The notes under the pieces were generated by a model. The model was not told the origin of the DNA. It searched no databases and saw nothing but the letters and a program-made list of their open reading frames with translations. 64,000 bases of DNA. Source: Bacteroidia bacterium. Lineage in GTDB: Bacteria > Bacteroidota > Bacteroidia > J057 > JAIXKT01. Made by a program: the position numbers and the translations under genes. The stretch is taken from positions 1 through 64,000 of the forward strand of contig JAIXKT010000054.1 of the NCBI GenBank assembly GCA_026932145.1. The letters run 5' to 3'. This document shows positions 1 to 64,000 of this stretch, piece by piece (the first letter of the stretch is position 1; each line of letters opens with the position of its first letter).

Positions 1-231
1 GCAAGGCAAAAACTCAGAAGACTTTATCCGTTAATTTACGATTAACATAACACTACTTTCTTTTCCCCAAAAAACCATGATGCCCTGATAGCAATAATGC
101 TCCACCAACGAAATTATAGCTTTCATACTTTCTGAGCTACAATCGAAATGGTTTGTAGTTCTTAGAGAATCAGATTTTTTGAGCGTCCTATTGTTCTTTT
201 TTGGTAGCTTTGCGCCTTATTTGAATAATTT
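1..231. other. Left-edge intergenic region
   Basis: No gene is supported here. All three forward frames are open from the left edge for only 10 to 15 codons before a stop, so the tail of an upstream gene could end at 32-48, but nothing identifies it. A small inverted repeat GTTAAT/ATTAAC lies at 30-46. One copy of the dispersed repeat described in the findings is at about 107-145. A TAnnTTTG element (TAGCTTTG, 205-212) precedes the first gene. Confidence 0.5.
205..212 (+). promoter_or_regulatory. -7 promoter element (TAGCTTTG)
   Basis: This matches the Bacteroidota -7 consensus TAnnTTTG and ends 19 bases before the ATG at 232, so the leader would be about 15 bases. The best upstream TTTG (178-181) is 23 bases away, slightly more than the usual 19-21. 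Confidence 0.5.
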
Positions 232-1251
232 ATGGTAATTCGTTTTGCTGTTCTTGGGTTCGGATATATCGGTCGAAGGCATACTTCTATCATCCAAACA
301 TTACCAGGGACTGAGCTGGTAGCTATTATCGAGCCTTCTTCTGACCGCATTTTCCCTGTTGGTATTCCAGTATTTCAAGACTTTGATCAATTTATATCAG
401 CAGGAATTTCGGTTGATGTTCTATGTATTTGCACACCTAACGGGCTTCATTATGAGCAATGTATAAAAGGGTTAGCTATGGGAGCGCATATTTTATGCGA
501 AAAACCTTTAGCATTAAAATATAAAGACTGTGTAGATATTATTGAACGAGCAAAAGAGTTAGACCGTAAAGTATTCTGTGTGATGCAGAACCGTTATAGC
601 CCTCCAACGCAATGGTTACGCACTTTGTTGGAACAAAATAAATTTGGCAAAATTTATGCTGTTCAAGCTACCTGTTTTTGGAACAGAGATTCACGTTATT
701 ATAAGCCAGATTCATGGCACGGTACACGTAAATTAGACGGCGGAACGTTATACACTCAGTTTAGCCATTTTGTTGATATTTTACAATGGCTTTTTGGCCC
801 ATTAACGTTGCGTCATAGCACATTCTGGAATCATAACCACCAAGGTATAACCGAATTTGAGGATAGTGGAATAGTACTATTTGACCTACCATCAGGCGGT
901 TATGCTAATATAACGTATTCAACTTCTACATGGGATAAAAACTGGGAGAGTAGCTTGGCTATCTTGGCTGAACTTGGTAGTGTTAAAATTGGAGGGCAAT
1001 ATATGAACGAAGTAGAATACTGCCACATACACCAAATAGACCCACCAATATTGCCGCCTACAAATCCACCTAATAATTATGGAGATTATGTCGGCTCTGC
1101 TAATAATCATGCAATGGTATTTTCTAACGTAATAAATACATTATTACATAATGATTCCATTATGACAACAGCCAATGAGGTTGCCTCAGTAGTAGCTCTT
1201 ATAGAGGATGCTTATCGTAGCAATCCATTTTTGCAGGATACCCCCTCCTAA
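232..1251 (+). CDS. Gfo/Idh/MocA family oxidoreductase, probably a nucleotide-sugar dehydrogenase
   Basis: NAD(P)-dependent sugar oxidoreductase of 339 residues, a normal length for the family. The Rossmann motif GxGxxG is at residues 9-14 and the family signature EKP is at 90-92, where the lysine is expected to be catalytic. The C-terminal half resembles WbpB/WlbA-type enzymes that oxidise the 3-hydroxyl of UDP-N-acetylglucosaminuronate; this is judged from the QNRY block, the YYKP..WHGT stretch and the DGGTLYTQFSHFVD block. A role in surface polysaccharide sugar synthesis is therefore likely but not proven, since no other polysaccharide genes are adjacent. It lies 10 bases upstream of the PBP2 gene and is probably co-transcribed with it. 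The ATG at 232 is supported by the promoter element at 205-212. Confidence 0.85.
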   Translation: MVIRFAVLGFGYIGRRHTSIIQTLPGTELVAIIEPSSDRIFPVGIPVFQDFDQFISAGISVDVLCICTPNGLHYEQCIKGLAMGAHILCEKPLALKYKDCVDIIERAKELDRKVFCVMQNRYSPPTQWLRTLLEQNKFGKIYAVQATCFWNRDSRYYKPDSWHGTRKLDGGTLYTQFSHFVDILQWLFGPLTLRHSTFWNHNHQGITEFEDSGIVLFDLPSGGYANITYSTSTWDKNWESSLAILAELGSVKIGGQYMNEVEYCHIHQIDPPILPPTNPPNNYGDYVGSANNHAMVFSNVINTLLHNDSIMTTANEVASVVALIEDAYRSNPFLQDTPS

Positions 1252-1261
1252 TGGCTAATAT

Positions 1262-3139
1262 ATGGCTATGCAAGACCTAAAAGAGCGACAATTCGTTTTT
1301 ATGGGAATTATAGCCTTCGTTTTTTTTATCTATATCTTGCGCTTAGGGTATCTACAACTACTAAGCCCTGATTACGCCCGTGATGCAGAACGAAATGTAG
1401 TTAAAAGAATTGTATTAGAACCTTCACGGGGAATTATTTATGATAGAAAGCATCGGGTTTATGTAACAAATACCCCGATATACGACCTAATGATTGTTCC
1501 CAAAGAACTATTCATTCCGGACACGAGTATTTTTGAACGCTATTTACATTTAAGTAGAGAAACTATCCGTAAACGCATAGAATATGCAAAAGCATATTCT
1601 ATGCTAAAACCCAGTTTGTTAGAAAAACAAATTAGCGCAGATTTATATGCTCCGCTTCAAGAACATCTATGGCAATGCAGAGGCGTTTATACCGTACTTA
1701 GAAATGCCCGTAATTATTTGTACCCCGTAGGTGCAAATTATTTAGGCTACATCAGTGAAGTAAGCAAACGAGATATAGAATTATTTGAAAACTACTACAC
1801 ACAAGGCGACTTAATCGGCACTTCCGGCTTAGAACGCTATTATGAAAAATATTTACGGGGAAAAAAAGGGGTCAGAAAAGTTTTTATGGATGTCTTTGGT
1901 AGGCAGGTAGGAACTTTCGAGAATGGTAAACATGACACCATCCCGGAAAAAGGAGAAGATATTGTAGTTGGTATAGACATTGACTTGCAGGTAGCTGGAG
2001 AAAAGTTAATGCAAAATAAGCGCGGCAGTATCGTGGCTATTGAGCCGGAAACCGGCGAAATTTTAGCATTTGTATCAGCACCATCTTATGATCCTAACCT
2101 ACTAACCGGCTACGAAGTTGTAAATAACTTTAGAAAACTAAATACAGATACTTTAAAACCTCTTTTTGACCGCCCGTTGATGGCTCGCTACCCCCCGGGG
2201 TCAATATTTAAAATCATAAATGCGCTAATAGCTTTACAAGAAGGCACATTATCCCCAAATTCTGTTTACCCTTGTGGTGGCGGCTTTTACCGGAATGGCG
2301 GCAGACCCAAGTGCCACCTACACCCAAGCCCATTGGACCTCAATGGCGCTATTCAACATTCCTGTAACGCCTATTTCGCAGCAACTTACGTGGACTTTTT
2401 AAACTCAAATAAATTCAGGAGCTTTAACCAAGCTTATGATGTTTGGTATAAATACAGTAAATATTTCGGGGTTGGGCAAAAACTAAATGTAGATATCCCC
2501 GGTGAAAGTTTTGGCAGGCTTCCCAGCCGAAAATTTTATGATAAATGGTACAAAGCAAATCGCTGGAGAGCAATGACCATCGTTAGTAATTCTATTGGGC
2601 AGGGAGAAGTAGAAATGACTCCATTGCAAATGGCTAATTGTGTTGCCGCAATTGCTAATAAAGGCTGGTATATTCAGCCCCACTTTTTTAAAAGTTTTTA
2701 TGTAAGCAGCACTCCCTCCAATGATTCAATACAATTTAAACGAATTGATTTACCGATTGACTCCACCTATTTTTCGGTAGTTTTTGACGCAATGGAGCAG
2801 GTCGTTTTGGCAGGAACAGGATATTTAGCTCGTGTAGATAGTATCTCGATTTGCGGAAAAACCGGAACAGCTCAAAATCCACATGGCGACGACCACTCTG
2901 TTTTTGTCGCCTTTGCACCTAAAGATAAACCTAAAATAGCAATAGCCGTAATCATAGAAAACGCTACTTGGGGCGGAGCGTGGGCTGCACCCATAGCCGG
3001 CCTAATGATAGAACAATACCTAAAAGGAAAAATTACCAATCAAGCCCTCTTTGAGAGAATGGAACAAGCTAACTTTATAGACCCAGAAAAAAATCCCAAT
3101 AAAGTTAAACTCAAAGACAACAAACCCAAAACTGAATAA
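1262..3139 (+). CDS. mrdA: Penicillin-binding protein 2 (peptidoglycan D,D-transpeptidase)
   Basis: Class B PBP of 625 residues that cross-links lateral-wall peptidoglycan in the elongasome. A single N-terminal membrane segment spans about residues 11-34, followed by a dimerisation/pedestal region. The transpeptidase domain has all three active-site motifs: SxxK at 314-317 (Ser314 is the nucleophile), SxN at 367-369 and KTG at 533-535. The tail is rich in Lys, Asn and Glu. Start: ATG 1262; an in-frame ATG two codons later is equally possible. In many Bacteroidota mrdA sits in an mreBCD-mrdA-rodA operon. Here its neighbours are a sugar dehydrogenase and a lipoprotein, and no mre or rodA gene is seen. 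The downstream gene begins 10 bases after the stop. Confidence 0.95.
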   Translation: MAMQDLKERQFVFMGIIAFVFFIYILRLGYLQLLSPDYARDAERNVVKRIVLEPSRGIIYDRKHRVYVTNTPIYDLMIVPKELFIPDTSIFERYLHLSRETIRKRIEYAKAYSMLKPSLLEKQISADLYAPLQEHLWQCRGVYTVLRNARNYLYPVGANYLGYISEVSKRDIELFENYYTQGDLIGTSGLERYYEKYLRGKKGVRKVFMDVFGRQVGTFENGKHDTIPEKGEDIVVGIDIDLQVAGEKLMQNKRGSIVAIEPETGEILAFVSAPSYDPNLLTGYEVVNNFRKLNTDTLKPLFDRPLMARYPPGSIFKIINALIALQEGTLSPNSVYPCGGGFYRNGGRPKCHLHPSPLDLNGAIQHSCNAYFAATYVDFLNSNKFRSFNQAYDVWYKYSKYFGVGQKLNVDIPGESFGRLPSRKFYDKWYKANRWRAMTIVSNSIGQGEVEMTPLQMANCVAAIANKGWYIQPHFFKSFYVSSTPSNDSIQFKRIDLPIDSTYFSVVFDAMEQVVLAGTGYLARVDSISICGKTGTAQNPHGDDHSVFVAFAPKDKPKIAIAVIIENATWGGAWAAPIAGLMIEQYLKGKITNQALFERMEQANFIDPEKNPNKVKLKDNKPKTE

Positions 3140-3149
3140 CCTTAATAAT

Positions 3150-4184
3150 ATGACTTTTCGCACAACCTATTATTTTATAGGGATATTTATCGGCCTCTTT
3201 GTGGCTTGCACTCCTCCAGAGAAGCCAGCAGACACACCACTTCCAACACCTACCCAAAACGCTGTATTTATCATCAATGAAGGAAACTTTGGATGGGGAA
3301 ATGCATCCATTTCCTATTATGACTCTACCCAAAAAACGACCACCAAAGATATTTTTCAGCCCGCCAATAACCGCCCTATCGGAGATGTTTTGCAAGATGC
3401 CAAAAAGATAGGTAACTATCTTTGGACAGTAGTTAATAACTCCGGAAAAATAGAAATCATAGATACCAAGACATTTAAGTCCGTTTACACCATTTCCGGC
3501 CTAAAATCTCCGCGATATTTATTGCCAATACACTCAAAAGCGTATCTAAGTGATTTTAAGGATAATGCAATTTCTGTTTTGGATTTAAACGAGAAAAAAA
3601 TAACCCAAAAAATCTATTTTCCGGGCTGGTCTGAACAAATGCTTTTGTACCAAAATATTATCTGGATAACTGCTCCACATAGCAAGAACATCTACTTATT
3701 AGATACACTCACTAACACCATTCAAGATAGTATTTTGCTAAATACCGGAGGAACCTCAATCGTAATGGATAAATTGAACAGAATTTGGGTGCTCTGTGAA
3801 GGAGACATCGGGGGAATAGAAAACCCTATTTTGTATGTAATTAATCCGGAAACTAAGCAAATTATCCAAAAATTTGTCTTTGGAAAATCTGCATCTTCCC
3901 GCCCCAGATGTTTAGCTACCTCTAATGACAAAAGCTATATCTATTTCTTTAACAAACATTTATATCGCTTGGGTATCATGGATACCACTCTTCCTGCCCA
4001 ATACCTGATACAAAACACCGGCGGAGAATGGTATAGTTTAAATATCCAACCGAATACCAATAACCTGTTCATTACCAACGCTATGGATTATGTTCAGATA
4101 GGGAAGTTGGAAACCTATTCACCAGAAGGAAACCTAATTGGCTCAATACCGGCAGGGATAGTCCCCAATGGTGTTATTTTCTGA
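3150..4184 (+). CDS. YncE/DUF5074-like beta-propeller lipoprotein
   Basis: Secreted protein of 344 residues with a lipobox-like signal peptide (hydrophobic residues 7-19, ending VAC at about residue 20). It is therefore probably a lipoprotein anchored in the outer or inner membrane. The remainder is a series of about 40-residue blade-like repeats with alternating hydrophobic strands and motifs such as VINEGNFG, LDTLTNTIQDS and VINPETKQII, as in YncE/DUF5074 beta-propellers of Bacteroidota. Members are often found near TonB-dependent receptors and have been linked to cobalamin or metal handling, but the ligand here is unknown. The start ATG lies 10 bases after the mrdA stop, so the gene probably shares that transcript. 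A TonB receptor lies 1.6 kb downstream, behind its own promoter. Confidence 0.7.
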   Translation: MTFRTTYYFIGIFIGLFVACTPPEKPADTPLPTPTQNAVFIINEGNFGWGNASISYYDSTQKTTTKDIFQPANNRPIGDVLQDAKKIGNYLWTVVNNSGKIEIIDTKTFKSVYTISGLKSPRYLLPIHSKAYLSDFKDNAISVLDLNEKKITQKIYFPGWSEQMLLYQNIIWITAPHSKNIYLLDTLTNTIQDSILLNTGGTSIVMDKLNRIWVLCEGDIGGIENPILYVINPETKQIIQKFVFGKSASSRPRCLATSNDKSYIYFFNKHLYRLGIMDTTLPAQYLIQNTGGEWYSLNIQPNTNNLFITNAMDYVQIGKLETYSPEGNLIGSIPAGIVPNGVIF

Positions 4185-4196
4185 TTACCAAAAGTT

Positions 4197-4435
4197 GCTT
4201 GTGGCTCAGAAAGATATAGCTTCGTTAACGGACTTTAAGCATAATCAACTTCATTAAGCGTTTTTTCTTACGGACTGATACCCCGTTCCTGATTCGCAAT
4301 GAGTTGCCTTATATCTATTTTTGAATATCTTTGTATTTTAGTAGCGAAAATAAATAATGGTTACTTTCTCTCTAACCGTAAACGATAACGTTATTTTTTG
4401 CTTCTTTTTATGATGATTTTCTGAACTAAACCCCA
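4197..4435. repeat. Intergenic region with two copies of a dispersed repeat
   Basis: Two relatives of the repeat core ATACTTTCTGAGCTATAATC occur here: one on the minus strand at 4197-4217 (read ATATCTTTCTGAGCCACAAGC) and a weaker one on the plus strand at 4412-4431. An AACGTTA motif at 4388-4394 precedes the second. No gene is seen. Confidence 0.45.
4304..4333 (+). promoter_or_regulatory. Promoter: -33 TTG and -7 TATCTTTG
   Basis: TTG at 4304-4306 and TATCTTTG at 4326-4333 are separated by 19 bases, the spacing expected for the Bacteroidota primary sigma factor. The leader to the ATG at 4451 would be about 110 bases. It overlaps the dispersed repeat region. Confidence 0.5.
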
Positions 4436-4450
4436 ATAACTATTAAAAAA

Positions 4451-5023
4451 ATGGCTAATTTTCAAAATATAACAGTGCCACAATTTAATCCTGGTAAAGG
4501 TGGATTAAACTTGGTTACTATAATACTGAATGTATTCAGTATTATTATCATTTTGTTTGGCCTTATAGGTGCATTTACCGGAGGAATTAATGGTATGAAA
4601 TTTTCTGATGGCATAATGGTAGCCTGTTTAGGGCTTGGCTTCATGCTTTGTGGATATTTATTAATGAAGTTTGGCATAAATAATACAAATGTGGTTTTTT
4701 ATACCGATCGGATTGAATTAACAACCAAAAGAGGGGAAATAAAAAAAACTTTTACCAAAGAGGCCATACAATACATTGCTGCTTATGAATCACTTATGCA
4801 ATCAAGAATGCAACATATCCCTTTTGATAGCCTAAATACCGCCAAAAGCAATTTAACTACCTTTATTATTTATATTGATACGCAACCTTATGATAAAGAG
4901 AGAGTTATAAATCTATTTGAGATTAAAGACCAAAAGAAATCTCTTTTTTTGCATAATAACGAAGAAGCCTGCTCTTGGATAAAAAAATATTATGCTGAAA
5001 AAATTAAAGCCCCAAATACTTAA
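4451..5023 (+). CDS. Small membrane protein of unknown function
   Basis: A 190-residue protein that I do not recognise. Two strongly hydrophobic segments (about residues 20-43 and 51-72), joined by a short Gly/Asn loop, form a membrane hairpin. A hydrophilic C-terminal domain of about 115 residues follows, with alternating strands that suggest a bacterial PH-like fold (YTDRIELTTKRGEIKKTF, then the FIIYIDTQPYD region). The PH-like fold is inference. The gene stands alone, with its own promoter 5' and about 200 bases of non-coding sequence 3'. Confidence 0.6.
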   Translation: MANFQNITVPQFNPGKGGLNLVTIILNVFSIIIILFGLIGAFTGGINGMKFSDGIMVACLGLGFMLCGYLLMKFGINNTNVVFYTDRIELTTKRGEIKKTFTKEAIQYIAAYESLMQSRMQHIPFDSLNTAKSNLTTFIIYIDTQPYDKERVINLFEIKDQKKSLFLHNNEEACSWIKKYYAEKIKAPNT

Positions 5024-5140
5024 TCATCAAATAAAGAAAACTCTTTATCTTTCTTCTTAAACCTTCATTTCTAACTTGTAATGAGTTATCTATGTTTTTG
5101 AAGGGCTACTAACGTTATTCTTTCTTGTTTCTTTTTAGCG

Positions 5141-5160
5141 GTGCTTTCTGGATTGTAAAT
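5141..5160 (+). repeat. Dispersed repeat, degenerate copy
   Basis: GTGCTTTCTGGATTGTAAAT matches the core of the dispersed repeat and is preceded at 5111 by AACGTTATTC, as in the copies near 4388 and 10283. Confidence 0.35.
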
Positions 5161-5183
5161 TAAATTGTTTTAGCAATAAAACA

Positions 5184-5204
5184 ATTTGCAACATTGTTGC
5201 AAAT
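5184..5204. promoter_or_regulatory. Perfect 21-bp palindromic operator, probably for a Fur-family regulator
   Basis: Ten bases, a central T and the exact reverse complement of the ten bases form a perfect palindrome: ATTTGCAACA-T-TGTTGCAAAT. The odd centre and 7-1-7 core are typical of Fur/Zur boxes. It covers the -33 TTTG at 5185-5188 and stops four bases before the -7 element at 5209, so a bound repressor would block RNA polymerase. The downstream genes are a lipoprotein and a ZnuD-like receptor, which favours zinc (Zur) or another metal. Which regulator binds is inference. Confidence 0.7.
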
Positions 5205-5216
5205 AAGATATTTTTG
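5185..5216 (+). promoter_or_regulatory. Promoter of the lipoprotein/TonB-receptor operon
   Basis: TTTG at 5185-5188 and TATTTTTG (TAnnTTTG) at 5209-5216 are spaced 20 bases apart, a full match to the Bacteroidota promoter. It is overlapped by the palindrome at 5184-5204. The leader to the GTG at 5241 is about 20 bases. Confidence 0.7.
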
Positions 5217-5240
5217 CAGCCTTAATAAAAACTGCAATAC

Positions 5241-5810
5241 GTGTTTCGCCGTTATATCGTCCCATTATCATGGATGCTGGTTTGCTCCGTCTGGATTTTT
5301 TCTTGCAAAAAAGAAAAAGATGACCCTAAGCTCCAAAATGAATCAGAAATAATAACGACATTCCATTATTACTTAAATCCGGTAGGTGGCGGAACTTCGG
5401 CAGTGTTTACTTTTAGGGATTTAGATGGCGAAGGAGGAAAACCGCCGGAAATCATAACGGATTCTTTAGCTTCAAATAAAGTATATCAAGGGCAGGTCAT
5501 TCTGCTCAATGAACAAAAAAATCCGCCAGATACAATTTCAAAGGAAGTTTTAACCGAAGGAACTAAACATCAACTTTTTTACCAGCCTTCCGTAGCTGGG
5601 CTTAGTGTTCAGTATCAGGATACTGACGCAGACAGAAACCCGATTGGGCTAATAACAAAACTTACAACGGGATCCGCAGCTAATGGCATTCTAAGGGTTA
5701 CACTTCGGCATGAACCCAATAAATCTGCTGCTGGAGTTGTAGCAGGCGACATTACGAATGCCGGAGGCGAAACAGATATAGAAGTTAGCTTTAATGTTAC
5801 GGTTCGTTAG
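5241..5810 (+). CDS. Lipoprotein encoded with a TonB-dependent receptor
   Basis: A 189-residue lipoprotein. The hydrophobic signal ends in FSC at about residue 22, followed by a charged KKEKDD stretch typical of Bacteroidota lipoproteins. The mature domain is a beta-rich fold with a repeated FxDLDGxGG-type loop (about residues 59-66) and a second acidic loop QDTDADRNP. This pattern recurs in lipoproteins paired with ZnuD-like receptors in Flavobacteriia, although I cannot name the family. The GTG start is chosen because the only nearby in-frame ATG (codon 12) would leave too short a signal peptide. It overlaps the receptor gene by 17 bases, so translation is probably coupled. It is likely derepressed together with the receptor when the operator at 5184 is free. 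Confidence 0.7.
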   Translation: MFRRYIVPLSWMLVCSVWIFSCKKEKDDPKLQNESEIITTFHYYLNPVGGGTSAVFTFRDLDGEGGKPPEIITDSLASNKVYQGQVILLNEQKNPPDTISKEVLTEGTKHQLFYQPSVAGLSVQYQDTDADRNPIGLITKLTTGSAANGILRVTLRHEPNKSAAGVVAGDITNAGGETDIEVSFNVTVR

Positions 5811-8100
5811 GCTGATATTTTATATCCATTTGTGGCTACCGATATTGGCATCAGGGCAGCCCTGCAATAAGCATTTAACTGGGTTTATTCGTGATATAAG
5901 CACCGGATACCCAATGAGTTATGCTACAATTTTTATCGAAGAAACTAAACAAGGAGCAATAAGTGATAGTGCGGGAAATTATTCTATATCCGGTATTTGT
6001 TCGGGTAGGTATCATATTCGGGTGAGCCATGTAGGTTGCGAGCCAGACCGTTTTTTTATAGACATATACAGAGATACTACATTTAATATTTATCTGGATC
6101 ATCATCAAAAACTGCTCTCTGATGTTGTGATTACTGAAAGGATTAATCCTATGCAGAATCAACACGTTGTTAAAGAGTCTTTTATTGCCGAAAATGCAGA
6201 CCAAAATTTATCTACATTGATAGAAACGGTAACGGGAGTAAGCTCACTAAAAACAGGAAGCGGTATTGCCAAACCCGTTATTCATGGTTTGTATGGAAAT
6301 CGGGTCAGTATCAATAACAATGGTGCTTTTCAAAGTGGCCAACAGTGGGGTAATGACCATGCGCCGGAAATAGACCCCTTGGCTGCCGGCAAAATAACGG
6401 TGGTTAAAGGAAGCGGCGTCGTTGAATATCCCGGTAACTCATTAGGGGGGGCTATCTTGGTAGAATTTCCGGATATTCCCGAAGAACCTCACCTGCACGG
6501 AAAAATTAATACCTATTTTGGAACAAACGGAATGGAGCAAGGTGCTAATATTCAAGCATATCAAAAAAATAAAATCTTGGGATGGCGGATAAGCGGCACT
6601 CTAAAAAATCAAGGAGACAAAAAAACAGCATCTTACTTCCTCCGAAATACAGGAAGCAGAGAAGCAAATATTCATCTGAAAATCCAAAAAAACTGGTCAG
6701 AAAAGATTCATACCGAAATCTATGGCAGTTCATTTAACACCATTATCGGGATTTTAAGGGGTTCACATATTGGAAATATTACAGACCTACAAGAAGCCTT
6801 GCAGCGCGAAGTGCCCTTTTTTACAGAACCTGATTTTTCATACCAAATTTCTGCCCCGTATCAAGCCGTTAGCCACCATTTATTGAAAGGGAAAACGACC
6901 TTCTTTTTTTCTGAAAAAGCATACTTAGGCGTTGCTTATTTTGGGCAAATTAACATCCGTAAAGAATATGATATTCGGCGTTCCGGGAAAAGTTCAATAC
7001 CTGCATTGAGTCTAAACCAAGTTTCACAATGTATTGAAGTTAAGTATAATAAACAATTTGCCCAAAAATTAGACCTAAAAACAGGCTTTCAATTATTGCG
7101 CATAGACAACACCAACCAGCCGGAAACCGGCATTTTGCCGCTTATTCCGGATTATCTAACACATAAATTTGGCTTTTTCTCATTGTTAAAAAAACAGTAT
7201 CTTCGGTGGCAATTAGAATTAGGGAGCCGCTATGAATATGAAAACCAGAAAGTTGTAACCATAACCAGAGGCATCTCGCCAGCTATTGCTCGATACAATA
7301 ACCATTTTCATAATTTTTCTATTATTTATGGAGCAGCTTATCGCTTCAGCCCGAACTCTACCATGACGGCGAATGCCGGCCTTGCCTCCCGAAGCCCCGA
7401 AATAAATGAACGATATAGTTTTGGGCTTCACCAAGGGCTTAGCAGTATTGAAGAAGGTAATCCCGAATTATCTTCAGAAAGAAGTTTTAAAGCAACTATT
7501 TCTTGGGAGAAAATTATCCAAAAAAAATTTTTTAGCGAATTGTTGGTCTATTATCAAAATATTCGGCAGTTTATTTTATTGAAGCCCCAAAATGAGTTTC
7601 GTTTAACTATTCGCGGCGCATTTCCGGTCTTTCGTTACGAACAGTTACCGGTAACTATCTGGGGAATAGATTACAACGCTTCTTATTATATTAACCCTCA
7701 ACTATATACATCTTTCAAATGTAGTTTTGTGAAAGGTTATGATCAGGTATCTAAAAATACGTTGGTTTATACTCCGCCGACCAATATCGGTGCTGCAATA
7801 GCATACCAAGCAGGGCATTTTCTCTTTTTAGAAAATCTGGGAATCGAGCTTAGCAATAAGTATGTTTTTAAGCAAGTTGGCCTTTCTCCTGAGCAGGATT
7901 TTGCACCGCCACCGCCGGCCTACAATTTATTGGGGCTGAAAATAACCGCACAAAAACTGCTGAAAACACATAATTTTAATTTTTACGTTAAAGTTGATAA
8001 TCTTTTGAATACTCGGTATCGCGATTATTTAAACCGGCTACGGTATTTTGCAGACGACTTAGGAATCAACTGCATTGTGGGCTGCTCTTATACGTTTTAG
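5794..8100 (+). CDS. TonB-dependent outer-membrane receptor, ZnuD-like (probable metal uptake)
   Basis: Outer-membrane receptor of 768 residues. Domains in order: signal peptide (about 1-21, ending SGQ), carboxypeptidase-regulatory-like domain (about 28-110, with TGFIRD..TGYPMSYATIFI), plug domain (about 125-235), then a 22-strand barrel ending in an aromatic residue (Phe768). The plug holds the block HGLYGNRVSINNNG followed by QQWGNDHAPEID, which I know from the ZnuD-like receptor group of Bacteroidota, where His and Asp residues may bind metal. Substrate assignment to zinc is inference, strengthened by the palindromic operator upstream of the operon. The ATG start overlaps the lipoprotein gene by 17 bases. 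It converges on the porin gene with a 44-base gap that holds no clear terminator. Confidence 0.85.
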   Translation: MLRFVRLIFYIHLWLPILASGQPCNKHLTGFIRDISTGYPMSYATIFIEETKQGAISDSAGNYSISGICSGRYHIRVSHVGCEPDRFFIDIYRDTTFNIYLDHHQKLLSDVVITERINPMQNQHVVKESFIAENADQNLSTLIETVTGVSSLKTGSGIAKPVIHGLYGNRVSINNNGAFQSGQQWGNDHAPEIDPLAAGKITVVKGSGVVEYPGNSLGGAILVEFPDIPEEPHLHGKINTYFGTNGMEQGANIQAYQKNKILGWRISGTLKNQGDKKTASYFLRNTGSREANIHLKIQKNWSEKIHTEIYGSSFNTIIGILRGSHIGNITDLQEALQREVPFFTEPDFSYQISAPYQAVSHHLLKGKTTFFFSEKAYLGVAYFGQINIRKEYDIRRSGKSSIPALSLNQVSQCIEVKYNKQFAQKLDLKTGFQLLRIDNTNQPETGILPLIPDYLTHKFGFFSLLKKQYLRWQLELGSRYEYENQKVVTITRGISPAIARYNNHFHNFSIIYGAAYRFSPNSTMTANAGLASRSPEINERYSFGLHQGLSSIEEGNPELSSERSFKATISWEKIIQKKFFSELLVYYQNIRQFILLKPQNEFRLTIRGAFPVFRYEQLPVTIWGIDYNASYYINPQLYTSFKCSFVKGYDQVSKNTLVYTPPTNIGAAIAYQAGHFLFLENLGIELSNKYVFKQVGLSPEQDFAPPPPAYNLLGLKITAQKLLKTHNFNFYVKVDNLLNTRYRDYLNRLRYFADDLGINCIVGCSYTF

Positions 8101-8144
8101 ATTGATATATTCCCCAAAAACTATCCTTAATAAGAATTGTTGAT

Positions 8145-10193
8145 TTAGTCAAAGAAACGCCAATCAACCCCAAAGGAAAACGTTCTTTCTAACATTGGAT
8201 ACCCCAATGTGGTCATATATCCGGGCTTAGGCATACCCTCATTTAAATGGCTCAGGCGAAGATAAACGATTACTGTTTTGATAGTTAAGGTTGCGTAAGT
8301 ATCTAATTGTAAATAACTCCACATAGTTACCGGATTTCTATCAGGGAAAAACTGCTGGGAAGAAGGGTCAAATTTTATTAAACTGAATGAATCAAGGTAA
8401 AGTCCTCTTAACCCAAACGTTAGGTTAGCTGCGTGCTTAAAAACATCTCTTTGAAAGTAAAAATTGCAGGTTGCCCGAAACTTAGGTTGAGTCTGATTAA
8501 CAGCAAAAGCCGCCGAATCTTTTTGCAAAAAATGAAGGTACTTAAACTCCGGCTCTATATGCCAAGAACGCCACTGACACTTTCCGGCTAAATAAACCGT
8601 TGCAACAGAAGTAGGCGTTTGGCTTTGATGGTATTCTAACTTAAAATCAGGATAAATTTGGTTCATTAATTGCTGAAAATAAGCACCTATGGAAAATTTT
8701 TGCTGCTGAATATATCTATTTTGCTGTAGTTTCGGTTTGGTGTTCAGTGCATACTCGACTTGAAGTTGATACAAACTTTCAGGGTTGAATTTTTTTCCAT
8801 CAGATAATATCGTGCTGCCGAAATTCCGTAAGTGAATAATTGCCGGAGCCGTATTAGCAACATCGGCTACAATCTGTATTTTATGGGGAATATATTGAAA
8901 TACAGATAGATGTGATTTATTTGCGTTTTTTAAGTTTTTTTTAAGTGTATCTGAAATTACTATTTCTGTGCTTTTTTCGGGTGCGAACAAATAATCAAAA
9001 TGTAAGCGGGATTCTTTACCCTGAATAGTTTTTTGTGCAAAACGGACGTTACCACTCAATGTACCCAATTGTTCCGAACGAAAAATGAGGTTTGTTTGAT
9101 ATTCATGCACATATTGCGTAAAAGAGTTTTGTTCTAACCGAAAAACATCTTGTTGCATACCAACATTAAAATTGGCTATTAGCTTGCCAAACTTTAATAG
9201 AAATCCGGGACTCACATTTTGGCTTACAACATTGGCATGGTAATCCATAAACAAAACAGAATCTCCTTTCCATGGATAACTCCCTGATGATAAGGTATCT
9301 TTGGGAGAAATTGTAGGGTCTGCATATTGCTGAAAGTATTGTTGCCAGTTAGCATTTAGTAAAATCCCCACATTATTAGGCATAGAATCCGGTTTAAGCA
9401 GTAATACGTGATGGGTTTGGATGCCTTTAGTTCTCCGACTATACTTTGTGCCGGATAGTGCTACGACCTGCGCTTGCTTGAGAAATGCATTTTCAAGAGT
9501 TTTGTTGCTATCCAAAACAGAGCCTCCGTTAAGTTCGTCATTCAGCTGAGAATAATATCCGGCAAAAGTACCTTTATACCTACGGTCAAAGCTCCGGAAA
9601 CAGTTTGTCCAAGATGCCGTAACGTGGTCAGTAGTGTTGTTTAGATAAGCTCCGGAGGCAGTCCTGCGTTTAAACGTTAGAGTAGAATTCCAGATTGGCA
9701 GTATATTTTGAGATACTTCTGCTTCTAAGAGTTGTGTTTTCCGGCTGGCTTGGTCAAAACGGCCTCTTAAATAGGGGGTTTTAGTGTCAAAATATTTTAA
9801 AGCTGTGGCACTTAGGCTATAAACGTCATATTGCCGAGTAAAAGGGTTTTTAAAAAGTTGCGTATTTTGGTATTCATCAGAAAAAGCACCGCTAAGGTGT
9901 TTATAAGGTTTTCCGACCTGCCCAAGATTCCAGCTAAAACCAGCAAGGTACGCCCATTCGTCCCAATAACCAACCGTTAATAAATTTGGATTGTAGAGTT
10001 GAGAATCCGCAGCAAAAGTTACCCACTGGTTTGGGTTGATAATAAATGCCTTAGGGGTAATCATTTTTTTCTTTTGGGCAGAATCTTGCTTAGTAGAATC
10101 TGCTTGAGTAGGATTTTGGGCAACTGCCGAAAGCGTATTCCCAAGAACCAAAATAAGCCCACAAAAAAGGGAAAGATAACGAGCTATAAACAC
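8145..10193 (-). CDS. Putative porin (Porin_10-like outer-membrane beta-barrel)
   Basis: A 682-residue outer-membrane protein resembling the 'putative porin' family of Bacteroidota. It has a signal peptide (residues 1-25, ending AVAQ), a short Gln/Thr/Lys-rich linker, then long alternating beta strands to a C-terminal aromatic residue (WRFFD). It probably forms a channel for small solutes; no substrate can be read. The start is a GTG at 10193. An in-frame TAA (10203-10205) sits 9 bases upstream and no other start codon preserves the signal peptide. That TAA is itself part of the -7 promoter element TAATTTTG, placing the GTG at the predicted +1, so the mRNA is probably leaderless. Confidence 0.75.
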   Translation of the reverse strand: MFIARYLSLFCGLILVLGNTLSAVAQNPTQADSTKQDSAQKKKMITPKAFIINPNQWVTFAADSQLYNPNLLTVGYWDEWAYLAGFSWNLGQVGKPYKHLSGAFSDEYQNTQLFKNPFTRQYDVYSLSATALKYFDTKTPYLRGRFDQASRKTQLLEAEVSQNILPIWNSTLTFKRRTASGAYLNNTTDHVTASWTNCFRSFDRRYKGTFAGYYSQLNDELNGGSVLDSNKTLENAFLKQAQVVALSGTKYSRRTKGIQTHHVLLLKPDSMPNNVGILLNANWQQYFQQYADPTISPKDTLSSGSYPWKGDSVLFMDYHANVVSQNVSPGFLLKFGKLIANFNVGMQQDVFRLEQNSFTQYVHEYQTNLIFRSEQLGTLSGNVRFAQKTIQGKESRLHFDYLFAPEKSTEIVISDTLKKNLKNANKSHLSVFQYIPHKIQIVADVANTAPAIIHLRNFGSTILSDGKKFNPESLYQLQVEYALNTKPKLQQNRYIQQQKFSIGAYFQQLMNQIYPDFKLEYHQSQTPTSVATVYLAGKCQWRSWHIEPEFKYLHFLQKDSAAFAVNQTQPKFRATCNFYFQRDVFKHAANLTFGLRGLYLDSFSLIKFDPSSQQFFPDRNPVTMWSYLQLDTYATLTIKTVIVYLRLSHLNEGMPKPGYMTTLGYPMLERTFSFGVDWRFFD

Positions 10194-10197
10194 AGGG

Positions 10198-10205
10198 CAA
10201 AATTA
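10198..10205 (-). promoter_or_regulatory. -7 element (TAATTTTG) directly before a GTG start
   Basis: Read on the minus strand, TAATTTTG is followed by four bases (CCCT) and then GTG. This is the same spacing as at purN and implies a leaderless transcript. Confidence 0.6.
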
Positions 10206-10318
10206 TTAGGACAAACGTTATCGAATGAAGGCTTTTAGAAAAACACCCTATTTTTAGAAATAAATTTTGACTTCTGGCATAACCGATAACGTTACTCCTG
10301 ATTGCCAAAAATTTTAGC

Positions 10319-10338
10319 ATACTTTCTGAACCACAACT
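10319..10338 (+). repeat. Dispersed repeat copy
   Basis: ATACTTTCTGAACCACAACT is preceded by CCTGATTGCCAAAA and, further upstream, AACGTTA at 10284. This is one of the better copies of the intergenic repeat and lies between divergent genes. Confidence 0.5.
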
Positions 10339-10400
10339 CTAAAAATATCATATTCTTAAACTTTTATTAATTCTTGTATTATTATTTGGGCAACATAATG

Positions 10401-11948
<1,548 letters not shown>

Positions 11949-11950
11949 GC

Positions 11951-12211
11951 ATGAAAACCTTAACGTTAGAGTTGGTAACCCCGACTTCTAAAGTCTATAG
12001 CGGCGATGCAATCGCGGTAGTAGCCCCAGGAACAGAAGGTAGCTTTGAAATTCTATACAACCACGCACCTATGATCTCTTTGTTGGGAACAGGAAAACTG
12101 ATGATTCGCACACCAGACCAACAAGAAAAATACTTCCAAATCCAGGGCGGAACCCTTGAAGTAAATTCAAATAAAGTAATTGTATTAGCTGAAAACATTC
12201 AGTTTTTCTAA
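11951..12211 (+). CDS. atpC: F1F0 ATP synthase subunit epsilon, N-terminal domain only
   Basis: Central-stalk subunit of 86 residues. Only the beta-sandwich domain (LTLELVTPTSKVYSGDA at the start, GSFEILYNHAPMISLLGTG in the middle) is present. The C-terminal helical hairpin that inhibits ATP hydrolysis in longer epsilon subunits is missing, as in other short Bacteroidota homologues. It starts two bases after the atpD stop and ends the operon; the hairpin at 12242-12279 lies 30 bases beyond. Confidence 0.95.
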   Translation: MKTLTLELVTPTSKVYSGDAIAVVAPGTEGSFEILYNHAPMISLLGTGKLMIRTPDQQEKYFQIQGGTLEVNSNKVIVLAENIQFF

Positions 12212-12241
12212 TACAAATTCTAAAAAGCAACATTACTTACC

Positions 12242-12279
12242 CAAAATGCAGCAAGGAATAGATTTCTTGCTGCATTTTG
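12242..12279 (+). terminator. Hairpin downstream of atpDC
   Basis: CAAAATGCAGCAAG (12242-12255) pairs perfectly with CTTGCTGCATTTTG (12266-12279) around a 10-base loop whose ends can extend the stem. There is no separate U-tract beyond the T run inside the stem, so it may act as a terminator or as a 3'-end stabiliser. Confidence 0.6.
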
Positions 12280-12280
12280 A

Positions 12281-12300
12281 GGTTATAGCTCAGAAAGTAT
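12281..12300 (-). repeat. Dispersed repeat copy
   Basis: Read on the minus strand this is ATACTTTCTGAGCTATAACC, preceded by TTGCCAATCTTTTTATT. It is the closest copy to the consensus. Confidence 0.55.
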
Positions 12301-12514
12301 AATAAAAAGATTGGCAATAAATAAGGGCAATATTCCGCTAAAAATATAAATAAGTTGCTTATTTTTAATAAAATAGATATTTTATTACAGGATAGAAAAT
12401 ATACAATTGTGTCATCTACAGAATTAGTCGTATTTGATTTTAAATGTGATTCAACTTGTTATCATTTAGTGTAGATTCTATGCCATTGTTGAAACTTGAT
12501 AACAGAAATGCACG

Positions 12515-12522
12515 TACCTTTG
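12515..12522 (+). promoter_or_regulatory. -7 element (TACCTTTG) directly before the purN GTG start
   Basis: TACCTTTG is followed by CCGC and then GTG at 12527, so the start codon falls at the predicted +1. A TTG at 12496-12498 lies 16 bases upstream, somewhat close for a -33 element. Confidence 0.6.
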
Positions 12523-12526
12523 CCGC

Positions 12527-13144
12527 GTGAAGAAGCGGGTACAAGTTGGGATTTTTGCTTCGGGAAACGGTACGAACGCACAAACGTTAATTGATTATTT
12601 TCAAAATTCAACGACTGTTGAAATTGCTGCAATATTCAGCAACCGTGCAGATGCTTTTGTGTGTGAACGCGCCCGTAAATCTAACCTTTCCTGCGTTATA
12701 TTCAATAACCAACAGGCTTCTGATGAGGATTACTTGCTGGAAAAGCTACACCAGTATCGCATTCAGCTAATTGTGTTAGCCGGCTATTTACGGCTAATAC
12801 CGGAAAAAATAATCCAGCAATATCCGGAAAGAATTGTAAATGTGCATCCTGCATTATTACCTAAATTTGGCGGCAAAGATATGTATGGCTTAAAAGTCCA
12901 TGAGGCCGTTATGGCAGCCCAAGAGCCGGTTACGGGAGTTACTTTCCATATCGTAAATACGGCCTATGACCAAGGCCGAATTTTATTTCAGGCCGAAACA
13001 CCGATAACCTACCCCACAACCCCAACAGAAATTGCAAAAAAAGTACAAATACTTGAACATCAATATTTTCCAAGGATTATTGAGTCCTTGTCAGAACCTA
13101 TTTATCAACAAATTAATTTAACTCCTGATGGAAAAACGTATTGA
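12527..13144 (+). CDS. purN: Phosphoribosylglycinamide formyltransferase
   Basis: Transfers formyl from 10-formyltetrahydrofolate to GAR in purine synthesis; 205 residues. The ASGNGTN phosphate-binding motif is at residues 11-17, and the catalytic block NVHPALLPKFGG has Asn105 and His107. The catalytic Asp is in the TAYDQG segment. The GTG start is forced: the in-frame stop at 12500-12502 and the absence of any ATG, GTG or TTG in between leave no upstream option, and the conserved N-terminal strand begins five residues in. The GTG lies only four bases after the -7 element, so the message is probably leaderless. It overlaps purH by 17 bases. Confidence 0.95.
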   Translation: MKKRVQVGIFASGNGTNAQTLIDYFQNSTTVEIAAIFSNRADAFVCERARKSNLSCVIFNNQQASDEDYLLEKLHQYRIQLIVLAGYLRLIPEKIIQQYPERIVNVHPALLPKFGGKDMYGLKVHEAVMAAQEPVTGVTFHIVNTAYDQGRILFQAETPITYPTTPTEIAKKVQILEHQYFPRIIESLSEPIYQQINLTPDGKTY

Positions 13145-14642
13145 AACTGCGTTATTGTCTATTTATGACAAAACCAATTTAGAACCACTTGCACGGGCAT
13201 TACACGCAAACGGCGTTCAGTTGTATGCCACTGGTGGTACCTTAGATTATGTAAAAGGAATTTCATTACCCGTTCAGGATGTTAGTCAGGTTACGGGATT
13301 TCCGGCTATTTTAGGAGGTCGAGTAAAAACGTTACACCCGAAGATATTCGGGGGTATTTTAGCTATTCGGGGAAATTCTACCCATGAAGAAGAAGTCTTG
13401 AAGCATGATATTCCGCTATTTGACTTAGTAGTTGTGGATTTATATCCGTTTGAAGAGACTTTGAGAAATACTGCTGACCCAGTAGAAATCATTGAAAAAA
13501 TAGATATTGGAGGCGTTTCATTGATTCGGGCTGCTGCAAAAAACTTTCATGATGTGCTGGTTATTCCGGCTACTCATTATTATGAACAGTTTTTAGCAGA
13601 ATATATTTCCAAACAAGGAAGTTTTTCTGAAATAGATAGAAGAAAATATGCCGGATATGCTTTTCAGCTAACTGCTCGTTATGATTCACTTATCGCTGAT
13701 TGGTTTGAAAGCCCTGTAGAGCAGATTAACTTACATTATGAACCTAAGGTTAAGATGCGTTATGGTGAGAATCCCCATCAAGCAGCTACATTTTTTGGAA
13801 ATTTACAGGAGTGTTTTACCCAGCTACACGGTAAAGAGCTTTCTTACAATAATTTATTAGATATAGATGCGGCATTTCGCTTGATTCGTGAGTTCACTGC
13901 TCCTACTTTTGCAATCATAAAACACACCAATCCCTGCGGGATAGCCAGCCGTTCCACCCCGCTAAATGCTTGGGAAGATGCCTTAGCCTGCGACCCCATT
14001 TCGGCTTTTGGCGGGATTATCATTACCAACCAAGACATTCCCCTAACTGTTGCAGAATCCCTCAATGAAATTTTCTACGAAGTACTCATCGCACCTCATT
14101 TTTCTAAAGAAGCATTAGAACTTCTATCACAGAAAAAAAATCGTATTCTCTTAAAATCTAAACCCGTAAACCTACCCGGAGTAGTTTATCGTTCTTGCTT
14201 AAACGGACTTTTGATGCAGGAATATGATGCCGGATACACACAACCAATTGATTATCAGATAGTAACAACAAAGAAGCCAGCCCAAAATCAGTTTAAAGAT
14301 ATTATTTTTGGGGAAAAAGTTTGCAAGCATTTAAAATCAAATGCCATTGCAATTGTTTATCAAGAGCAACTTATTGGTTCCGGAATTGGGCAAACTTCTC
14401 GTATAGATGCGTTAAACCAAGCCATTCACAAAGCCGAAGCGATGGGATTTATTTTGGAAAACGCGACCTTAGTATCCGATGCTTTCTTTCCGTTTACGGA
14501 CGGAGTTCGTGTAGCTAACGCTGCCGGTATCAAGTTGATAATACAGCCCGGCGGATCTGTACGAGATAAAGAAGTGATTGAATATTGTGAAGAAAACGGA
14601 ATCTGTATGGTATTTACCGGAAACCGCCATTTTCACCATTAA
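13128..14642 (+). CDS. purH: Bifunctional AICAR formyltransferase / IMP cyclohydrolase
   Basis: Catalyses the last two steps to IMP; 504 residues. The N-terminal MGS-like cyclohydrolase domain (about 1-130) has LYATGGTLDYV and GGRVKTLHPKIFGGIL. The C-terminal transformylase domain contains KHTNPCG (catalytic Lys/His) and the DAFFPFTDGV block. It ends in GNRHFHH, the family's usual C-terminus. The start ATG lies inside the end of purN (17-base overlap), indicating translational coupling of two purine enzymes. The next gene follows after five bases. Confidence 0.97.
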   Translation: MEKRIETALLSIYDKTNLEPLARALHANGVQLYATGGTLDYVKGISLPVQDVSQVTGFPAILGGRVKTLHPKIFGGILAIRGNSTHEEEVLKHDIPLFDLVVVDLYPFEETLRNTADPVEIIEKIDIGGVSLIRAAAKNFHDVLVIPATHYYEQFLAEYISKQGSFSEIDRRKYAGYAFQLTARYDSLIADWFESPVEQINLHYEPKVKMRYGENPHQAATFFGNLQECFTQLHGKELSYNNLLDIDAAFRLIREFTAPTFAIIKHTNPCGIASRSTPLNAWEDALACDPISAFGGIIITNQDIPLTVAESLNEIFYEVLIAPHFSKEALELLSQKKNRILLKSKPVNLPGVVYRSCLNGLLMQEYDAGYTQPIDYQIVTTKKPAQNQFKDIIFGEKVCKHLKSNAIAIVYQEQLIGSGIGQTSRIDALNQAIHKAEAMGFILENATLVSDAFFPFTDGVRVANAAGIKLIIQPGGSVRDKEVIEYCEENGICMVFTGNRHFHH

Positions 14643-14647
14643 TAGCC

Positions 14648-15052
14648 ATGAAAAAGCACGCTAAATATCCTAAAAAAAATTATTTTATTCGCAGAACATA
14701 CAGTTTTCGTTATGCTTTAACTGGAATTAAAACCCTGATTTTAACCCAGCCAAATGCACAAATCCACTTTGTCGTTTCTGTTTTTCTGATTTTTTTAGGG
14801 ATATTGATGCACTTAAATTGGTTAGAGTGGTCATTGATTAGCTTGTGTATGGGCTTGGTGTGGGTAGCGGAATCTTTAAATACAGCAGTTGAGTTTATGA
14901 TAGATTTGGTTAGCCCTGATTACCACGAATTAGCTAAGAAAGCTAAAGATGTAGCTGCCGGTGGCGTTTTATTAGCTGCCACAGCCGCTATTTGTGTCGG
15001 CTTATTTGTCTTAGGGCCAAGACTTTGGGCGTTACTCGGTAGCTTATATTAA
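14648..15052 (+). CDS. dgkA: Diacylglycerol kinase / undecaprenol kinase family protein
   Basis: Small integral-membrane lipid kinase of 134 residues. A basic N-terminus (KKHAKYPKKN) precedes three membrane helices at about residues 40-58, 60-78 and 105-130. The family signature E-S-x-N-T-A-x-E (residues 76-83) and the later DxxAGGVLLAA block are intact, so it should be active. In Gram-positive bacteria this family phosphorylates undecaprenol; in proteobacteria it phosphorylates diacylglycerol. The sequence alone does not decide. It follows purH by five bases and is probably co-transcribed. Confidence 0.85.
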   Translation: MKKHAKYPKKNYFIRRTYSFRYALTGIKTLILTQPNAQIHFVVSVFLIFLGILMHLNWLEWSLISLCMGLVWVAESLNTAVEFMIDLVSPDYHELAKKAKDVAAGGVLLAATAAICVGLFVLGPRLWALLGSLY

Positions 15053-15181
15053 TCCTTTGCAGCAGCCACATTTAAAAATATTTTAGGCATCATGACTTCA
15101 CAAACTATAAAAGTTAAGCCTAATTCATTATACAAAAAAACGTAACTTAGCCACAAAATTCATTAACAGGTATTTTTTTCT

Positions 15182-17809
15182 ATGAAAAAAAGCGAATTAA
15201 GTAACTATCTGAAATTTAGAGAGTTTAAAGTATATGGTACAGATGAATGGTACGCAAATGATGAAAAGAAGTATCGTACCGTTTTTGAACAGATGGAAAC
15301 AACTTATGTGTGGACAGAGTTTTCATTCTACAATAAACTCTTTGATGAAAGAAATTGGAATTTAAGTTGTAGCATCAAAGCTTTTCGTAACTCTGATAAC
15401 AGTTTGATATGCGACCAAGATGCCAGCATGGAGATTGTTAAAGAGCTTAACATCGTTTATATCAGAAAGGGCTGGGGGATGGAGAGTGCTGGTGCATTCT
15501 GGACTGCCGGCAGCTATCGCTGGGAGGCATGGATAAATGACGAACTCTTTACCACCACAGAATTTACCGTAAACAACTATGGCATCGTAACGGCACAAGA
15601 AAACCCTTATTTTACCGTAAAACATATTAAAACCTTTGAGTCCGGCTACAATGAACCCGCTATCAATGACCGAGTTTATTACGGCCAATTTGACTCAGAA
15701 GGAACTCGCTATGTGTGGGTAGAATTTACTTTTGAAAATAAACTCAACTATTCTCCTACCAAAAGTAAGTCATGGAAAGGTGAACTTTTCTTCAACTACT
15801 CCGATGATACCGGCCGACTAAAAGGAACAGTTACCCGAAATATAGATATTAATTTAGATACTACAGAATATACCCTAAGTGTTGGTTGGGGTTCTGAAAC
15901 AGCGGGTACTTGGGGTAAAGATAATTTCCGCATGGCCGTTGTCTTTATGGACCAAGTAGTTGCCGTGGCGCCATTCACCGTAGCAGATTCATTCATCTCA
16001 TTAGAAGAATATACTCCCTACACAGGCTTAAATACCTTAACTACCGCCGGTAGCACTACGGCTGCGATAACACCTCCCGAAACCATAGAATCAGTAACCG
16101 AAGAACTTGAATCTATGGTTGGTTTAAATAATATTAAACAAAAGTTAAAAGAATACATCCAGTATCTAAACTTTTTAAAAATTCGCAGCGAAAAAGGGTT
16201 TAGTGATAGCACCCAGATAAACCTACATGCCGTTTTTACAGGAAACCCCGGTACAGGAAAAACAACGGTCGCAAACCTACTTGGTAAGATTTATAAAGTA
16301 TTAGGCTTACTCCCACGCGGGCACGTTCACGAAGTTGACCGCAGCGATATTATTGGAGAATACATAGGCCAAACTGCCCCAAAAATCAAAGATGCAATCG
16401 GAAAAGCGCAAGGCGGAATCCTCTTTATTGATGAAGCCTACTCCCTAACACGAAATAAAGAAGACGGCAAAGACTTCGGGCAAGAAGTAATCGAAATCTT
16501 AGTAAAAGAAATGAATGACCCCAAAAATAACTTTGCAGTCATCGTTGCCGGCTATCCAGAACTCATGGAAAAATTCTTAGATTTTAATCCCGGATTAAAA
16601 TCACGATTCACTGCCGTCTATCATTTTCTGGATTACACCCCGCAAGAACTTATCTTGATAGCAGACTACGCCGCCAACAAACGCAGCGTTACCTTAGAAA
16701 CCGAAGCCAGAGACTTTTTATATACCCGAATTGTAGAAGACTACCGCAATAGAGACGAAACCTTCGGAAACGCCAGATTAGTGCATTCCCTGATAGAAGA
16801 AGCAAAAATGAACTTAGGGCTCAGACTAATGAAATCCCCAGACATTTCAAGCCTGACCAAAGAAGATTTCGCTACCATTAAAGTTGAAGATATTAAAAAG
16901 ATATTTGCTCAAAAAGACAGAATTGTTGCTGATATTCCCATAGATGAAGATTTGCTGCGCGAATCCCTTGCTGAACTTAAAGCTATGGTAGGCTTAGACT
17001 CCGTAAAAAAAGAAATTGATGAGTTAGTTAAATTAGTGCGTTTTTACAGAGAAACTGGACGAGATGTTCGCAAAACCTTTTCCCTACATGCTGTTTTTTC
17101 AGGAAACCCCGGTACCGGAAAAACAACCGTAGCCCGTATTGTTGCCAAAATCTATAAAGCATTGGGAATCTTAGAACGCGGCCACTTAGTAGAAGTAGAT
17201 AGACAAAAACTCATAGCCAGCTACTTAGGCCAAACAGCCGAAAAAACAAATGCCGTAATAGACAAATCTATCGGCGGAATTTTATTCATTGATGAAGCGT
17301 ATGCACTCACTACCAGCGGTGATGACTACGGCAGAGAAGCTGTAGAAGCTATCTTAAAACGTATGGAAGACCAACGCGGCCAATTTGTTGTAATTGTAGC
17401 CGGCTATACAGACCAGATGGAGCAGTTTCTAAACTCTAACCCCGGCCTACGCTCCCGCTTTGATAGGCATTTCTTCTTCCAAGATTACGATGAACATCAA
17501 TTAATGCAAATGGCATTATCCTTATTGGCAGTAGAAAAGTTAAAACCGGATGCCGAAGCACAAGAATACTTAGAACGATTCTTCACCCAAATAGTATCCA
17601 GAAAAGGTAAAAACTTTGGAAACGGCCGCCAAGTACGAAAGGTGATCGAAGCCTCCATCAAAAACCAACATTTACGGCTTGCTACATTATCGCCTTCCCT
17701 ACGTACACCTGAAGCATTATACACGCTGATTTTAGACGATGTGGACGACCTTGTACTGGAAGAGCCCGGCAAAAATCGCAGCAGCATCGGATTTGGCCAA
17801 ACCCAGTAA
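15182..17809 (+). CDS. Tandem CbbX/SpoVK-type AAA+ ATPase with duplicated N-terminal beta-sandwich domain
   Basis: An 875-residue protein. The N-terminal 270 residues are two similar beta-rich units: YVWTEFSFYNKL (42-53) parallels YVWVEFTFENKL (177-188), and KGWGMESAGAFW (96-107) parallels VGWGSETAGTW (234-244). Two CbbX-like AAA+ modules follow, each with GNPGTGKTT (354-362 and 641-649), GGILFIDEA (411-419 and 698-706) and an arginine-finger segment GLKSRF/GLRSRF (471-476 and 755-760). All ATPase residues appear intact in both modules. CbbX-class proteins remodel target proteins; the target here is unknown. There is no signal peptide, so it is cytoplasmic. TAACTTAG at 15143 may be a one-mismatch -7 element. 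A universal stress protein gene follows 67 bases downstream. Confidence 0.85.
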   Translation: MKKSELSNYLKFREFKVYGTDEWYANDEKKYRTVFEQMETTYVWTEFSFYNKLFDERNWNLSCSIKAFRNSDNSLICDQDASMEIVKELNIVYIRKGWGMESAGAFWTAGSYRWEAWINDELFTTTEFTVNNYGIVTAQENPYFTVKHIKTFESGYNEPAINDRVYYGQFDSEGTRYVWVEFTFENKLNYSPTKSKSWKGELFFNYSDDTGRLKGTVTRNIDINLDTTEYTLSVGWGSETAGTWGKDNFRMAVVFMDQVVAVAPFTVADSFISLEEYTPYTGLNTLTTAGSTTAAITPPETIESVTEELESMVGLNNIKQKLKEYIQYLNFLKIRSEKGFSDSTQINLHAVFTGNPGTGKTTVANLLGKIYKVLGLLPRGHVHEVDRSDIIGEYIGQTAPKIKDAIGKAQGGILFIDEAYSLTRNKEDGKDFGQEVIEILVKEMNDPKNNFAVIVAGYPELMEKFLDFNPGLKSRFTAVYHFLDYTPQELILIADYAANKRSVTLETEARDFLYTRIVEDYRNRDETFGNARLVHSLIEEAKMNLGLRLMKSPDISSLTKEDFATIKVEDIKKIFAQKDRIVADIPIDEDLLRESLAELKAMVGLDSVKKEIDELVKLVRFYRETGRDVRKTFSLHAVFSGNPGTGKTTVARIVAKIYKALGILERGHLVEVDRQKLIASYLGQTAEKTNAVIDKSIGGILFIDEAYALTTSGDDYGREAVEAILKRMEDQRGQFVVIVAGYTDQMEQFLNSNPGLRSRFDRHFFFQDYDEHQLMQMALSLLAVEKLKPDAEAQEYLERFFTQIVSRKGKNFGNGRQVRKVIEASIKNQHLRLATLSPSLRTPEALYTLILDDVDDLVLEEPGKNRSSIGFGQTQ

Positions 17810-17876
17810 CAGATAATAACAACAATTTGAAAGTTCGCAACTTACTTTGTAACTTGCACAGTTTTTTAAACAGATC

Positions 17877-18716
17877 ATGAAACTGAACAACATCATCATG
17901 CCTACAGATTTTTCGGAATCTGCAAAATTAGCACTACAATTTACTTCTATTATTGCCAAAAAAGCCGATGCTAAGATCCATTTTGTGCATATCTATAACG
18001 TTCCTTACGCACATTCCGGCACCCCTGATGCTGGCCTAACGATTGATTCTGCCGCTCACACCAAAATAAGAGAGCAACTAAATGCCCAAATGGACGCGCT
18101 TATGGCAGAACCTTATATGCAAGGGATTAAAAGTGATAGACACTTTTTAGCAGATATGGAACCATGGGAATTTGTAGATCGCATTAAAATTGATGCCGGA
18201 CTAATTGCTATGGGAACTCACGGCTCTAAAGGAAATATCTGGAATTCGTGGATGGGAACTAACACGGAAAGAGTTATCCGAAAAGCAAAAATTCCCGTCC
18301 TGAGCATTCCCGTAGGAGCTGTAATAGATTCTATAAAAAGAATTTTGTTCGCTACCGACTTTCAGGATGACTTAGACGAAATCTTCCCGCAAATAATATC
18401 TTTTGCCAACTTTTTTAATGCCAGAATTGATGTAGCTTGTATTATCACACCGGCAAATTATGCTACTTCAAAATATGCAAATGACCAATACAGCATCCTA
18501 AAAGCAAAATATCCCGATGCTAACTTACGCGGATTTATCTATAACGATGTTTCGGTAGAAGAGGGAATTGCTCATATCTGTGCAGATGAAAATATTGACT
18601 TAATTGCGATGCTCACACACGGTCGCACCGGCCTATTGCAACTCATAAAAGGAAGTATTGCCGAAAGCATTTCAAAAAACATCAAAACCCCTCTGCTTAC
18701 CTTTAAACCCAGCTAA
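17877..18716 (+). CDS. Universal stress protein with two Usp domains
   Basis: A 279-residue cytoplasmic protein built of two Usp domains (about 1-148 and 155-279). The first has the ATP-binding pattern MGTHGSKGN followed by a downstream Gly/Thr segment (MGTNTERV). The second has the related LTHGRTGLLQLIKGS. Such proteins respond to starvation, low oxygen or redox stress, often by binding ATP; the trigger here is unknown. It may share a transcript with the AAA+ ATPase gene upstream. It is followed by a perfect 13-bp hairpin shared with the convergent GH31 gene. Confidence 0.9.
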   Translation: MKLNNIIMPTDFSESAKLALQFTSIIAKKADAKIHFVHIYNVPYAHSGTPDAGLTIDSAAHTKIREQLNAQMDALMAEPYMQGIKSDRHFLADMEPWEFVDRIKIDAGLIAMGTHGSKGNIWNSWMGTNTERVIRKAKIPVLSIPVGAVIDSIKRILFATDFQDDLDEIFPQIISFANFFNARIDVACIITPANYATSKYANDQYSILKAKYPDANLRGFIYNDVSVEEGIAHICADENIDLIAMLTHGRTGLLQLIKGSIAESISKNIKTPLLTFKPS

Positions 18717-18807
18717 TTCTGTAAAACGAATAAAAATAATTATTGGGATTTAGGAAATAAAAACTATAAATATAAATTTCAAAAGTAATTAACTATTTGA
18801 TTTTCAG

Positions 18808-18841
18808 TGGTGTTTTTAGGTAATTTCTCCTAAAAACACCA
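18808..18841. terminator. Bidirectional hairpin between convergent genes
   Basis: TGGTGTTTTTAGG (18808-18820) pairs perfectly with CCTAAAAACACCA (18829-18841) around an 8-base loop. It lies between the 3' ends of the stress-protein gene and the GH31 gene, where a two-way terminator is expected. Clear U-tracts are missing on both sides. Confidence 0.6.
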
Positions 18842-18894
18842 TTTGTTCATAATGTCTGTTGTAAGGCCATTCTTTCTTGGCCAATCTCTTTATC

Positions 18895-18914
18895 ATACGT
18901 TCTGGATTATAACC
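18895..18914 (+). repeat. Dispersed repeat, degenerate copy
   Basis: ATACGTTCTGGATTATAACC is preceded by TTGGCCAATCTCTTTATC and closely parallels the copy at 12281. It overlaps the last codons of the GH31 gene. Confidence 0.4.
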
Positions 18915-21003
18915 CGTTTTTAGGTTGCCAGATTTCATGGGCTGCTTCTAAGATTAAATCTTGAAAAGGAGAATTTACGCGGACAAAAGCTACAATAGGT
19001 TTAGGCGTAACGGCAAATTTTCCGCCCTGAAATATCTCTCCTGTTAATAAGCTAATCCATTCTCCGGGTGGTAGCCAGCAAGAAACCGACTTGGGCGTTT
19101 CTGTAAGCTGGGGAACGACCAGTAAATCGTTTCCTACAAAGAACTGCTTTTGGGCTTGCAGCGCTTCCGGTGCGTCTGATGCTACTAAAAAACTATGCCG
19201 AATGATAGGGTATCCAAGTTCGGTAGCTTCATTGCCACACGCTAACCAATAGGGAATCAATTTTCGATGAAACCTTGCCCAACGGGCAAGTTGGCGTTGT
19301 AACGAATCATGGGTATAAAATTGGCAATTTCTTTCAGGAATAAGTCCCTCATGGGTTCTAAAAACCGGCAAAAAAGCGCAAAAAGCCATCCAAACTTCCA
19401 GCATATTACAATCACGGCGATATTCGGGAAGAAGTGGTAAATGTAAGTTGGTGTAGCCGCCAATATCTCCGTGATTTTGGCTGATTCCACTAAAGCCACC
19501 GGAAAGAATACCCCGAAACTGAGCCATTAATCCATCATTGGTTTGAAAAGAGGTGGTCTGATCGCCTGCCCAAAATAACTGGCTGTTTTTGACGGAATTA
19601 CGGAATCCTGACCTATTAAATATCAGTAAATCAGGATGTTCTGCTGCTATTTCAGCCATGAGTTCTATCCATAAATCGGCATAGTCGTTGTGGTCAGATA
19701 AGGTGCAGATTCTTTTGTAGGAACGGCTTCCCGGCGGGAGCCATTCTCCAAAATCAGCCATCCAGCCTGATAACCCATTTCCGATGAGATTTTTGGCTAT
19801 TAATTCTTTAAACCAAACTTTTGCTTTAGGGTTCCAAATATCTAAAAGTACGGCTTTAGAGCCACCGACAGATAGTTTAAAAGGTTCATTAGAAGGAGTT
19901 TGGATGGCAAAACCACGTGTAATAACTTCTTTGCCGATGCTTCCTTCGGGTGCAAAAAAAGGATTTATGTATCCCAAAACATGAATTCCGGCACCTAATA
20001 ATGAATCGCATACTGATTTAAAATTCGGATAACGTGCTTCATCAGGCAGCCAGTTCCACCATAAACGGGTTCCTAACTGGGTTTTTCGGCTGCCAACCCA
20101 ATCTTGTATCCAGATTGCCTCTACCGGATTTTCTGCTGCAAGAGATTGTTTTAACACAGGAAGGACTTTTTTCCAGCCACCTTGAATTCCCAATATTGAT
20201 CCGTAAGCCCAAAAAGGTAAGGGGCGCATTCTGCCGGTAGTGTTTGTATAAGTTTGAATAAGTTCTAAGGGGCTTTGGGCTACTGCCCATTCTAAATTTG
20301 GCTTTTCATCCCAAAAAGACCACTCAATCAAGTTAGGATAACGAAAGTTGGCAATTTGATAGCCGGATAAATTAGACCAAACGGCTCTCGTTTGGCTGAG
20401 AAAAAAAGGTATTGGTGCGTATGTCGTATATTGGCTTCCTTGTGCTCCGGCAACTGAGACAATTCTTGATATTGGCTGGTCGCCACGCCCAACGCCTTGT
20501 TCTTCAACTAATAAAGGGATTTCATGGCCATTGACTTGTATGGTAGAATACTGCTCCCCGCCACCAAACCAAGGTTCTCGTTTGGTTTTACTAAAACGAA
20601 GAGTGCGTTTATTGGCCGGTATTGAATCTATAAATTGTATATTTATTGTTTTATTGGAAGATTGCGATAGATGGATATAGAACCGAAAAGTTCCCTGATA
20701 ATTACGTACTTCACCCCGAATAACGACTGAGTTTTCGGTTGAAAAAGTATCCAACAAGCGGGAATATTCCCAAGCTGTTTCTACCCGTTGGCTCACTTCA
20801 ATAATTCCTGACCGAAAAGAAGTCTTTACAGTGTTTCGGTAAGCACTCATCGGATAACTTCTGGGAATAGAAAATACGGATGTACTATCCAGAAATACCG
20901 TTACTTCGGCATCTTTCAGTTCACACCAAATTTGCCCGTTTACAATATTAAAACTGCAAAAAGTATAAAGCAAAACAATTAATAACCAATTAAATTGCCG
21001 CAT
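18907..21003 (-). CDS. Secreted GH31 alpha-glycosidase with sulfoquinovosidase (YihQ-like) features
   Basis: A 698-residue glycoside hydrolase with an N-terminal signal peptide (about 1-23), hence periplasmic or exported. The catalytic core is GH31: nucleophile Asp417 in GWMADFGEWLP and acid/base Asp481 in FWAGDQ. The residues that bind the sulfonate in E. coli YihQ (Arg301, Trp304, Tyr508) align with Arg313 and Trp316 of GTRLWWNW and Tyr517 of GDIGGYT. This points to release of sulfoquinovose from plant or cyanobacterial sulfolipid glycosides rather than to ordinary alpha-glucosidase activity. No sulfoglycolysis gene is nearby. It precedes no other gene in its direction; upstream lies def, 10 bases away, so it may be the last gene of the DUF6029-ruvX-def transcript. 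Confidence 0.8.
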   Translation of the reverse strand: MRQFNWLLIVLLYTFCSFNIVNGQIWCELKDAEVTVFLDSTSVFSIPRSYPMSAYRNTVKTSFRSGIIEVSQRVETAWEYSRLLDTFSTENSVVIRGEVRNYQGTFRFYIHLSQSSNKTINIQFIDSIPANKRTLRFSKTKREPWFGGGEQYSTIQVNGHEIPLLVEEQGVGRGDQPISRIVSVAGAQGSQYTTYAPIPFFLSQTRAVWSNLSGYQIANFRYPNLIEWSFWDEKPNLEWAVAQSPLELIQTYTNTTGRMRPLPFWAYGSILGIQGGWKKVLPVLKQSLAAENPVEAIWIQDWVGSRKTQLGTRLWWNWLPDEARYPNFKSVCDSLLGAGIHVLGYINPFFAPEGSIGKEVITRGFAIQTPSNEPFKLSVGGSKAVLLDIWNPKAKVWFKELIAKNLIGNGLSGWMADFGEWLPPGSRSYKRICTLSDHNDYADLWIELMAEIAAEHPDLLIFNRSGFRNSVKNSQLFWAGDQTTSFQTNDGLMAQFRGILSGGFSGISQNHGDIGGYTNLHLPLLPEYRRDCNMLEVWMAFCAFLPVFRTHEGLIPERNCQFYTHDSLQRQLARWARFHRKLIPYWLACGNEATELGYPIIRHSFLVASDAPEALQAQKQFFVGNDLLVVPQLTETPKSVSCWLPPGEWISLLTGEIFQGGKFAVTPKPIVAFVRVNSPFQDLILEAAHEIWQPKNGL

Positions 21004-21013
21004 TTAAGGTACG

Positions 21014-21595
21014 TTATTTAGATTTTGCAAATTTCATTGGATAGCCAACGTGGATAGTTCCTTTTTGAATTTTTTGAAGTTTGGTATAAATCAGTTGTTT
21101 TTTGAGCGGGCTAAGATAATCTGTAAACAAAACTCCCTCCAAATGGTCATATTCATGCTGAATAATTCGTGCCTTTGTTCCTGAATAGGTTTCTGTATAT
21201 TGTACCCAATGTTGGTCAAAATATTGAATATGAATAAGTTGTTTTCTGGATATATCTTCACGAATATCTGGAATGCTTAGGCATCCTTCGTTAAACGCCC
21301 AGTTTTGTCCACTTTGTTCAATAATGGTTGGGTTTATGAATACCTTTTTGAAGTTAGACATATCTTCGTTGGGGGTATCTGGGTCTTTATCTTCTTTGTC
21401 CATTGGGGTGCCGTCCACAATAAACAGGCGGATATCCAGCCCTATTTGGGGAGCTGCTAACCCAACTCCATGAGCATTGTACATTGTATCATACATATTA
21501 TCAATGAGTTGAGATAGGTTAGGATAATCTGATGTAATGTTTTTGGCTTTTGCTCTAAGTACTGGAGAGCCATAGCCTACTATTGGAAGAATCAT
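21014..21595 (-). CDS. def: Peptide deformylase
   Basis: Metalloenzyme of 193 residues that removes the N-formyl group from new proteins. All three motifs are intact: GVGLAAPQIG (43-52), EGCLS with metal ligand Cys105, and HEYDH (147-151) with the two His ligands and catalytic Glu. An extra charged loop (about 63-82, DKEDKDPDTPNED) lies between motifs 1 and 2, as in other Bacteroidota enzymes. It overlaps ruvX by four bases (ATGA), so it is translationally coupled. A TAATTTTG element at 21622-21629, inside ruvX, may give it an additional promoter. Confidence 0.97.
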   Translation of the reverse strand: MILPIVGYGSPVLRAKAKNITSDYPNLSQLIDNMYDTMYNAHGVGLAAPQIGLDIRLFIVDGTPMDKEDKDPDTPNEDMSNFKKVFINPTIIEQSGQNWAFNEGCLSIPDIREDISRKQLIHIQYFDQHWVQYTETYSGTKARIIQHEYDHLEGVLFTDYLSPLKKQLIYTKLQKIQKGTIHVGYPMKFAKSK

Positions 21596-22005
21596 AATTG
21601 TGTATTTAGATAAGATTGGAGCAAAATTACGGCTGCGGTTCTATCTACAAGCAGTTTATCTCGTCTGTCTGATTTTTTTAAGCCGGCAGCCAGCATAGTT
21701 TGATGTGCCATTTTGGAGGTAAAGCGTTCGTCCCAAAGTAAAATAGGGATATTGGGATAGCGTTTTTGAAGACTTTTTTCAAGTTGTCTTACTGCTTGGG
21801 TTGCGTCCGTATCTGTGTTTTGGAGTGTTTTGGGGTAGCCAAGGATGATTTTTTCTACGTTTTGTTGTGATAAATAGTGATGTAAAAATGGGAAGAGTTC
21901 GTTTGTGGCGCACGCGTGTAGCGGAGTTGCGATTACCTTAAGTGGGTCTGTATGAGCTAATCCACAGCGTTTTGAGCCGTAGTCAATAGCGAGGATTCTG
22001 GGCAT
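21592..22005 (-). CDS. ruvX: RuvX/YqgF-type Holliday-junction resolvase-like protein
   Basis: A 137-residue RNase H-fold nuclease. It has ILAIDYGSKRCGLA at the start (first acidic residue Asp7), the ILGYPKTL strand, and the DERFTSKMAHQ region with the next acidic position, ending in an R-x-D-x-x-AAVILLQ helix. Homologues act in 16S rRNA 5'-end processing and in some species as resolvases. It starts directly after the DUF6029-like gene and overlaps def by four bases. Confidence 0.92.
   Translation of the reverse strand: MPRILAIDYGSKRCGLAHTDPLKVIATPLHACATNELFPFLHHYLSQQNVEKIILGYPKTLQNTDTDATQAVRQLEKSLQKRYPNIPILLWDERFTSKMAHQTMLAAGLKKSDRRDKLLVDRTAAVILLQSYLNTQL
21622..21650 (-). promoter_or_regulatory. 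Possible internal promoter for def
   Basis: On the minus strand TTG (21650-21648) and TAATTTTG (21629-21622) are 18 bases apart. They lie inside the 3' end of ruvX, with a short leader to the def start at 21595. Confidence 0.4.
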
Positions 22006-23661
22006 TTAGAATGAAGTTGTTACTGAAACTTGAAATCCGTTAGAGGCGGGAACTACCCGACAAAGCCCGCCAACACAAACTAAGCCGGCACGTTGTCTCG
22101 CATAACCTACGGTTAATCGTGAATTACCGCGTTGGTAACCTATCTGGCTGCTAAGGTAGTGAATACGTTGCATTTTTTCTTTATTTCCGTAATTATACTC
22201 ATCAAAAACAGCCAGAAACCAATGGGGTGAAATTGTGTATTCCAGTAAACCCATCATCCAATTGCCCATATCTTGCTTGGTAAGGAGTTGCTGGGCTTCC
22301 ATGCGGATGCTGTGTTTAGCATTAATCTTAAACAATGCCTCTAAAACCCACATATTTGCATAAACAGTTCCGACTCCAGAAAGCCCTTGAATCTTATCTT
22401 TGTCATACACTATGTTGAAATAAGCAGCGGTAAGTTTTAATTTAGAGGATATTTTTCGGTTAATTTCTATATTAAAGTCGCGGTAAAACATTCGTTTTCC
22501 GATGCTAAAGAACTTAGATTCATAGCCCAGTCCGTTGGATAGCTGTGTGGTATCAATATTTTGGACGATAGAAAAGTTCATGGTAATATTGGTGCCATAT
22601 TTTCCGCCGAGAGAAGTTTCTTTGGGAAGGTTCAGGTAAAGGTCTCCTTGCAATCCCATTTCACCAAGTGGCTGAGTAGCATATAAATACAATGTATTTA
22701 ATCGGTAAGTGTGCTGTTTGGCGATTGGGGGCATAAAGTTGATGTTTAGGTTATTGCCGGAAGCGGTTCTATCAGAACGGAAGTCCATATTATCTAAACG
22801 TTTAGCATTGAGAGAGAACCCAAGGTTTTTACGGGCATAAGATAAGGTTAGGAGTAATGCTTCTCCATTTTTATAGATGAATGAATTTACGGCGGAGGGG
22901 TCGTTCACTTTATGGGCATATTCAGCAAAGAGGTTTACTTTTCCTACTTTAAAGTTTAGCCGGGCTGCCCATGTACCTACATTTTCCGGCAGGCGATAAA
23001 CGGGGTCTTGGTCAGGTTGATATTTACTAACAAAGCCGCCTCCTACGGAGATTTGGGTTTTCCAAGTGCCGCTGGTGTCTAACAATTCATTAAGAGACAC
23101 TTCTCCGTCAACGCCCCGTACGATTCCTTGCCCTAAAGTGAAAAACGACCGTTGCCTACCCCAAATACCTTTTACCGTAACCCCTGAAACAGGTCTGATT
23201 TGAACCCCAAAACCGTCCACACTATTATCATAGCCTAATGACCGGTCATCAAAAGTTCGTAATATCAAGCCGGAGCCGAATTGCTCATACACATTACCGA
23301 TAGTTACCTCCAAAAAGTCAGATGTAAACTTAGCAAAGCGGTATGGAATTCCGCTTCCGGTGTAGCGCGGGTCAAATCCCAAAAGCGGGTTCAAATAATG
23401 TTCATAACGAAACCCTGCCGAAAAATGCCCTTTGTACCATAAAATATTCGTAAACATATTAGAACGAGCCTTTTCCGGAACTTTTGGCGTTCCAATAATT
23501 GAATCATATTGGTAAGTTTGTGCGTCAAACTGCATATTTCCCGTTACAGTGCCTATCTGAGAAGTTATCTCCTGAATGCGAGTTTCCATTTCAGACTGAC
23601 CATATAACCTATGAATACAACCTGAAATTATGATGACCAAAAGTGTACGTAGCATTACCAC
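22006..23661 (-). CDS. DUF6029-like outer-membrane protein
   Basis: A 551-residue protein with a signal peptide (about 1-21, ending YGQ) and many alternating beta strands, probably a barrel. The block ISGRIRF-type 'GHFSAGFRYEHYLNPLLGF' and the later VTIGNVYEQFGSGLILRTF are characteristic of DUF6029-like proteins in Bacteroidota, whose function is unknown. It sits immediately before ruvX and def, an order common in this phylum, and the three genes are essentially gapless. A near-match -7 element lies just upstream of the start. Confidence 0.7.
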   Translation of the reverse strand: MVMLRTLLVIIISGCIHRLYGQSEMETRIQEITSQIGTVTGNMQFDAQTYQYDSIIGTPKVPEKARSNMFTNILWYKGHFSAGFRYEHYLNPLLGFDPRYTGSGIPYRFAKFTSDFLEVTIGNVYEQFGSGLILRTFDDRSLGYDNSVDGFGVQIRPVSGVTVKGIWGRQRSFFTLGQGIVRGVDGEVSLNELLDTSGTWKTQISVGGGFVSKYQPDQDPVYRLPENVGTWAARLNFKVGKVNLFAEYAHKVNDPSAVNSFIYKNGEALLLTLSYARKNLGFSLNAKRLDNMDFRSDRTASGNNLNINFMPPIAKQHTYRLNTLYLYATQPLGEMGLQGDLYLNLPKETSLGGKYGTNITMNFSIVQNIDTTQLSNGLGYESKFFSIGKRMFYRDFNIEINRKISSKLKLTAAYFNIVYDKDKIQGLSGVGTVYANMWVLEALFKINAKHSIRMEAQQLLTKQDMGNWMMGLLEYTISPHWFLAVFDEYNYGNKEKMQRIHYLSSQIGYQRGNSRLTVGYARQRAGLVCVGGLCRVVPASNGFQVSVTTSF

Positions 23662-23925
23662 AAAATTGAAAAAAACTGGCTATAAGTAACCTTAAAAATC
23701 ACAAAATAAAATAAAAAAGATTTTTGGAACAGACTAAAAATAATATAGCTTACTAAGAACCCAAAAACGCTATTAAATCTCCCTAAAATAAAGTATTAAA
23801 ACGCTTTTTTACTTAGAGAAAATAGGGTAAAAACCTTATATTTACTTGGTGTATGGTTGATAAAAAAATATACAAGTAGTTGTTTTCGTTTTAACTTTGC
23901 GGGTTGTTACACTATAAATTGGTTT
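23662..23925. other. Divergent intergenic region
   Basis: 264 AT-rich bases between the DUF6029-like gene and the histidine kinase gene. The only clear signal is the plus-strand -7 element at 23892-23899. No gene is seen. Confidence 0.5.
23892..23899 (+). promoter_or_regulatory. -7 promoter element (TAACTTTG) of the signalling operon
   Basis: TAACTTTG ends 27 bases before the ATG at 23926. It also shows that a longer reading starting with the TTG at 23857 would begin upstream of the transcript, which decides the start of the kinase gene. Confidence 0.6.
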
Positions 23926-26922
23926 ATGTGGAATTTTGAAAGTCTATGGAAATCTCTTACGCCGCAAAAGACTACCGGTAATAGTGATTTGTATGGAATA
24001 AATGTGGATACGCTAACCGCTACAAATGGCTGGCAACCAATACGCTATATTCGTCCGGAATTATCCCTTGATGATTTGACTTCAGAATTTGTGCTCTCTG
24101 CAAATGCTGTTAGTGGAGCATTATATCAAAGACAAAATGATGATTTATATTCCCTTTCGGGTAGATTTTCAGCATTAACAGAGCAGCCGGAAGAGATTTC
24201 CGGCAAAGACGGCTTAGTTGGGGGGGCTATTCAAAGTAAACGATTATTCGTTTACAATGAACTGCCGGAAAATAGCTATACCATCGAAGCAGGGGCAATT
24301 ACCCTACCTATTCAAGCTATGGTGATTTTACCCGCAATTTTTGACGACGAAGTAGTCGGATTTATACAACTATTTAGTTTAAAAACAATTGATGAAAAAA
24401 CCCAAAAATGGCTAACAACCCAATCAGGGATTTTAGGCTTAATATTACAAGTCAGAACCGGCTTAAATACCGGCGGGGCGCTGTCTCCGCAAATAGCAGA
24501 GCAGTTTGAAACTTTTAAACAAAAAATACAAGCCATAGACACAACCTTTGCCTCTATATCATTGCATCCAGACGGCACAATAGTAGAGGCTAACACCATA
24601 TTCTGCAACCTGTTAGGAACAGATATACTACATCTAAAAGGAAAAAAAATAACCTATTTTTTAGCAGATGTTGATGAGGAACTACAAAACTTCAACTTTC
24701 TTTGGGAAAATCTCTCTCAGCAGCCTATCAGCGGAGTACACTTGGCATTTTCCCGAAAAAATAAAGAACTAACTTGGCTGCTTGCTCAAATTACACCCAT
24801 TCAAAATGAATCGGGAAATATTACGAGTATTCAAATCTTAGGAACAGATTTTACTGAAACCATAACGGCTATCCAATCCTATCAGGAAATGGAAGCATTG
24901 TTTAAAGCTACCGAAGAGCAAAGTATAACGAACATCGAACTGTTAGAAGGAGCTGTATCGGAAATGGAAAAACAGCGAGAAGCCCTCTCTAATGCACTAT
25001 TACTTGGGCAAATTGGCCCTTGGGAACTTGATATAGCCAATCAAGTACTGATACTAAGCTTAGAGTATGCCCATCTTATGGGTATGGAAGAAGCCATAGA
25101 AATCCCTATTAACCAATACATAAATGAATGGGTACATCCGGAAGATACCCCAATTCTGAATGAGGCGTTACAAAATATATTATCTCAAGGCTCTGAAGCA
25201 GATTTAGCCTCATTTATTTACAGACTGCGCCGTGTAGATGGTGAATATATTTACGTCAATACCCGCTTACAAGCCTATGATGCAGAATCCCAAAAACTAA
25301 CAGGCACAACCCAAGATATTGATACTATTTGTAAGGTTGAAATTGAATTAGAAGAAAGAAACAGACGTATTGAAAAGCACAATCAGATTCTACTTTCTCT
25401 AACCCAAAAAGACTTAGTATCTATTCCTCTTGCTGAAACATTAGCTAAACTAACCGAAGCTGCTGTGGATACATTGGAAACAGACCGTTCGAGTGTTTGG
25501 TTTTACGATGATGCACAAACCAAAATATCATTATTGGATTTATTTGATAAAGATGTTCAAGGGCATTCGCAAGGGATGGATTTGTTTGCAAAAGATTTCC
25601 CCAAATATTTTGAAGCACTTAAAGAAGAGCGCGTTATATCCGCTGAAGATGCCCATATAGATCCAGCTACAGCAGAGTTTTCCGAAGTCTATCTAACTCC
25701 TTTGGGTATTAACGCAATGTTAGATGCCCCAATTCGATATAGAGGTAAAACCGTGGGGGTGCTTTGTAATGAACATAAAGCTAATTCACGCCAATGGACC
25801 CCGGACGAAGTAAACTTCGCTACTTCTATTGCTGATTTTATTTCCTTAGCATTGGAAGCCGATGTTCGCCGCCAAAAAGAACAAGAAATCCGAAACCTAA
25901 ACGAAAACCTTGAAAAAATAGTTGAAGAACGAACCCAAGAACTTCGTTTAGCTCAAAACAAACTGATTATCAGTGAAAAAATGGCATCACTGGGGCAATT
26001 GGTAGCCGGTGTAGCCCACGAAGTAAACACCCCCATTGCGGCTATTAAAGCCTCTGTCAGAAATATGATCCGAATTTTACCCGAAATTATCATCGAAGCA
26101 CCGATTATTTTAAGTGAAATGGATGACGCTACCAAAAAAGTTTTCTTAGAAATGATAGAGCAAGCACTTAATAATGAACCCATTCAAAGTACCCGTGACC
26201 GCAGAACACTACAACGAGAAATTGTTCGCACTCTCGAAGAAGAAGGAGTGGATAATGCCAATACTATCGCCTCAAATTTAACCGAAGTTCGTATTTACAA
26301 AAACGTAGAAAATATTTTACCACTTTTGTTAAATAAAGATGCAACCCGCTTAATAGATAATGCGTATAAACTTGGCCAAATGAAAGTGAATATGGATAAT
26401 ATCTCCATCGCTGCTGATAAAACTTCTAAAATCGTTTTTGCCCTCAAAAACTACTCCCACGTTAGCCAAGAAGATACAGCTACTCCTATGCAACTCGCTG
26501 AAAGTATTGATAATATCTTAACATTATACAGTAACCAAACAAAATACGGCGTAACAATAAATAGAAACTACAGCAAATGCCCTTCCGTGTTGGTTTATCC
26601 AGATGAAATTGGGCAAGTATGGACAAACATTATTCACAATGCTCTATATGCTATGAAGTATAACGGAACACTATCTATTGGTATTGAATCAGATACAGAA
26701 AATGTTATTGTTAAAATATCGGACACAGGGCCGGGTATCCCTGAAGATATTCAGCACCGCATATTTGAGCCTTTCTTTACCACAAAACCACAAGGCGAAG
26801 GAACAGGGTTAGGATTAGATATTTGCCGAAAAATTGTAGAAAAACACAATGGCACAGTTTCACTCCAATCTGAACCCGGAAACACAACCTTTACAATCAC
26901 ATTACCTCAATCCAATAATTAA
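23926..26922 (+). CDS. GAF/PAS-containing hybrid-input sensor histidine kinase
   Basis: Soluble sensor kinase of 998 residues with no membrane segment. Domains in order: GAF-like (about 50-175), PAS (about 195-310), PAS (about 355-470), GAF (about 500-650), coiled coil, HisKA H-box GQLVAGVAHEVNTP with phospho-acceptor His near 698, then an HATPase domain with N-box NIIHNALYAM, DTGPGIP, EPFFTTK and GEGTGLGL. Between the H-box and the ATPase there are about 190 residues, roughly twice the usual distance, including a charged helical insert (EQALNNEPIQSTRDRRTLQRE). The start ATG 23926 is chosen because the promoter element at 23892 lies upstream of it. It heads an operon with two receivers and a FIST protein. 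Several GAF/PAS units suggest cytoplasmic redox, gas or small-molecule sensing. Confidence 0.9.
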   Translation: MWNFESLWKSLTPQKTTGNSDLYGINVDTLTATNGWQPIRYIRPELSLDDLTSEFVLSANAVSGALYQRQNDDLYSLSGRFSALTEQPEEISGKDGLVGGAIQSKRLFVYNELPENSYTIEAGAITLPIQAMVILPAIFDDEVVGFIQLFSLKTIDEKTQKWLTTQSGILGLILQVRTGLNTGGALSPQIAEQFETFKQKIQAIDTTFASISLHPDGTIVEANTIFCNLLGTDILHLKGKKITYFLADVDEELQNFNFLWENLSQQPISGVHLAFSRKNKELTWLLAQITPIQNESGNITSIQILGTDFTETITAIQSYQEMEALFKATEEQSITNIELLEGAVSEMEKQREALSNALLLGQIGPWELDIANQVLILSLEYAHLMGMEEAIEIPINQYINEWVHPEDTPILNEALQNILSQGSEADLASFIYRLRRVDGEYIYVNTRLQAYDAESQKLTGTTQDIDTICKVEIELEERNRRIEKHNQILLSLTQKDLVSIPLAETLAKLTEAAVDTLETDRSSVWFYDDAQTKISLLDLFDKDVQGHSQGMDLFAKDFPKYFEALKEERVISAEDAHIDPATAEFSEVYLTPLGINAMLDAPIRYRGKTVGVLCNEHKANSRQWTPDEVNFATSIADFISLALEADVRRQKEQEIRNLNENLEKIVEERTQELRLAQNKLIISEKMASLGQLVAGVAHEVNTPIAAIKASVRNMIRILPEIIIEAPIILSEMDDATKKVFLEMIEQALNNEPIQSTRDRRTLQREIVRTLEEEGVDNANTIASNLTEVRIYKNVENILPLLLNKDATRLIDNAYKLGQMKVNMDNISIAADKTSKIVFALKNYSHVSQEDTATPMQLAESIDNILTLYSNQTKYGVTINRNYSKCPSVLVYPDEIGQVWTNIIHNALYAMKYNGTLSIGIESDTENVIVKISDTGPGIPEDIQHRIFEPFFTTKPQGEGTGLGLDICRKIVEKHNGTVSLQSEPGNTTFTITLPQSNN

Positions 26923-26928
26923 TTGCTC

Positions 26929-27321
26929 ATGAATAAGCCCATAATACTACTTGCAGACGATGAGATGACCGTTTTGGATAGTTTACTTTACCAACTAAAA
27001 AGCCATCTCGGAAATAAATATCAATACGAAATAGCCCAATCAATTACAGAAACCGACGAACTCATTGATGAGTTTATTAGCAATGGACAGGAGATAGCAC
27101 TTTTAATATTTGACTGGCTAATACCACCCGAAAATACAGATAAGCTATTAGTAAAAACACGTAAAAAACTACCTAATGCAAAAATAATCATGCTTTCAGG
27201 TTATGCAGACCAAGCCTCTGTTGATAAAGCATTTAAAGAGGCCCACTTAGATAGATTTATTCGCAAACCTTGGGACGAACTTAGTATCTTAAAAGAAATA
27301 GACACGCTACTCGAAAAATAG
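26929..27321 (+). CDS. Stand-alone response regulator receiver domain
   Basis: A CheY-like protein of 130 residues with no output domain. The acidic pair Asp10-Asp11, phospho-acceptor Asp62, Ser90 and Lys113 are in place, so it should be phosphorylated, most likely by the kinase encoded just upstream. A TTG two codons earlier would also be in frame, but the ATG at 26929 gives the normal receiver N-terminus (NKPIILLADDE). The next gene begins 10 bases later with a second, related receiver, so it may serve as a phosphate sink or a competing target. Confidence 0.93.
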   Translation: MNKPIILLADDEMTVLDSLLYQLKSHLGNKYQYEIAQSITETDELIDEFISNGQEIALLIFDWLIPPENTDKLLVKTRKKLPNAKIIMLSGYADQASVDKAFKEAHLDRFIRKPWDELSILKEIDTLLEK

Positions 27322-27331
27322 CTCCGAAATT

Positions 27332-28711
27332 ATGGCTAAACTAACAATCCTGTGTGTTGATGACGAAATAACAGTTCTACAAAGTTTAGAACAAGAGCTT
27401 AGATTTGGGCTGGGAGAAGATTGCTCTTTTGAAATCGCCCAAAGCGGCGAAGAAGCCTTAGAAATTATTGATGAATTAACGCAAGGCGGGGATAGTAATA
27501 TTCCGGTAATAATTTCAGACCAGTTAATGCCAGGTATGAAAGGCGATCAATTTTTAATTGAAGCACACAAAAAGATTCCACAAACCCAAAAAATAATGCT
27601 GACCGGCCAAGCAAGCGCAGACTCCGTAGGCCGAGCCTTAAACCAAGCTAAACTATATCGCTACATCCCAAAACCATGGGAAGAAAAAGACTTACTCTTA
27701 ACGGTTAGAGAAGCCATCAAAAGCTATCTTACTAATAAACAGTTAGAAGCACAGATTAAAATATTAGGGGATTTAAACACAGTTGGAAGGCAATTATCAG
27801 CAGAAATAGACCCCTATAAACTCATCCCGCTATTGCTTTCCAATGCAATAAAAAGTATCGGCGCAGAATCCGGCGCAATTATATTCACAAACCCGAATGA
27901 ATCCCTTTCTATTAAATGTAAAATCATAGACGGAGAACCCTCTTTCTCGTCTGATTTTGAGACAATTCCTTTTGAACTTATCAATAGCGTGATTGCTACC
28001 CAAAATACTTGTGTGCTGAAAAATGCTTGGCGCATTGGGGACTGGTCATCCTTAGGAACCATTGCCAGTAGAAAAGTTCGCAGCATCTATGCTGCTCCAA
28101 TGTCCAACTACGGCCACTTTATAGCCTGCCTATACCTCGAACACGCCACAAAAACTGATTTTTTTGACACTAATAAACAAGAATTTTTAAAACTATTTCT
28201 TGCACAAGGGGCAATATCTATAGATAATGCTATGGTTTACAAAAACTTAGAAGATTTAGTTACAGAAAGAACAGCATCATTGGAGCATAAATCTAAGGAA
28301 TTAGCCGATGCCAATCGTGATTTAACGGATAGCATTTACAGTGCCTTACGCTTACAACACGCTGTTTTGCCGCATAAAAATATGCTGCAAGAAATTTTTC
28401 CGGATTCTTTTATCCTAAATTTACCTCGTGATATTGTAAGCGGCGATTTTTATTGGTTTGGGGGAGACAAAAACAGCCTAATGCTTGCCGTAGCAGATTG
28501 CACAGGACATGGCGTCCCCGGAGCTATGCTTTCAATGCTTGGCGCAAATTTCCTAAACCAAATTTATCAAGCAAACCCGTTTCTAAGACCTTCGGAACTA
28601 CTTAACCACCTTAGAGTTGCAGTTTATCAATCCCTGAATAGCCAAGGAGAAATTGTTTCAGAAGGAATTGATATTAGCGTTTGTTTGTTTTTACCAAAAC
28701 AAAATAAAATA
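27332..28711 (+). pseudogene. Receiver-GAF-PP2C (SpoIIE/RsbU-type) phosphatase, 5' part, split by an IS element
   Basis: The first 460 codons of an originally 580-residue response regulator phosphatase. A receiver domain (Asp10, Asp11, phospho-acceptor Asp63, Thr91, Lys114) is followed by a GAF domain (about 150-305), a coiled linker, and the first half of a PP2C domain with SGDFYWF and ADCTGHGVPGAML. The reading frame runs 13 codons into the IS and stops at 28750. Because the last metal-binding aspartate block lies in the 3' fragment, the truncated product should have no phosphatase activity, although receiver and GAF remain. Such proteins usually act on anti-anti-sigma factors (partner switching) or similar targets. 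Excising the IS and one target copy restores the frame exactly. Confidence 0.9.
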
Positions 28712-29830
28712 CTGATGTTACGCAAGGATATCATTAATTTAGCTGTATGAATGTTGAAAACATAGCCGACCTATACCAACAATCTCTGATGATATATCAG
28801 GGACAAGTAACCTGCACGGGAATATCTTTACTGATGGAAGGCAGCCTCAGCCATGATAGATTCACACGACTTTTATCGAGTGGAAATTTGAATGAAGAAT
28901 ATTTATGGAAGCGCGCCAAACCACTTTGCTATGAAATCAGGAGCAAGGATGCCGTTCTAATCATAGATGAAACCATAGAAGGCAAACCATACACGGATGA
29001 AAACGAATTAATCTGCTGGCATTTTGATCACGCCAGTAGAAGAAATGTAAAAGGAGTTGCTATGCTCACTGCATTGTATCACAGCAATGAGATGAGTGTT
29101 CCAGCGGGAGTAGAATTTATTACCAAGCCAATTAAAACAGTGAATGCAAAAGGCAAGCAGGTGAGAAAAAGCCGCATTGGAAAAAATGAACTGTTTCGAA
29201 AAATGGTGAACCATGCTTTTTGGAATTTAGATTTTGAATATGTACTTTCAGATAGTTGGTTCGGCAACAGCGAGAACATGAAATTCATTGCTCAAAAACA
29301 CAACGGGAAATTTATTTTTGCTCTCAAGTCAAATCGGAAAGTTGCCTTGACACTGGATGATAAGCAAAACGGTCGTTACACAAGTATTAAGTCCCTGAAG
29401 CCGGAAGGGCGCACTGCGGTGGTGTGGGTTGAGCAGTTGGATTTCCCAATTCTCATTGCATGCCAAATTTTCACAAACGAGAATGATACTGCTGCGCTCT
29501 ATCTGGCTTCTAACGACTTAAATTTGTCATACGAGCAAATCACTGCAATCTATCACAAACGATGGAAAGTAGAAGAGTATCACAAATCCATCAAGAGCAA
29601 TGCTTCGTTTGCCAAATCACCTACACGCACAATAACAACACAAAAAAGTCATTTCATTGCTTCGCTGACAGCGTTTAATCGGTTTGAATTACTGAAAGTA
29701 AGAAAAAACAAAAGTCATTTTGCACTGAAAAATTATTTGAACATAGTAGCACTACGAAAAGCAAAGGAAGAATTACAGCATTTATTAACACCAAGTCTTA
29801 AAAATACTACTTAATATTGCGTAACATCAG
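28712..29830. mobile_element. IS4-family insertion sequence, 1119 bp
   Basis: The element begins CTGATGTTACGCAA (28712-28725) and ends with its exact reverse complement (29817-29830), giving 14-bp terminal inverted repeats. It is flanked by direct repeats TAAAATA (28705-28711 and 29831-29837), a 7-bp target duplication. It carries a single transposase gene. Intact repeats, identical target copies and an undamaged transposase suggest a recent insertion. It splits the receiver-GAF-PP2C gene. Confidence 0.9.
28747..29814 (+). CDS. IS4-family DDE transposase
   Basis: A 355-residue transposase filling the element. The catalytic acidic residues sit in VLIIDETIE (first Asp), YVLSDSWFGN (second Asp) and the C-terminal motif Y-x2-R-x3-E-x6-K (YHKRWKVEEYHKSIK), which is the IS4-family YREK signature. 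No frameshift or stop is visible, so it should be functional. The start ATG overlaps the stop of the interrupted phosphatase gene, so host transcription may drive it. Confidence 0.9.
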   Translation: MNVENIADLYQQSLMIYQGQVTCTGISLLMEGSLSHDRFTRLLSSGNLNEEYLWKRAKPLCYEIRSKDAVLIIDETIEGKPYTDENELICWHFDHASRRNVKGVAMLTALYHSNEMSVPAGVEFITKPIKTVNAKGKQVRKSRIGKNELFRKMVNHAFWNLDFEYVLSDSWFGNSENMKFIAQKHNGKFIFALKSNRKVALTLDDKQNGRYTSIKSLKPEGRTAVVWVEQLDFPILIACQIFTNENDTAALYLASNDLNLSYEQITAIYHKRWKVEEYHKSIKSNASFAKSPTRTITTQKSHFIASLTAFNRFELLKVRKNKSHFALKNYLNIVALRKAKEELQHLLTPSLKNTT

Positions 29831-30200
29831 TAAAATATTTATTTCCGGCACCAGAAGGCCGGTTTGGATGCAACGAAAAGGAGAAATTATCAAAATAGAT
29901 ACCGATAGAATCCAAATCAGCGGCAACCCACATGATTTCAAAGATGTTCATTTTACTGACTTAGAGGTTTATACAGAGCCGGGAGATTGCCTTTATATGC
30001 TCTCAGACGGCTTTACAGACCAATTCGGTGGACCACATAATAGAAAATTCTCCCGTAACCGATTTATGAAACTCTTAACCGGAATAGCTCAAGATGCAAT
30101 GGCTGAACAAAGCCAAAAAATCACCGGCACATTAGACGACTGGAGAGGCCAGCGCCCGCAAACAGATGACATTTTAGTAATCGGAATCAGAATAACTTAA
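29831..30200 (+). pseudogene. PP2C phosphatase, 3' part, beyond the IS element
   Basis: About 120 codons forming the second half of the PP2C domain, beginning at the target duplication and continuing with KIFISGTRRPVWMQRKG. It contains LSDGFTDQFGG and the C-terminal QTDDILVIGI block with the metal-binding aspartate. An in-frame TTG in the right inverted repeat could start a short product, but it would lack half the domain. The frame is the same as in the 5' part once one TAAAATA copy is removed. Confidence 0.88.
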
Positions 30201-30218
30201 CAATAACCAACTAACTTT

Positions 30219-30431
30219 ATGGAAAATATCGCAAGAGGCAATATTAAGCAAATGATAGATACAATCATTCTGAAAAGATCTAAAGGAAATCCACTTTTGG
30301 TGGGCGTTACCCGAACCAAATTATTACTCAAAGGAATTAACGTAAATAAATTTACAGAGACTTCCTCTGATGACCCAGTTATTATTCATAAACTACTGTT
30401 AATTGCAAAAGAATTAGGTGTAGCTATTTAA
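30219..30431 (+). CDS. Small conserved-looking protein in the FIST cluster
   Basis: A 70-residue protein of unknown family. It is soluble, with a basic first half (KQMIDTIILKRSKGN) and a C-terminal helix (DPVIIHKLLLIAKELGVAI). The spacing (18 bases after the phosphatase, 25 before the FIST gene) and direction place it in the signalling operon, so it may be an adaptor or small regulator. It has a clean ATG and codon use like its neighbours. Function not assigned. Confidence 0.6.
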   Translation: MENIARGNIKQMIDTIILKRSKGNPLLVGVTRTKLLLKGINVNKFTETSSDDPVIIHKLLLIAKELGVAI

Positions 30432-30456
30432 AAATCAGAAATTAAAATTAAAAAAT

Positions 30457-31566
30457 ATGCGTGTTTCTACAGGATTTTCGCAGCGTCCGACTGTTATCGA
30501 AGCTGTTGCAGAAGTTAAAAGAAAGCTATCCGGCTGCCAAAACCCAAAGTTGGTAATGTACTTTTCATCCATGATATATCCGCAGACAGAACTTGCATTG
30601 GCAATGAAAATAGCCTTTCCAGAAGCAGAAACTTTTGGCTGCACTACTGCCGGAGAACTCTCTACCGGATATATGGGACAACACTCCCTTGTGGCCTTAG
30701 CTGCTGATAACACTATTTTTGAAGATGTATTCGTTACCGTAATCGAAAATATAAGTTCAGAACCATCTGTTAGTAAGTCTGTTGGATTAATAGAACAACA
30801 TTTTGGTACTTCGTTTGGCGACCTTGATTTCGCTCAATACGGGGGTTTTATTTTTACTGACGGAATGAGCCTTGGGGAAGAAAAAGTGATGGATAAGCTT
30901 GGTGATTTAACCAATATCACAATTATAGGTGGTTCGTCCGGTGATGACCTACAATTTAAAGAGACCTATATCTTTGCAAATGGCTTTGCACACAAAAATG
31001 CCAGCGTATTAGCTGTGTTTAAGGCAGCTACTCGTTTTGAAGTCCTTAAAACCCAAAGTTTTGACATCTGCGAACCCGTTTTAACAGCTACCAAAGTTGA
31101 TGAAGCGAGCCGAAAGGTATTAGAATTTAACGGAAAACCCGCCACAGTAGCGTATGCCGAAGCAATCGGAACAAACCCAGAAAACTTGTCGGACTTCTTT
31201 ATGAGCAATCCCTTAGGCTTAGTCTCTGACGGAGACCCATACGTCAGAAGTCCACAACAAATTCAAGAACAAGCCGTCTGCTTCTATTGCCAAGTATTAG
31301 AAGGAATGGAACTCTCGCTGCTTCAATCCCGAGATATTGTACAAGACACACGGAGAGATTTAAACGCAAAAATCGCAGAATTTGGCCCAATCGCTTGTCT
31401 TTTTAACTTTCATTGTATCCTGAGAACCTTGGAACTTAGGGCAAAAAAACAAGAGGCAAGTTACGCCACTCTATTTAACGAAATCCCTACTATCGGTTTC
31501 TCTACTTATGGAGAGTCTTACGTAGGGCACATCAACCAAACTTCTACGATGCTTGTTTTCGCTTAG
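30457..31566 (+). CDS. FIST-domain sensory protein
   Basis: A 369-residue soluble protein with an N-terminal FIST domain (about 30-200, including the AFPEAETFGCTTAGELS motif and the IIGGSSGDD loop) and a FIST C-terminal domain (about 215-350, ending FSTYGESYVGHINQTS). FIST domains are thought to sense small ligands, possibly amino acids, and are frequently encoded beside histidine kinases and receiver proteins. Here it closes the kinase-receiver-phosphatase operon, so it probably modulates the kinase. The IS upstream could reduce its expression by polarity. Confidence 0.88.
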   Translation: MRVSTGFSQRPTVIEAVAEVKRKLSGCQNPKLVMYFSSMIYPQTELALAMKIAFPEAETFGCTTAGELSTGYMGQHSLVALAADNTIFEDVFVTVIENISSEPSVSKSVGLIEQHFGTSFGDLDFAQYGGFIFTDGMSLGEEKVMDKLGDLTNITIIGGSSGDDLQFKETYIFANGFAHKNASVLAVFKAATRFEVLKTQSFDICEPVLTATKVDEASRKVLEFNGKPATVAYAEAIGTNPENLSDFFMSNPLGLVSDGDPYVRSPQQIQEQAVCFYCQVLEGMELSLLQSRDIVQDTRRDLNAKIAEFGPIACLFNFHCILRTLELRAKKQEASYATLFNEIPTIGFSTYGESYVGHINQTSTMLVFA

Positions 31567-31669
31567 AAAACATCATCGAAATACAGCACCGTTTTTGCTA
31601 ACTACAGTAAAGCACTTATTGTCAGCTAATTCATTGCGAATAATAGTCTTCCTAACAATAGGTTAAGCT

Positions 31670-32950
31670 ATGGCAGCAGCAAGGTTTCGGTTAGGTTGGG
31701 TAGTTTTCTGCATAGCAATAGTATTGCATGGAGTTACGTTCATCCAAGCTAACCGAACGGCTGATATTTATCAGGATGACTCTGTATTCTACCTGACAAT
31801 AGCCAAAAACTTATGGAAATCAGGAACATTCAGCCAATCTTTTTTTGAACCGTTAATTGCTGATATACAGAGGCTTCCGGGTTATCCAATATTTCTAATA
31901 ATGGGTTTTTTCAGCCCATTTGTAGTTTTATTGCTTCAGCATATTTTGGTGTTTACATCTGCTATTATACTGTATAAAGCAGTTTCTTTATATCTGCCGC
32001 CAAAAGCAGCGCGAAAAGCAGCTTGGTTATTTATCCTGCTGCCAATGCCGATTGTGTTTTCCAATTTATTATTAAGCGAAATTTTAGGTATCTGGGGAAT
32101 TTGCTGGGTAATATGGTTCTGGGCAAAATATCACCGACAAGATAAAGTTAAATACGGAGTTATCACTGTCATTCTGGCAACTTTACTCTTTTATGTGAAA
32201 CCAATAGCACTGGCATATCTCCCGATAATTACGATAAGTATTTCAGGTTTAATGATTTACAGAAGGAAAATAACGGTAGCCTTAGCTGTAATCTGTTTGC
32301 CTATTTTGATGTTATTACCTTGGAGCATTCGTTACTACACAATAACCGGAAAGTTAGGTTTATCAACACTCATTGAAACAAATGCTTATTATGGCAGGGT
32401 AGGTGGCTTTTCGGCTTGGCTTGTTGGAGAAAACCAACGTGATGATGCAATTACCTTTGTAGCTGCAGATTCTATCGCCTGCAAAAATTATCCGGATAAA
32501 ACCATCAAAACATATTCCGCTACGTATTGCACCCAAGAAACAGAAATAATCAGTATCCCGATAACAACAACGTTTATAGAACTGGTATTTCAAAATCCAT
32601 TAGGCTTTTGTATCTGGCTGATAGAAGTTATCTTTCAGCAACTATCTGGATTAGGATACGAAACCTCTTTTCAAATTACTCATAATAAGATAATTAGTAT
32701 AATTTTTGCAGCGATGCAAGTTGTTGTTTCCGGAATTTGGCTTCTCACAATAGTAAAATATTTTCAAACGATTTCTCAGCAGCCTTTGATAAGTCATTTT
32801 ATCTTGGTAATTATCGTGCTTCATTTTGCCGCTACCGCTGTAGGTTGGGCAGACGGACGGTTTAGATTGCCAATTGAGCCACTGTTATGTGTACTCACGG
32901 CGTTAAATATTCCCACTAAAATACAACCGAATAAAACTACCGAAAAATAA
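31670..32950 (+). CDS. GT-C fold integral-membrane glycosyltransferase
   Basis: A 426-residue membrane protein with about nine to eleven hydrophobic helices. The first periplasmic loop has the acidic pair YQDDSVFYLTIAKNL expected for GT-C enzymes of the ArnT/PMT group (catalytic Asp), followed by RLPGYPIF. It probably transfers a sugar from a polyprenyl-phosphate donor to a lipid, glycan or protein at the outer face of the inner membrane. The exact acceptor cannot be read and no other polysaccharide gene is near. It stands as a single gene, followed by a hairpin at 32957-32992. Confidence 0.8.
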   Translation: MAAARFRLGWVVFCIAIVLHGVTFIQANRTADIYQDDSVFYLTIAKNLWKSGTFSQSFFEPLIADIQRLPGYPIFLIMGFFSPFVVLLLQHILVFTSAIILYKAVSLYLPPKAARKAAWLFILLPMPIVFSNLLLSEILGIWGICWVIWFWAKYHRQDKVKYGVITVILATLLFYVKPIALAYLPIITISISGLMIYRRKITVALAVICLPILMLLPWSIRYYTITGKLGLSTLIETNAYYGRVGGFSAWLVGENQRDDAITFVAADSIACKNYPDKTIKTYSATYCTQETEIISIPITTTFIELVFQNPLGFCIWLIEVIFQQLSGLGYETSFQITHNKIISIIFAAMQVVVSGIWLLTIVKYFQTISQQPLISHFILVIIVLHFAATAVGWADGRFRLPIEPLLCVLTALNIPTKIQPNKTTEK

Positions 32951-32956
32951 TGCCTC

Positions 32957-32992
32957 AAAAACGAAGTTTTACTATAAAACTATATCGTTTTT
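32957..32992 (+). terminator. Hairpin terminator after the GT-C gene
   Basis: AAAAACGA-AGTTTT pairs with AAAACT-(ATA)-TCGTTTTT around a 5-base loop, and the 3' arm ends in a run of five T. It lies seven bases after the stop at 32950. Confidence 0.55.
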
Positions 32993-33019
32993 ACGTGATA
33001 AATAAGAGATAAAAGCCGC

Positions 33020-33027
33020 TAACTTTG
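33020..33027 (+). promoter_or_regulatory. -7 promoter element (TAACTTTG)
   Basis: Matches TAnnTTTG and lies 58 bases before the ATG at 33086. No clear -33 element. Confidence 0.45.
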
Positions 33028-33085
33028 CCGGTTGAAAACGGATATTTTTATCATTAAGCTACATTATTAATACTATCATCAAAAT

Positions 33086-34222
33086 ATGGAATTTGGAACT
33101 AAGGTAATTCATGCCGGTGTTGAGCCGGATCCACTAACAGGAGCCGTAATGACTCCGATTTACCAAACATCAACCTATGCGCAAGAAGCTCCCGGCAAAC
33201 ATAAGGGCTACGAGTATGCCCGGACGCAAAACCCTACCCGAGCTGCCTTACAAAAAGCATTAGCTGCACTCGAAAATGCCCAATTTGGACTCTGCTTTAG
33301 CTCCGGAATGGGTGCCATAGATGCCGTAATCAAGCTATTAAACCCAGGAGATGAAGTTATTGCAACCAACGACCTGTACGGAGGCACTTACCGCCTATTT
33401 GTCCGCGTATTTCAACGCTATGGAATACGCTTCCACTTCGTTCCAATGAACGACTTAGAACTCGTTCGGCAAACAATTACGCCCAAAACAAAACTATTTT
33501 GGGTCGAAACACCCACAAACCCATTACTTAATGTTATTGATATTAAGAAAATTACCAGTATAGCTGCGCAGAAAAATATTTTAACGGTAGTAGATAATAC
33601 ATTTGCTTCGCCATATCTTCAAAATCCATTAGACTTGGGCGCAGATATAGTGATGCACTCGGTTACTAAATATTTAGCCGGACATAGCGATGTTGTAATG
33701 GGTTCATTGCTAACTAATAACACTGAATTAGCGGAGCAATTACAATTTTTGCAAAATAGTTGTGGTGCTGTTCCCAGTCCTCAGGATTGTTTTTTAGTTC
33801 TCAGAGGCTTGAAAACCTTATGTGTGCGTATGCAGCGGCATTGTGAAAACGCACGTGCTATTGCCGAAATGTTGAGCAATCATCCAAAAGTTTCGCGTGT
33901 ATATTACCCCGGACTAACTACTCATCAAGGCCACGAAGTAGCCAAAACTCAAATGAGAGACTTCGGCGGTATGATCTCTTTTACGCTAAAAGACGATACC
34001 ACCGAAGCCGCTATGAAATTTTTAACCTCTACACATCTTTTTACTTTGGCAGAAAGTTTGGGAGGCGTAGAGTCGTTAGTCGGCCATCCGGCAACCATGA
34101 CCCATGCTTCAATACCTAAGGAAGAACGGCTGAAAGCCGGCCTAACAGATTCTCTGATCAGGCTTTCTGTTGGCATTGAAGATATTAAAGATTTAAAGGC
34201 TGATATTCTAAACGCGCTCTAA
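33086..34222 (+). CDS. Cys/Met metabolism PLP enzyme, cystathionine gamma-synthase/beta-lyase type
   Basis: Pyridoxal-phosphate enzyme of 378 residues, full length for the MetB/MetC family. The PLP lysine is Lys195 in [32 protein letters not shown] and the [13 protein letters not shown] block are typical. The C-terminal [21 protein letters not shown] segment favours cystathionine gamma-synthase or the bifunctional gamma-synthase/lyase over a dedicated beta-lyase. The substrate cannot be settled from sequence alone. It overlaps the convergent thiolase gene by 15 bases at the 3' end. A second, more distant family member lies at 38747. Confidence 0.88.
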
Positions 34223-35410
34223 GATAACGCTTTGGCCTTGTCCTACACCTACACACAGGGTTGCTAAGCCGTACAGGAAGTTAGGATTCCGATGGAGTTC
34301 ATGTGCTAATGTACCGATAATTCTGGCACCGGAGCAACCCAATGGGTGCCCCAGAGCAATAGCTCCGCCATTTACATTGACTTTTTGGCTGTCAATATTT
34401 AGTTCCTGCAAGCAGGCTAGGCTTTGAACTGCGAAGGCTTCATTGAGTTCTACTAAGTCTAAGTCTGCTGCGGATATTCCGGCACGTTTTAGGGCTTTTT
34501 GGGTGGCCGGCACAGGGCCAATTCCCATGATGTCTGGACTGACTCCGGAAACAGCCGCCGTTACAAAACGAGCTAATGGCTTCATTCCAAATTCTTTGTA
34601 CAGCTGTTCACTACCAATAACAAGAGCAGCCGAACCGTCATTGATACCGGAAGAGTTTCCGGCAGTTACGGTACCTCCTTTTTTAAAAGCTGGCTGCAAT
34701 GCAGCCAGTTGTTCTACCGTAGCCAAACGCGGATGTTCATCTTTGTCAAACGAAATAGGGTTTCCTTTTTTTTGAGGAATTAATACAGGGATGATTTCTG
34801 CATCAAATTTTCCGGTTTGGTGAGCTTGCTGATATTTTAGTTGAGAATGATAGGCAAATTCATCTTGGGCAGTTCTTGAAATTTGGTATTTTTCGGCTAA
34901 ATTCTCGGCGGTTTCTCCCATAGAATAGGGATAAAAACGTTTTGCTAACTCGGGGTTTGTAAAACGCCAGCCAATAGTTGTGTCAAAAAGCATTGAATTT
35001 CTGCCAAAAGGCGTTTCTGATTTAGATAAAACGTATGGGGCACGGGTCATGCTTTCTACGCCACCGGCAAAAAATAAATCGCCTTCACCGCAGGCTACAG
35101 CACGATATGCAGCAGATACGGCCTCTAAACCGGAAGCACATAAACGATTTAGGGTTACACCTCCGGACGTTATCGGTAAATCAGCCAACAACAATGCCAT
35201 TCGGGCTACATTTCGATTGTCTTCACCGGATTGATTGGCATCACCGGCATAAACATCTTCTAATAAATCTAAGGGCAAGTTTGGATTCCTCTGAACCAAT
35301 GCCCGAAGCACTAACGCCAATAAATCATCAGGCCGAACCGAAGATAAACTACCACCATGCTTCCCTATTGGAGTTCTGCAGGCATCATAAATAAAAACAT
35401 CTTTCATCAC
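34208..35410 (-). CDS. Acyl-CoA thiolase, 3-oxoadipyl-CoA thiolase-like
   Basis: A 400-residue thiolase with nucleophile Cys91 (NRLCASG), His355 (GHPLGCSG) and Cys386 (CVGVGQG), the complete catalytic set. The blocks [18 protein letters not shown] and FDTTIGWRF resemble PcaF/PaaJ 3-oxoadipyl-CoA thiolases, which cleave beta-ketoadipyl-CoA to acetyl-CoA and succinyl-CoA. General acetyl-CoA acyltransferase activity in beta-oxidation is also possible. No aromatic-degradation genes are adjacent; a FadJ-like enzyme is encoded 20 kb away. Its 3' end overlaps the convergent PLP enzyme gene. Confidence 0.88.
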
Positions 35411-35497
35411 GAATAAGAATTAAGCAGCCAAAAATACAAGAAATTAATATCAAGCAGCGGTCTATCCGGTATATTCCGAGGTAGTTCTGTTTTAATT

Positions 35498-36769
35498 CTA
35501 TTTGGCTAACTTAACGACTTGCTTATGATTTGAGTCTTCGATTTCTAAGAAATAAATACCTGAAGGCAGTGCCGAGAAGTCCTGCTGTTCAATATGATTT
35601 CCTTTCCAAACAATACTCCCAAGGCTATTCAATAATTTGAATGAAACTTGTTTTGCACCAGAATTTTGATATATGATTTTGTTTGAAAATGGGTTTGGAA
35701 AAATTTTAGTTGTTTGGGTGGAATATCCAGATTCAATGCTGGTGGTATTCATAGAGCAGTTTGCAGGGATGCTATCAGTAAGATAACTTGTAGCGCAGGT
35801 ATTACAAAATAAACTTTTAAAAAAGCAGGTAGCCCGTTGAATTCTGAATAAGTCTTGTGCAGGGGTATCTTTCCAAACGCCGTGTCCGCTGCCTAATTGC
35901 ACACTTAGGTCGGCACATACTCCAAAAGAGGTGAGTTTATTGTAGATAGCTCTTGATCCCCAAGTCAAGGTATAGTTGGTACAGCCTCTCCAATATCCTG
36001 AATCAATGGGTGAAATATTATCTTGGTCGCCGGCAAAGCCCACTAACGGTATAGCGTTGTTGCTGTTGATTGCATTTATATCTAAAATACTGCCCCAGTT
36101 GTGATAAAGACCTTTTAGGGAAAAAGTATTCGTCAAAGAGTTTCCGGATGCATTTATGTCTCCTAATGTTTGCTGTAAGTCTGGATAAGCGATGTTCATA
36201 GCTTGTTGGCTCACAAAGGCCAAATTAACAGAGGCAAAAGAGCCCGCGCTATTACCGCCGGCAAATATCCATGCGGTGTCAATTTTGTAAGTGTTGGCAT
36301 TAGCTACTAAATATCGGATGGCAGCGTGCTCGTCTTGTATTCCTCGATATACGGCTAAGCGTTGAGAAGCGGGATCTCCGCCGCAGCCAGATGTTCCGTA
36401 GTTCCAACCCAGCCGGTATTCTACGGTAGCAGCGACAAAGCCGCGCTTCGCAAATTCAATACACTCGTTATTAAGTCCTTTTAAAGTTCCATTTATGAAG
36501 CCGCCACCATGTAATAAAACGATGAGCGGTCGTTTTGAAAAAGTATCAAGGGCTAAATTCGGGTAAAATATATTTAACTTTAAGATTTGGGTGTTTCCTT
36601 GATAGCTTAGAGCTGACCCGTAAACTACACCGGTGTCTGAAATAATGTCTGTTGCACTAAAAAACGGTAATTCGGTAAAACGTGTGTTACTTGTGCAATA
36701 CGGTGATTGAGCAGCTACGCGAAAGATACATAACGCGCCTATAATCAGAAATATAGATCTTTTTATCAT
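35498..36769 (-). CDS. Secreted alpha/beta-hydrolase (esterase/lipase) with T9SS sorting domain
   Basis: A 423-residue exported protein. A signal peptide (about 1-20, ending VAAQ) is followed by a carboxylesterase-type alpha/beta-hydrolase domain with oxyanion motif LLHGGGF (about 85-91) and nucleophile elbow GNSAGS. A Cys-rich segment follows, then a C-terminal T9SS type A sorting domain of about 75 residues (IFPNPF..., ending VVKLAK). It should therefore cross the outer membrane and be attached to or released from the cell surface. Substrate unknown. A -7 element is present at 36807-36814, and an IS5-family element starts just 26 bases upstream of that. Confidence 0.87.
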   Translation of the reverse strand: MIKRSIFLIIGALCIFRVAAQSPYCTSNTRFTELPFFSATDIISDTGVVYGSALSYQGNTQILKLNIFYPNLALDTFSKRPLIVLLHGGGFINGTLKGLNNECIEFAKRGFVAATVEYRLGWNYGTSGCGGDPASQRLAVYRGIQDEHAAIRYLVANANTYKIDTAWIFAGGNSAGSFASVNLAFVSQQAMNIAYPDLQQTLGDINASGNSLTNTFSLKGLYHNWGSILDINAINSNNAIPLVGFAGDQDNISPIDSGYWRGCTNYTLTWGSRAIYNKLTSFGVCADLSVQLGSGHGVWKDTPAQDLFRIQRATCFFKSLFCNTCATSYLTDSIPANCSMNTTSIESGYSTQTTKIFPNPFSNKIIYQNSGAKQVSFKLLNSLGSIVWKGNHIEQQDFSALPSGIYFLEIEDSNHKQVVKLAK

Positions 36770-36806
36770 ACAATTAACCTATGGACTTTTGCCGCCGGTA
36801 TTGTCC

Positions 36807-36814
36807 CAAAGTTA
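36807..36814 (-). promoter_or_regulatory. -7 promoter element (TAACTTTG) of the secreted esterase
   Basis: Read on the minus strand this is TAACTTTG, 38 bases before the ATG at 36769. The expected -33 position (about 36834-36838) lacks TTTG and abuts the IS target duplication at 36837-36839. Confidence 0.5.
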
Positions 36815-36839
36815 CGCCTAAATTTTAGTGTTAAACTTA

Positions 36840-37726
36840 GAGGTTGTTTAAAAATGGTGTAAAAATTGTTAAATTATTTAATATCACATGGTTAAATACA
36901 TATTTATTTGTATATTGCTGATTATTAATCAGATAATTAAGCAAGTATGAAAGCCTACCCAACCAACCTAACTGATATTCAGTACGAAGCTATTGAAAAA
37001 ATAGTAAATGATAACAGGAAAAGAAAGCATCCTTTAAGATGTATTGTAGACGCATTATTGTACATCACCAAAACTGGTGTTCAATGGAGATTGCTGCCTA
37101 AAGATTTCCCTAAGTGGCAACTCGTTTATTATTATTTCAGAAAATGGACAGCAGAAGGGCTTATTGAAGAAATACATGATTTTTTGCGTGATAAGTTAAG
37201 AAAGGAAAAAGGAAAACATGTTTCACCAAGTCTTGGATTAATTGATAGTCAAACTGTTAAAACTTGTTCTTTCTCGTTATCAAACGGTTATGACGGAAAC
37301 AAGAAAATTAAAGGAAGAAAAAGACATATTATTACTGACACATTCGGATTTATTATAGCTATTGTGATTCATAACGCTGATATTCAGGACAGAGAAGGAG
37401 CTAAATATGTTCTTGAAGAATTAAGATATAAGTACCCTAGATTGACAAAAATATTGGCAGATCAAGGTTATACCGGTAACTTAGCTGAATGGATTTTAAA
37501 AAGTTTGAATTACACTTTGGAAATTGTAAAAAAAGTGGCAGGAATTAGTGGATTTAATGTCTTACCCAAGAGATGGATAGTTGAACGAACTTTTGGATGG
37601 CTTGGTTTTCAACGAAGATTGGTTAATGACTATGAATTCCACCCCGAATGCAGTACAAGCTTTGTGCACTTAGCTATGATTAGAATTATGCTTAACAGAA
37701 TAAAAAAATAAATTTTAAACAACCTC
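36840..37726. mobile_element. IS5-family (IS1031-like) insertion sequence, 887 bp
   Basis: Inverted repeats GAGGTTGTTTAAAA at 36840-36853 and TTTTAAACAACCTC at 37713-37726. The direct repeat TTA (36837-36839 and 37727-37729) is a 3-bp TNA-type target duplication, as known for IS1031-group elements. One transposase gene is present and looks intact. The insertion is intergenic, just upstream of the esterase promoter. Confidence 0.85.
36947..37711 (+). CDS. IS5-family transposase
   Basis: A 254-residue DDE transposase in one open frame. The N-terminal DNA-binding/DUF4096-like region (KRKHPLRCIVDALLYITKTGVQWRLLP) is followed by the DDE core: LGLIDSQTVKT (first Asp), ILADQGYTGN (second Asp) and the C-terminal RWIVERTFGWL (Glu), a hallmark of the IS5/IS427/IS1031 group. 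Many IS427-type elements need a frameshift to make transposase; this one does not. It fills most of the element at 36840-37726. Confidence 0.92.
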   Translation: MKAYPTNLTDIQYEAIEKIVNDNRKRKHPLRCIVDALLYITKTGVQWRLLPKDFPKWQLVYYYFRKWTAEGLIEEIHDFLRDKLRKEKGKHVSPSLGLIDSQTVKTCSFSLSNGYDGNKKIKGRKRHIITDTFGFIIAIVIHNADIQDREGAKYVLEELRYKYPRLTKILADQGYTGNLAEWILKSLNYTLEIVKKVAGISGFNVLPKRWIVERTFGWLGFQRRLVNDYEFHPECSTSFVHLAMIRIMLNRIKK

Positions 37727-37799
37727 TTAATTTTTTAGATAAAAATACAGATTTTTTTATTTTTGGGGTACAGAAAAGACCAGAGTTACATATCAACTT

Positions 37800-38744
37800 T
37801 TACAGCAGTTTAGCATATAGCTGCGCTACTTCTGCAATAATCAGCTTTGATATACGTTCTTTTGATTCAAAAGACCATCCGCCAATATGCGGGCTGAGTA
37901 CCACGTTTTGCGTAAAAAGCTGTTGATAAAGAGTTTGTTTTTGTTCCGTTAGGTTGGTTAATGGTTCATCTTCCAAAACATCTAATGCTGCTCCCGCTAT
38001 TTTATTGGCTTTTAAGTTTTGCAATAAAGCGGCTGTGTCAATTACGGCACCGCGAGATAGATTAATCACCCATATTTTCTTGGCAAACTTATCCCAAAAT
38101 GAATTATTTCCCAAATGATAAGTTTCTGATGTTAGTGGAACGTGAAAACTTAGGATGTCAGTATGTTGCTGCAAGGTTTCTAAGCTCACTTGTTCAACCC
38201 AAGGGTTGTCTATTCCGGTTTTATATTTGTCGTAAGCAATAATGCGGCACCCAAAGCCTGTTAGCCGGTTTGCAAAAGCACTGCCGGTATTTCCAAAGCC
38301 GATGATACCTACGGTTTTATTCCACAATTCAGATCCTCTGTTTTGCTCTCGATTCCATAAAAAGTTACGAACCTCACTATCAGAACGTTGTAAATTATTG
38401 AGTAGCATAAGTAACATCCCTGCGGCGTGTTCGGCAACGGCATCGCGGTTTCCTTGCGGCAGAGAAATTACACGGATATTTTGTTTCTTAGCAGCAGAAA
38501 CATCTATATTTTCTAAACCAGACCCTCCACGAATAATATATCGCAGAGATTTACTTTTCTCTAATAATGAAGCACTTAGTTTTATTTTACTGCTTAAAAT
38601 TAAGCCTTCGGCATCTGTGAGTTTTTCTTCGATGAATGCCGGTGATTTTGAAGAAAAATCCCATAACGAAATACCAATATCCGCTAATTTTTGGGGAAGC
38701 CAATCAGAAAATGGATCTGCAAGAATCCAGCTATTTTGGGGCAC
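37800..38744 (-). CDS. D-2-hydroxyacid dehydrogenase, 3-phosphoglycerate dehydrogenase-like
   Basis: NAD-dependent dehydrogenase of 314 residues. The nucleotide-binding motif is GIIGFGNTGSAFANRL. The catalytic set is Arg in NLSRGAVID, Glu in ALDVLEDEP and His in SPHIGGWS. The substrate-domain block RGGSGLENIDV resembles short SerA proteins lacking the ACT domain, so serine biosynthesis (3-phosphoglycerate to 3-phosphohydroxypyruvate) is plausible but another 2-hydroxyacid is possible. The start is two bases after the stop of the upstream PLP enzyme gene, so the two probably work in one pathway, perhaps serine-to-cysteine or methionine metabolism. Confidence 0.85.
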   Translation of the reverse strand: MPQNSWILADPFSDWLPQKLADIGISLWDFSSKSPAFIEEKLTDAEGLILSSKIKLSASLLEKSKSLRYIIRGGSGLENIDVSAAKKQNIRVISLPQGNRDAVAEHAAGMLLMLLNNLQRSDSEVRNFLWNREQNRGSELWNKTVGIIGFGNTGSAFANRLTGFGCRIIAYDKYKTGIDNPWVEQVSLETLQQHTDILSFHVPLTSETYHLGNNSFWDKFAKKIWVINLSRGAVIDTAALLQNLKANKIAGAALDVLEDEPLTNLTEQKQTLYQQLFTQNVVLSPHIGGWSFESKERISKLIIAEVAQLYAKLL

Positions 38745-38746
38745 AA

Positions 38747-40000
38747 TTACGAAATTGAATCTAATGCTTGAGATATGTCGTAGATAATATCTTCGTAGTT
38801 TTCTATTCCAACAGAAAGACGTATCATTTTTTCGGAAATAGAAAGTTGTTTTTTTAGTGCGGCATCAACATCTGCATGGGTCATTGTGGCGGGGTGCTCT
38901 GCCAAACTCTCTGTACTGCCGAGGCTAACGGCTAATTTGATGAGCTTCAGGGAATTTAAGAATTGAAAAGCCTCTTTTTCGCCTCCAATAATATCAAAAG
39001 AAATCATACCGCCATTGGAAAGGCACTGCTTTTGTTTGATAGTAAATTGTTCTGTATCTTTTTGGGTAATATTTCCTAAGAAATACACTTTTTCGATTTT
39101 TGGGTGATTACTCAGGAAATTCGCTACATGATTTGCGTTTGCTGCATGAATATCCATTCTGGCTTTAAGTGTTTCGAGGCTACGCAGGAGTAGCCAGCCG
39201 GTATTTGGGCTTGCCATATTTCCCAAAAAGGTTCGGAGACCTTTCACTCTTTTGATTAATTTTTTTGAGCCTAAGCAAGCTCCGGCGATAACATCACTAT
39301 GCCCCCCGATATATTTTGTGGCAGAATAAAGAACCAAATCAGCACCGTGTTTGAGAGGGTGCTGCCATAGAGGCCCCATATAGGTATTATCTACGGCGAG
39401 ATATACTTCTTTTTCCGGTGTGGAAAAATGGCGTGCTATTTCTTTACTGCATTGAATATCAATAAGGTCGTTTGTTGGGTTTGCGGGAGTCTCTACATAA
39501 ATCAGGGCAAGTTTTGCGGCATTACCGCTTTGATTCACAATTTCGATGACCTCTTCTTTGCATTGTCCAACGGTGAATGATATTACTTGGATACCAAATT
39601 TGGGGAGTATTTTTTTGATGAAGTGGTCGCTTCCTCCATAAAGTGGGTTGCTGGTGAGTAATAGGTCGCCGGGAGCTAAAAACTCCAATAATACTGTGGT
39701 GATAGCAGACATTCCGCTTTCAAAGACAGCACAGTCTTCCGCTTCGTCCCAGAGTGTTAGTCGGTTTTCTAAAATCTCTAAATCAGGGTTGTTAATTCGG
39801 CTGTAAATCAAGCCTAATTCTTCTCCTGCATTTGGCTGGCGAAGACCGTATGCTACTTCAAAAAAAGACTTACCTTCTTCTGCACTTTTAAAAACAAAGG
39901 TTGAAGTTTGAAATATCGGGCACTTTATAGATCCTTCGGATAGTTCCGGTTTGTATCCATAAGACATCATCAAACTTTCCGGATTTAATTTTCGGCTCAT
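38747..40000 (-). CDS. Cys/Met metabolism PLP enzyme, gamma-lyase/gamma-synthase-like
   Basis: Pyridoxal-phosphate enzyme of 417 residues, longer than its relative at 33086 because of an N-terminal extension and an insert (about 45-62). The PLP lysine is Lys229 in YSATKYIGGHSD. SRINNPDLEILENRL, ESGMSAITT and VETPANPTNDLIDI are family blocks, and the C-terminal [20 protein letters not shown] helps define the methionine gamma-lyase/cystathionine gamma-synthase branch. Which reaction it performs is not readable. It lies directly before the 2-hydroxyacid dehydrogenase gene (two bases). Confidence 0.85.
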   Translation of the reverse strand: MSRKLNPESLMMSYGYKPELSEGSIKCPIFQTSTFVFKSAEEGKSFFEVAYGLRQPNAGEELGLIYSRINNPDLEILENRLTLWDEAEDCAVFESGMSAITTVLLEFLAPGDLLLTSNPLYGGSDHFIKKILPKFGIQVISFTVGQCKEEVIEIVNQSGNAAKLALIYVETPANPTNDLIDIQCSKEIARHFSTPEKEVYLAVDNTYMGPLWQHPLKHGADLVLYSATKYIGGHSDVIAGACLGSKKLIKRVKGLRTFLGNMASPNTGWLLLRSLETLKARMDIHAANANHVANFLSNHPKIEKVYFLGNITQKDTEQFTIKQKQCLSNGGMISFDIIGGEKEAFQFLNSLKLIKLAVSLGSTESLAEHPATMTHADVDAALKKQLSISEKMIRLSVGIENYEDIIYDISQALDSIS

Positions 40001-40109
40001 GGGATTCGCATGAAATTTAATACAATGATAAGAATTTTTTTGCTTACCAGAAAAAAATACATCTATTATGAGAAAATTTTCAGGCTTTAATTTATTTTCT
40101 ATCCGTATT

Positions 40110-40919
40110 TTAGGTTTTATTTCGTTCGTATTCTGGAAATGATATTTGCTCTACATAAACACATTTTCCGGTTTGTGCTTGAATTTTGAATAGGCAGGCG
40201 TTTAGCCGGAGGCCTTCTTCGGCGGGTTTGTATTTTTGGGGAATCTGCAATAGGTTTCGGTTAATGGATGTTTCTATGTCCATTCCTATTGCGGAGTGAT
40301 GCGGGCCGGTAAAGCCTAAGTCTGTGATGTATCCCATTCCACCCGGAAATATTTGGGCATCTGCCGTAGGCACGTGTGTATGAGTGCCTACAATTACGCT
40401 CACCCGATCGTGTAAGTGCCATGCAAAGGCGTACTTTTCAGCCGTAGCCTCCGCATGAAAATCAATGATGATTATGGGTGTCTTAGGGACAATTTCCGGC
40501 AATAACTGGTCAATGGTTCTGAATGGACATTGTATTGGGCTGGTAAAGAAAGCTTGGCCACGCATATTGATTACGGCTGCTGAATAGGAACTATTCTCTA
40601 TTGGATAAATTCCATATCCTCTACCTGGAACTCCCGGCGGATAGTTATAGGGACGTAATAAACGCGGCTCTTTTGCCATAAAAGGAAATATAAGATGCTT
40701 ATCAAAAGAATGGTCTCCGCCGGTAACTACATCAACGCCAGCATTTAATAATAGCTTTACTTGCGGCTCGTTAAATCCTTTGCCTTCATGCATATTTTCG
40801 CCGTTAGCAACAATAAAGTTTAGCTTAAACTTTTGGCGAATACCCGGCAATAACCGGCAAACTAACTCTACTCCTCCTTGGGTTACAATATCTCCAATTA
40901 GCAGTGTAGAAAGTATCAT
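40110..40919 (-). CDS. YmdB-like metallophosphoesterase
   Basis: A 269-residue protein of the TIGR00282/YmdB family. Metal-binding motifs: LLIGDIVTQGG, NGENMHEGKGF, GGDHSFD, DFHAEATAEK and GTHTHVPTAD. Relatives in Bacillus hydrolyse 2',3'-cyclic nucleotides and affect biofilm and RNA turnover, but the role here is not established. The start overlaps the agmatinase stop by four bases, so translation is coupled. The region between it and the PLP enzyme gene (about 110 bases) holds nothing clear. Confidence 0.85.
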   Translation of the reverse strand: MILSTLLIGDIVTQGGVELVCRLLPGIRQKFKLNFIVANGENMHEGKGFNEPQVKLLLNAGVDVVTGGDHSFDKHLIFPFMAKEPRLLRPYNYPPGVPGRGYGIYPIENSSYSAAVINMRGQAFFTSPIQCPFRTIDQLLPEIVPKTPIIIIDFHAEATAEKYAFAWHLHDRVSVIVGTHTHVPTADAQIFPGGMGYITDLGFTGPHHSAIGMDIETSINRNLLQIPQKYKPAEEGLRLNACLFKIQAQTGKCVYVEQISFPEYERNKT

Positions 40920-41848
40920 ACAGAAGACGAATCAGATGAGCTTACGGAAAAATCTGTTTTGTTTTTGTAGATATAGCCTAACAGTCTGTAAATCAGCTTA
41001 GCTAAGGTGTATTCTGAGATGGTGTCTTCGGCACGTGGCAATACTTCTACGACATCAAAACCGATAATTTGTTTTTCTTTGGCTACTTTTTTAAGCAAGC
41101 GGAGTACTTGTTTCCAGTTAAGACCGTTAGGCTCAGGAGTACCCACAGAAGGAATTACTGACGGGTCAAAACCATCTGCATCAATGGTAATATAAACACA
41201 TGGTTGTAAGGTTTTTAATACTTTCTTGACCCATTTTTCATCTTCATCAATTTGGTGTGCATAAAAAGTGTGAACGTCCGGGTCTTCTTTGCAAATAATA
41301 CTTTCTTCAATACATTGTGCTCTGATGCCTACCTGTGTAATCGGTAGGTCTAATTCTCGGCATCGAGCCATAACGGAGGCATGGCTCCAAGGGTTGTCTT
41401 GGTAAGATGCCCGTAAATCTGAATGAGCATCTATTTGCAGAATGGAAAAATTGGGATACAAATGCTGCTGAAATGCCCGCACAATTCCGTAGGTTACAGT
41501 ATGCTCCGCACCTAACGAAACGATAAACTTATTTTTTTTGAGCAGTTCAATCGTTTTTTGGGTGATGAACTGCATAGCTTCGGTATCTTTTTTTCCCCGA
41601 AAATTGTAGGGAGCTAAGGTGCAGATTCCGACTTCGCGGTATAACTCCCAGTCTAACTCTTCGTCATAAAGTTCCACAAACCGAGATGCGCTGATAATAG
41701 CCTCCGGCCCACGGGCAGAACCTTTGTGATAAGAGGACGTATGCTCATACGGAAAAGATTGAATTGCTACTGTAGAACGGTCAATATCAGAGTATTCTGG
41801 CTCAATAGCTAAAAAGTTTTTTTTGATTCCCCAAACTTTCATAGGCAA
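40916..41848 (-). CDS. speB: Agmatinase/arginase-family ureohydrolase
   Basis: A 310-residue manganese hydrolase. The Mn ligands are visible as His116 (GAEHTVT), Asp140/His142/Asp144 (QIDAHSDLR) and Asp223/Asp225 (TIDADGFDPS). The family members make putrescine and urea from agmatine. Related formiminoglutamase or guanidino-acid hydrolases share the same motifs, so agmatinase is the likeliest call, not a certain one. The tail is a Ser-rich stretch (SVSSSDSSSV) that looks disordered. It is preceded by the PUR-alpha gene by five bases and overlaps the YmdB-like gene. Confidence 0.85.
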   Translation of the reverse strand: MPMKVWGIKKNFLAIEPEYSDIDRSTVAIQSFPYEHTSSYHKGSARGPEAIISASRFVELYDEELDWELYREVGICTLAPYNFRGKKDTEAMQFITQKTIELLKKNKFIVSLGAEHTVTYGIVRAFQQHLYPNFSILQIDAHSDLRASYQDNPWSHASVMARCRELDLPITQVGIRAQCIEESIICKEDPDVHTFYAHQIDEDEKWVKKVLKTLQPCVYITIDADGFDPSVIPSVGTPEPNGLNWKQVLRLLKKVAKEKQIIGFDVVEVLPRAEDTISEYTLAKLIYRLLGYIYKNKTDFSVSSSDSSSV

Positions 41849-41853
41849 AAATA

Positions 41854-42159
41854 TTAATCATATTCATCTTCTCCTGAACGGCGAAGTCTGTCGTATTCTT
41901 CAAAATCGTAATCCGGCAGGAGTTCTTCTTTTACATACGAAACTACCTGATTGAGTGTATGTACAAACTTATTGAAGTCTTCTTTATACAAAAAAATCTT
42001 TTGTTTTTCAAAGCCGTCTCCTTGACTATTCCGGTGGCGTTCTGTAATCGTTATGTAATAATCCTGACCTTTTGTTGAACGAACATCAAACAAATATGTC
42101 CTTTTACCGGCTTTGATTTTTAAAGAATATACCTCAGACTGATCGCGATAAGTATCCAC
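41854..42159 (-). CDS. PUR-alpha/DUF3276-like nucleic-acid-binding protein
   Basis: A 101-residue single PUR-type domain (SLKIKAGKRTYLFDVRSTKGQDYYITITE, KIFLYKEDFNKF) of the family found in Bacteroidota and Borrelia, which binds single-stranded nucleic acids. The C-terminal tail is acidic (PDYDFEEYDRLRRSGEDEYD). A longer reading starting with the TTG at 42189 would put the start codon inside the -7 promoter element (42187-42194). The GTG at 42159 is preferred: it follows a GGAGG four bases earlier and gives a leader of about 22 bases. It is the first gene of the PUR-speB-ymdB operon. Confidence 0.85.
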   Translation of the reverse strand: MDTYRDQSEVYSLKIKAGKRTYLFDVRSTKGQDYYITITERHRNSQGDGFEKQKIFLYKEDFNKFVHTLNQVVSYVKEELLPDYDFEEYDRLRRSGEDEYD

Positions 42160-42163
42160 TAAA

Positions 42164-42168
42164 CCTCC
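42164..42168 (-). promoter_or_regulatory. Shine-Dalgarno GGAGG before the PUR-alpha GTG
   Basis: GGAGG read on the minus strand, four bases before the GTG at 42159. Strong Shine-Dalgarno sequences are rare in this genome, and this one decides the start. Confidence 0.55.
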
Positions 42169-42186
42169 AAACTCAAAAATAATATG

Positions 42187-42194
42187 CAAAGGTA
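42187..42194 (-). promoter_or_regulatory. -7 promoter element (TACCTTTG)
   Basis: Reads TACCTTTG on the minus strand. It overlaps a possible TTG start at 42189 and so argues for the downstream GTG at 42159. Confidence 0.55.
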
Positions 42195-42297
42195 AACCTC
42201 CAACCAGATAAAACTATCTGTTTTTTCTAACTAATTTATTTTCAATACAAAAAATAATATCAACAAGATCTGCTAATACTTTTTGCTGTTTTTGGGG

Positions 42298-42317
42298 GAT
42301 TATAGTTCAGAAAGTAT
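42298..42317 (-). repeat. Dispersed repeat copy
   Basis: Read on the minus strand: ATACTTTCTGAACTATAATC, preceded by CCTTGATTGACAACAATACATCAACGAG, which aligns with the copy at 107-145 over about 60 bases. A degenerate relative follows at 42402-42432. Confidence 0.5.
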
Positions 42318-42471
42318 GAAGGTTATGGTTTCTCGTTGATGTATTGTTGTCAATCAAGGAACTATGGCTTTCTTTAATCGTAAAATTACTCCTTATTACT
42401 AAGAATTTCATCGTATTTTTCGGGCCATAACCAAAAATTCAATGTGAATTAGAAGGAAGTACAATATAAAA

Positions 42472-43119
42472 TCATCTGATATTTAGGTATTTATGTATTT
42501 GTAAACTGAGTTTCCAGCCGGTGTTTTGTTGGATATAGGGAATAATCCAGTGGATTGCCTTTTCAAAATTAGTCCATTCAGGCTGTAGATATTTGAGGGT
42601 TTTAGGTGTGCAATATTCAGCTTGGTTGGCTGCCCATTCGAGGTCATGTTGATTCCGAACGATTATTTTTAGTTCATTAGCAAGTGGATAGTTTTGGGCT
42701 AAAACGGGACAAAACTTCTTGGGAGAAAGGCAAACCCAGTCAAAAAAACCGGTGATTTCATGGTTTCCGGCGGTTTCTAAGTGTACTTTAAGGTTAGCTG
42801 TTTGTAAGGCTTTTGTTAGTGGAGTAAGGTTGTGGAGGGTTGGCTCACCTCCGGTAATAACGACTCTATCTGCTTTATTTTCAAGTATTTCTTGTAATAT
42901 TTGTTTGACTGTTCGGCTTGGGTAGGTATTTTGTTCCCATGATTCTTGTACATCACACCAAAAGCATTGGATATCACAGCCGGCTAATCGGATAAAAAAA
43001 GCAGCACTGCCGCTCCAATATCCTTCTCCTTGCAGGCTGTAAAAAGTTTCCATTACAGGATAGGTAGGTTGCAAATACTCATCTGGAATGAGTGATAAAG
43101 CTCCATTAAAACTATTCAT
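42472..43119 (-). CDS. queE: 7-carboxy-7-deazaguanine synthase (radical SAM)
   Basis: Radical-SAM enzyme of 215 residues in the queuosine/7-deazaguanine pathway (CPH4 to CDG). The cluster motif C-x3-C-x2-C is Cys48, Cys52 and Cys55 in GCDIQCFWCDV. FYSLQGEGYWSG (26-37) and the SAM-binding VITGGEPTLH are present. No other queuosine gene is close. It is separated from the CDGSH gene by a hairpin terminator, so it appears to have its own transcription unit. Confidence 0.93.
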   Translation of the reverse strand: MNSFNGALSLIPDEYLQPTYPVMETFYSLQGEGYWSGSAAFFIRLAGCDIQCFWCDVQESWEQNTYPSRTVKQILQEILENKADRVVITGGEPTLHNLTPLTKALQTANLKVHLETAGNHEITGFFDWVCLSPKKFCPVLAQNYPLANELKIIVRNQHDLEWAANQAEYCTPKTLKYLQPEWTNFEKAIHWIIPYIQQNTGWKLSLQIHKYLNIR

Positions 43120-43130
43120 AAAATATTGAA

Positions 43131-43163
43131 AAAAAGCCTACTACCAAGAGGTAGCAGGCTTTA
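43131..43163 (-). terminator. Terminator after the M16-CDGSH operon
   Basis: Read on the minus strand, AGCCTGCTACC pairs with GGTAGTAGGCT (one G-U pair) around a TCTT loop, followed by seven T. This is a classical intrinsic terminator located 17-50 bases beyond the CDGSH stop and just before queE. Confidence 0.85.
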
Positions 43164-43179
43164 AGGCGAGAAAAAGAGG

Positions 43180-43404
43180 TCAAGATTTTGGGGGTGCTAA
43201 GTCGAAAGCTGTACCTGCATCGAAAAAATGACCCTTGTGGCTGCCATCACAAAAAGGTTTTATTTTAGACAACCCGCATCGGCACAGATAAACTGATGTT
43301 CTACCGGCTAAGCCAAATTCTTTGCCCTCACCATCAACTAAGGTAAAGTCCCCCTCTACTCGGATAGATCCGTTTGGGGTTATTTTAATAATTGTTTTTG
43401 CCAT
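43180..43404 (-). CDS. CDGSH iron-sulfur domain protein
   Basis: A 74-residue [2Fe-2S] protein with one mitoNEET-type motif: Cys41, Cys43, Cys52 and His56 in CRC...PFCDGSH. The N-terminal beta strands (KITPNGSIRVEGDFTLVDGEG) form the rest of the small fold. Such proteins handle clusters or electrons; the partner is unknown. It starts three bases after the M16 protease stop and ends the operon before the terminator. Confidence 0.93.
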   Translation of the reverse strand: MAKTIIKITPNGSIRVEGDFTLVDGEGKEFGLAGRTSVYLCRCGLSKIKPFCDGSHKGHFFDAGTAFDLAPPKS

Positions 43405-43407
43405 TTT

Positions 43408-46344
43408 TTAATAACCAAAGACTTCTTCTAAGGTTAAAACGGTTACTTTCCCGTATTGGTTCAATTTTTTCATATCAACACGATCTTTCGACCCAAGTAC
43501 CAAGAGTGTGTAAGGTTTTTTAGAAACATACTCTTCTTGGAATTTATGAATATCGTTTAGTCTCATACCGTCTAAGGCAGCATAGATTTTTTCACGAATA
43601 TCGTAGTCAAGGCCGAGTTTTTTAGCGTTTTCAAAGTTGAGCAGAACATCTTCTCTGATAATTCTATTTGTTTCTAATTGGTTTTTGAGAGAGGCTTTGG
43701 CGATTTGGTAATTTTTTTCAACGAGAGGCATTCCGTTTAGAAGTTCTTCCATAGCGTTGAAGGCATCATTCATTTTATCTGCTTGTGTACCTACATAGGC
43801 AATGTTGTAGAATGGGTCTTCTTTTTTGGTGGGTATTCTAAACACAGACCGAGTTGAGTAGGCAAGGGCTTTGGCTTCTCTGATGGTTTGGAATACTACT
43901 GATGACATTCCGCTTCCGAAATATTCATTATACATTGAAACGGTGGGCACTAATTCGGGGGTGTAGTCTTTGCTTTTGTAAACCCATAATAATTCTGCCT
44001 GAACCATTTCGTAGTTAACAAATATAACACTTGGGTTGGTCATATCTTGGCGCACATAGGTAGTTGCTTTGGGGAGAGGTGTTAAGGTTGCAGGGGTTTG
44101 GTGGTATTTATTCATATAATCCCGTACTTTTTCTACGGAATTTTGCCCAAAGTAAAGGATACGATGCTGAAAGGTAGTTAGTTGCTTGATTTTGGTAATT
44201 AATTCGGCGGCGGTAAGTGTTTTTAATTCTTCGGCTTTTAAGATGTCTGTAAATGGGCTTTTGGAGCCATAGGCAGCATAATTCATCATAGCTTGTTGCA
44301 GAATAGCTCCTTTATTGAGTTTTAGGTCGGTTCGGCGTTTTAGTTCGCCTTCTACTAAGTTTTTGAGTGCTGCTTCATCTGGTTTGGGGTTAGCTAAGAG
44401 ACCTTCAAATAGTTTTAGGGCTTCTTCAAAAGAATCTTCCGGCCCGCGAAGGTAAACGTAACTTTGGTCATCAGTGCTGGATACACCAAAATCACAAGCT
44501 AACTCATACATTTTCATTTTAAACTGCTCGGCAGACATTGTTCCGCTACCTAAATATTCCAAATATTTGATAGCAAAGGCCAACTTTTTGTCGTGGTTTT
44601 TGCCTAAATCGAAGATATAATATAGGTTGAACAGATTATTTTCGTCATTTTTCTTGTATAATATAGGGATTCCTTTTTGGGTTTTATCGGTTACAATGTC
44701 TGTTTTATAGTTTATGAACTCCGGCTTTATAGCAGCGGGTGTTTTTTCAAATATTTCTGCGGTAAATCTGGATTGTTCTTCACGGTTTACGGGAAGTGGT
44801 GTGATTTCGGGTTTGGGAACTTTTACAATTTCGTCTTTAGGGCCATTCTTTTTAATCACCATCACATAGTTTTGTCCGTAATATTTTTTCGCTATTTCCA
44901 TGATTTTATCTTTGTTATAGCGTTGCATATAATCATAGGTAGCTAAATAGTTTTCCCAGCCTCTGCCGGAGGTGTAGGCATCTACTAAGGCGTATATCCG
45001 GCCTTTATTTTCTAAGAAAGAGCGTGTGCGCTCAATCATCATATTTTTCAAAACGGCTTTCATTAGTCGCTCTTCAAATTGGCCTTGTTTGATTTTTTCG
45101 AGTTGGTCTAATAATAGTTTAGATACTTCGGCTAAATCTTGGCCTTTTCTGGGTTTTCCTTGTAAAAAATGGATGGAATAATCTTGTAAATCCCAAATAA
45201 AGGAGGCTGCGGAAAGCACTTTTTGTTGTTGAACCAAGTTGAGGTCAATGAGGCCGGCAGTAGAGTTGGATAGTAATGCATCAATAAACGTTAGGCCGTA
45301 ATAATCATCTTTTCCGATGCCGGGTAGGCGAAAACCTAATAATACTGATTCTGCATCAGGGCCGGAAACGGTTTTAACAATAGGGCTGGTAATAGGATCT
45401 TCCGGCTTGAATTTGTAGGGTTCAATTGGTTTAGGGGTCATCCAGCCAAAATTCTTTTCGATTAAATCCATCGTAGCTGCAGGGTCAACATCTCCGGAAA
45501 TAATGATAGCCATGTTATTGGGAACATAGTATTTTTGGAAGTATTCTTTAATCTTGGATAATGACGGATTTTTGAGGTGTTCTACTGTACCGATAGTTGT
45601 TTGGGTACCGTAATGGTGGTTTTTGAATAAGTTTGCGAGCATTACTTCATTCACTCTCCGGTTATCATTATCTAATGAGATATTTTTTTCTTCATAAACG
45701 GCTTCTAATTCGGTATGAAACAACCTGAGTACAGGTGCTCGGAAGCGTTCACCTTCAATTTTTAGCCAACGTTCCATTTCGTTTGTGGGAATATTGTTTA
45801 CATAAACCGTTTGTTCAAAGGAGGTGTAGGCATTGGTTCCGGTAGCTCCTATGGCAGATACCATTTTGTCGTATTCGTTAGGGATGGCAACTTTTGCGGC
45901 TATGTTGGATATAGAGTCGATTTGGTGGTAAATTTGTTTTCGTTTTTCTGGGTCTGTGGTGTGGTTATATTTTTCGTAGAGGTTTTCGATTTCGTCAAGG
46001 TATTTTTTTTCTTCGGTATAATTTCTTGTTCCGAATTTATCCGTACCTTTAAATAACATGTGTTCAAGATAATGGGCTAAGCCGGTATTGGTTTCTGGGT
46101 CATGCTTAGAGCCTGCGCGAACGGCTATGGCCGTTTCTACACGAGGCTCGGCTTTATTAACCGAAATAAATACAGTAAGCTGGTTATCAAGCTCATACCA
46201 ACGAGTGTTGGTAGGGTCGCCGTGCATATAGCGGAACTTTCGTTTTCCGTCATTATCAATGGACCAGTCCCGTATCTGGGTAAAAGCTGTCCAAGAACTG
46301 GTTCCTAAAAACCAGACAAATAACCATAAAGTTAATTTTCGCAT
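43408..46344 (-). CDS. M16-family (insulinase/pitrilysin) zinc protease
   Basis: Large protease of 978 residues, an export-type enzyme with a signal peptide (about 1-22). The zinc motif HxxEH is His91-Tyr-Leu-Glu-His95 (HYLEHMLFKG), with the distal glutamate in ELEAVYEEK (about 212-219). The usual pair of M16 halves follows; the second half lacks the catalytic motif, as normal. A coiled insert (about 111-155, Lys/Glu-rich) lies between zinc ligands. The ATG is only seven bases after TAACTTCG, a near-match -7 element (46352-46359), so the leader would be about three bases. It probably acts in the periplasm on peptides. Confidence 0.92.
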   Translation of the reverse strand: MRKLTLWLFVWFLGTSSWTAFTQIRDWSIDNDGKRKFRYMHGDPTNTRWYELDNQLTVFISVNKAEPRVETAIAVRAGSKHDPETNTGLAHYLEHMLFKGTDKFGTRNYTEEKKYLDEIENLYEKYNHTTDPEKRKQIYHQIDSISNIAAKVAIPNEYDKMVSAIGATGTNAYTSFEQTVYVNNIPTNEMERWLKIEGERFRAPVLRLFHTELEAVYEEKNISLDNDNRRVNEVMLANLFKNHHYGTQTTIGTVEHLKNPSLSKIKEYFQKYYVPNNMAIIISGDVDPAATMDLIEKNFGWMTPKPIEPYKFKPEDPITSPIVKTVSGPDAESVLLGFRLPGIGKDDYYGLTFIDALLSNSTAGLIDLNLVQQQKVLSAASFIWDLQDYSIHFLQGKPRKGQDLAEVSKLLLDQLEKIKQGQFEERLMKAVLKNMMIERTRSFLENKGRIYALVDAYTSGRGWENYLATYDYMQRYNKDKIMEIAKKYYGQNYVMVIKKNGPKDEIVKVPKPEITPLPVNREEQSRFTAEIFEKTPAAIKPEFINYKTDIVTDKTQKGIPILYKKNDENNLFNLYYIFDLGKNHDKKLAFAIKYLEYLGSGTMSAEQFKMKMYELACDFGVSSTDDQSYVYLRGPEDSFEEALKLFEGLLANPKPDEAALKNLVEGELKRRTDLKLNKGAILQQAMMNYAAYGSKSPFTDILKAEELKTLTAAELITKIKQLTTFQHRILYFGQNSVEKVRDYMNKYHQTPATLTPLPKATTYVRQDMTNPSVIFVNYEMVQAELLWVYKSKDYTPELVPTVSMYNEYFGSGMSSVVFQTIREAKALAYSTRSVFRIPTKKEDPFYNIAYVGTQADKMNDAFNAMEELLNGMPLVEKNYQIAKASLKNQLETNRIIREDVLLNFENAKKLGLDYDIREKIYAALDGMRLNDIHKFQEEYVSKKPYTLLVLGSKDRVDMKKLNQYGKVTVLTLEEVFGY

Positions 46345-46406
46345 AATTCTGCGAAGTTACATAACGAAAGTATTTGTTACTTAGGATACTTTCGATTTTT
46401 TTGGGA

Positions 46407-48290
46407 TTAGGGTTGGCTGATATACCGATGATACCAATGTTGGAATACGATAAATGCCCACAAGGTACAGTCCTCTTTGGTGTTTTTACCGAGTAAAATA
46501 TTATTCCAAAGGCGCATTATTGCCGGATATTGAAAAATACCTTGGGATTCAATTATATTTTTGTTTAAGATATTTTTCTCAATAGTTGTGCGATATGGCC
46601 CTAAGAACCAATCTCTTAGCGGAACTTCAAAGCCTTGTTTGGGGCGGTTGTATAATTCCGGAGGTAATAAATCTCGAAAAGTATCTTGCAAAATCCGCTT
46701 TCGTTGAGTGCCCTGAATCTTATAGTTAGCCGGAAGCGAAAAAGCAAATTCTACTACTCGATAATCCAAAAAAGGCACACGCACTTCTAACGAATTTGCC
46801 ATAGACATTAAGTCTGCTTTTACCAGCATATCACCGGCTAAAACCAACTGAACATCTGCGGCTAAAATATCATTGAAGTCCTGATTATCAGTTATTTTAG
46901 TTTTTAATATTGCTGCGTTAGAATTTAGGGATTGGAATTTAGGTTGAAGAATTTGGGTTACTTCTTGTTGAGCAGCTATACGGCACCAAGCTAAATAACG
47001 TTCTGCTGCCGGTAGCGGAAGTCCTTCTGCGTATTTGGTTATTTGGTATAAAATTCTTCCCAAAGAAGAATTTCGGTTAGCCGGTAATTTTCTTAGAATT
47101 GGCTGTGAAAATCGTAATATATTGTTTACCAATGAATTTTGCCCCGCCTTTAAAAGTCCTACGTGTTTTGTATAGCCGGCAAAGACTTCATCAGCACCAT
47201 CTCCGGATAATGCTGCAACTACCTTTTGCCGTGTTTGGCGGGCTAAAATAAAAAAATTCAGCGCAGATGAATCCGCAAAAGGTTCATCCAGATAATCTAA
47301 AACATCTGAAACGCAGGAAAATAAATCTTCGGTTTGAACCTCAAAGAGGGTGTGTTCTGTTTGATATTTTTTGGCAACTGCCAGTGCGTATTTCCGCTCA
47401 TCGTATAATGGATTATCAAAACTGATAGAAAACGTAGATAGTTTTTTTTGATTCCTTGCGGCGAGAGCCGTTACTATCGAAGAATCTATTCCACCGCTTA
47501 AAAATACGCCAACCGGAACATCCGCAATTAACCGTTTTTGAACCGCATCTTCCAAAAGATTTAGCAGTTTATGCTGCGCCTCTTGATAAGAAATGGTTTC
47601 TTTTGAGTTAGATAGTGAAGGGCGTGGTAGCTCATACCAGCGATTCACCTGTACCTGTCCGTTACGTATCCATAAACATTCTCCGGGTAGTAGCTGTTTA
47701 AATCCTTGTAGCATAGAAACCCCCGGAGGCAGATAGCTGTATTGAAAGTATAAATTGACAGCATCTATATTTAACAAACGCGGCAGGGGAAGTGCTAATA
47801 GTGCCTTCATTTCGGAAGAAAAAGCAAAATAACTTTCGTCTTGAAAATATTTTAGTGGCTTAATCCCAAACCGATCTCGGGCAATAAATAAGTCTTGAGT
47901 TTGGTGGTCATAAATGGCAAAAGCAAAAAAACCATTTAGAAAAGACAAACAACTTTCTCCGTATTGGATAAATAGGTAAAGCAAAATTTCAGTATCCGAA
48001 TTGGTTTGAAGCTGGATACTGAATTGTGTTAATTTGTGTCTAAGTTCCTGATAATTAAATATTTCTCCGTTAAAAATGATTGCATAACGGCCGGTTTTGT
48101 CAAAAATAGGTTGATTAGCGGCAGCACTTAGGTCAATAATAGAAAGTCTGGCATGGCCTAAACACGTTCTTTGGTGGCGATAAATAGCCTGATAATCAGG
48201 GCCTCGTTTCGCTAAATGATTTAATGCTTGGTTAAATAAACTATCGGAAACCGATTTGCCGTAGTCTATCCATCCTAAAATCCCACACAT
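46407..48290 (-). CDS. asnB: Asparagine synthetase (glutamine-hydrolysing)
   Basis: A 627-residue two-domain enzyme. The N-terminal class II glutaminase domain begins MCGILG, with catalytic Cys2; the ATP pyrophosphatase motif SGGIDSS is at 265-271. NGEIFNY and the DRFGIKPL block are intact. It makes asparagine, or amidates a related substrate such as a sugar or peptide precursor, as some family members do. The neighbourhood does not decide. It stands alone; promoter elements lie at 48453-48481 and the predicted leader is about 155 bases. Confidence 0.9.
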   Translation of the reverse strand: MCGILGWIDYGKSVSDSLFNQALNHLAKRGPDYQAIYRHQRTCLGHARLSIIDLSAAANQPIFDKTGRYAIIFNGEIFNYQELRHKLTQFSIQLQTNSDTEILLYLFIQYGESCLSFLNGFFAFAIYDHQTQDLFIARDRFGIKPLKYFQDESYFAFSSEMKALLALPLPRLLNIDAVNLYFQYSYLPPGVSMLQGFKQLLPGECLWIRNGQVQVNRWYELPRPSLSNSKETISYQEAQHKLLNLLEDAVQKRLIADVPVGVFLSGGIDSSIVTALAARNQKKLSTFSISFDNPLYDERKYALAVAKKYQTEHTLFEVQTEDLFSCVSDVLDYLDEPFADSSALNFFILARQTRQKVVAALSGDGADEVFAGYTKHVGLLKAGQNSLVNNILRFSQPILRKLPANRNSSLGRILYQITKYAEGLPLPAAERYLAWCRIAAQQEVTQILQPKFQSLNSNAAILKTKITDNQDFNDILAADVQLVLAGDMLVKADLMSMANSLEVRVPFLDYRVVEFAFSLPANYKIQGTQRKRILQDTFRDLLPPELYNRPKQGFEVPLRDWFLGPYRTTIEKNILNKNIIESQGIFQYPAIMRLWNNILLGKNTKEDCTLWAFIVFQHWYHRYISQP

Positions 48291-48452
48291 ACAAAAGAAA
48301 TTATGCGTAAAATTTGGTATCTATAACTAAACCACCTAATGCAAAAGGGGATATTTTGCCCAAAAGTTTAATACTTATTTTCGCATCTATAAGAGACCTT
48401 GATTTCTTTATTTGTTCTATAATCACAGCTATTTTATCTGCTTTATTTACTG

Positions 48453-48481
48453 CAAAAGTACCTAATTTGAGTATGTTACAA
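48453..48481 (-). promoter_or_regulatory. asnB promoter: -33 TTG and -7 TACTTTTG
   Basis: On the minus strand TTG (48481-48479) and TACTTTTG (48460-48453) are 18 bases apart, close to the consensus arrangement. The start is about 155 bases downstream, so the leader would be long. Confidence 0.5.
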
Positions 48482-48619
48482 CTTTTTAGCAGCGAATTTT
48501 CTTTTTACTTTGCTTCAAAACAAACGGATTACGTAGAGAAATCAGCAACTATTAAATAGTTATCATTATTATAATCAGATAGTTATATTATTTTTTCTTT
48601 TTTAACTATGGGGAAATTA

Positions 48620-48656
48620 CATTAAAAAAGCCGCAGATGCTGCGGCCTTTTTAATG
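48620..48656 (-). terminator. Intrinsic terminator of the T9SS surface-protein gene
   Basis: GCCGCAG (48630-48636) and CTGCGGC (48640-48646) form a 7-bp GC stem with loop ATG. On the minus strand it is followed by TTTTTTAATG. A/T pairs extend the stem on both sides, so it could also work for the plus strand. Confidence 0.85.
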
Positions 48657-48669
48657 TAGTAAGAGAAAC

Positions 48670-51600
48670 TTATTCTACAACGATTCGTTGAGTTGTTTCA
48701 AAACCTTTTCCGGATATTTTAACACAATAAATTCCGCCGGATAAGTCTGTATGCAGTACATAGTTTCCAGAACCGCTTTTAATGTTTATATCCTGATTAT
48801 CAACAATTTGACCTAATGTATTATAGATTTCGACATTAGCAGTCTGGCTCTGTGCAACTCGCACAAACAAATTTAAGGAGGCTCCAGGTTTACTTGGATT
48901 GGGGAAAATATAAGCTGTTTCTTCTAAGGAAGATTGAGTGAGTTCAACTACTGGGCTTAGAGTAAAACTTCCGTCATTGTCTATCATCCGAAGGCGGTAG
49001 AAAACGCGGCTATCAAGCATATTGAAGTCTTTAAAATTATAAGAATTTGAGGCATTGGAAGCAACGTAACCAATCATCACAAAATTAGTAGCATCTGTGG
49101 CTTTTTCGATATAAAATATTTTTGCCGTAGATTGAGGAGTCGTTTGCCAAGATAGAGATGCAGTATGATTTCCTATGTATAAACCATTGAAACTCAATAA
49201 TTCAATAGGGAAAGGAGAGTCTTCGCTGCCGGCGATTCCTTCTTCTGAAAAGGAGGTATAGCCTGTTCTGAGGATTCCACCGGATACGTTATTGCGTCCT
49301 GAACCGGCATAACCACCGGTAAATGAAGGTGCGGACGTTCCATTATCCCATGGGCTGGAGTCGTTTGGTCTTTTTACGATGGTATAGGCAGCACAAGGAA
49401 GGCCGCTTCCACAAGAGTTTCCCCAATCAAAACTGGGAAAAAGTTCTAAATTATAATTTATGCTTGAAACTCCGGCGTTAGCTGAGGTTGTCCATTTCCC
49501 GTCTTGTAGTAGCTTCGTGAAGTATGCTCCGCCTTCGGCAAAAGGAGAAGCTAAGGTCGCAGCACCGGGTGAACCGCTTGTAAAGAACATATTTATCCGA
49601 GATAAACCCGTATGACTGTTGATTTTAATACCTGCTAACTGATATTTTGAAGCACTACCAACCGGATACATATAGAAAACGCCGGTATTGGATATTGAAC
49701 GATTTAAGTTACCATTTACCCATGAAGAAGAAGATGCGTAGGAAACAACTGAATTTCCGTCTGTAATTGAAGTTTCTGAAGGGTTAGTTACGGAGACGGT
49801 TTTTCCGTTAGTATTAACAACTCCGCGAGTTAGTGCCAACGTGCCTGATACAGAGATAGAGTCGGATAGGGAGAAGCCAGCATTGTTATTAAAAACCAAG
49901 TTATAGAAATACTCATTATCGCCGGTTGCTACTGAAATGGTTTGTGTAGAATATCCGTCAAATACTATGGTACTATTTCCTTCAATAAAGTCTGTTTCTG
50001 ATCCTTGGTTTACCCAATTTCCTTTCAATTTTATAGTTCCGTCTGATGTTCCATTGTTTCCGTCATCAAAATCAAGGGCATTTTGGCCGTTAAAAGTGAG
50101 GTCTCCGTATATTGAAAGAACTCTATTTGCACTACTTTTTCCGACAATTCTTCTGGTTGAGTTGATGCCGTTGCCGCCGGAAATGGTAAGGTCGTTACAT
50201 TTAGCAGTTTCGTTAGGTAAAAGTACGATACTGTTTGCATTAACAACATTAGATACGGAGAACGTAACATTTACGGTAGAATCCGGCACACGGTACACGT
50301 CCCAATTACAGCCATTAAACCAGCGGGTATCTGTGCCACCGTTCCAATTACCAATAACGCCTCCAAGTCCGGTAACGGTAAAGTCCGCTGGTTTAGAGTA
50401 TTTGCCAGCGCCGGCATCCCACCGAGTATTGTCATTTACTACATAACCTAACAGAGCCATTTGTGTGCCTGTATAAGTTTCGGTAGCTTTATAGCGTCCT
50501 TCTCCACCACCAATAAAATTTACCTGAAGATTAAGACATTCCAAACCCTCTGGTAATCTCGATTGACCTGTGCCGGAGGCTCTGTCTGGAACAGCACTAG
50601 AAACCGGCAGCCAGTCGTCCCAAGTAGAGCCAGCAAAAATATAACGTCCTTCTAAGGAATCTCTTGAAGTATTCCATGTACCTTGCATTATAAATAGTTC
50701 ATCTCCTGCGTTAGCCAAATCAAAAGTGGTTCCATTTTTAATATCAGTATAAGTCCAATCAGGGGTAGGGGTATTTGATTCGCAGGGTTTCCATTCAGTA
50801 ACTGTGCCTTTTGCGAGTGGGCTGGAGCCGTTCCATGTTAGTTTTACGACACCTTCTCCGCCGCCATGCCGGCGTGTTTGAACATTAGCTGCCGCACCAC
50901 GCTCATAACCATTGTCGGTAAACAAAATCTCGGTTCCGGGATTTAGTTCCACAAAGTTTACAAAACTAATTTTATCACAGGTATTATCTAAATTATAAGT
51001 ATAGTTAGCATCCAAAGCGACTAAGGCTAAATCTCCCATATAAAGTATAGTTGGAGCACCTGCGTTGGAAGTAGTGTTAGATTGAGTGCCGTTATTGGTA
51101 GGTACGGAAGTAATTAAATAGTCATTATTTCCGTCGCAGAACTCGAATACCTGCACGTAATATGTGGTGTTGGCAGTTAAGCCGGTAACGGTTACTGTAT
51201 TTCCAGTTCCGTTGTAAACGATTTTATTTCCGCTGCCTTTATCTGTAGCTGATGAGAATACAGAGTTAACGCCGGTGGGTGCAGATCCATCTGTGGGAGT
51301 CCAGGAAACGCTGGCACTGGCACGCAAAACCACAATTCTTTTTCGTCCGTTGCCATTTGTCCAGTTAATGACCATACTGGTAGGGCCTGTTGTCCCAAAG
51401 GAAATACTGCTGGCTTGGGTTGTCGGTTCTGCATTACAGTTCGTTTGTTGATTTTGGTTCCCATCATTATTAGTTCCGGCAGAAGTTAGGTATTGATTGG
51501 TAGCATCACAAAATTCATATACGCGGAAGTAATAAAAAGTATTAGCTGTTAAATTGGTGATATTAATGGAGTTACCGGTTCCGCTGTAGAGTATTTTGTT

Positions 51601-52461
51601 TCCGGAGCCTTGGTCAGTAGCGGAGGTGAAGTTTGCGTTTACGCCGGAAGGCGGTGTTCCGTTAGTGGGTGTCCAAGAAACTGGGCCTCCTTGACGGCCT
51701 ACTAATATCCGGCGATTGCCGTTACCGGATGTCCAGCCAACAGTCATAGATGTGGTTGTTACACTTGAAAAACTAATGTTAGTAGCTTGTGTGGTAGGAG
51801 CACTGTTGCAGCCGGCAACTATGGTAATATCATCAACGTTCCAGACTTCTTGTGTTGCATTATTGAGTGCAATGATGCGTAGTTTTACGTTATTGGTTCC
51901 GTTAGGGATGTTAATCTTGAGGGTAGAGTAGATGGTTCCTGCGTTTGTGCCGGATGTTCCTGCAACCACTAAGTTTGTGCCGGCGGTAGTAGTTGCATTT
52001 TCGGCATTATTATAGCTCCAGCGGGCATTATTGTCTCCATTGACGGCAATATCGGCGTTAGCTTGTGTGTTTGTTAGGAAGGCAGCATTGTCAAGGGCTG
52101 CAAATACACGTAGATAGTCTCCAGCATCAGCACCATTTCCAGTAGTTGTAGAGGTACTGGAAATTCTAACATACACAGCTATATTAGAATAGCTGGATAC
52201 ATTAAAGGTATCTAAGTCTAAGGTTGCTGTGCCGTTGTTTACCTGCCAAGAGCGAGCGCCGCCTCGTATGCGTTGGGTAGCGGGGGTGTCGCCGCCGCCA
52301 GCGGCTGTACCGATATTCCCACCTCCTGCTGTGATGTTCCATGTAGGAGTTGCCGGTATTGTTTCAAAATCTTGAACGGCAACTGTAACTTGCCCTAAAC
52401 CAATACGAAATAAGAACTGGCAAGCAAGTGTAATCAAAAATAGTTTGTAAATTTGTTTCAT
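48670..52461 (-). CDS. Large secreted surface protein with fibronectin-like repeats and T9SS sorting domain
   Basis: A 1263-residue exported protein from the ATG at 52461 (a TTG 24 bases upstream lies inside the -7 element and is unlikely). Order: signal peptide (about 1-22, ending GLGQ), a beta-rich jellyroll-like region (about 30-210), two fibronectin-III-like repeats (about 225-340 and 345-460, each with TSMTVGWTSGNGNRRILV-type strands and a FRVYEFCD segment), a central region with Ca-binding-like Asp/Asn-rich turns, and a C-terminal T9SS type A domain (IFPNPS..., ending RIVVE). Surface adhesion or matrix function is inferred. It is followed by an intrinsic terminator. Confidence 0.8.
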   Translation of the reverse strand: MKQIYKLFLITLACQFLFRIGLGQVTVAVQDFETIPATPTWNITAGGGNIGTAAGGGDTPATQRIRGGARSWQVNNGTATLDLDTFNVSSYSNIAVYVRISSTSTTTGNGADAGDYLRVFAALDNAAFLTNTQANADIAVNGDNNARWSYNNAENATTTAGTNLVVAGTSGTNAGTIYSTLKINIPNGTNNVKLRIIALNNATQEVWNVDDITIVAGCNSAPTTQATNISFSSVTTTSMTVGWTSGNGNRRILVGRQGGPVSWTPTNGTPPSGVNANFTSATDQGSGNKILYSGTGNSINITNLTANTFYYFRVYEFCDATNQYLTSAGTNNDGNQNQQTNCNAEPTTQASSISFGTTGPTSMVINWTNGNGRKRIVVLRASASVSWTPTDGSAPTGVNSVFSSATDKGSGNKIVYNGTGNTVTVTGLTANTTYYVQVFEFCDGNNDYLITSVPTNNGTQSNTTSNAGAPTILYMGDLALVALDANYTYNLDNTCDKISFVNFVELNPGTEILFTDNGYERGAAANVQTRRHGGGEGVVKLTWNGSSPLAKGTVTEWKPCESNTPTPDWTYTDIKNGTTFDLANAGDELFIMQGTWNTSRDSLEGRYIFAGSTWDDWLPVSSAVPDRASGTGQSRLPEGLECLNLQVNFIGGGEGRYKATETYTGTQMALLGYVVNDNTRWDAGAGKYSKPADFTVTGLGGVIGNWNGGTDTRWFNGCNWDVYRVPDSTVNVTFSVSNVVNANSIVLLPNETAKCNDLTISGGNGINSTRRIVGKSSANRVLSIYGDLTFNGQNALDFDDGNNGTSDGTIKLKGNWVNQGSETDFIEGNSTIVFDGYSTQTISVATGDNEYFYNLVFNNNAGFSLSDSISVSGTLALTRGVVNTNGKTVSVTNPSETSITDGNSVVSYASSSSWVNGNLNRSISNTGVFYMYPVGSASKYQLAGIKINSHTGLSRINMFFTSGSPGAATLASPFAEGGAYFTKLLQDGKWTTSANAGVSSINYNLELFPSFDWGNSCGSGLPCAAYTIVKRPNDSSPWDNGTSAPSFTGGYAGSGRNNVSGGILRTGYTSFSEEGIAGSEDSPFPIELLSFNGLYIGNHTASLSWQTTPQSTAKIFYIEKATDATNFVMIGYVASNASNSYNFKDFNMLDSRVFYRLRMIDNDGSFTLSPVVELTQSSLEETAYIFPNPSKPGASLNLFVRVAQSQTANVEIYNTLGQIVDNQDINIKSGSGNYVLHTDLSGGIYCVKISGKGFETTQRIVVE

Positions 52462-52482
52462 AACCCAATGAATTACTATACG

Positions 52483-52490
52483 CAAAAGTA
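52483..52490 (-). promoter_or_regulatory. -7 promoter element (TACTTTTG)
   Basis: Read on the minus strand this is TACTTTTG, ending 21 bases before the ATG at 52461. It overlaps a TTG in the same frame, arguing against a start there. Confidence 0.5.
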
Positions 52491-52593
52491 CTAAATAAAA
52501 CTTTATCAGATAAAATTTTATTTAGTAAAAAGTAAAAAAAGCCTTTTTTTGCTTTTTGTGGATTACAGTATGCCGTAGTGTGCTAAAGAGTAG

Positions 52594-53598
52594 CTATAGA
52601 TTTCGGATTACATACTTAACAGACTTTGGTTCAAGCCAATAGTGATTTACAAATTCGGGTTTAGCTTCCAAGATGGGGACTATTTGTTTGCCTAATTCAT
52701 GTAAATCTGCATAGTCAATTTGCAGTCGGAAATTTTTAGAATTAATTTTTTCATATTGATTAAAGGGTACTTGGAATTTAATCAATACCCGATTTGGGAT
52801 AAGCCGAACCTGTCTATTTGCCGGAACATTAACTATTTCAATGTCTGTCCAGCATTCTGCCTGAGTGAATTTATCTATGTAGATAACAGCTTCTACGTCA
52901 TCTGTATTACAGAAAATCCCATGCTGTTTTTCTAAGGGAACTTTTTTCCGAATAGGCTTAACAACTTCTATATCCTGTAAATCATCAAAAGAAAGTTCAA
53001 ATGGGTCAATGCTTTGATTAGCGGGGGTTTCTTGGTAGTTTCTTAGGTCTATTTCAACCTTTTGGGTTTTCCAGAGATTTATCTGCGAAAGTCCGTGTTC
53101 AGAACCAATAAACCAGAGAGAATCTGGGTTAAGGTCTATTTTTTTTATGAGTAAATAATCCTCTTTCAGTTTTAGGGTTATATCCGGGATGACGGCTAAG
53201 CGTTTTGAAAGAGGCTCTGTTAAATCTAAATAGATGGTATCCGGCTTTATTCTGGTAACTGCCTGAGCATAGTTCAAATTCTTTTTGATTGTTGGGATAT
53301 ATGTATGTAAAGAGATATTCCCTTTTGCAACAGCCTCATTATCAATATGTAGTTGTAATGTATCTTGAACACTTCGCAGGGAAGGCAGCAGAAGTTGCTG
53401 CCCTGTTCCAATTACAGATACATGAACTGTTGTGGGTAATTTTTGATTAAAGATAGACTTTTGCGGAATATTGGTAAAGGTAACCGGATATTCTATTGTT
53501 ACTTCATAGGTTCTGGCAAGCGTTACGAGTAACCATAGAAAGGAAGACAGTGAAATTGCTATGAATACTCGCAGCCAAAATACACGGCTTCTAAGCAT
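52594..53598 (-). CDS. YbbR-like domain protein
   Basis: A 334-residue protein with one N-terminal membrane helix (about 9-27) and repeated YbbR domains in the rest (PVTFTNIPQKS and PDITLKL segments). In Firmicutes the YbbR protein CdaR regulates di-AMP cyclase; in Bacteroidota the gene is conserved next to yajC, but its role is unknown and no cyclase gene is here. It follows yajC by six bases in the YtxH-DUF1573-YajC-YbbR cluster. Confidence 0.85.
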   Translation of the reverse strand: MLRSRVFWLRVFIAISLSSFLWLLVTLARTYEVTIEYPVTFTNIPQKSIFNQKLPTTVHVSVIGTGQQLLLPSLRSVQDTLQLHIDNEAVAKGNISLHTYIPTIKKNLNYAQAVTRIKPDTIYLDLTEPLSKRLAVIPDITLKLKEDYLLIKKIDLNPDSLWFIGSEHGLSQINLWKTQKVEIDLRNYQETPANQSIDPFELSFDDLQDIEVVKPIRKKVPLEKQHGIFCNTDDVEAVIYIDKFTQAECWTDIEIVNVPANRQVRLIPNRVLIKFQVPFNQYEKINSKNFRLQIDYADLHELGKQIVPILEAKPEFVNHYWLEPKSVKYVIRNL

Positions 53599-53604
53599 CT
53601 GATT

Positions 53605-53919
53605 TTAAGACTCCTGAGAGGTGTCTGCTAAGCGCAGGATAGCAGAGCGTTCGTATCGTAGTTTTATATTATCGCTAACTTCTAAGAGCACAGAATTGGT
53701 GTCTATTTGCACAATGCGGGCGTGAAGCCCTCCCACCGTAATTATTTTATCACCTTTTTTCAAGCTCTCGCGAAATTGCTTTTCCTTTTTTTGTTTTTGA
53801 AGTTGGGGGCGAATCATAAAGAAGTAGAATACTAAAATGATTCCTCCCATCAAAATAAGTTGGGAATACCAAGACGACCCGGGCACGTGGGTCTGTAATA
53901 AAATCCACAGAAATTGCAT
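53605..53919 (-). CDS. yajC: Preprotein translocase subunit YajC
   Basis: A 104-residue membrane protein with one transmembrane helix (about 20-38, GGIILVFYFFMIRPQ), followed by KQKKEKQFRESLKKGDKIITVGGL, typical of YajC. It forms part of the SecDF-YajC accessory complex at the inner membrane. The spacing of three bases to the DUF1573 gene and six to YbbR shows a tight operon. Confidence 0.95.
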   Translation of the reverse strand: MQFLWILLQTHVPGSSWYSQLILMGGIILVFYFFMIRPQLQKQKKEKQFRESLKKGDKIITVGGLHARIVQIDTNSVLLEVSDNIKLRYERSAILRLADTSQES

Positions 53920-53922
53920 AGG

Positions 53923-54399
53923 TTACTTTTTAGCGGATACTACTTCGCCTGTAAATTTTAATATTTTAATTTTGGGATCTGCGTTTGCGGTAACTGTAAC
54001 CGTTTTGGATTGGTTGCCGGATTTTCCTTGCGAGTCAAATTCAACCTCAATTTTTCCTTCATTTCCGGGAGGAATCGGGTCTTTTGTCCAATTAGGAGTT
54101 GTGCAGCCGCAAGATGGCTTTACATCATTGATAACCAATGGATTTTGTCCTGTATTTTTAATCTTAAATGTATGGGATACTTTTTCGCCCTCGGTAATTT
54201 TCCCAAAGTCGTGGGTTTCGGAATCTACTATGTAGGTAGTTGTTGGTAAATTTTCTTTTTCTGCGTCTTTATTTTCTTGTGTAGCAGTTGTTTGTGTAGC
54301 AGAATTTGATTGTTCTGTCTTAGTGGTTTCTTGCTTACAAGAATACAGTAAGCCTACGGTTAGTAGCCCAAATAGCAGGTTTCGGTATTTTATGTTCAT
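53923..54399 (-). CDS. DUF1573 lipoprotein
   Basis: A 158-residue protein with a lipobox signal (LLYSC, Cys at about 21). A Gln/Thr/Asn/Glu-rich linker is followed by a DUF1573 domain (HDFGKITEGEKVSHTFKIKNTGQNPLVI, then PSCGCTTPNW). The two-cysteine SCGC block and beta-sandwich pattern resemble periplasmic ASPM-like domains. Function unknown. It shares the conserved cluster with yajC and YbbR. Confidence 0.88.
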   Translation of the reverse strand: MNIKYRNLLFGLLTVGLLYSCKQETTKTEQSNSATQTTATQENKDAEKENLPTTTYIVDSETHDFGKITEGEKVSHTFKIKNTGQNPLVINDVKPSCGCTTPNWTKDPIPPGNEGKIEVEFDSQGKSGNQSKTVTVTANADPKIKILKFTGEVVSAKK

Positions 54400-54432
54400 A
54401 TATTATGTTTTATGTTGTCTTAAAATTGTAAT

Positions 54433-54753
54433 TTAGCTTTTTTTCATATCTCCCAATAAGGTTTCGACTTCGCGCAGTAGTTCTTCTGCTCGGGTGTAAT
54501 CTTCGGTGGGGGGAATTGAGGTTTCATTTTTACCTATTCTGGTAGAGGAGGCTAATGTACTGTCTAAAGGATTGTCATTCAAGAGGTCTTCTTGCTTTTT
54601 CTTTACCATTTCTTTAAGTTCAGTCCAGTATGCTTCTAATTTAAGTTTGAGTTTGTCGCGGGTATTTTTGCCGGAATCTGGTGCATATAACATTCCGATA
54701 GCCAAACCTGTAACTAAACCGCCTAAAAAACTCCAAAATGCACGATTACTCAT
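54433..54753 (-). CDS. YtxH-domain protein
   Basis: A 106-residue protein with a membrane-embedded Gly-rich helix at the N-terminus (FLGGLVTGLAIGMLYAPDSGKNTR), the YtxH signature, then a charged coiled-coil tail. YtxH proteins are stress-related and of unclear function. The start is at 54753, eight bases after the TAATTTTG element (54761-54768), so the leader would be very short. Confidence 0.85.
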   Translation of the reverse strand: MSNRAFWSFLGGLVTGLAIGMLYAPDSGKNTRDKLKLKLEAYWTELKEMVKKKQEDLLNDNPLDSTLASSTRIGKNETSIPPTEDYTRAEELLREVETLLGDMKKS

Positions 54754-54760
54754 AACGATG

Positions 54761-54768
54761 CAAAATTA
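54761..54768 (-). promoter_or_regulatory. -7 promoter element (TAATTTTG)
   Basis: Read on the minus strand TAATTTTG, with only seven bases before the ATG at 54753. This implies a leader of about three bases. Confidence 0.5.
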
Positions 54769-54881
54769 CATATTTGCCGTGTACAAAATTATATTTTTCT
54801 GAATTTGAATGGATTGTTTTTACACACTAACTCTTAGTTAGATAGTGTTACGTAATTACCTAATAATCAATATTTTGATTC

Positions 54882-56987
54882 TTAGTTTGCAGTAAACTTT
54901 TGGTGTACAATTTCCGGTACTTCAAAACGTTTGCCATATTGCAGTGCGAGTTGGTTACATTCTTGGATAAACTTTTCGGCACCAACAAAGTTGATATAAG
55001 ACATTACGCCGCCGGTGAAGGGTGCGAATCCCCAGCCCATAATTGAGCCGACATCGCCGTCGGTAGTATTAGTAAGTACATTTTCGGCTAAACAGCGGGC
55101 TGCATCTAAGGCTTGAACGTGCAAAAATCGTTTTTTTAGAATTTCAGCATCGGGATACTCAGATTTCTGCGGATAATGCTCGGCAAGACCTTTCCAGAGA
55201 TGTTTTTTTCCGTTTTCGGGATATTCATAAAATCCTTTTCCGGATTTTTTTCCGGGGCGCTTTAAAACTTCTACAAATAGCTCTCCGACTTTTGCCGCTG
55301 CATCTTCGATTTTAATACCTAAGTCTTTTTCGGTTTGTTTTACAATATGATGCAGTAAATCTAAGCTAACTTCGTCAGCGAGGGCTAACGGTCCTACTGG
55401 CATACCGCACGCTTTTCCGATATTTTCAATCACAGCAGGTGGAATACCTTCCGCCAGCATCTCGATACCCTCTTTTACATAGGTTGCAAATACCCGTGAA
55501 GTGAAAAAACCCCGACCGTCATTGACTACGATAGGCGTTTTCTTGATTTTTTTGATGTAATCAATAGATAAAGCTAAGGCGTAATCCGATGTCTTTTCCC
55601 CCATAATGATTTCTACAAGGGGCATTTTTTCAACAGGAGAGAAGAAATGTAATCCAATAAAGTTTTCTGGTCTTGTAGAAGATTCTGCTAAACCGGAAAT
55701 GGGTAAAGTAGATGTGTTTGAAGCAAATACTAAGGTTGGTTTATTTACAGATTCTGCTTCTTGGGTAACTCGGGCTTTTAGTCCTCTATCTTCAAAAACG
55801 GCTTCTATTATCAGGTCGCATCCGGCTAAGTCATTGGAGTTTTCGGTGGCGAATATTCTGTTTAGAATGCTGTCATGTTCTGCCGAAGAAATATGTTTTT
55901 TTTGTAGTTTTTCGCCTAATATACGAGCTGAATAGGCTTTTCCTTTTTCGGCATTTTCTTTACTAACGTCTTTTAGCACTACTTGGAGTCCGGCGATAGC
56001 GGATACGTAAGCGATACCAGCTCCCATCATTCCGGCACCGAATACACCTACTTTCTGGATATTTGTTTCCGGTACATTTACCGGTCTGGCGGCTCCTTTA
56101 TTGGCGTTGCTGAGTGCAAAAAAAAGTGTCTGAATCATGTGTTTAGATTCTTTACTTAAGCAGCAGGCTGTAAAGTATCGTGATTCAACGACTAATGCGC
56201 GGTCAATAGGAAGCTGTAGCCCCTCATAGACACAAGATAAAATATGTTGGGCAGCGGGATAATTACCGTAAGTCTTTTTGCGCATCAAGGCAGATGCGGC
56301 AGTCATTACCATAACTCCGTTGGGGGTTAAAATGTCGCCCCCGGGAACTTTAAACTTAGGCTGGTCCCAAGGTTGGGTGGAAGTTCCGCCTTGCAGAATA
56401 TATTCTTTAGCGGACGAAAGTAGTTCTTCAGGAGTTTGGGCTAATTTATGGATAATGCCTTGCGCTAATGCTTGGCTGGGGCGTAGTTTTTTGCCTTCTA
56501 AAATAAGTGAAAGAGCATTTTGGATGCCAATCAGGCGTGGTAGGCGTTGGGTGCCACCGGCTCCGGGAAGTAATCCCAGCATGATTTCCGGCAAGCCTAA
56601 CTGAATATCCGGCTTGTCTAAGGCTATGCGGTGGTGGCAGGCTAAGCATAATTCTAAGCCGCCGCCCAAAGCCGTTCCGTTGATGGCCGCTACAACAGGC
56701 TTTCCGCAGGTCTCTAACCGCCGAAACAACCCATTTAACTTGCCCGTCATCTCCATAATCTCTGATGCCTGAGTAAGCGGAAGCAGCATATCTAAATCTG
56801 CACCTACCAAAAAATCTTTTTTAGCAGAAGTAATAATGATTCCTTTTACCTGATTATCAGTAATAGCTCGCTCAAGGGTTTCCCCAAGAGCAACCATAGT
56901 AGCCTCGTTAATAACATTTGTAGCTTTGTTTGTTTGGTCTAAGCGAATAATCGCAACCCCGTCATTATCAACTTCGTACTGCAACAT
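54882..56987 (-). CDS. Bifunctional enoyl-CoA hydratase / 3-hydroxyacyl-CoA dehydrogenase
   Basis: A 701-residue beta-oxidation enzyme. The N-terminal crotonase domain (about 1-190) has AINGTALGGGLELCLACHHRIA and GLPEIMLGLLPGAGGTQRLPRL. The NAD-binding domain (about 310-490) has VGVFGAGMMGAGIAYVSAIAG, and the C-terminal helical 3HCDH domains follow (about 495-690). It is FadJ/FadB-like and likely partners a thiolase; the thiolase at 34208 is a candidate but not adjacent. The stop region is AT-rich. The ATG 56987 is 28 bases after a TAACTTCG element. Confidence 0.92.
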   Translation of the reverse strand: MLQYEVDNDGVAIIRLDQTNKATNVINEATMVALGETLERAITDNQVKGIIITSAKKDFLVGADLDMLLPLTQASEIMEMTGKLNGLFRRLETCGKPVVAAINGTALGGGLELCLACHHRIALDKPDIQLGLPEIMLGLLPGAGGTQRLPRLIGIQNALSLILEGKKLRPSQALAQGIIHKLAQTPEELLSSAKEYILQGGTSTQPWDQPKFKVPGGDILTPNGVMVMTAASALMRKKTYGNYPAAQHILSCVYEGLQLPIDRALVVESRYFTACCLSKESKHMIQTLFFALSNANKGAARPVNVPETNIQKVGVFGAGMMGAGIAYVSAIAGLQVVLKDVSKENAEKGKAYSARILGEKLQKKHISSAEHDSILNRIFATENSNDLAGCDLIIEAVFEDRGLKARVTQEAESVNKPTLVFASNTSTLPISGLAESSTRPENFIGLHFFSPVEKMPLVEIIMGEKTSDYALALSIDYIKKIKKTPIVVNDGRGFFTSRVFATYVKEGIEMLAEGIPPAVIENIGKACGMPVGPLALADEVSLDLLHHIVKQTEKDLGIKIEDAAAKVGELFVEVLKRPGKKSGKGFYEYPENGKKHLWKGLAEHYPQKSEYPDAEILKKRFLHVQALDAARCLAENVLTNTTDGDVGSIMGWGFAPFTGGVMSYINFVGAEKFIQECNQLALQYGKRFEVPEIVHQKFTAN

Positions 56988-57143
56988 AAAAGAAAACTTA
57001 ATGAAATTTGCGCGAAGTTAAGCATTTTTTCTACTTGAAATTACTAAGATTATTTAAAACGATAAAAGCAATATTCTAAGTGTGTGTGCTATAATTGAGA
57101 AGCAATAATAGATCGAAAATAGTAGCCTGCTTTTAAGTAAAAG

Positions 57144-57707
57144 TTAATCTCCACCAATCATTTTGGATACAATACCTTTTTTATCTGTAAACTCTGCTAT
57201 TACAATCCCGGATAGATGCAGCAATATAAAAATGGGAAACCAATAAATTCCCCATTTATGAACTGTTTCGATGGTTTCTCCCCATTCAGAAAAAAAATCT
57301 TTTTCGATACATACTCCGGTAACGGCAGAAAGAAATAAAAATAAGTAGAAAAAAACATACGTAAATCCTTGCATCTTTTCTTTTATGCTCTTTGCGGTAA
57401 ATAGGTTTGGAAATTGGATTTTTTTGACAAACATATAGATAATGCGAGCAATAAATGAAAATATCACAACGTGAGCAAATATTTCATGCCATTCCCACAT
57501 AGGTTCTCGAATGCTGCCTACGATATTCCGCATCTGTTCTCTACTGAGTTCTACATTTGGAATATTGTCTTGAATGGCACCAACAATTGAATTTCCGCTC
57601 ATCCAGTACATTCTTAGAAATCCGGTAATGAAGAGAATAGGCATTGCCATTGCGATAAGCCAATGCAATAGCCGGTGTAATGCCGTGAATTTTTGAGTTG
57701 AACTCAT
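57144..57707 (-). CDS. Cytochrome b561-type membrane protein
   Basis: A 187-residue membrane protein with four hydrophobic helices (about 13-29, 75-91, 108-126 and 150-170) and His residues at the helix ends (HRLLHW, WHEIFAHV, VHKWGIYW, HLSG) able to bind heme b. It resembles bacterial cytochrome b561/b6 subunits that carry electrons at the inner membrane. The redox partner is unknown and the gene is alone. Confidence 0.8.
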   Translation of the reverse strand: MSSTQKFTALHRLLHWLIAMAMPILFITGFLRMYWMSGNSIVGAIQDNIPNVELSREQMRNIVGSIREPMWEWHEIFAHVVIFSFIARIIYMFVKKIQFPNLFTAKSIKEKMQGFTYVFFYLFLFLSAVTGVCIEKDFFSEWGETIETVHKWGIYWFPIFILLHLSGIVIAEFTDKKGIVSKMIGGD

Positions 57708-57815
57708 TAAAAATAGATATTGAATTTTAGTGCATAAAATTAACCAATATTATCATTCGGTAGAGATATTAAAAATCACTTTAGGCGGAAATATACTCCA
57801 ATAACGAAACTGTAT

Positions 57816-57835
57816 TGTGCTTTCTGAAGCCTCTA
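57816..57835 (+). repeat. Dispersed repeat, degenerate copy
   Basis: TGTGCTTTCTGAAGCCTCTA, preceded by CAATAACGAAACTGTAT, follows the pattern of the copy at 107-145. Confidence 0.35.
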
Positions 57836-58018
57836 AGAGCAGCTTTATATTTATGCTTGAAGTAAAAGTAACTTGTATCCATTCTTAACACCACAATCTC
57901 AAAAGAAAAATCATATAACTATTTAACAACCATGTTTTTATGATTTGAATCAAAAAGTTTTGGATATGAATCCATGCCTACGCAAAAAAGTTTTGTAACT
58001 TCGCCCAAACAAGGAGTT

Positions 58019-58056
58019 GGATAACCTATTTGGTGAATAGGTTTATCCTTTTCTTT
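58019..58056 (+). promoter_or_regulatory. Leader hairpin with T-rich tail upstream of the aminotransferase
   Basis: GGATAACCTATT (58019-58030) pairs with AATAGGTTTATCC (58036-58048), with one bulged T and loop TGGTG, followed by TTTTCTTT. This looks like an intrinsic terminator about 10 to 40 bases after the likely start site and 42 bases before the ATG. It could attenuate transcription of the aminotransferase gene. Confidence 0.5.
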
Positions 58057-58098
58057 GCCACTCTTTTTTAAAAAATATTAACTAAATTAGCTGATTAT

Positions 58099-59433
58099 AT
58101 GAAAGATACAGAGCAAATCATTCAGGATAACCTCAATTATACATTATTTCCTTGGAGCAAACAAAAGATAGTGCCTTTGGTGATAGAGCGTGCTAACGGA
58201 GTTTATTTGTATGAGCCTTCTGGGAAACGCTATTTAGATTTTTCTTCCCAATTGGTAAATATGAATATTGGGCATGGTGATAGCCGTGTTTCGGAGGCTA
58301 TTATGAAGCAGATGCAGATGTTTAGCCATTTGAATCCGGCTATAGCTACTGCGGTGCGTGGTCGGGTGGGAAAGGCTTTGGCTAAGATTGCTCCCAAGGG
58401 ACTGACAAAGACTTTTTTTACCCTTGGCGGTGCTGAAGCCATTGAAAATGCTATAAAAATTGCTCGTATGTATTCAGGAAAGCACAAAATTATAGCTCGT
58501 TATCGGGCATATCATGGTGCTACTTACGGTGCGATGACTGCCGGCGGAGACCCCCGCAAACTGCCCGCAGATAGCCAACAAATGCCCGGCGTAATTCACG
58601 TAGAAGACCCATATTGCTACCGGTGTCCTTGGGGGCAGCAACCCAACTCCTGCCACCGAGAATGTGTTCAACATATAGAACGAATTATCGAATTTGAAGG
58701 CCCTAAAAATATCGCCGCTATCCTCATGGAAGGCGAATCAGGGTCATCAGGTTGCATTAAATATCCACTGGATTATTGGCAACAGTTGAGAAAAATCGCA
58801 GATAAATACAATATTTTGTTGATATGTGATGAGATAATGAGCGGCTTCGGCCGTACCGGTGAATGGTTCGGTATCAGCCGCAGCGGCGTTTCTCCCGATA
58901 TTATGTGCTTTGCTAAAGGCTTAACCTGTGGCTACTTACCGCTTGGAGGCGTTATGGTATCGGATACAATAGCACACCACTTTGATGAAAACCCATTGAT
59001 GATTGGGCTGACTTATGCTGCCCACCCGGTATCTTTAGCCGCAGCAGAGGCCGTCTTACAAATCTATGAATCTGATAAACTCATCGAAAATACCCGAAAC
59101 ATAGAGCAGTTTATCAACCAAGAAATGGAAAAACTATCCCAAAAACATCTTTCTATTGGAGACTTTAGGAATACCGGCCTTTTGGGCTGCATAGAATTGG
59201 TAACCAACCGAAAAACCAAACAGCCGCTTGTGCCCTTCAATACTAAGCCCGAAGAAATGGGACCCATAAACCAAATAGCCGCTAAACTAAAAGAACTTGG
59301 CCTCTATGCATTCGTTCGTTGGAACTACATTTTCATAGCTCCACCGCTAACGATTACCCAAGAACAAGCATCCGAAGGACTTCAAATGATTTCACAAGCC
59401 CTTGAAATAGCAGATTCTTACTACAAAGAATAA
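58099..59433 (+). CDS. Class III aminotransferase, omega-amino acid type
   Basis: PLP enzyme of 444 residues. The Lys site is in the CFAKGLTCGYLPLG segment and the D-E-I pair is in LLICDEIMSGFGRTG. It resembles omega-amino acid and taurine:pyruvate aminotransferases, but the exact amino donor is unknown. A Cys-rich insert near residues 173-191 (C-x2-C-x8-C-x3-C, DPYCYRCPWG) is found in several class III members; its role is unclear. The ATG start is preceded by a leader with a terminator-like hairpin. The Omp85-like gene follows after 39 bases. Confidence 0.87.
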   Translation: MKDTEQIIQDNLNYTLFPWSKQKIVPLVIERANGVYLYEPSGKRYLDFSSQLVNMNIGHGDSRVSEAIMKQMQMFSHLNPAIATAVRGRVGKALAKIAPKGLTKTFFTLGGAEAIENAIKIARMYSGKHKIIARYRAYHGATYGAMTAGGDPRKLPADSQQMPGVIHVEDPYCYRCPWGQQPNSCHRECVQHIERIIEFEGPKNIAAILMEGESGSSGCIKYPLDYWQQLRKIADKYNILLICDEIMSGFGRTGEWFGISRSGVSPDIMCFAKGLTCGYLPLGGVMVSDTIAHHFDENPLMIGLTYAAHPVSLAAAEAVLQIYESDKLIENTRNIEQFINQEMEKLSQKHLSIGDFRNTGLLGCIELVTNRKTKQPLVPFNTKPEEMGPINQIAAKLKELGLYAFVRWNYIFIAPPLTITQEQASEGLQMISQALEIADSYYKE

Positions 59434-59472
59434 GCTACGATTCTCTTTCTTTTTCTAAGCATTCATTTCGTC

Positions 59473-60843
59473 TTGTTTCTGTATCAAATAATTACTTTCG
59501 TAATTGCTAATTTATTGTTTTTTAATATTTTAGCTCAAAGTGATTCTTTATTTTTGGGAAATGTTGTTTTTATCGGCCTTCATAAAACCAATGAAAAGTA
59601 TTTATTGCGGGAACTTCCTCTTAAAGTTGGATCTAAGATAGCTACGAAAAACCGGCAGGCTGATTTAGAGTTAAATCGTCAAACGCTTTATAACCTACGG
59701 TTATTTACGCGGGTAAATGCACAGGATTCCATATTTGCAGATACTTTAATACAAGTATTTGATTTTCAGGAGCGTTGGTATTATACGCCGCGTGCGCACG
59801 TAGAGCTACAAGAACGAACCTTGAATGACTTAATTGCGCAACCAAGCCTATACAGGGCTACTTTGACTACCGGCCTATTCTGGCAAAATGTAGCCGGACA
59901 TAATGAAACGATTGAGGCTTTTGCAAAATTAGGCTACACGACCGGAGCCTTAATCCGGTTTAATAAACCCTATCTTTGGTCAATAAAGCCTTGGGACGTA
60001 AGTTTAGAAATAGAGGCTTATCAGCAACATGAGGTGCTATTTGCAGATAAAAACGACCACCCAACTTACCTGAGAGTAGATAATTTCCCAATACTAAAGT
60101 TATTCAATATAGAAGCTGCCTTAGCCAGACGCTTTAATCCCAGAAAAAGTTTTACCTATGTTGTCGGAATTAATGGTTACTTTATTGCAGATACCTTAAA
60201 GACCGTAAAACCGGAATTTGTTTTACAAGATAAATCATCAATTTATCCGTATATTACTGTTAAATATTGGCATGACACTCGCGACCAGCGCACTTTCCCG
60301 CTAACCGGCTTCAAAGTTCAGGGAAGTATTCAGGCTAATTATTGGCCAAAAGTTATCAGTAATATAAAAATTGAAGCACAACTATCTAAGCATTATCCAA
60401 TTACACATAGATGGAATATTGCTGCCGGAGCTTATGCTTATTCTTGTATTGGCTCAAATATGCCATATTATGAACGATTTTTTTGGGGGCAAAAGCAATA
60501 TTTTATTCGAGGTTATGAGCAATATTTAATAGAAGGGCAGGCATTATTGGGCTTTAAATCAGAGCTAAAATACGGAATTATTCCGCGAAAGATGGTTCAT
60601 TTCAGGATATTACCCAAAAAGTTTCAGGATTGGCCGTTGGCATTTTATCTATCGGCTTTTGGAGATGTTGGTTACAGCTATCATCAGATATTGGCCTCTC
60701 GGCTACATAATAGTTTGCTGCCGGGTGTTGGAATTGGGGCTAATTTTTTGTTTCTTTACGACACTTTTTTTCGGGTAGAAATAAGCCGAAACCGTTTTTC
60801 TGAAACCAGTATAGTTCTAAATTTTTTATTAGCCATTCGATGA
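59473..60843 (+). CDS. Short Omp85/BamA-like outer-membrane barrel protein
   Basis: A 456-residue protein with a signal peptide (about 1-21, ending ILAQ), one POTRA-like segment (VVFIGLHKTNEKYLLRELPLKVGSKI, about 29-95) and a C-terminal surface-antigen barrel with the HDTRDQRTFPLTG strand. Full-length BamA has five POTRA domains; this one is much shorter, so it is not the main assembly factor. The start is a TTG at 59473, the only start codon that keeps the signal peptide. It overlaps nadK by four bases (ATGA), so translation is coupled, an unusual pairing. Confidence 0.8.
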   Translation: MFLYQIITFVIANLLFFNILAQSDSLFLGNVVFIGLHKTNEKYLLRELPLKVGSKIATKNRQADLELNRQTLYNLRLFTRVNAQDSIFADTLIQVFDFQERWYYTPRAHVELQERTLNDLIAQPSLYRATLTTGLFWQNVAGHNETIEAFAKLGYTTGALIRFNKPYLWSIKPWDVSLEIEAYQQHEVLFADKNDHPTYLRVDNFPILKLFNIEAALARRFNPRKSFTYVVGINGYFIADTLKTVKPEFVLQDKSSIYPYITVKYWHDTRDQRTFPLTGFKVQGSIQANYWPKVISNIKIEAQLSKHYPITHRWNIAAGAYAYSCIGSNMPYYERFFWGQKQYFIRGYEQYLIEGQALLGFKSELKYGIIPRKMVHFRILPKKFQDWPLAFYLSAFGDVGYSYHQILASRLHNSLLPGVGIGANFLFLYDTFFRVEISRNRFSETSIVLNFLLAIR

Positions 60844-61727
60844 AAATTGCTATTTACGGAAAGACTACCAAAAACACCAATTTTACAATATTGGGAGATT
60901 TTTTGTACTTTCTGCATTCCCAACAAATTGATTATGTACTTCATGAAGAGTATGCTTCCGAACTACGTTCGCAGCCATTTTTCAAAGAACATCTGGGAAT
61001 TATCCAAAACATTTTTCGAGATATTTCTGATATTCAGGACATTGATTTCTTTTATTGCATTGGCGGAGACGGCACGCTTTTAAATGCAGTTCGGTTTCTA
61101 AAGCATTTTACAGTTCCGGTAGTAGGCGTAAATGCCGGTAGATTAGGTTTTTTAACTCCTATTCAGCAGCAAGCTATTGAGGAAGTTACGGTAGAACTAT
61201 TAAATAATGCTTGGAAATTAGATGAGCGTTCTTTGATAGAACTTTCATCTTATCCGGAAATTTTTGCAGATTGGAATTTTGGCCTAAACGAAATCACCAT
61301 TCATAAGGCGATTTCTAATGAAATGATTGTGGTACACACTTTTGTAAATGGGGAATTTTTAAATTCCTATTGGTGTGATGGCTTGATTGTTTCTACGCCC
61401 ACGGGTTCTACGGCCTACAACCTTGCTTGTGGGGGGCCATTAATAAGCCCCAATTCAGGGACGTTTGTTTTAACCCCAATTGCACCGCACTCTTTAACAG
61501 TACGCCCGATTATTGTAGCTGATTCCAGTGTTATTTCGTTTCAGATAGAAAGCCGATCCGGAAATGCTTTGGTAGCAATTGATAACCGTACAGAAATTGT
61601 TCCAGCAAAGATAGAGCTCGCTGTACGGAAATCAATTCACAAATTACATTTAGTAAGAGCCGGTTCCCGTACTTTCTTTAGTACTTTACGTTCCCGTTTG
61701 AATTGGGGGTTAGACCCCAGAAATTAA
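60840..61727 (+). CDS. nadK: NAD kinase
   Basis: A 295-residue ATP-NAD kinase making NADP. The catalytic block GGDGT is at 75-79, followed by NAGRLGFL, and the NE/D motif (GLNEITIHKA) and the DGLIVSTPTGSTAYNLACGGP block are present. The length is normal for the family. It overlaps the Omp85-like gene by four bases and converges on pyrH with one base between the stops. Confidence 0.95.
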   Translation: MKIAIYGKTTKNTNFTILGDFLYFLHSQQIDYVLHEEYASELRSQPFFKEHLGIIQNIFRDISDIQDIDFFYCIGGDGTLLNAVRFLKHFTVPVVGVNAGRLGFLTPIQQQAIEEVTVELLNNAWKLDERSLIELSSYPEIFADWNFGLNEITIHKAISNEMIVVHTFVNGEFLNSYWCDGLIVSTPTGSTAYNLACGGPLISPNSGTFVLTPIAPHSLTVRPIIVADSSVISFQIESRSGNALVAIDNRTEIVPAKIELAVRKSIHKLHLVRAGSRTFFSTLRSRLNWGLDPRN

Positions 61728-61728
61728 T

Positions 61729-62436
61729 TTAGCATACCAATGTCCCGATGGATTCACCGGAAACTATTTTTAGTAGATTATCGGGTGTGTTAATGTCAAA
61801 GACGATGATAGGTAAATTATTTTCTTGACAGAGGGTGAAGGCAGTCATATCCATAACGTTCAGTCGGTTTTGGATAGCTTGGTTGTAGGTTAGCGTTTCG
61901 TATTTGGTAGCTTCGGGATTTTTTTCGGGGTCAGCGGTATAGATTCCGTCCACACGAGTTCCTTTAAGCACTACTTGTGCGTTAATTTCAACGGCGCGTA
62001 AACTGGCGGCGGTGTCCGTTGTGAAGTATGGGTTTCCGGTTCCTGCGCCGAAAATCACAATTCTGCCGCGCTCTAAGTGCCGGATAGCGCGCCTGCGTAT
62101 AAAAGGCTCGCATACTTGCTCCATTTTAATGGCTGATTGCAGGCGCGTAGCAACATTTAGCTGCTCCAAAGCGTCCTGCATAGCCATACCATTTATCACG
62201 GTTGCGAGCATTCCCATATAATCACTTTGGGATCTATCCATTCCGCCGGCTACTCCTTGAACGCCTCTAAAAATATTGCCACCTCCGATGACCAGTGCAA
62301 TCTGAACCCCTGTTTGGGCGGTTGTTTTGGCAATCTCTTCCGCATAAGCCCGAATTGTAGCCGGATCTATGCCGTAGGGCTTATCACCCATCAATGCTTC
62401 TCCACTAAGTTTAAGGAGAATACGGGAATACTTCAC
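61729..62436 (-). CDS. pyrH: UMP kinase
   Basis: A 235-residue amino-acid-kinase-fold enzyme that phosphorylates [22 protein letters not shown] and [14 protein letters not shown] are the family blocks. It follows tsf by 12 bases, the usual order (rpsB-tsf-pyrH-frr), but here rpsB and frr are absent from the neighbourhood. Confidence 0.96.
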
Positions 62437-62448
62437 TACAATGTCTGT

Positions 62449-63285
62449 TTATTTTGTCCCTAATTGCACACGTTTCATCCCGATAACTCGCACTTTTGGG
62501 TTAATCTCTTTGAGGTATTGACTAACAGTTTTGCTGTTATCATTAAGGTAGCTTTGGTTTAATAAGGTATTTTCGTCAAAGAACTTGCGCAATTTGCCTT
62601 GTGCAATTTTTTCAACCATATTTTCTGGTTTTCCTTCTTGGCGAATTTGATCCATTGCTATATCCAATTCTTTGTCAATAATTTCTTTTGGGATGTCTTC
62701 TTTATCTAAGGCAAGGGGATTCATGGCAGCAATTTGGATAGCGAGTTCTTTTCCGGCTTCTTTTAAATCAACTCCATTGGCATTGTCAAAAGCGATAGCA
62801 GCAGCTAAACGACTTCCTAAGTGGGTGTATGTTGCTACAAATGAACCAGATAGTGTTTCATATTTACTAACGTCTAACTTTTCGCCAATTTTTCCCATAT
62901 TATCTACAAGTAGATCTGATACAGATTTACCGTTGATTGTTAATTTAGAAATATCGTCTAAAGTGGCCGGCTGGGTATTAATGACGGCATCTGCAATGCT
63001 ATTTCCAAGTGCTATAAAGTCGGCATTTTTAGCCACGAAGTCAGTTTCACAGTTTAATTCAATAATGATTGCTTTTGTGTGGTCTGCATTTACTCTTGCG
63101 AAAACAGCTCCTTCGCGGGCATCACGATCGGCACGGGAGGCCATCACTTTTTGTCCTTTTTTCCGAAGTAATTCTACTGCCTTTTCAAAATCACCATTTG
63201 CTTCTTCTAAGGATTTTTTACAATCCATCATCCCTGCACCAGTCATTTGGCGCAATTTATTTACGTCTTGAGCGGATATTGCCAT
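62449..63285 (-). CDS. tsf: Translation elongation factor Ts
   Basis: A 278-residue nucleotide-exchange factor for EF-Tu. The N-terminal UBA-like domain has VNKLRQMTGAGMMDCKKSLEEANGD, followed by ELNCETDFVAKN. The core is complete. It is the first gene of a tsf-pyrH operon with its own -7 element at 63314-63321. rpsB, which normally precedes tsf, is replaced by a T9SS protein gene. Confidence 0.97.
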   Translation of the reverse strand: MAISAQDVNKLRQMTGAGMMDCKKSLEEANGDFEKAVELLRKKGQKVMASRADRDAREGAVFARVNADHTKAIIIELNCETDFVAKNADFIALGNSIADAVINTQPATLDDISKLTINGKSVSDLLVDNMGKIGEKLDVSKYETLSGSFVATYTHLGSRLAAAIAFDNANGVDLKEAGKELAIQIAAMNPLALDKEDIPKEIIDKELDIAMDQIRQEGKPENMVEKIAQGKLRKFFDENTLLNQSYLNDNSKTVSQYLKEINPKVRVIGMKRVQLGTK

Positions 63286-63313
63286 ATTTTAATAACTTAA
63301 TTTAATTCGGGCG

Positions 63314-63321
63314 CAAAGGTA
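63314..63321 (-). promoter_or_regulatory. -7 promoter element (TACCTTTG) of tsf
   Basis: Reads TACCTTTG on the minus strand, 28 bases before the tsf ATG. It shows that tsf has its own promoter. Confidence 0.6.
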
Positions 63322-63325
63322 CTGC

Positions 63326-63354
63326 TTTTAAAGCTAACATAAATAGCTTTAAAA
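63326..63354. repeat. Perfect 11-bp inverted repeat upstream of tsf
   Basis: TTTTAAAGCTA (63326-63336) and TAGCTTTAAAA (63344-63354) around a 7-base spacer. It lies between the tsf -7 element and the stop of the preceding T9SS gene, covering the place where a -33 element would be. It could be an operator or the terminator of the upstream gene. Confidence 0.55.
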
Positions 63355-63402
63355 ATATAAGAGTTGATTTTTTTTTCTGTATTTTTGGGAAATAGTTACA
63401 AT

Positions 63403-64000
63403 TTAATCTGTAACAATTAAGCGTTTGGTGATATATGGCCGGCCGTCAATCACTAAGCTATAAAAATAAACTCCTGATTTTAAATTAGATAAATCTAATG
63501 AAATAGAGCCTTGCTGCCCTTTGATAAGTTGTTGTTTTTGTAAACCGCCTAAGATGTCATAGATGTTTATTTGGGCAGTTGAATTTGGGTTGGGAAGAGT
63601 ATAGTTTATGCTAGCCAAATTTACTGCCGGATTTGGGCTTATTTGAACTGCAAGTTTGTTTTGTGCTATTAAATCTTCCAAACTAGTAACTACATTAAAG
63701 TTTACGGTGGCAGTTACAGAATCAGGAGTTCCGTTAGTTTTGATGAAATAATAGGTTGCAGAGGCACTTCCCGGAAGCCCGTAGGATTCAAGTTGTGCTT
63801 TAAAAGTTTTATTAGTATCTCCAGGGGCAATTATTGCTGGATTGGGAGTTATCTCGGTTTCTTCAGGATAACAAGTAGGGCCAAAACAAAGCTGTAAATC
63901 ATGGTCAGGGCTAACTTGGTGAATTACACGTCTCACTTTTACGACAACTGTGTCTGTAGATATGTTTTTAACTAAAATAGCAGCTACTAAAAGCCGGCTA
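63403..64000 (-). CDS. C-terminal part of a secreted protein with T9SS sorting domain (cut by window edge)
   Basis: About 199 codons at the 3' end of a longer gene; the frame stays open to the right edge, so a GTG at 63936 is not the start. The visible part has a beta-sandwich segment (SATYYFIKTNGTPDSVTATVNFNV) and a Cys pair (LCFGPTCYPEET), then a C-terminal T9SS type A domain (QISPNPAVNLASINYTLPNP..., ending LIVTD). The N-terminal function cannot be seen. Confidence 0.8.
   Translation of the reverse strand, partial: SRLLVAAILVKNISTDTVVVKVRRVIHQVSPDHDLQLCFGPTCYPEETEITPNPAIIAPGDTNKTFKAQLESYGLPGSASATYYFIKTNGTPDSVTATVNFNVVTSLEDLIAQNKLAVQISPNPAVNLASINYTLPNPNSTAQINIYDILGGLQKQQLIKGQQGSISLDLSNLKSGVYFYSLVIDGRPYITKRLIVTD

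Follow-up and report, generated by a model that had tools for sequence, protein, structure and literature searches.

A conserved palindrome in the promoter region of a lipoprotein–TonB receptor operon of Bacteroidota as a predicted operator of a Zur-type repressor

Palindrome, promoter, and downstream genes

The window, that is, the whole stretch of 64,000 nucleotides analysed here, contains a perfect palindrome at positions 5184–5204 (ATTTGCAACATTGTTGCAAAT), which is composed of two 10-bp arms without any mismatch around a central T (ATTTGCAACA-T-TGTTGCAAAT). A reading made from the sequence only had described it as a mismatch-free 21-bp palindrome with an odd centre, overlapping the −33 element of a consensus promoter and followed by a lipoprotein gene and the gene of a TonB receptor. 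The palindrome and both genes were found as described. The features of the locus are:

5184..5204, no strand assigned: predicted Zur-type operator, palindrome ATTTGCAACATTGTTGCAAAT with the conserved core TGCAACATTGTTGCA at 5187–5201
5185..5188, plus strand: −33 promoter element TTTG, assigned by sequence, within the operator, absent from most orthologs
5209..5216, plus strand: −7 promoter element TATTTTTG, which fits TAnnTTTG and begins 7 nt past the core
5241..5810, plus strand: lipoprotein of a conserved family without a Pfam model, with signal peptide, lipobox Cys22, and predicted beta-sandwich
5794..8100, plus strand: TonB-dependent receptor with CarboxypepD_reg-like domain, plug, and barrel; 80 orthologs

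The elements TTTG (5185–5188) and TATTTTTG (5209–5216) are separated by 20 bases, and 4 bases lie between the end of the palindrome and TATTTTTG; overlap and spacing match those given by the sequence-only reading. We take TTTG and TAnnTTTG to be the −33/−7 consensus promoter pair of Bacteroidota. The window contains a single copy of the 21-mer (0 expected), and no second copy with up to two mismatches was found in the whole 3.48-Mb genome. Since the window harbors four separate perfect palindromes with 10-bp arms (0.35 expected), the palindrome alone is not decisive. A perfect inverted repeat (AATACTGAATGTATTCAGTATT) is located at 4522–4543 inside an ORF (4451–5023), and further perfect palindromes at 12366–12387 (TAATAAAATAGATATTTTATTA, behind the gene of the ATP synthase epsilon subunit) and 16580–16602 (GATTTTAATCCCGGATTAAAATC).

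Both gene starts, the GTG of the lipoprotein gene at 5241 and the start of the TonB receptor gene at 5794, are located downstream of the palindrome, and the two genes overlap by 17 bases. The lipoprotein comprises 189 amino acids. Its lipobox Cys22 is invariant, and an alignment of 44 lipoproteins shows no or almost no variation at D62, E102, E106, H110, D127, D129, H157, and D179. The predicted fold is mostly beta and confident (pLDDT 91.7). No Pfam family was found for the protein, and a Foldseek search against the PDB gave no structural relative at E ≤ 0.001. The invariant Glu/His/Asp pattern would suit metal binding if these residues come together in the folded protein.

The receptor had been called ZnuD-like. 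Its best PDB match by sequence is indeed ZnuD, in the plug region, and like Neisseria ZnuD it is an outer-membrane TonB receptor. The resemblance is weak, however: it scores 85.5 bits against the NCBIfam ZnuD model (cut-off 950), far below family level, matches hemoglobin/transferrin receptors equally well (89 bits) and also copper receptors, and differs from Neisseria ZnuD in its N-terminal CarboxypepD_reg-like domain and the conserved lipoprotein gene in front.

Conservation of the box and its neighboring genes

A scan of bacterial genomes yielded orthologs of the TonB receptor (42–51% identity) at 80 loci, mostly from Saprospiraceae, but also from Flavobacteriaceae and Prolixibacteraceae; the lipoprotein–TonB gene pair is retained in 75 of them. 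Wenyingzhuangia (L042/L065) is one of the relatives with the operon. Boxes were counted in the 73 loci having at least 750 bp of upstream sequence. The core TGCAACANTGTTGCA was present with up to two mismatches in 51 of these 73 upstream regions and exactly in 37, whereas 60 compositionally matched control palindromes averaged 0.22 matches, with one at most. No recognisable core was found in the remaining 22. Conservation upstream of orthologous operons had been proposed as a check of the regulatory reading, and because of it the palindrome stands out from chance.

Conservation covers the 15-bp core and its AAA/TTT-rich flanks, upstream of the lipoprotein gene. Core positions 1, 2, 4, 10, 11, 12, and 13 (0-based) are invariant in all 51 regions. 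TAnnTTTG begins 7–11 nt past the core in 33 of the 51, most often 9–10 nt. The distance of the −7 element is nearly fixed among the orthologs, but the −33 TTTG within the box belongs to the window copy, most orthologs having AAATGCA. A palindrome overlapping a promoter at a conserved distance from the −7 element is what would be expected of a Zur box, and zinc uptake is the probable function of the genes downstream.

The palindrome might also act as an RNA hairpin, either as an RNA element or as a terminator, as it gave a terminator-like hairpin score on both strands and an RNA folding z of −1.69. However, this fold is unexceptional (13 of 200 shuffles were equally good), the bases themselves are conserved beyond what pairing demands, and the site lies directly upstream of a conserved −7 element and not before a T-tract. 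The exceptional hairpin, T-tract, and position at a gene end that mark an intrinsic terminator do not come together here. On its conservation pattern, this explanation was rejected as highly improbable.

The symmetric pattern TTGCAAC-N3-GTTGCAA occurs exactly twice in the window's genome, and its reversed control pattern not at all. The second exact box (contig C29:16655) is located a few bases upstream of the only MerC gene of the genome. At two mismatches, the pattern and its control each gave 14 matches, and the regulon in this genome was therefore kept at two sites. The arms of the second box extend to 14 bp (CTTTTTGTTGCAAC-TTT-GTTGCAACAAAAAG), with the MerC gene directly behind (1498–1872 of locus L005).

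Exact sites were detected in 37 further loci in a scan of 100 relatives and 395 genomes of the phylum; in the 395 genomes, 23 real sites (including the window's own) compare with one palindromic site of the reversed control. The neighboring genes of the 37 loci were annotated by hand, backed by Pfam and NCBIfam. In 26 loci, the site adjoins a gene for MerC, a ZIP transporter, a COG0523/ZigA-like protein, DUF1826, a TonB receptor, the cognate lipoprotein, or a divergent Fur-family regulator of the type described below (L004 type). Among these, ZIP (PF02535) adjoins the exact box at L125, DUF1826 genes those at L115 and L123, and a COG0523 GTPase (cobW) the box at L128, the latter with 539.5 bits to the zinc chaperone ZigA (cut-off 600). 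The other 11 comprise three loci with DUF4625 lipoproteins only, one with another small lipoprotein, three unclear cases, and four sites likely due to chance (L117, L122, L124, and L162), three of which lie within genes, the context of L124 being uncertain. No znuABC genes were found at any box examined. A scan for sites before metal genes had likewise been suggested; the other boxes are not placed at random but precede metal genes, among them those of a ZIP zinc transporter, ZigA-like COG0523 GTPases, and the divergent Fur-family regulator. Recurrence ahead of independent zinc homeostasis genes in other genomes is a further property of a Zur box.

The same gene families are known from described regulons: the Zur regulon of Francisella includes COG0523, ZIP, and DUF1826 (PMC5786701), and Zur-regulated COG0523 clusters contain DUF1826 and outer-membrane receptors (PMC2770081). 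The box recurs across the phylum Bacteroidota before zinc genes and the gene of the probable repressor itself. In the window's genome, no ZIP gene was found, cobW family matches are weak only, and a box was looked for near the ABC-3 metal permease gene (L160, contig C7 of genome G000) without result; the zinc specificity therefore rests on the regulons of relatives and on the regulator. The permease (L160:1462–2958) has a long C-terminal extension that, by eye, resembles a DtxR-type regulator domain.

A divergent Fur-family paralog as candidate regulator

The genome of the window encodes two Fur-family proteins, the canonical L003 (contig C44, 102 bits) and the divergent L004 (31 bits), the gene of which is located outside the window at contig C7:420308–420721. 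All box-adjacent Fur-family genes in other genomes are of the L004 type and none is canonical. A 47-protein tree places a branch with 100/100 support between the two types. At 19 of the 80 orthologous loci, an L004-type gene is found next to the TonB operon, and in genomes G470 and G269 such a gene encodes the sole Fur-family protein alongside a box. An L004-type protein is encoded in 18 of 20 box genomes compared to 105 of 395 overall (E ≤ 1e-20; Fisher p = 1.6e-9, with genomes treated as unrelated), and the two exceptions hold only chance-like sites (L122 and L124). No box was found at the gene of the regulator in the window's genome, and autoregulation there was rejected.

A classical iron-Fur operator, through which the canonical Fur encoded on contig C44 would repress a receptor operon for iron or heme, would be in line with the presence of that gene, and many TonB operons of similar type are iron-controlled. 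With zero box-adjacent regulators in the canonical clade, two box genomes (G470 and G269) lacking canonical Fur, and a palindrome unlike the Fur box (GATAATGATAATCATTATC), an iron-Fur operator is very hard to uphold. The divergent C7 paralog, a protein of 147 amino acids, is most likely the regulator of the box in the window's genome.

L004 belongs to the Fur family by a PF01475 score above cut-off, a complete Cys4 site, and a Fur-family fold in the structural model (pLDDT 90.7). A fold search with this model returned the E. coli Zur–DNA complex among the top matches, Zur not being separated from Fur/PerR by it. Among NCBIfam models, L004 matches Zur best and L003 matches Fur best, each under the cut-off, and the curated Zur model PRK11639 gave 30.5 bits for L004 and 41.7 bits for L017 (cut-off 167). 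PRK11639 is a narrow equivalog, so a score under its cut-off limits the name and not the mechanism.

In the alignment, H69, C83, H97, and H99 of L004 correspond to D65, C79, H85, and H87 of Streptomyces coelicolor Zur, which we take to be the sensory ligands, so Cys and His ligands occupy the Zur positions. They are conserved in 36, 35, 36, and 36 of 36 L004-type proteins, respectively, and the structural Cys4 site is complete in all 36. The canonical Fur paralogs lack a Cys at the position of C83 and mostly have Ser instead. A sensory site of mixed N/S/O ligands is described for Zur proteins (review PMC6103462). L004 shares the fold, the aligned sensory positions (His/Asp, Cys, His, His), and the structural Cys4 site with the Zur proteins of S. 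coelicolor (3mwm, 7vo0) and E. coli (4mtd), but overall identity is low, His replaces Asp65, and C88 and C110 are additional conserved cysteines.

The same operator and the divergent paralog could respond to another effector (nickel, cobalt, copper, manganese, mercury, or heme) and control its uptake. In favor of this, the receptor matches hemoglobin/transferrin and copper receptors as given above, the name MerC derives from mercury, the copper protein family SCO1 is represented in one boxed operon, and COG0523/CobW families are not restricted to zinc. The ZIP/ZupT-like transporter, the ZigA-like chaperone, and DUF1826, on the other hand, indicate zinc, and the regulator carries the Zur-type Cys ligand, which makes another effector unlikely.

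Proposed mechanism and comparison with known Zur regulons

The palindrome is very probably the operator of a lineage-specific Bacteroidota Zur, a Fur-family dimer that would repress a lipoprotein and TonB receptor operon for zinc import. The earlier proposal of a repressor-controlled import operon for a metal, probably zinc, is thereby supported by the conservation, the neighboring genes, and the Zur-type ligands. From these comparisons, we infer the following course of events. With sufficient zinc, the zinc-loaded dimer would occupy the 7-1-7 core. Repression would suit the site because the bound dimer would cover the DNA between −33 and −7, so that transcription of the operon would be blocked. 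At low zinc, the dimer would leave the DNA and lipoprotein and receptor would be made; the lipoprotein, at the surface or in the periplasm, and the outer-membrane receptor could then bring in zinc. The second genomic box would control the MerC-type membrane protein, a candidate for the inner-membrane step. A more speculative extension, which we regard as possible but rather doubtful, is an undescribed two-part zinc capture, in which a surface lipoprotein (E102-x3-E106-x3-H110, H157, and Asp) hands zinc to the TonB receptor, with MerC as a Zur-controlled inner-membrane zinc importer where ZIP is absent.

The predicted regulon resembles Zur regulons of Proteobacteria in its Fur-family zinc sensor and in ZIP, COG0523, and DUF1826 as targets (Francisella novicida, PMC5786701), and that of Caulobacter crescentus in the TonB receptors among the targets (PMC4176598). 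In contrast to the proteobacterial regulons, the operator is TGCAACANTGTTGCA, the regulator belongs to a divergent clade, and the boxes add the lipoprotein partner, MerC, and DUF4625 proteins, while znuABC is missing from those examined. No published Zur box of Bacteroidota was found in the open-access papers searched, and a review on Zur mentions neither Bacteroidetes nor Flavobacteria (PMC6103462).

A 15-bp operator together with an identified regulator clade would make zinc regulons readable from genomes of Bacteroidota. A role in zinc starvation is suggested for several anonymous proteins, namely, the lipoprotein family, MerC, the DUF4625 lipoproteins, and a flavin oxidoreductase, and the lipoprotein and MerC may be new candidate parts of zinc uptake. 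Bacteroidota dominate the gut and many aquatic communities.

Some further arrangements were observed at the boxes. MerC recurs at boxes of many relatives. A flavin/NAD oxidoreductase (assigned by eye, no known zinc link) is encoded at three boxes (L118:210–1115, L163:1619–2626, and L164:587–1480), twice beside MerC. At L019, L020, and L028, the gene of a small His/Cys-rich protein, a candidate for zinc binding, separates the box from that of a TonB receptor or DUF4625 lipoprotein. Tandem box pairs 37–38 bp apart were found at L031:448/486, L076:3294/3331, L101:3349/3387, L103:3341/3378, and L126:1501/1539, and three tandem pairs stand between divergent regulator and lipoprotein genes. In genome G280, a box pair is located 3.3 kb from a further box with one mismatch, which is positioned between the regulator gene and a MerC–folE pair (folE assigned by eye). 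The fixed tandem spacing may mean that each box serves its own promoter or that binding is cooperative.
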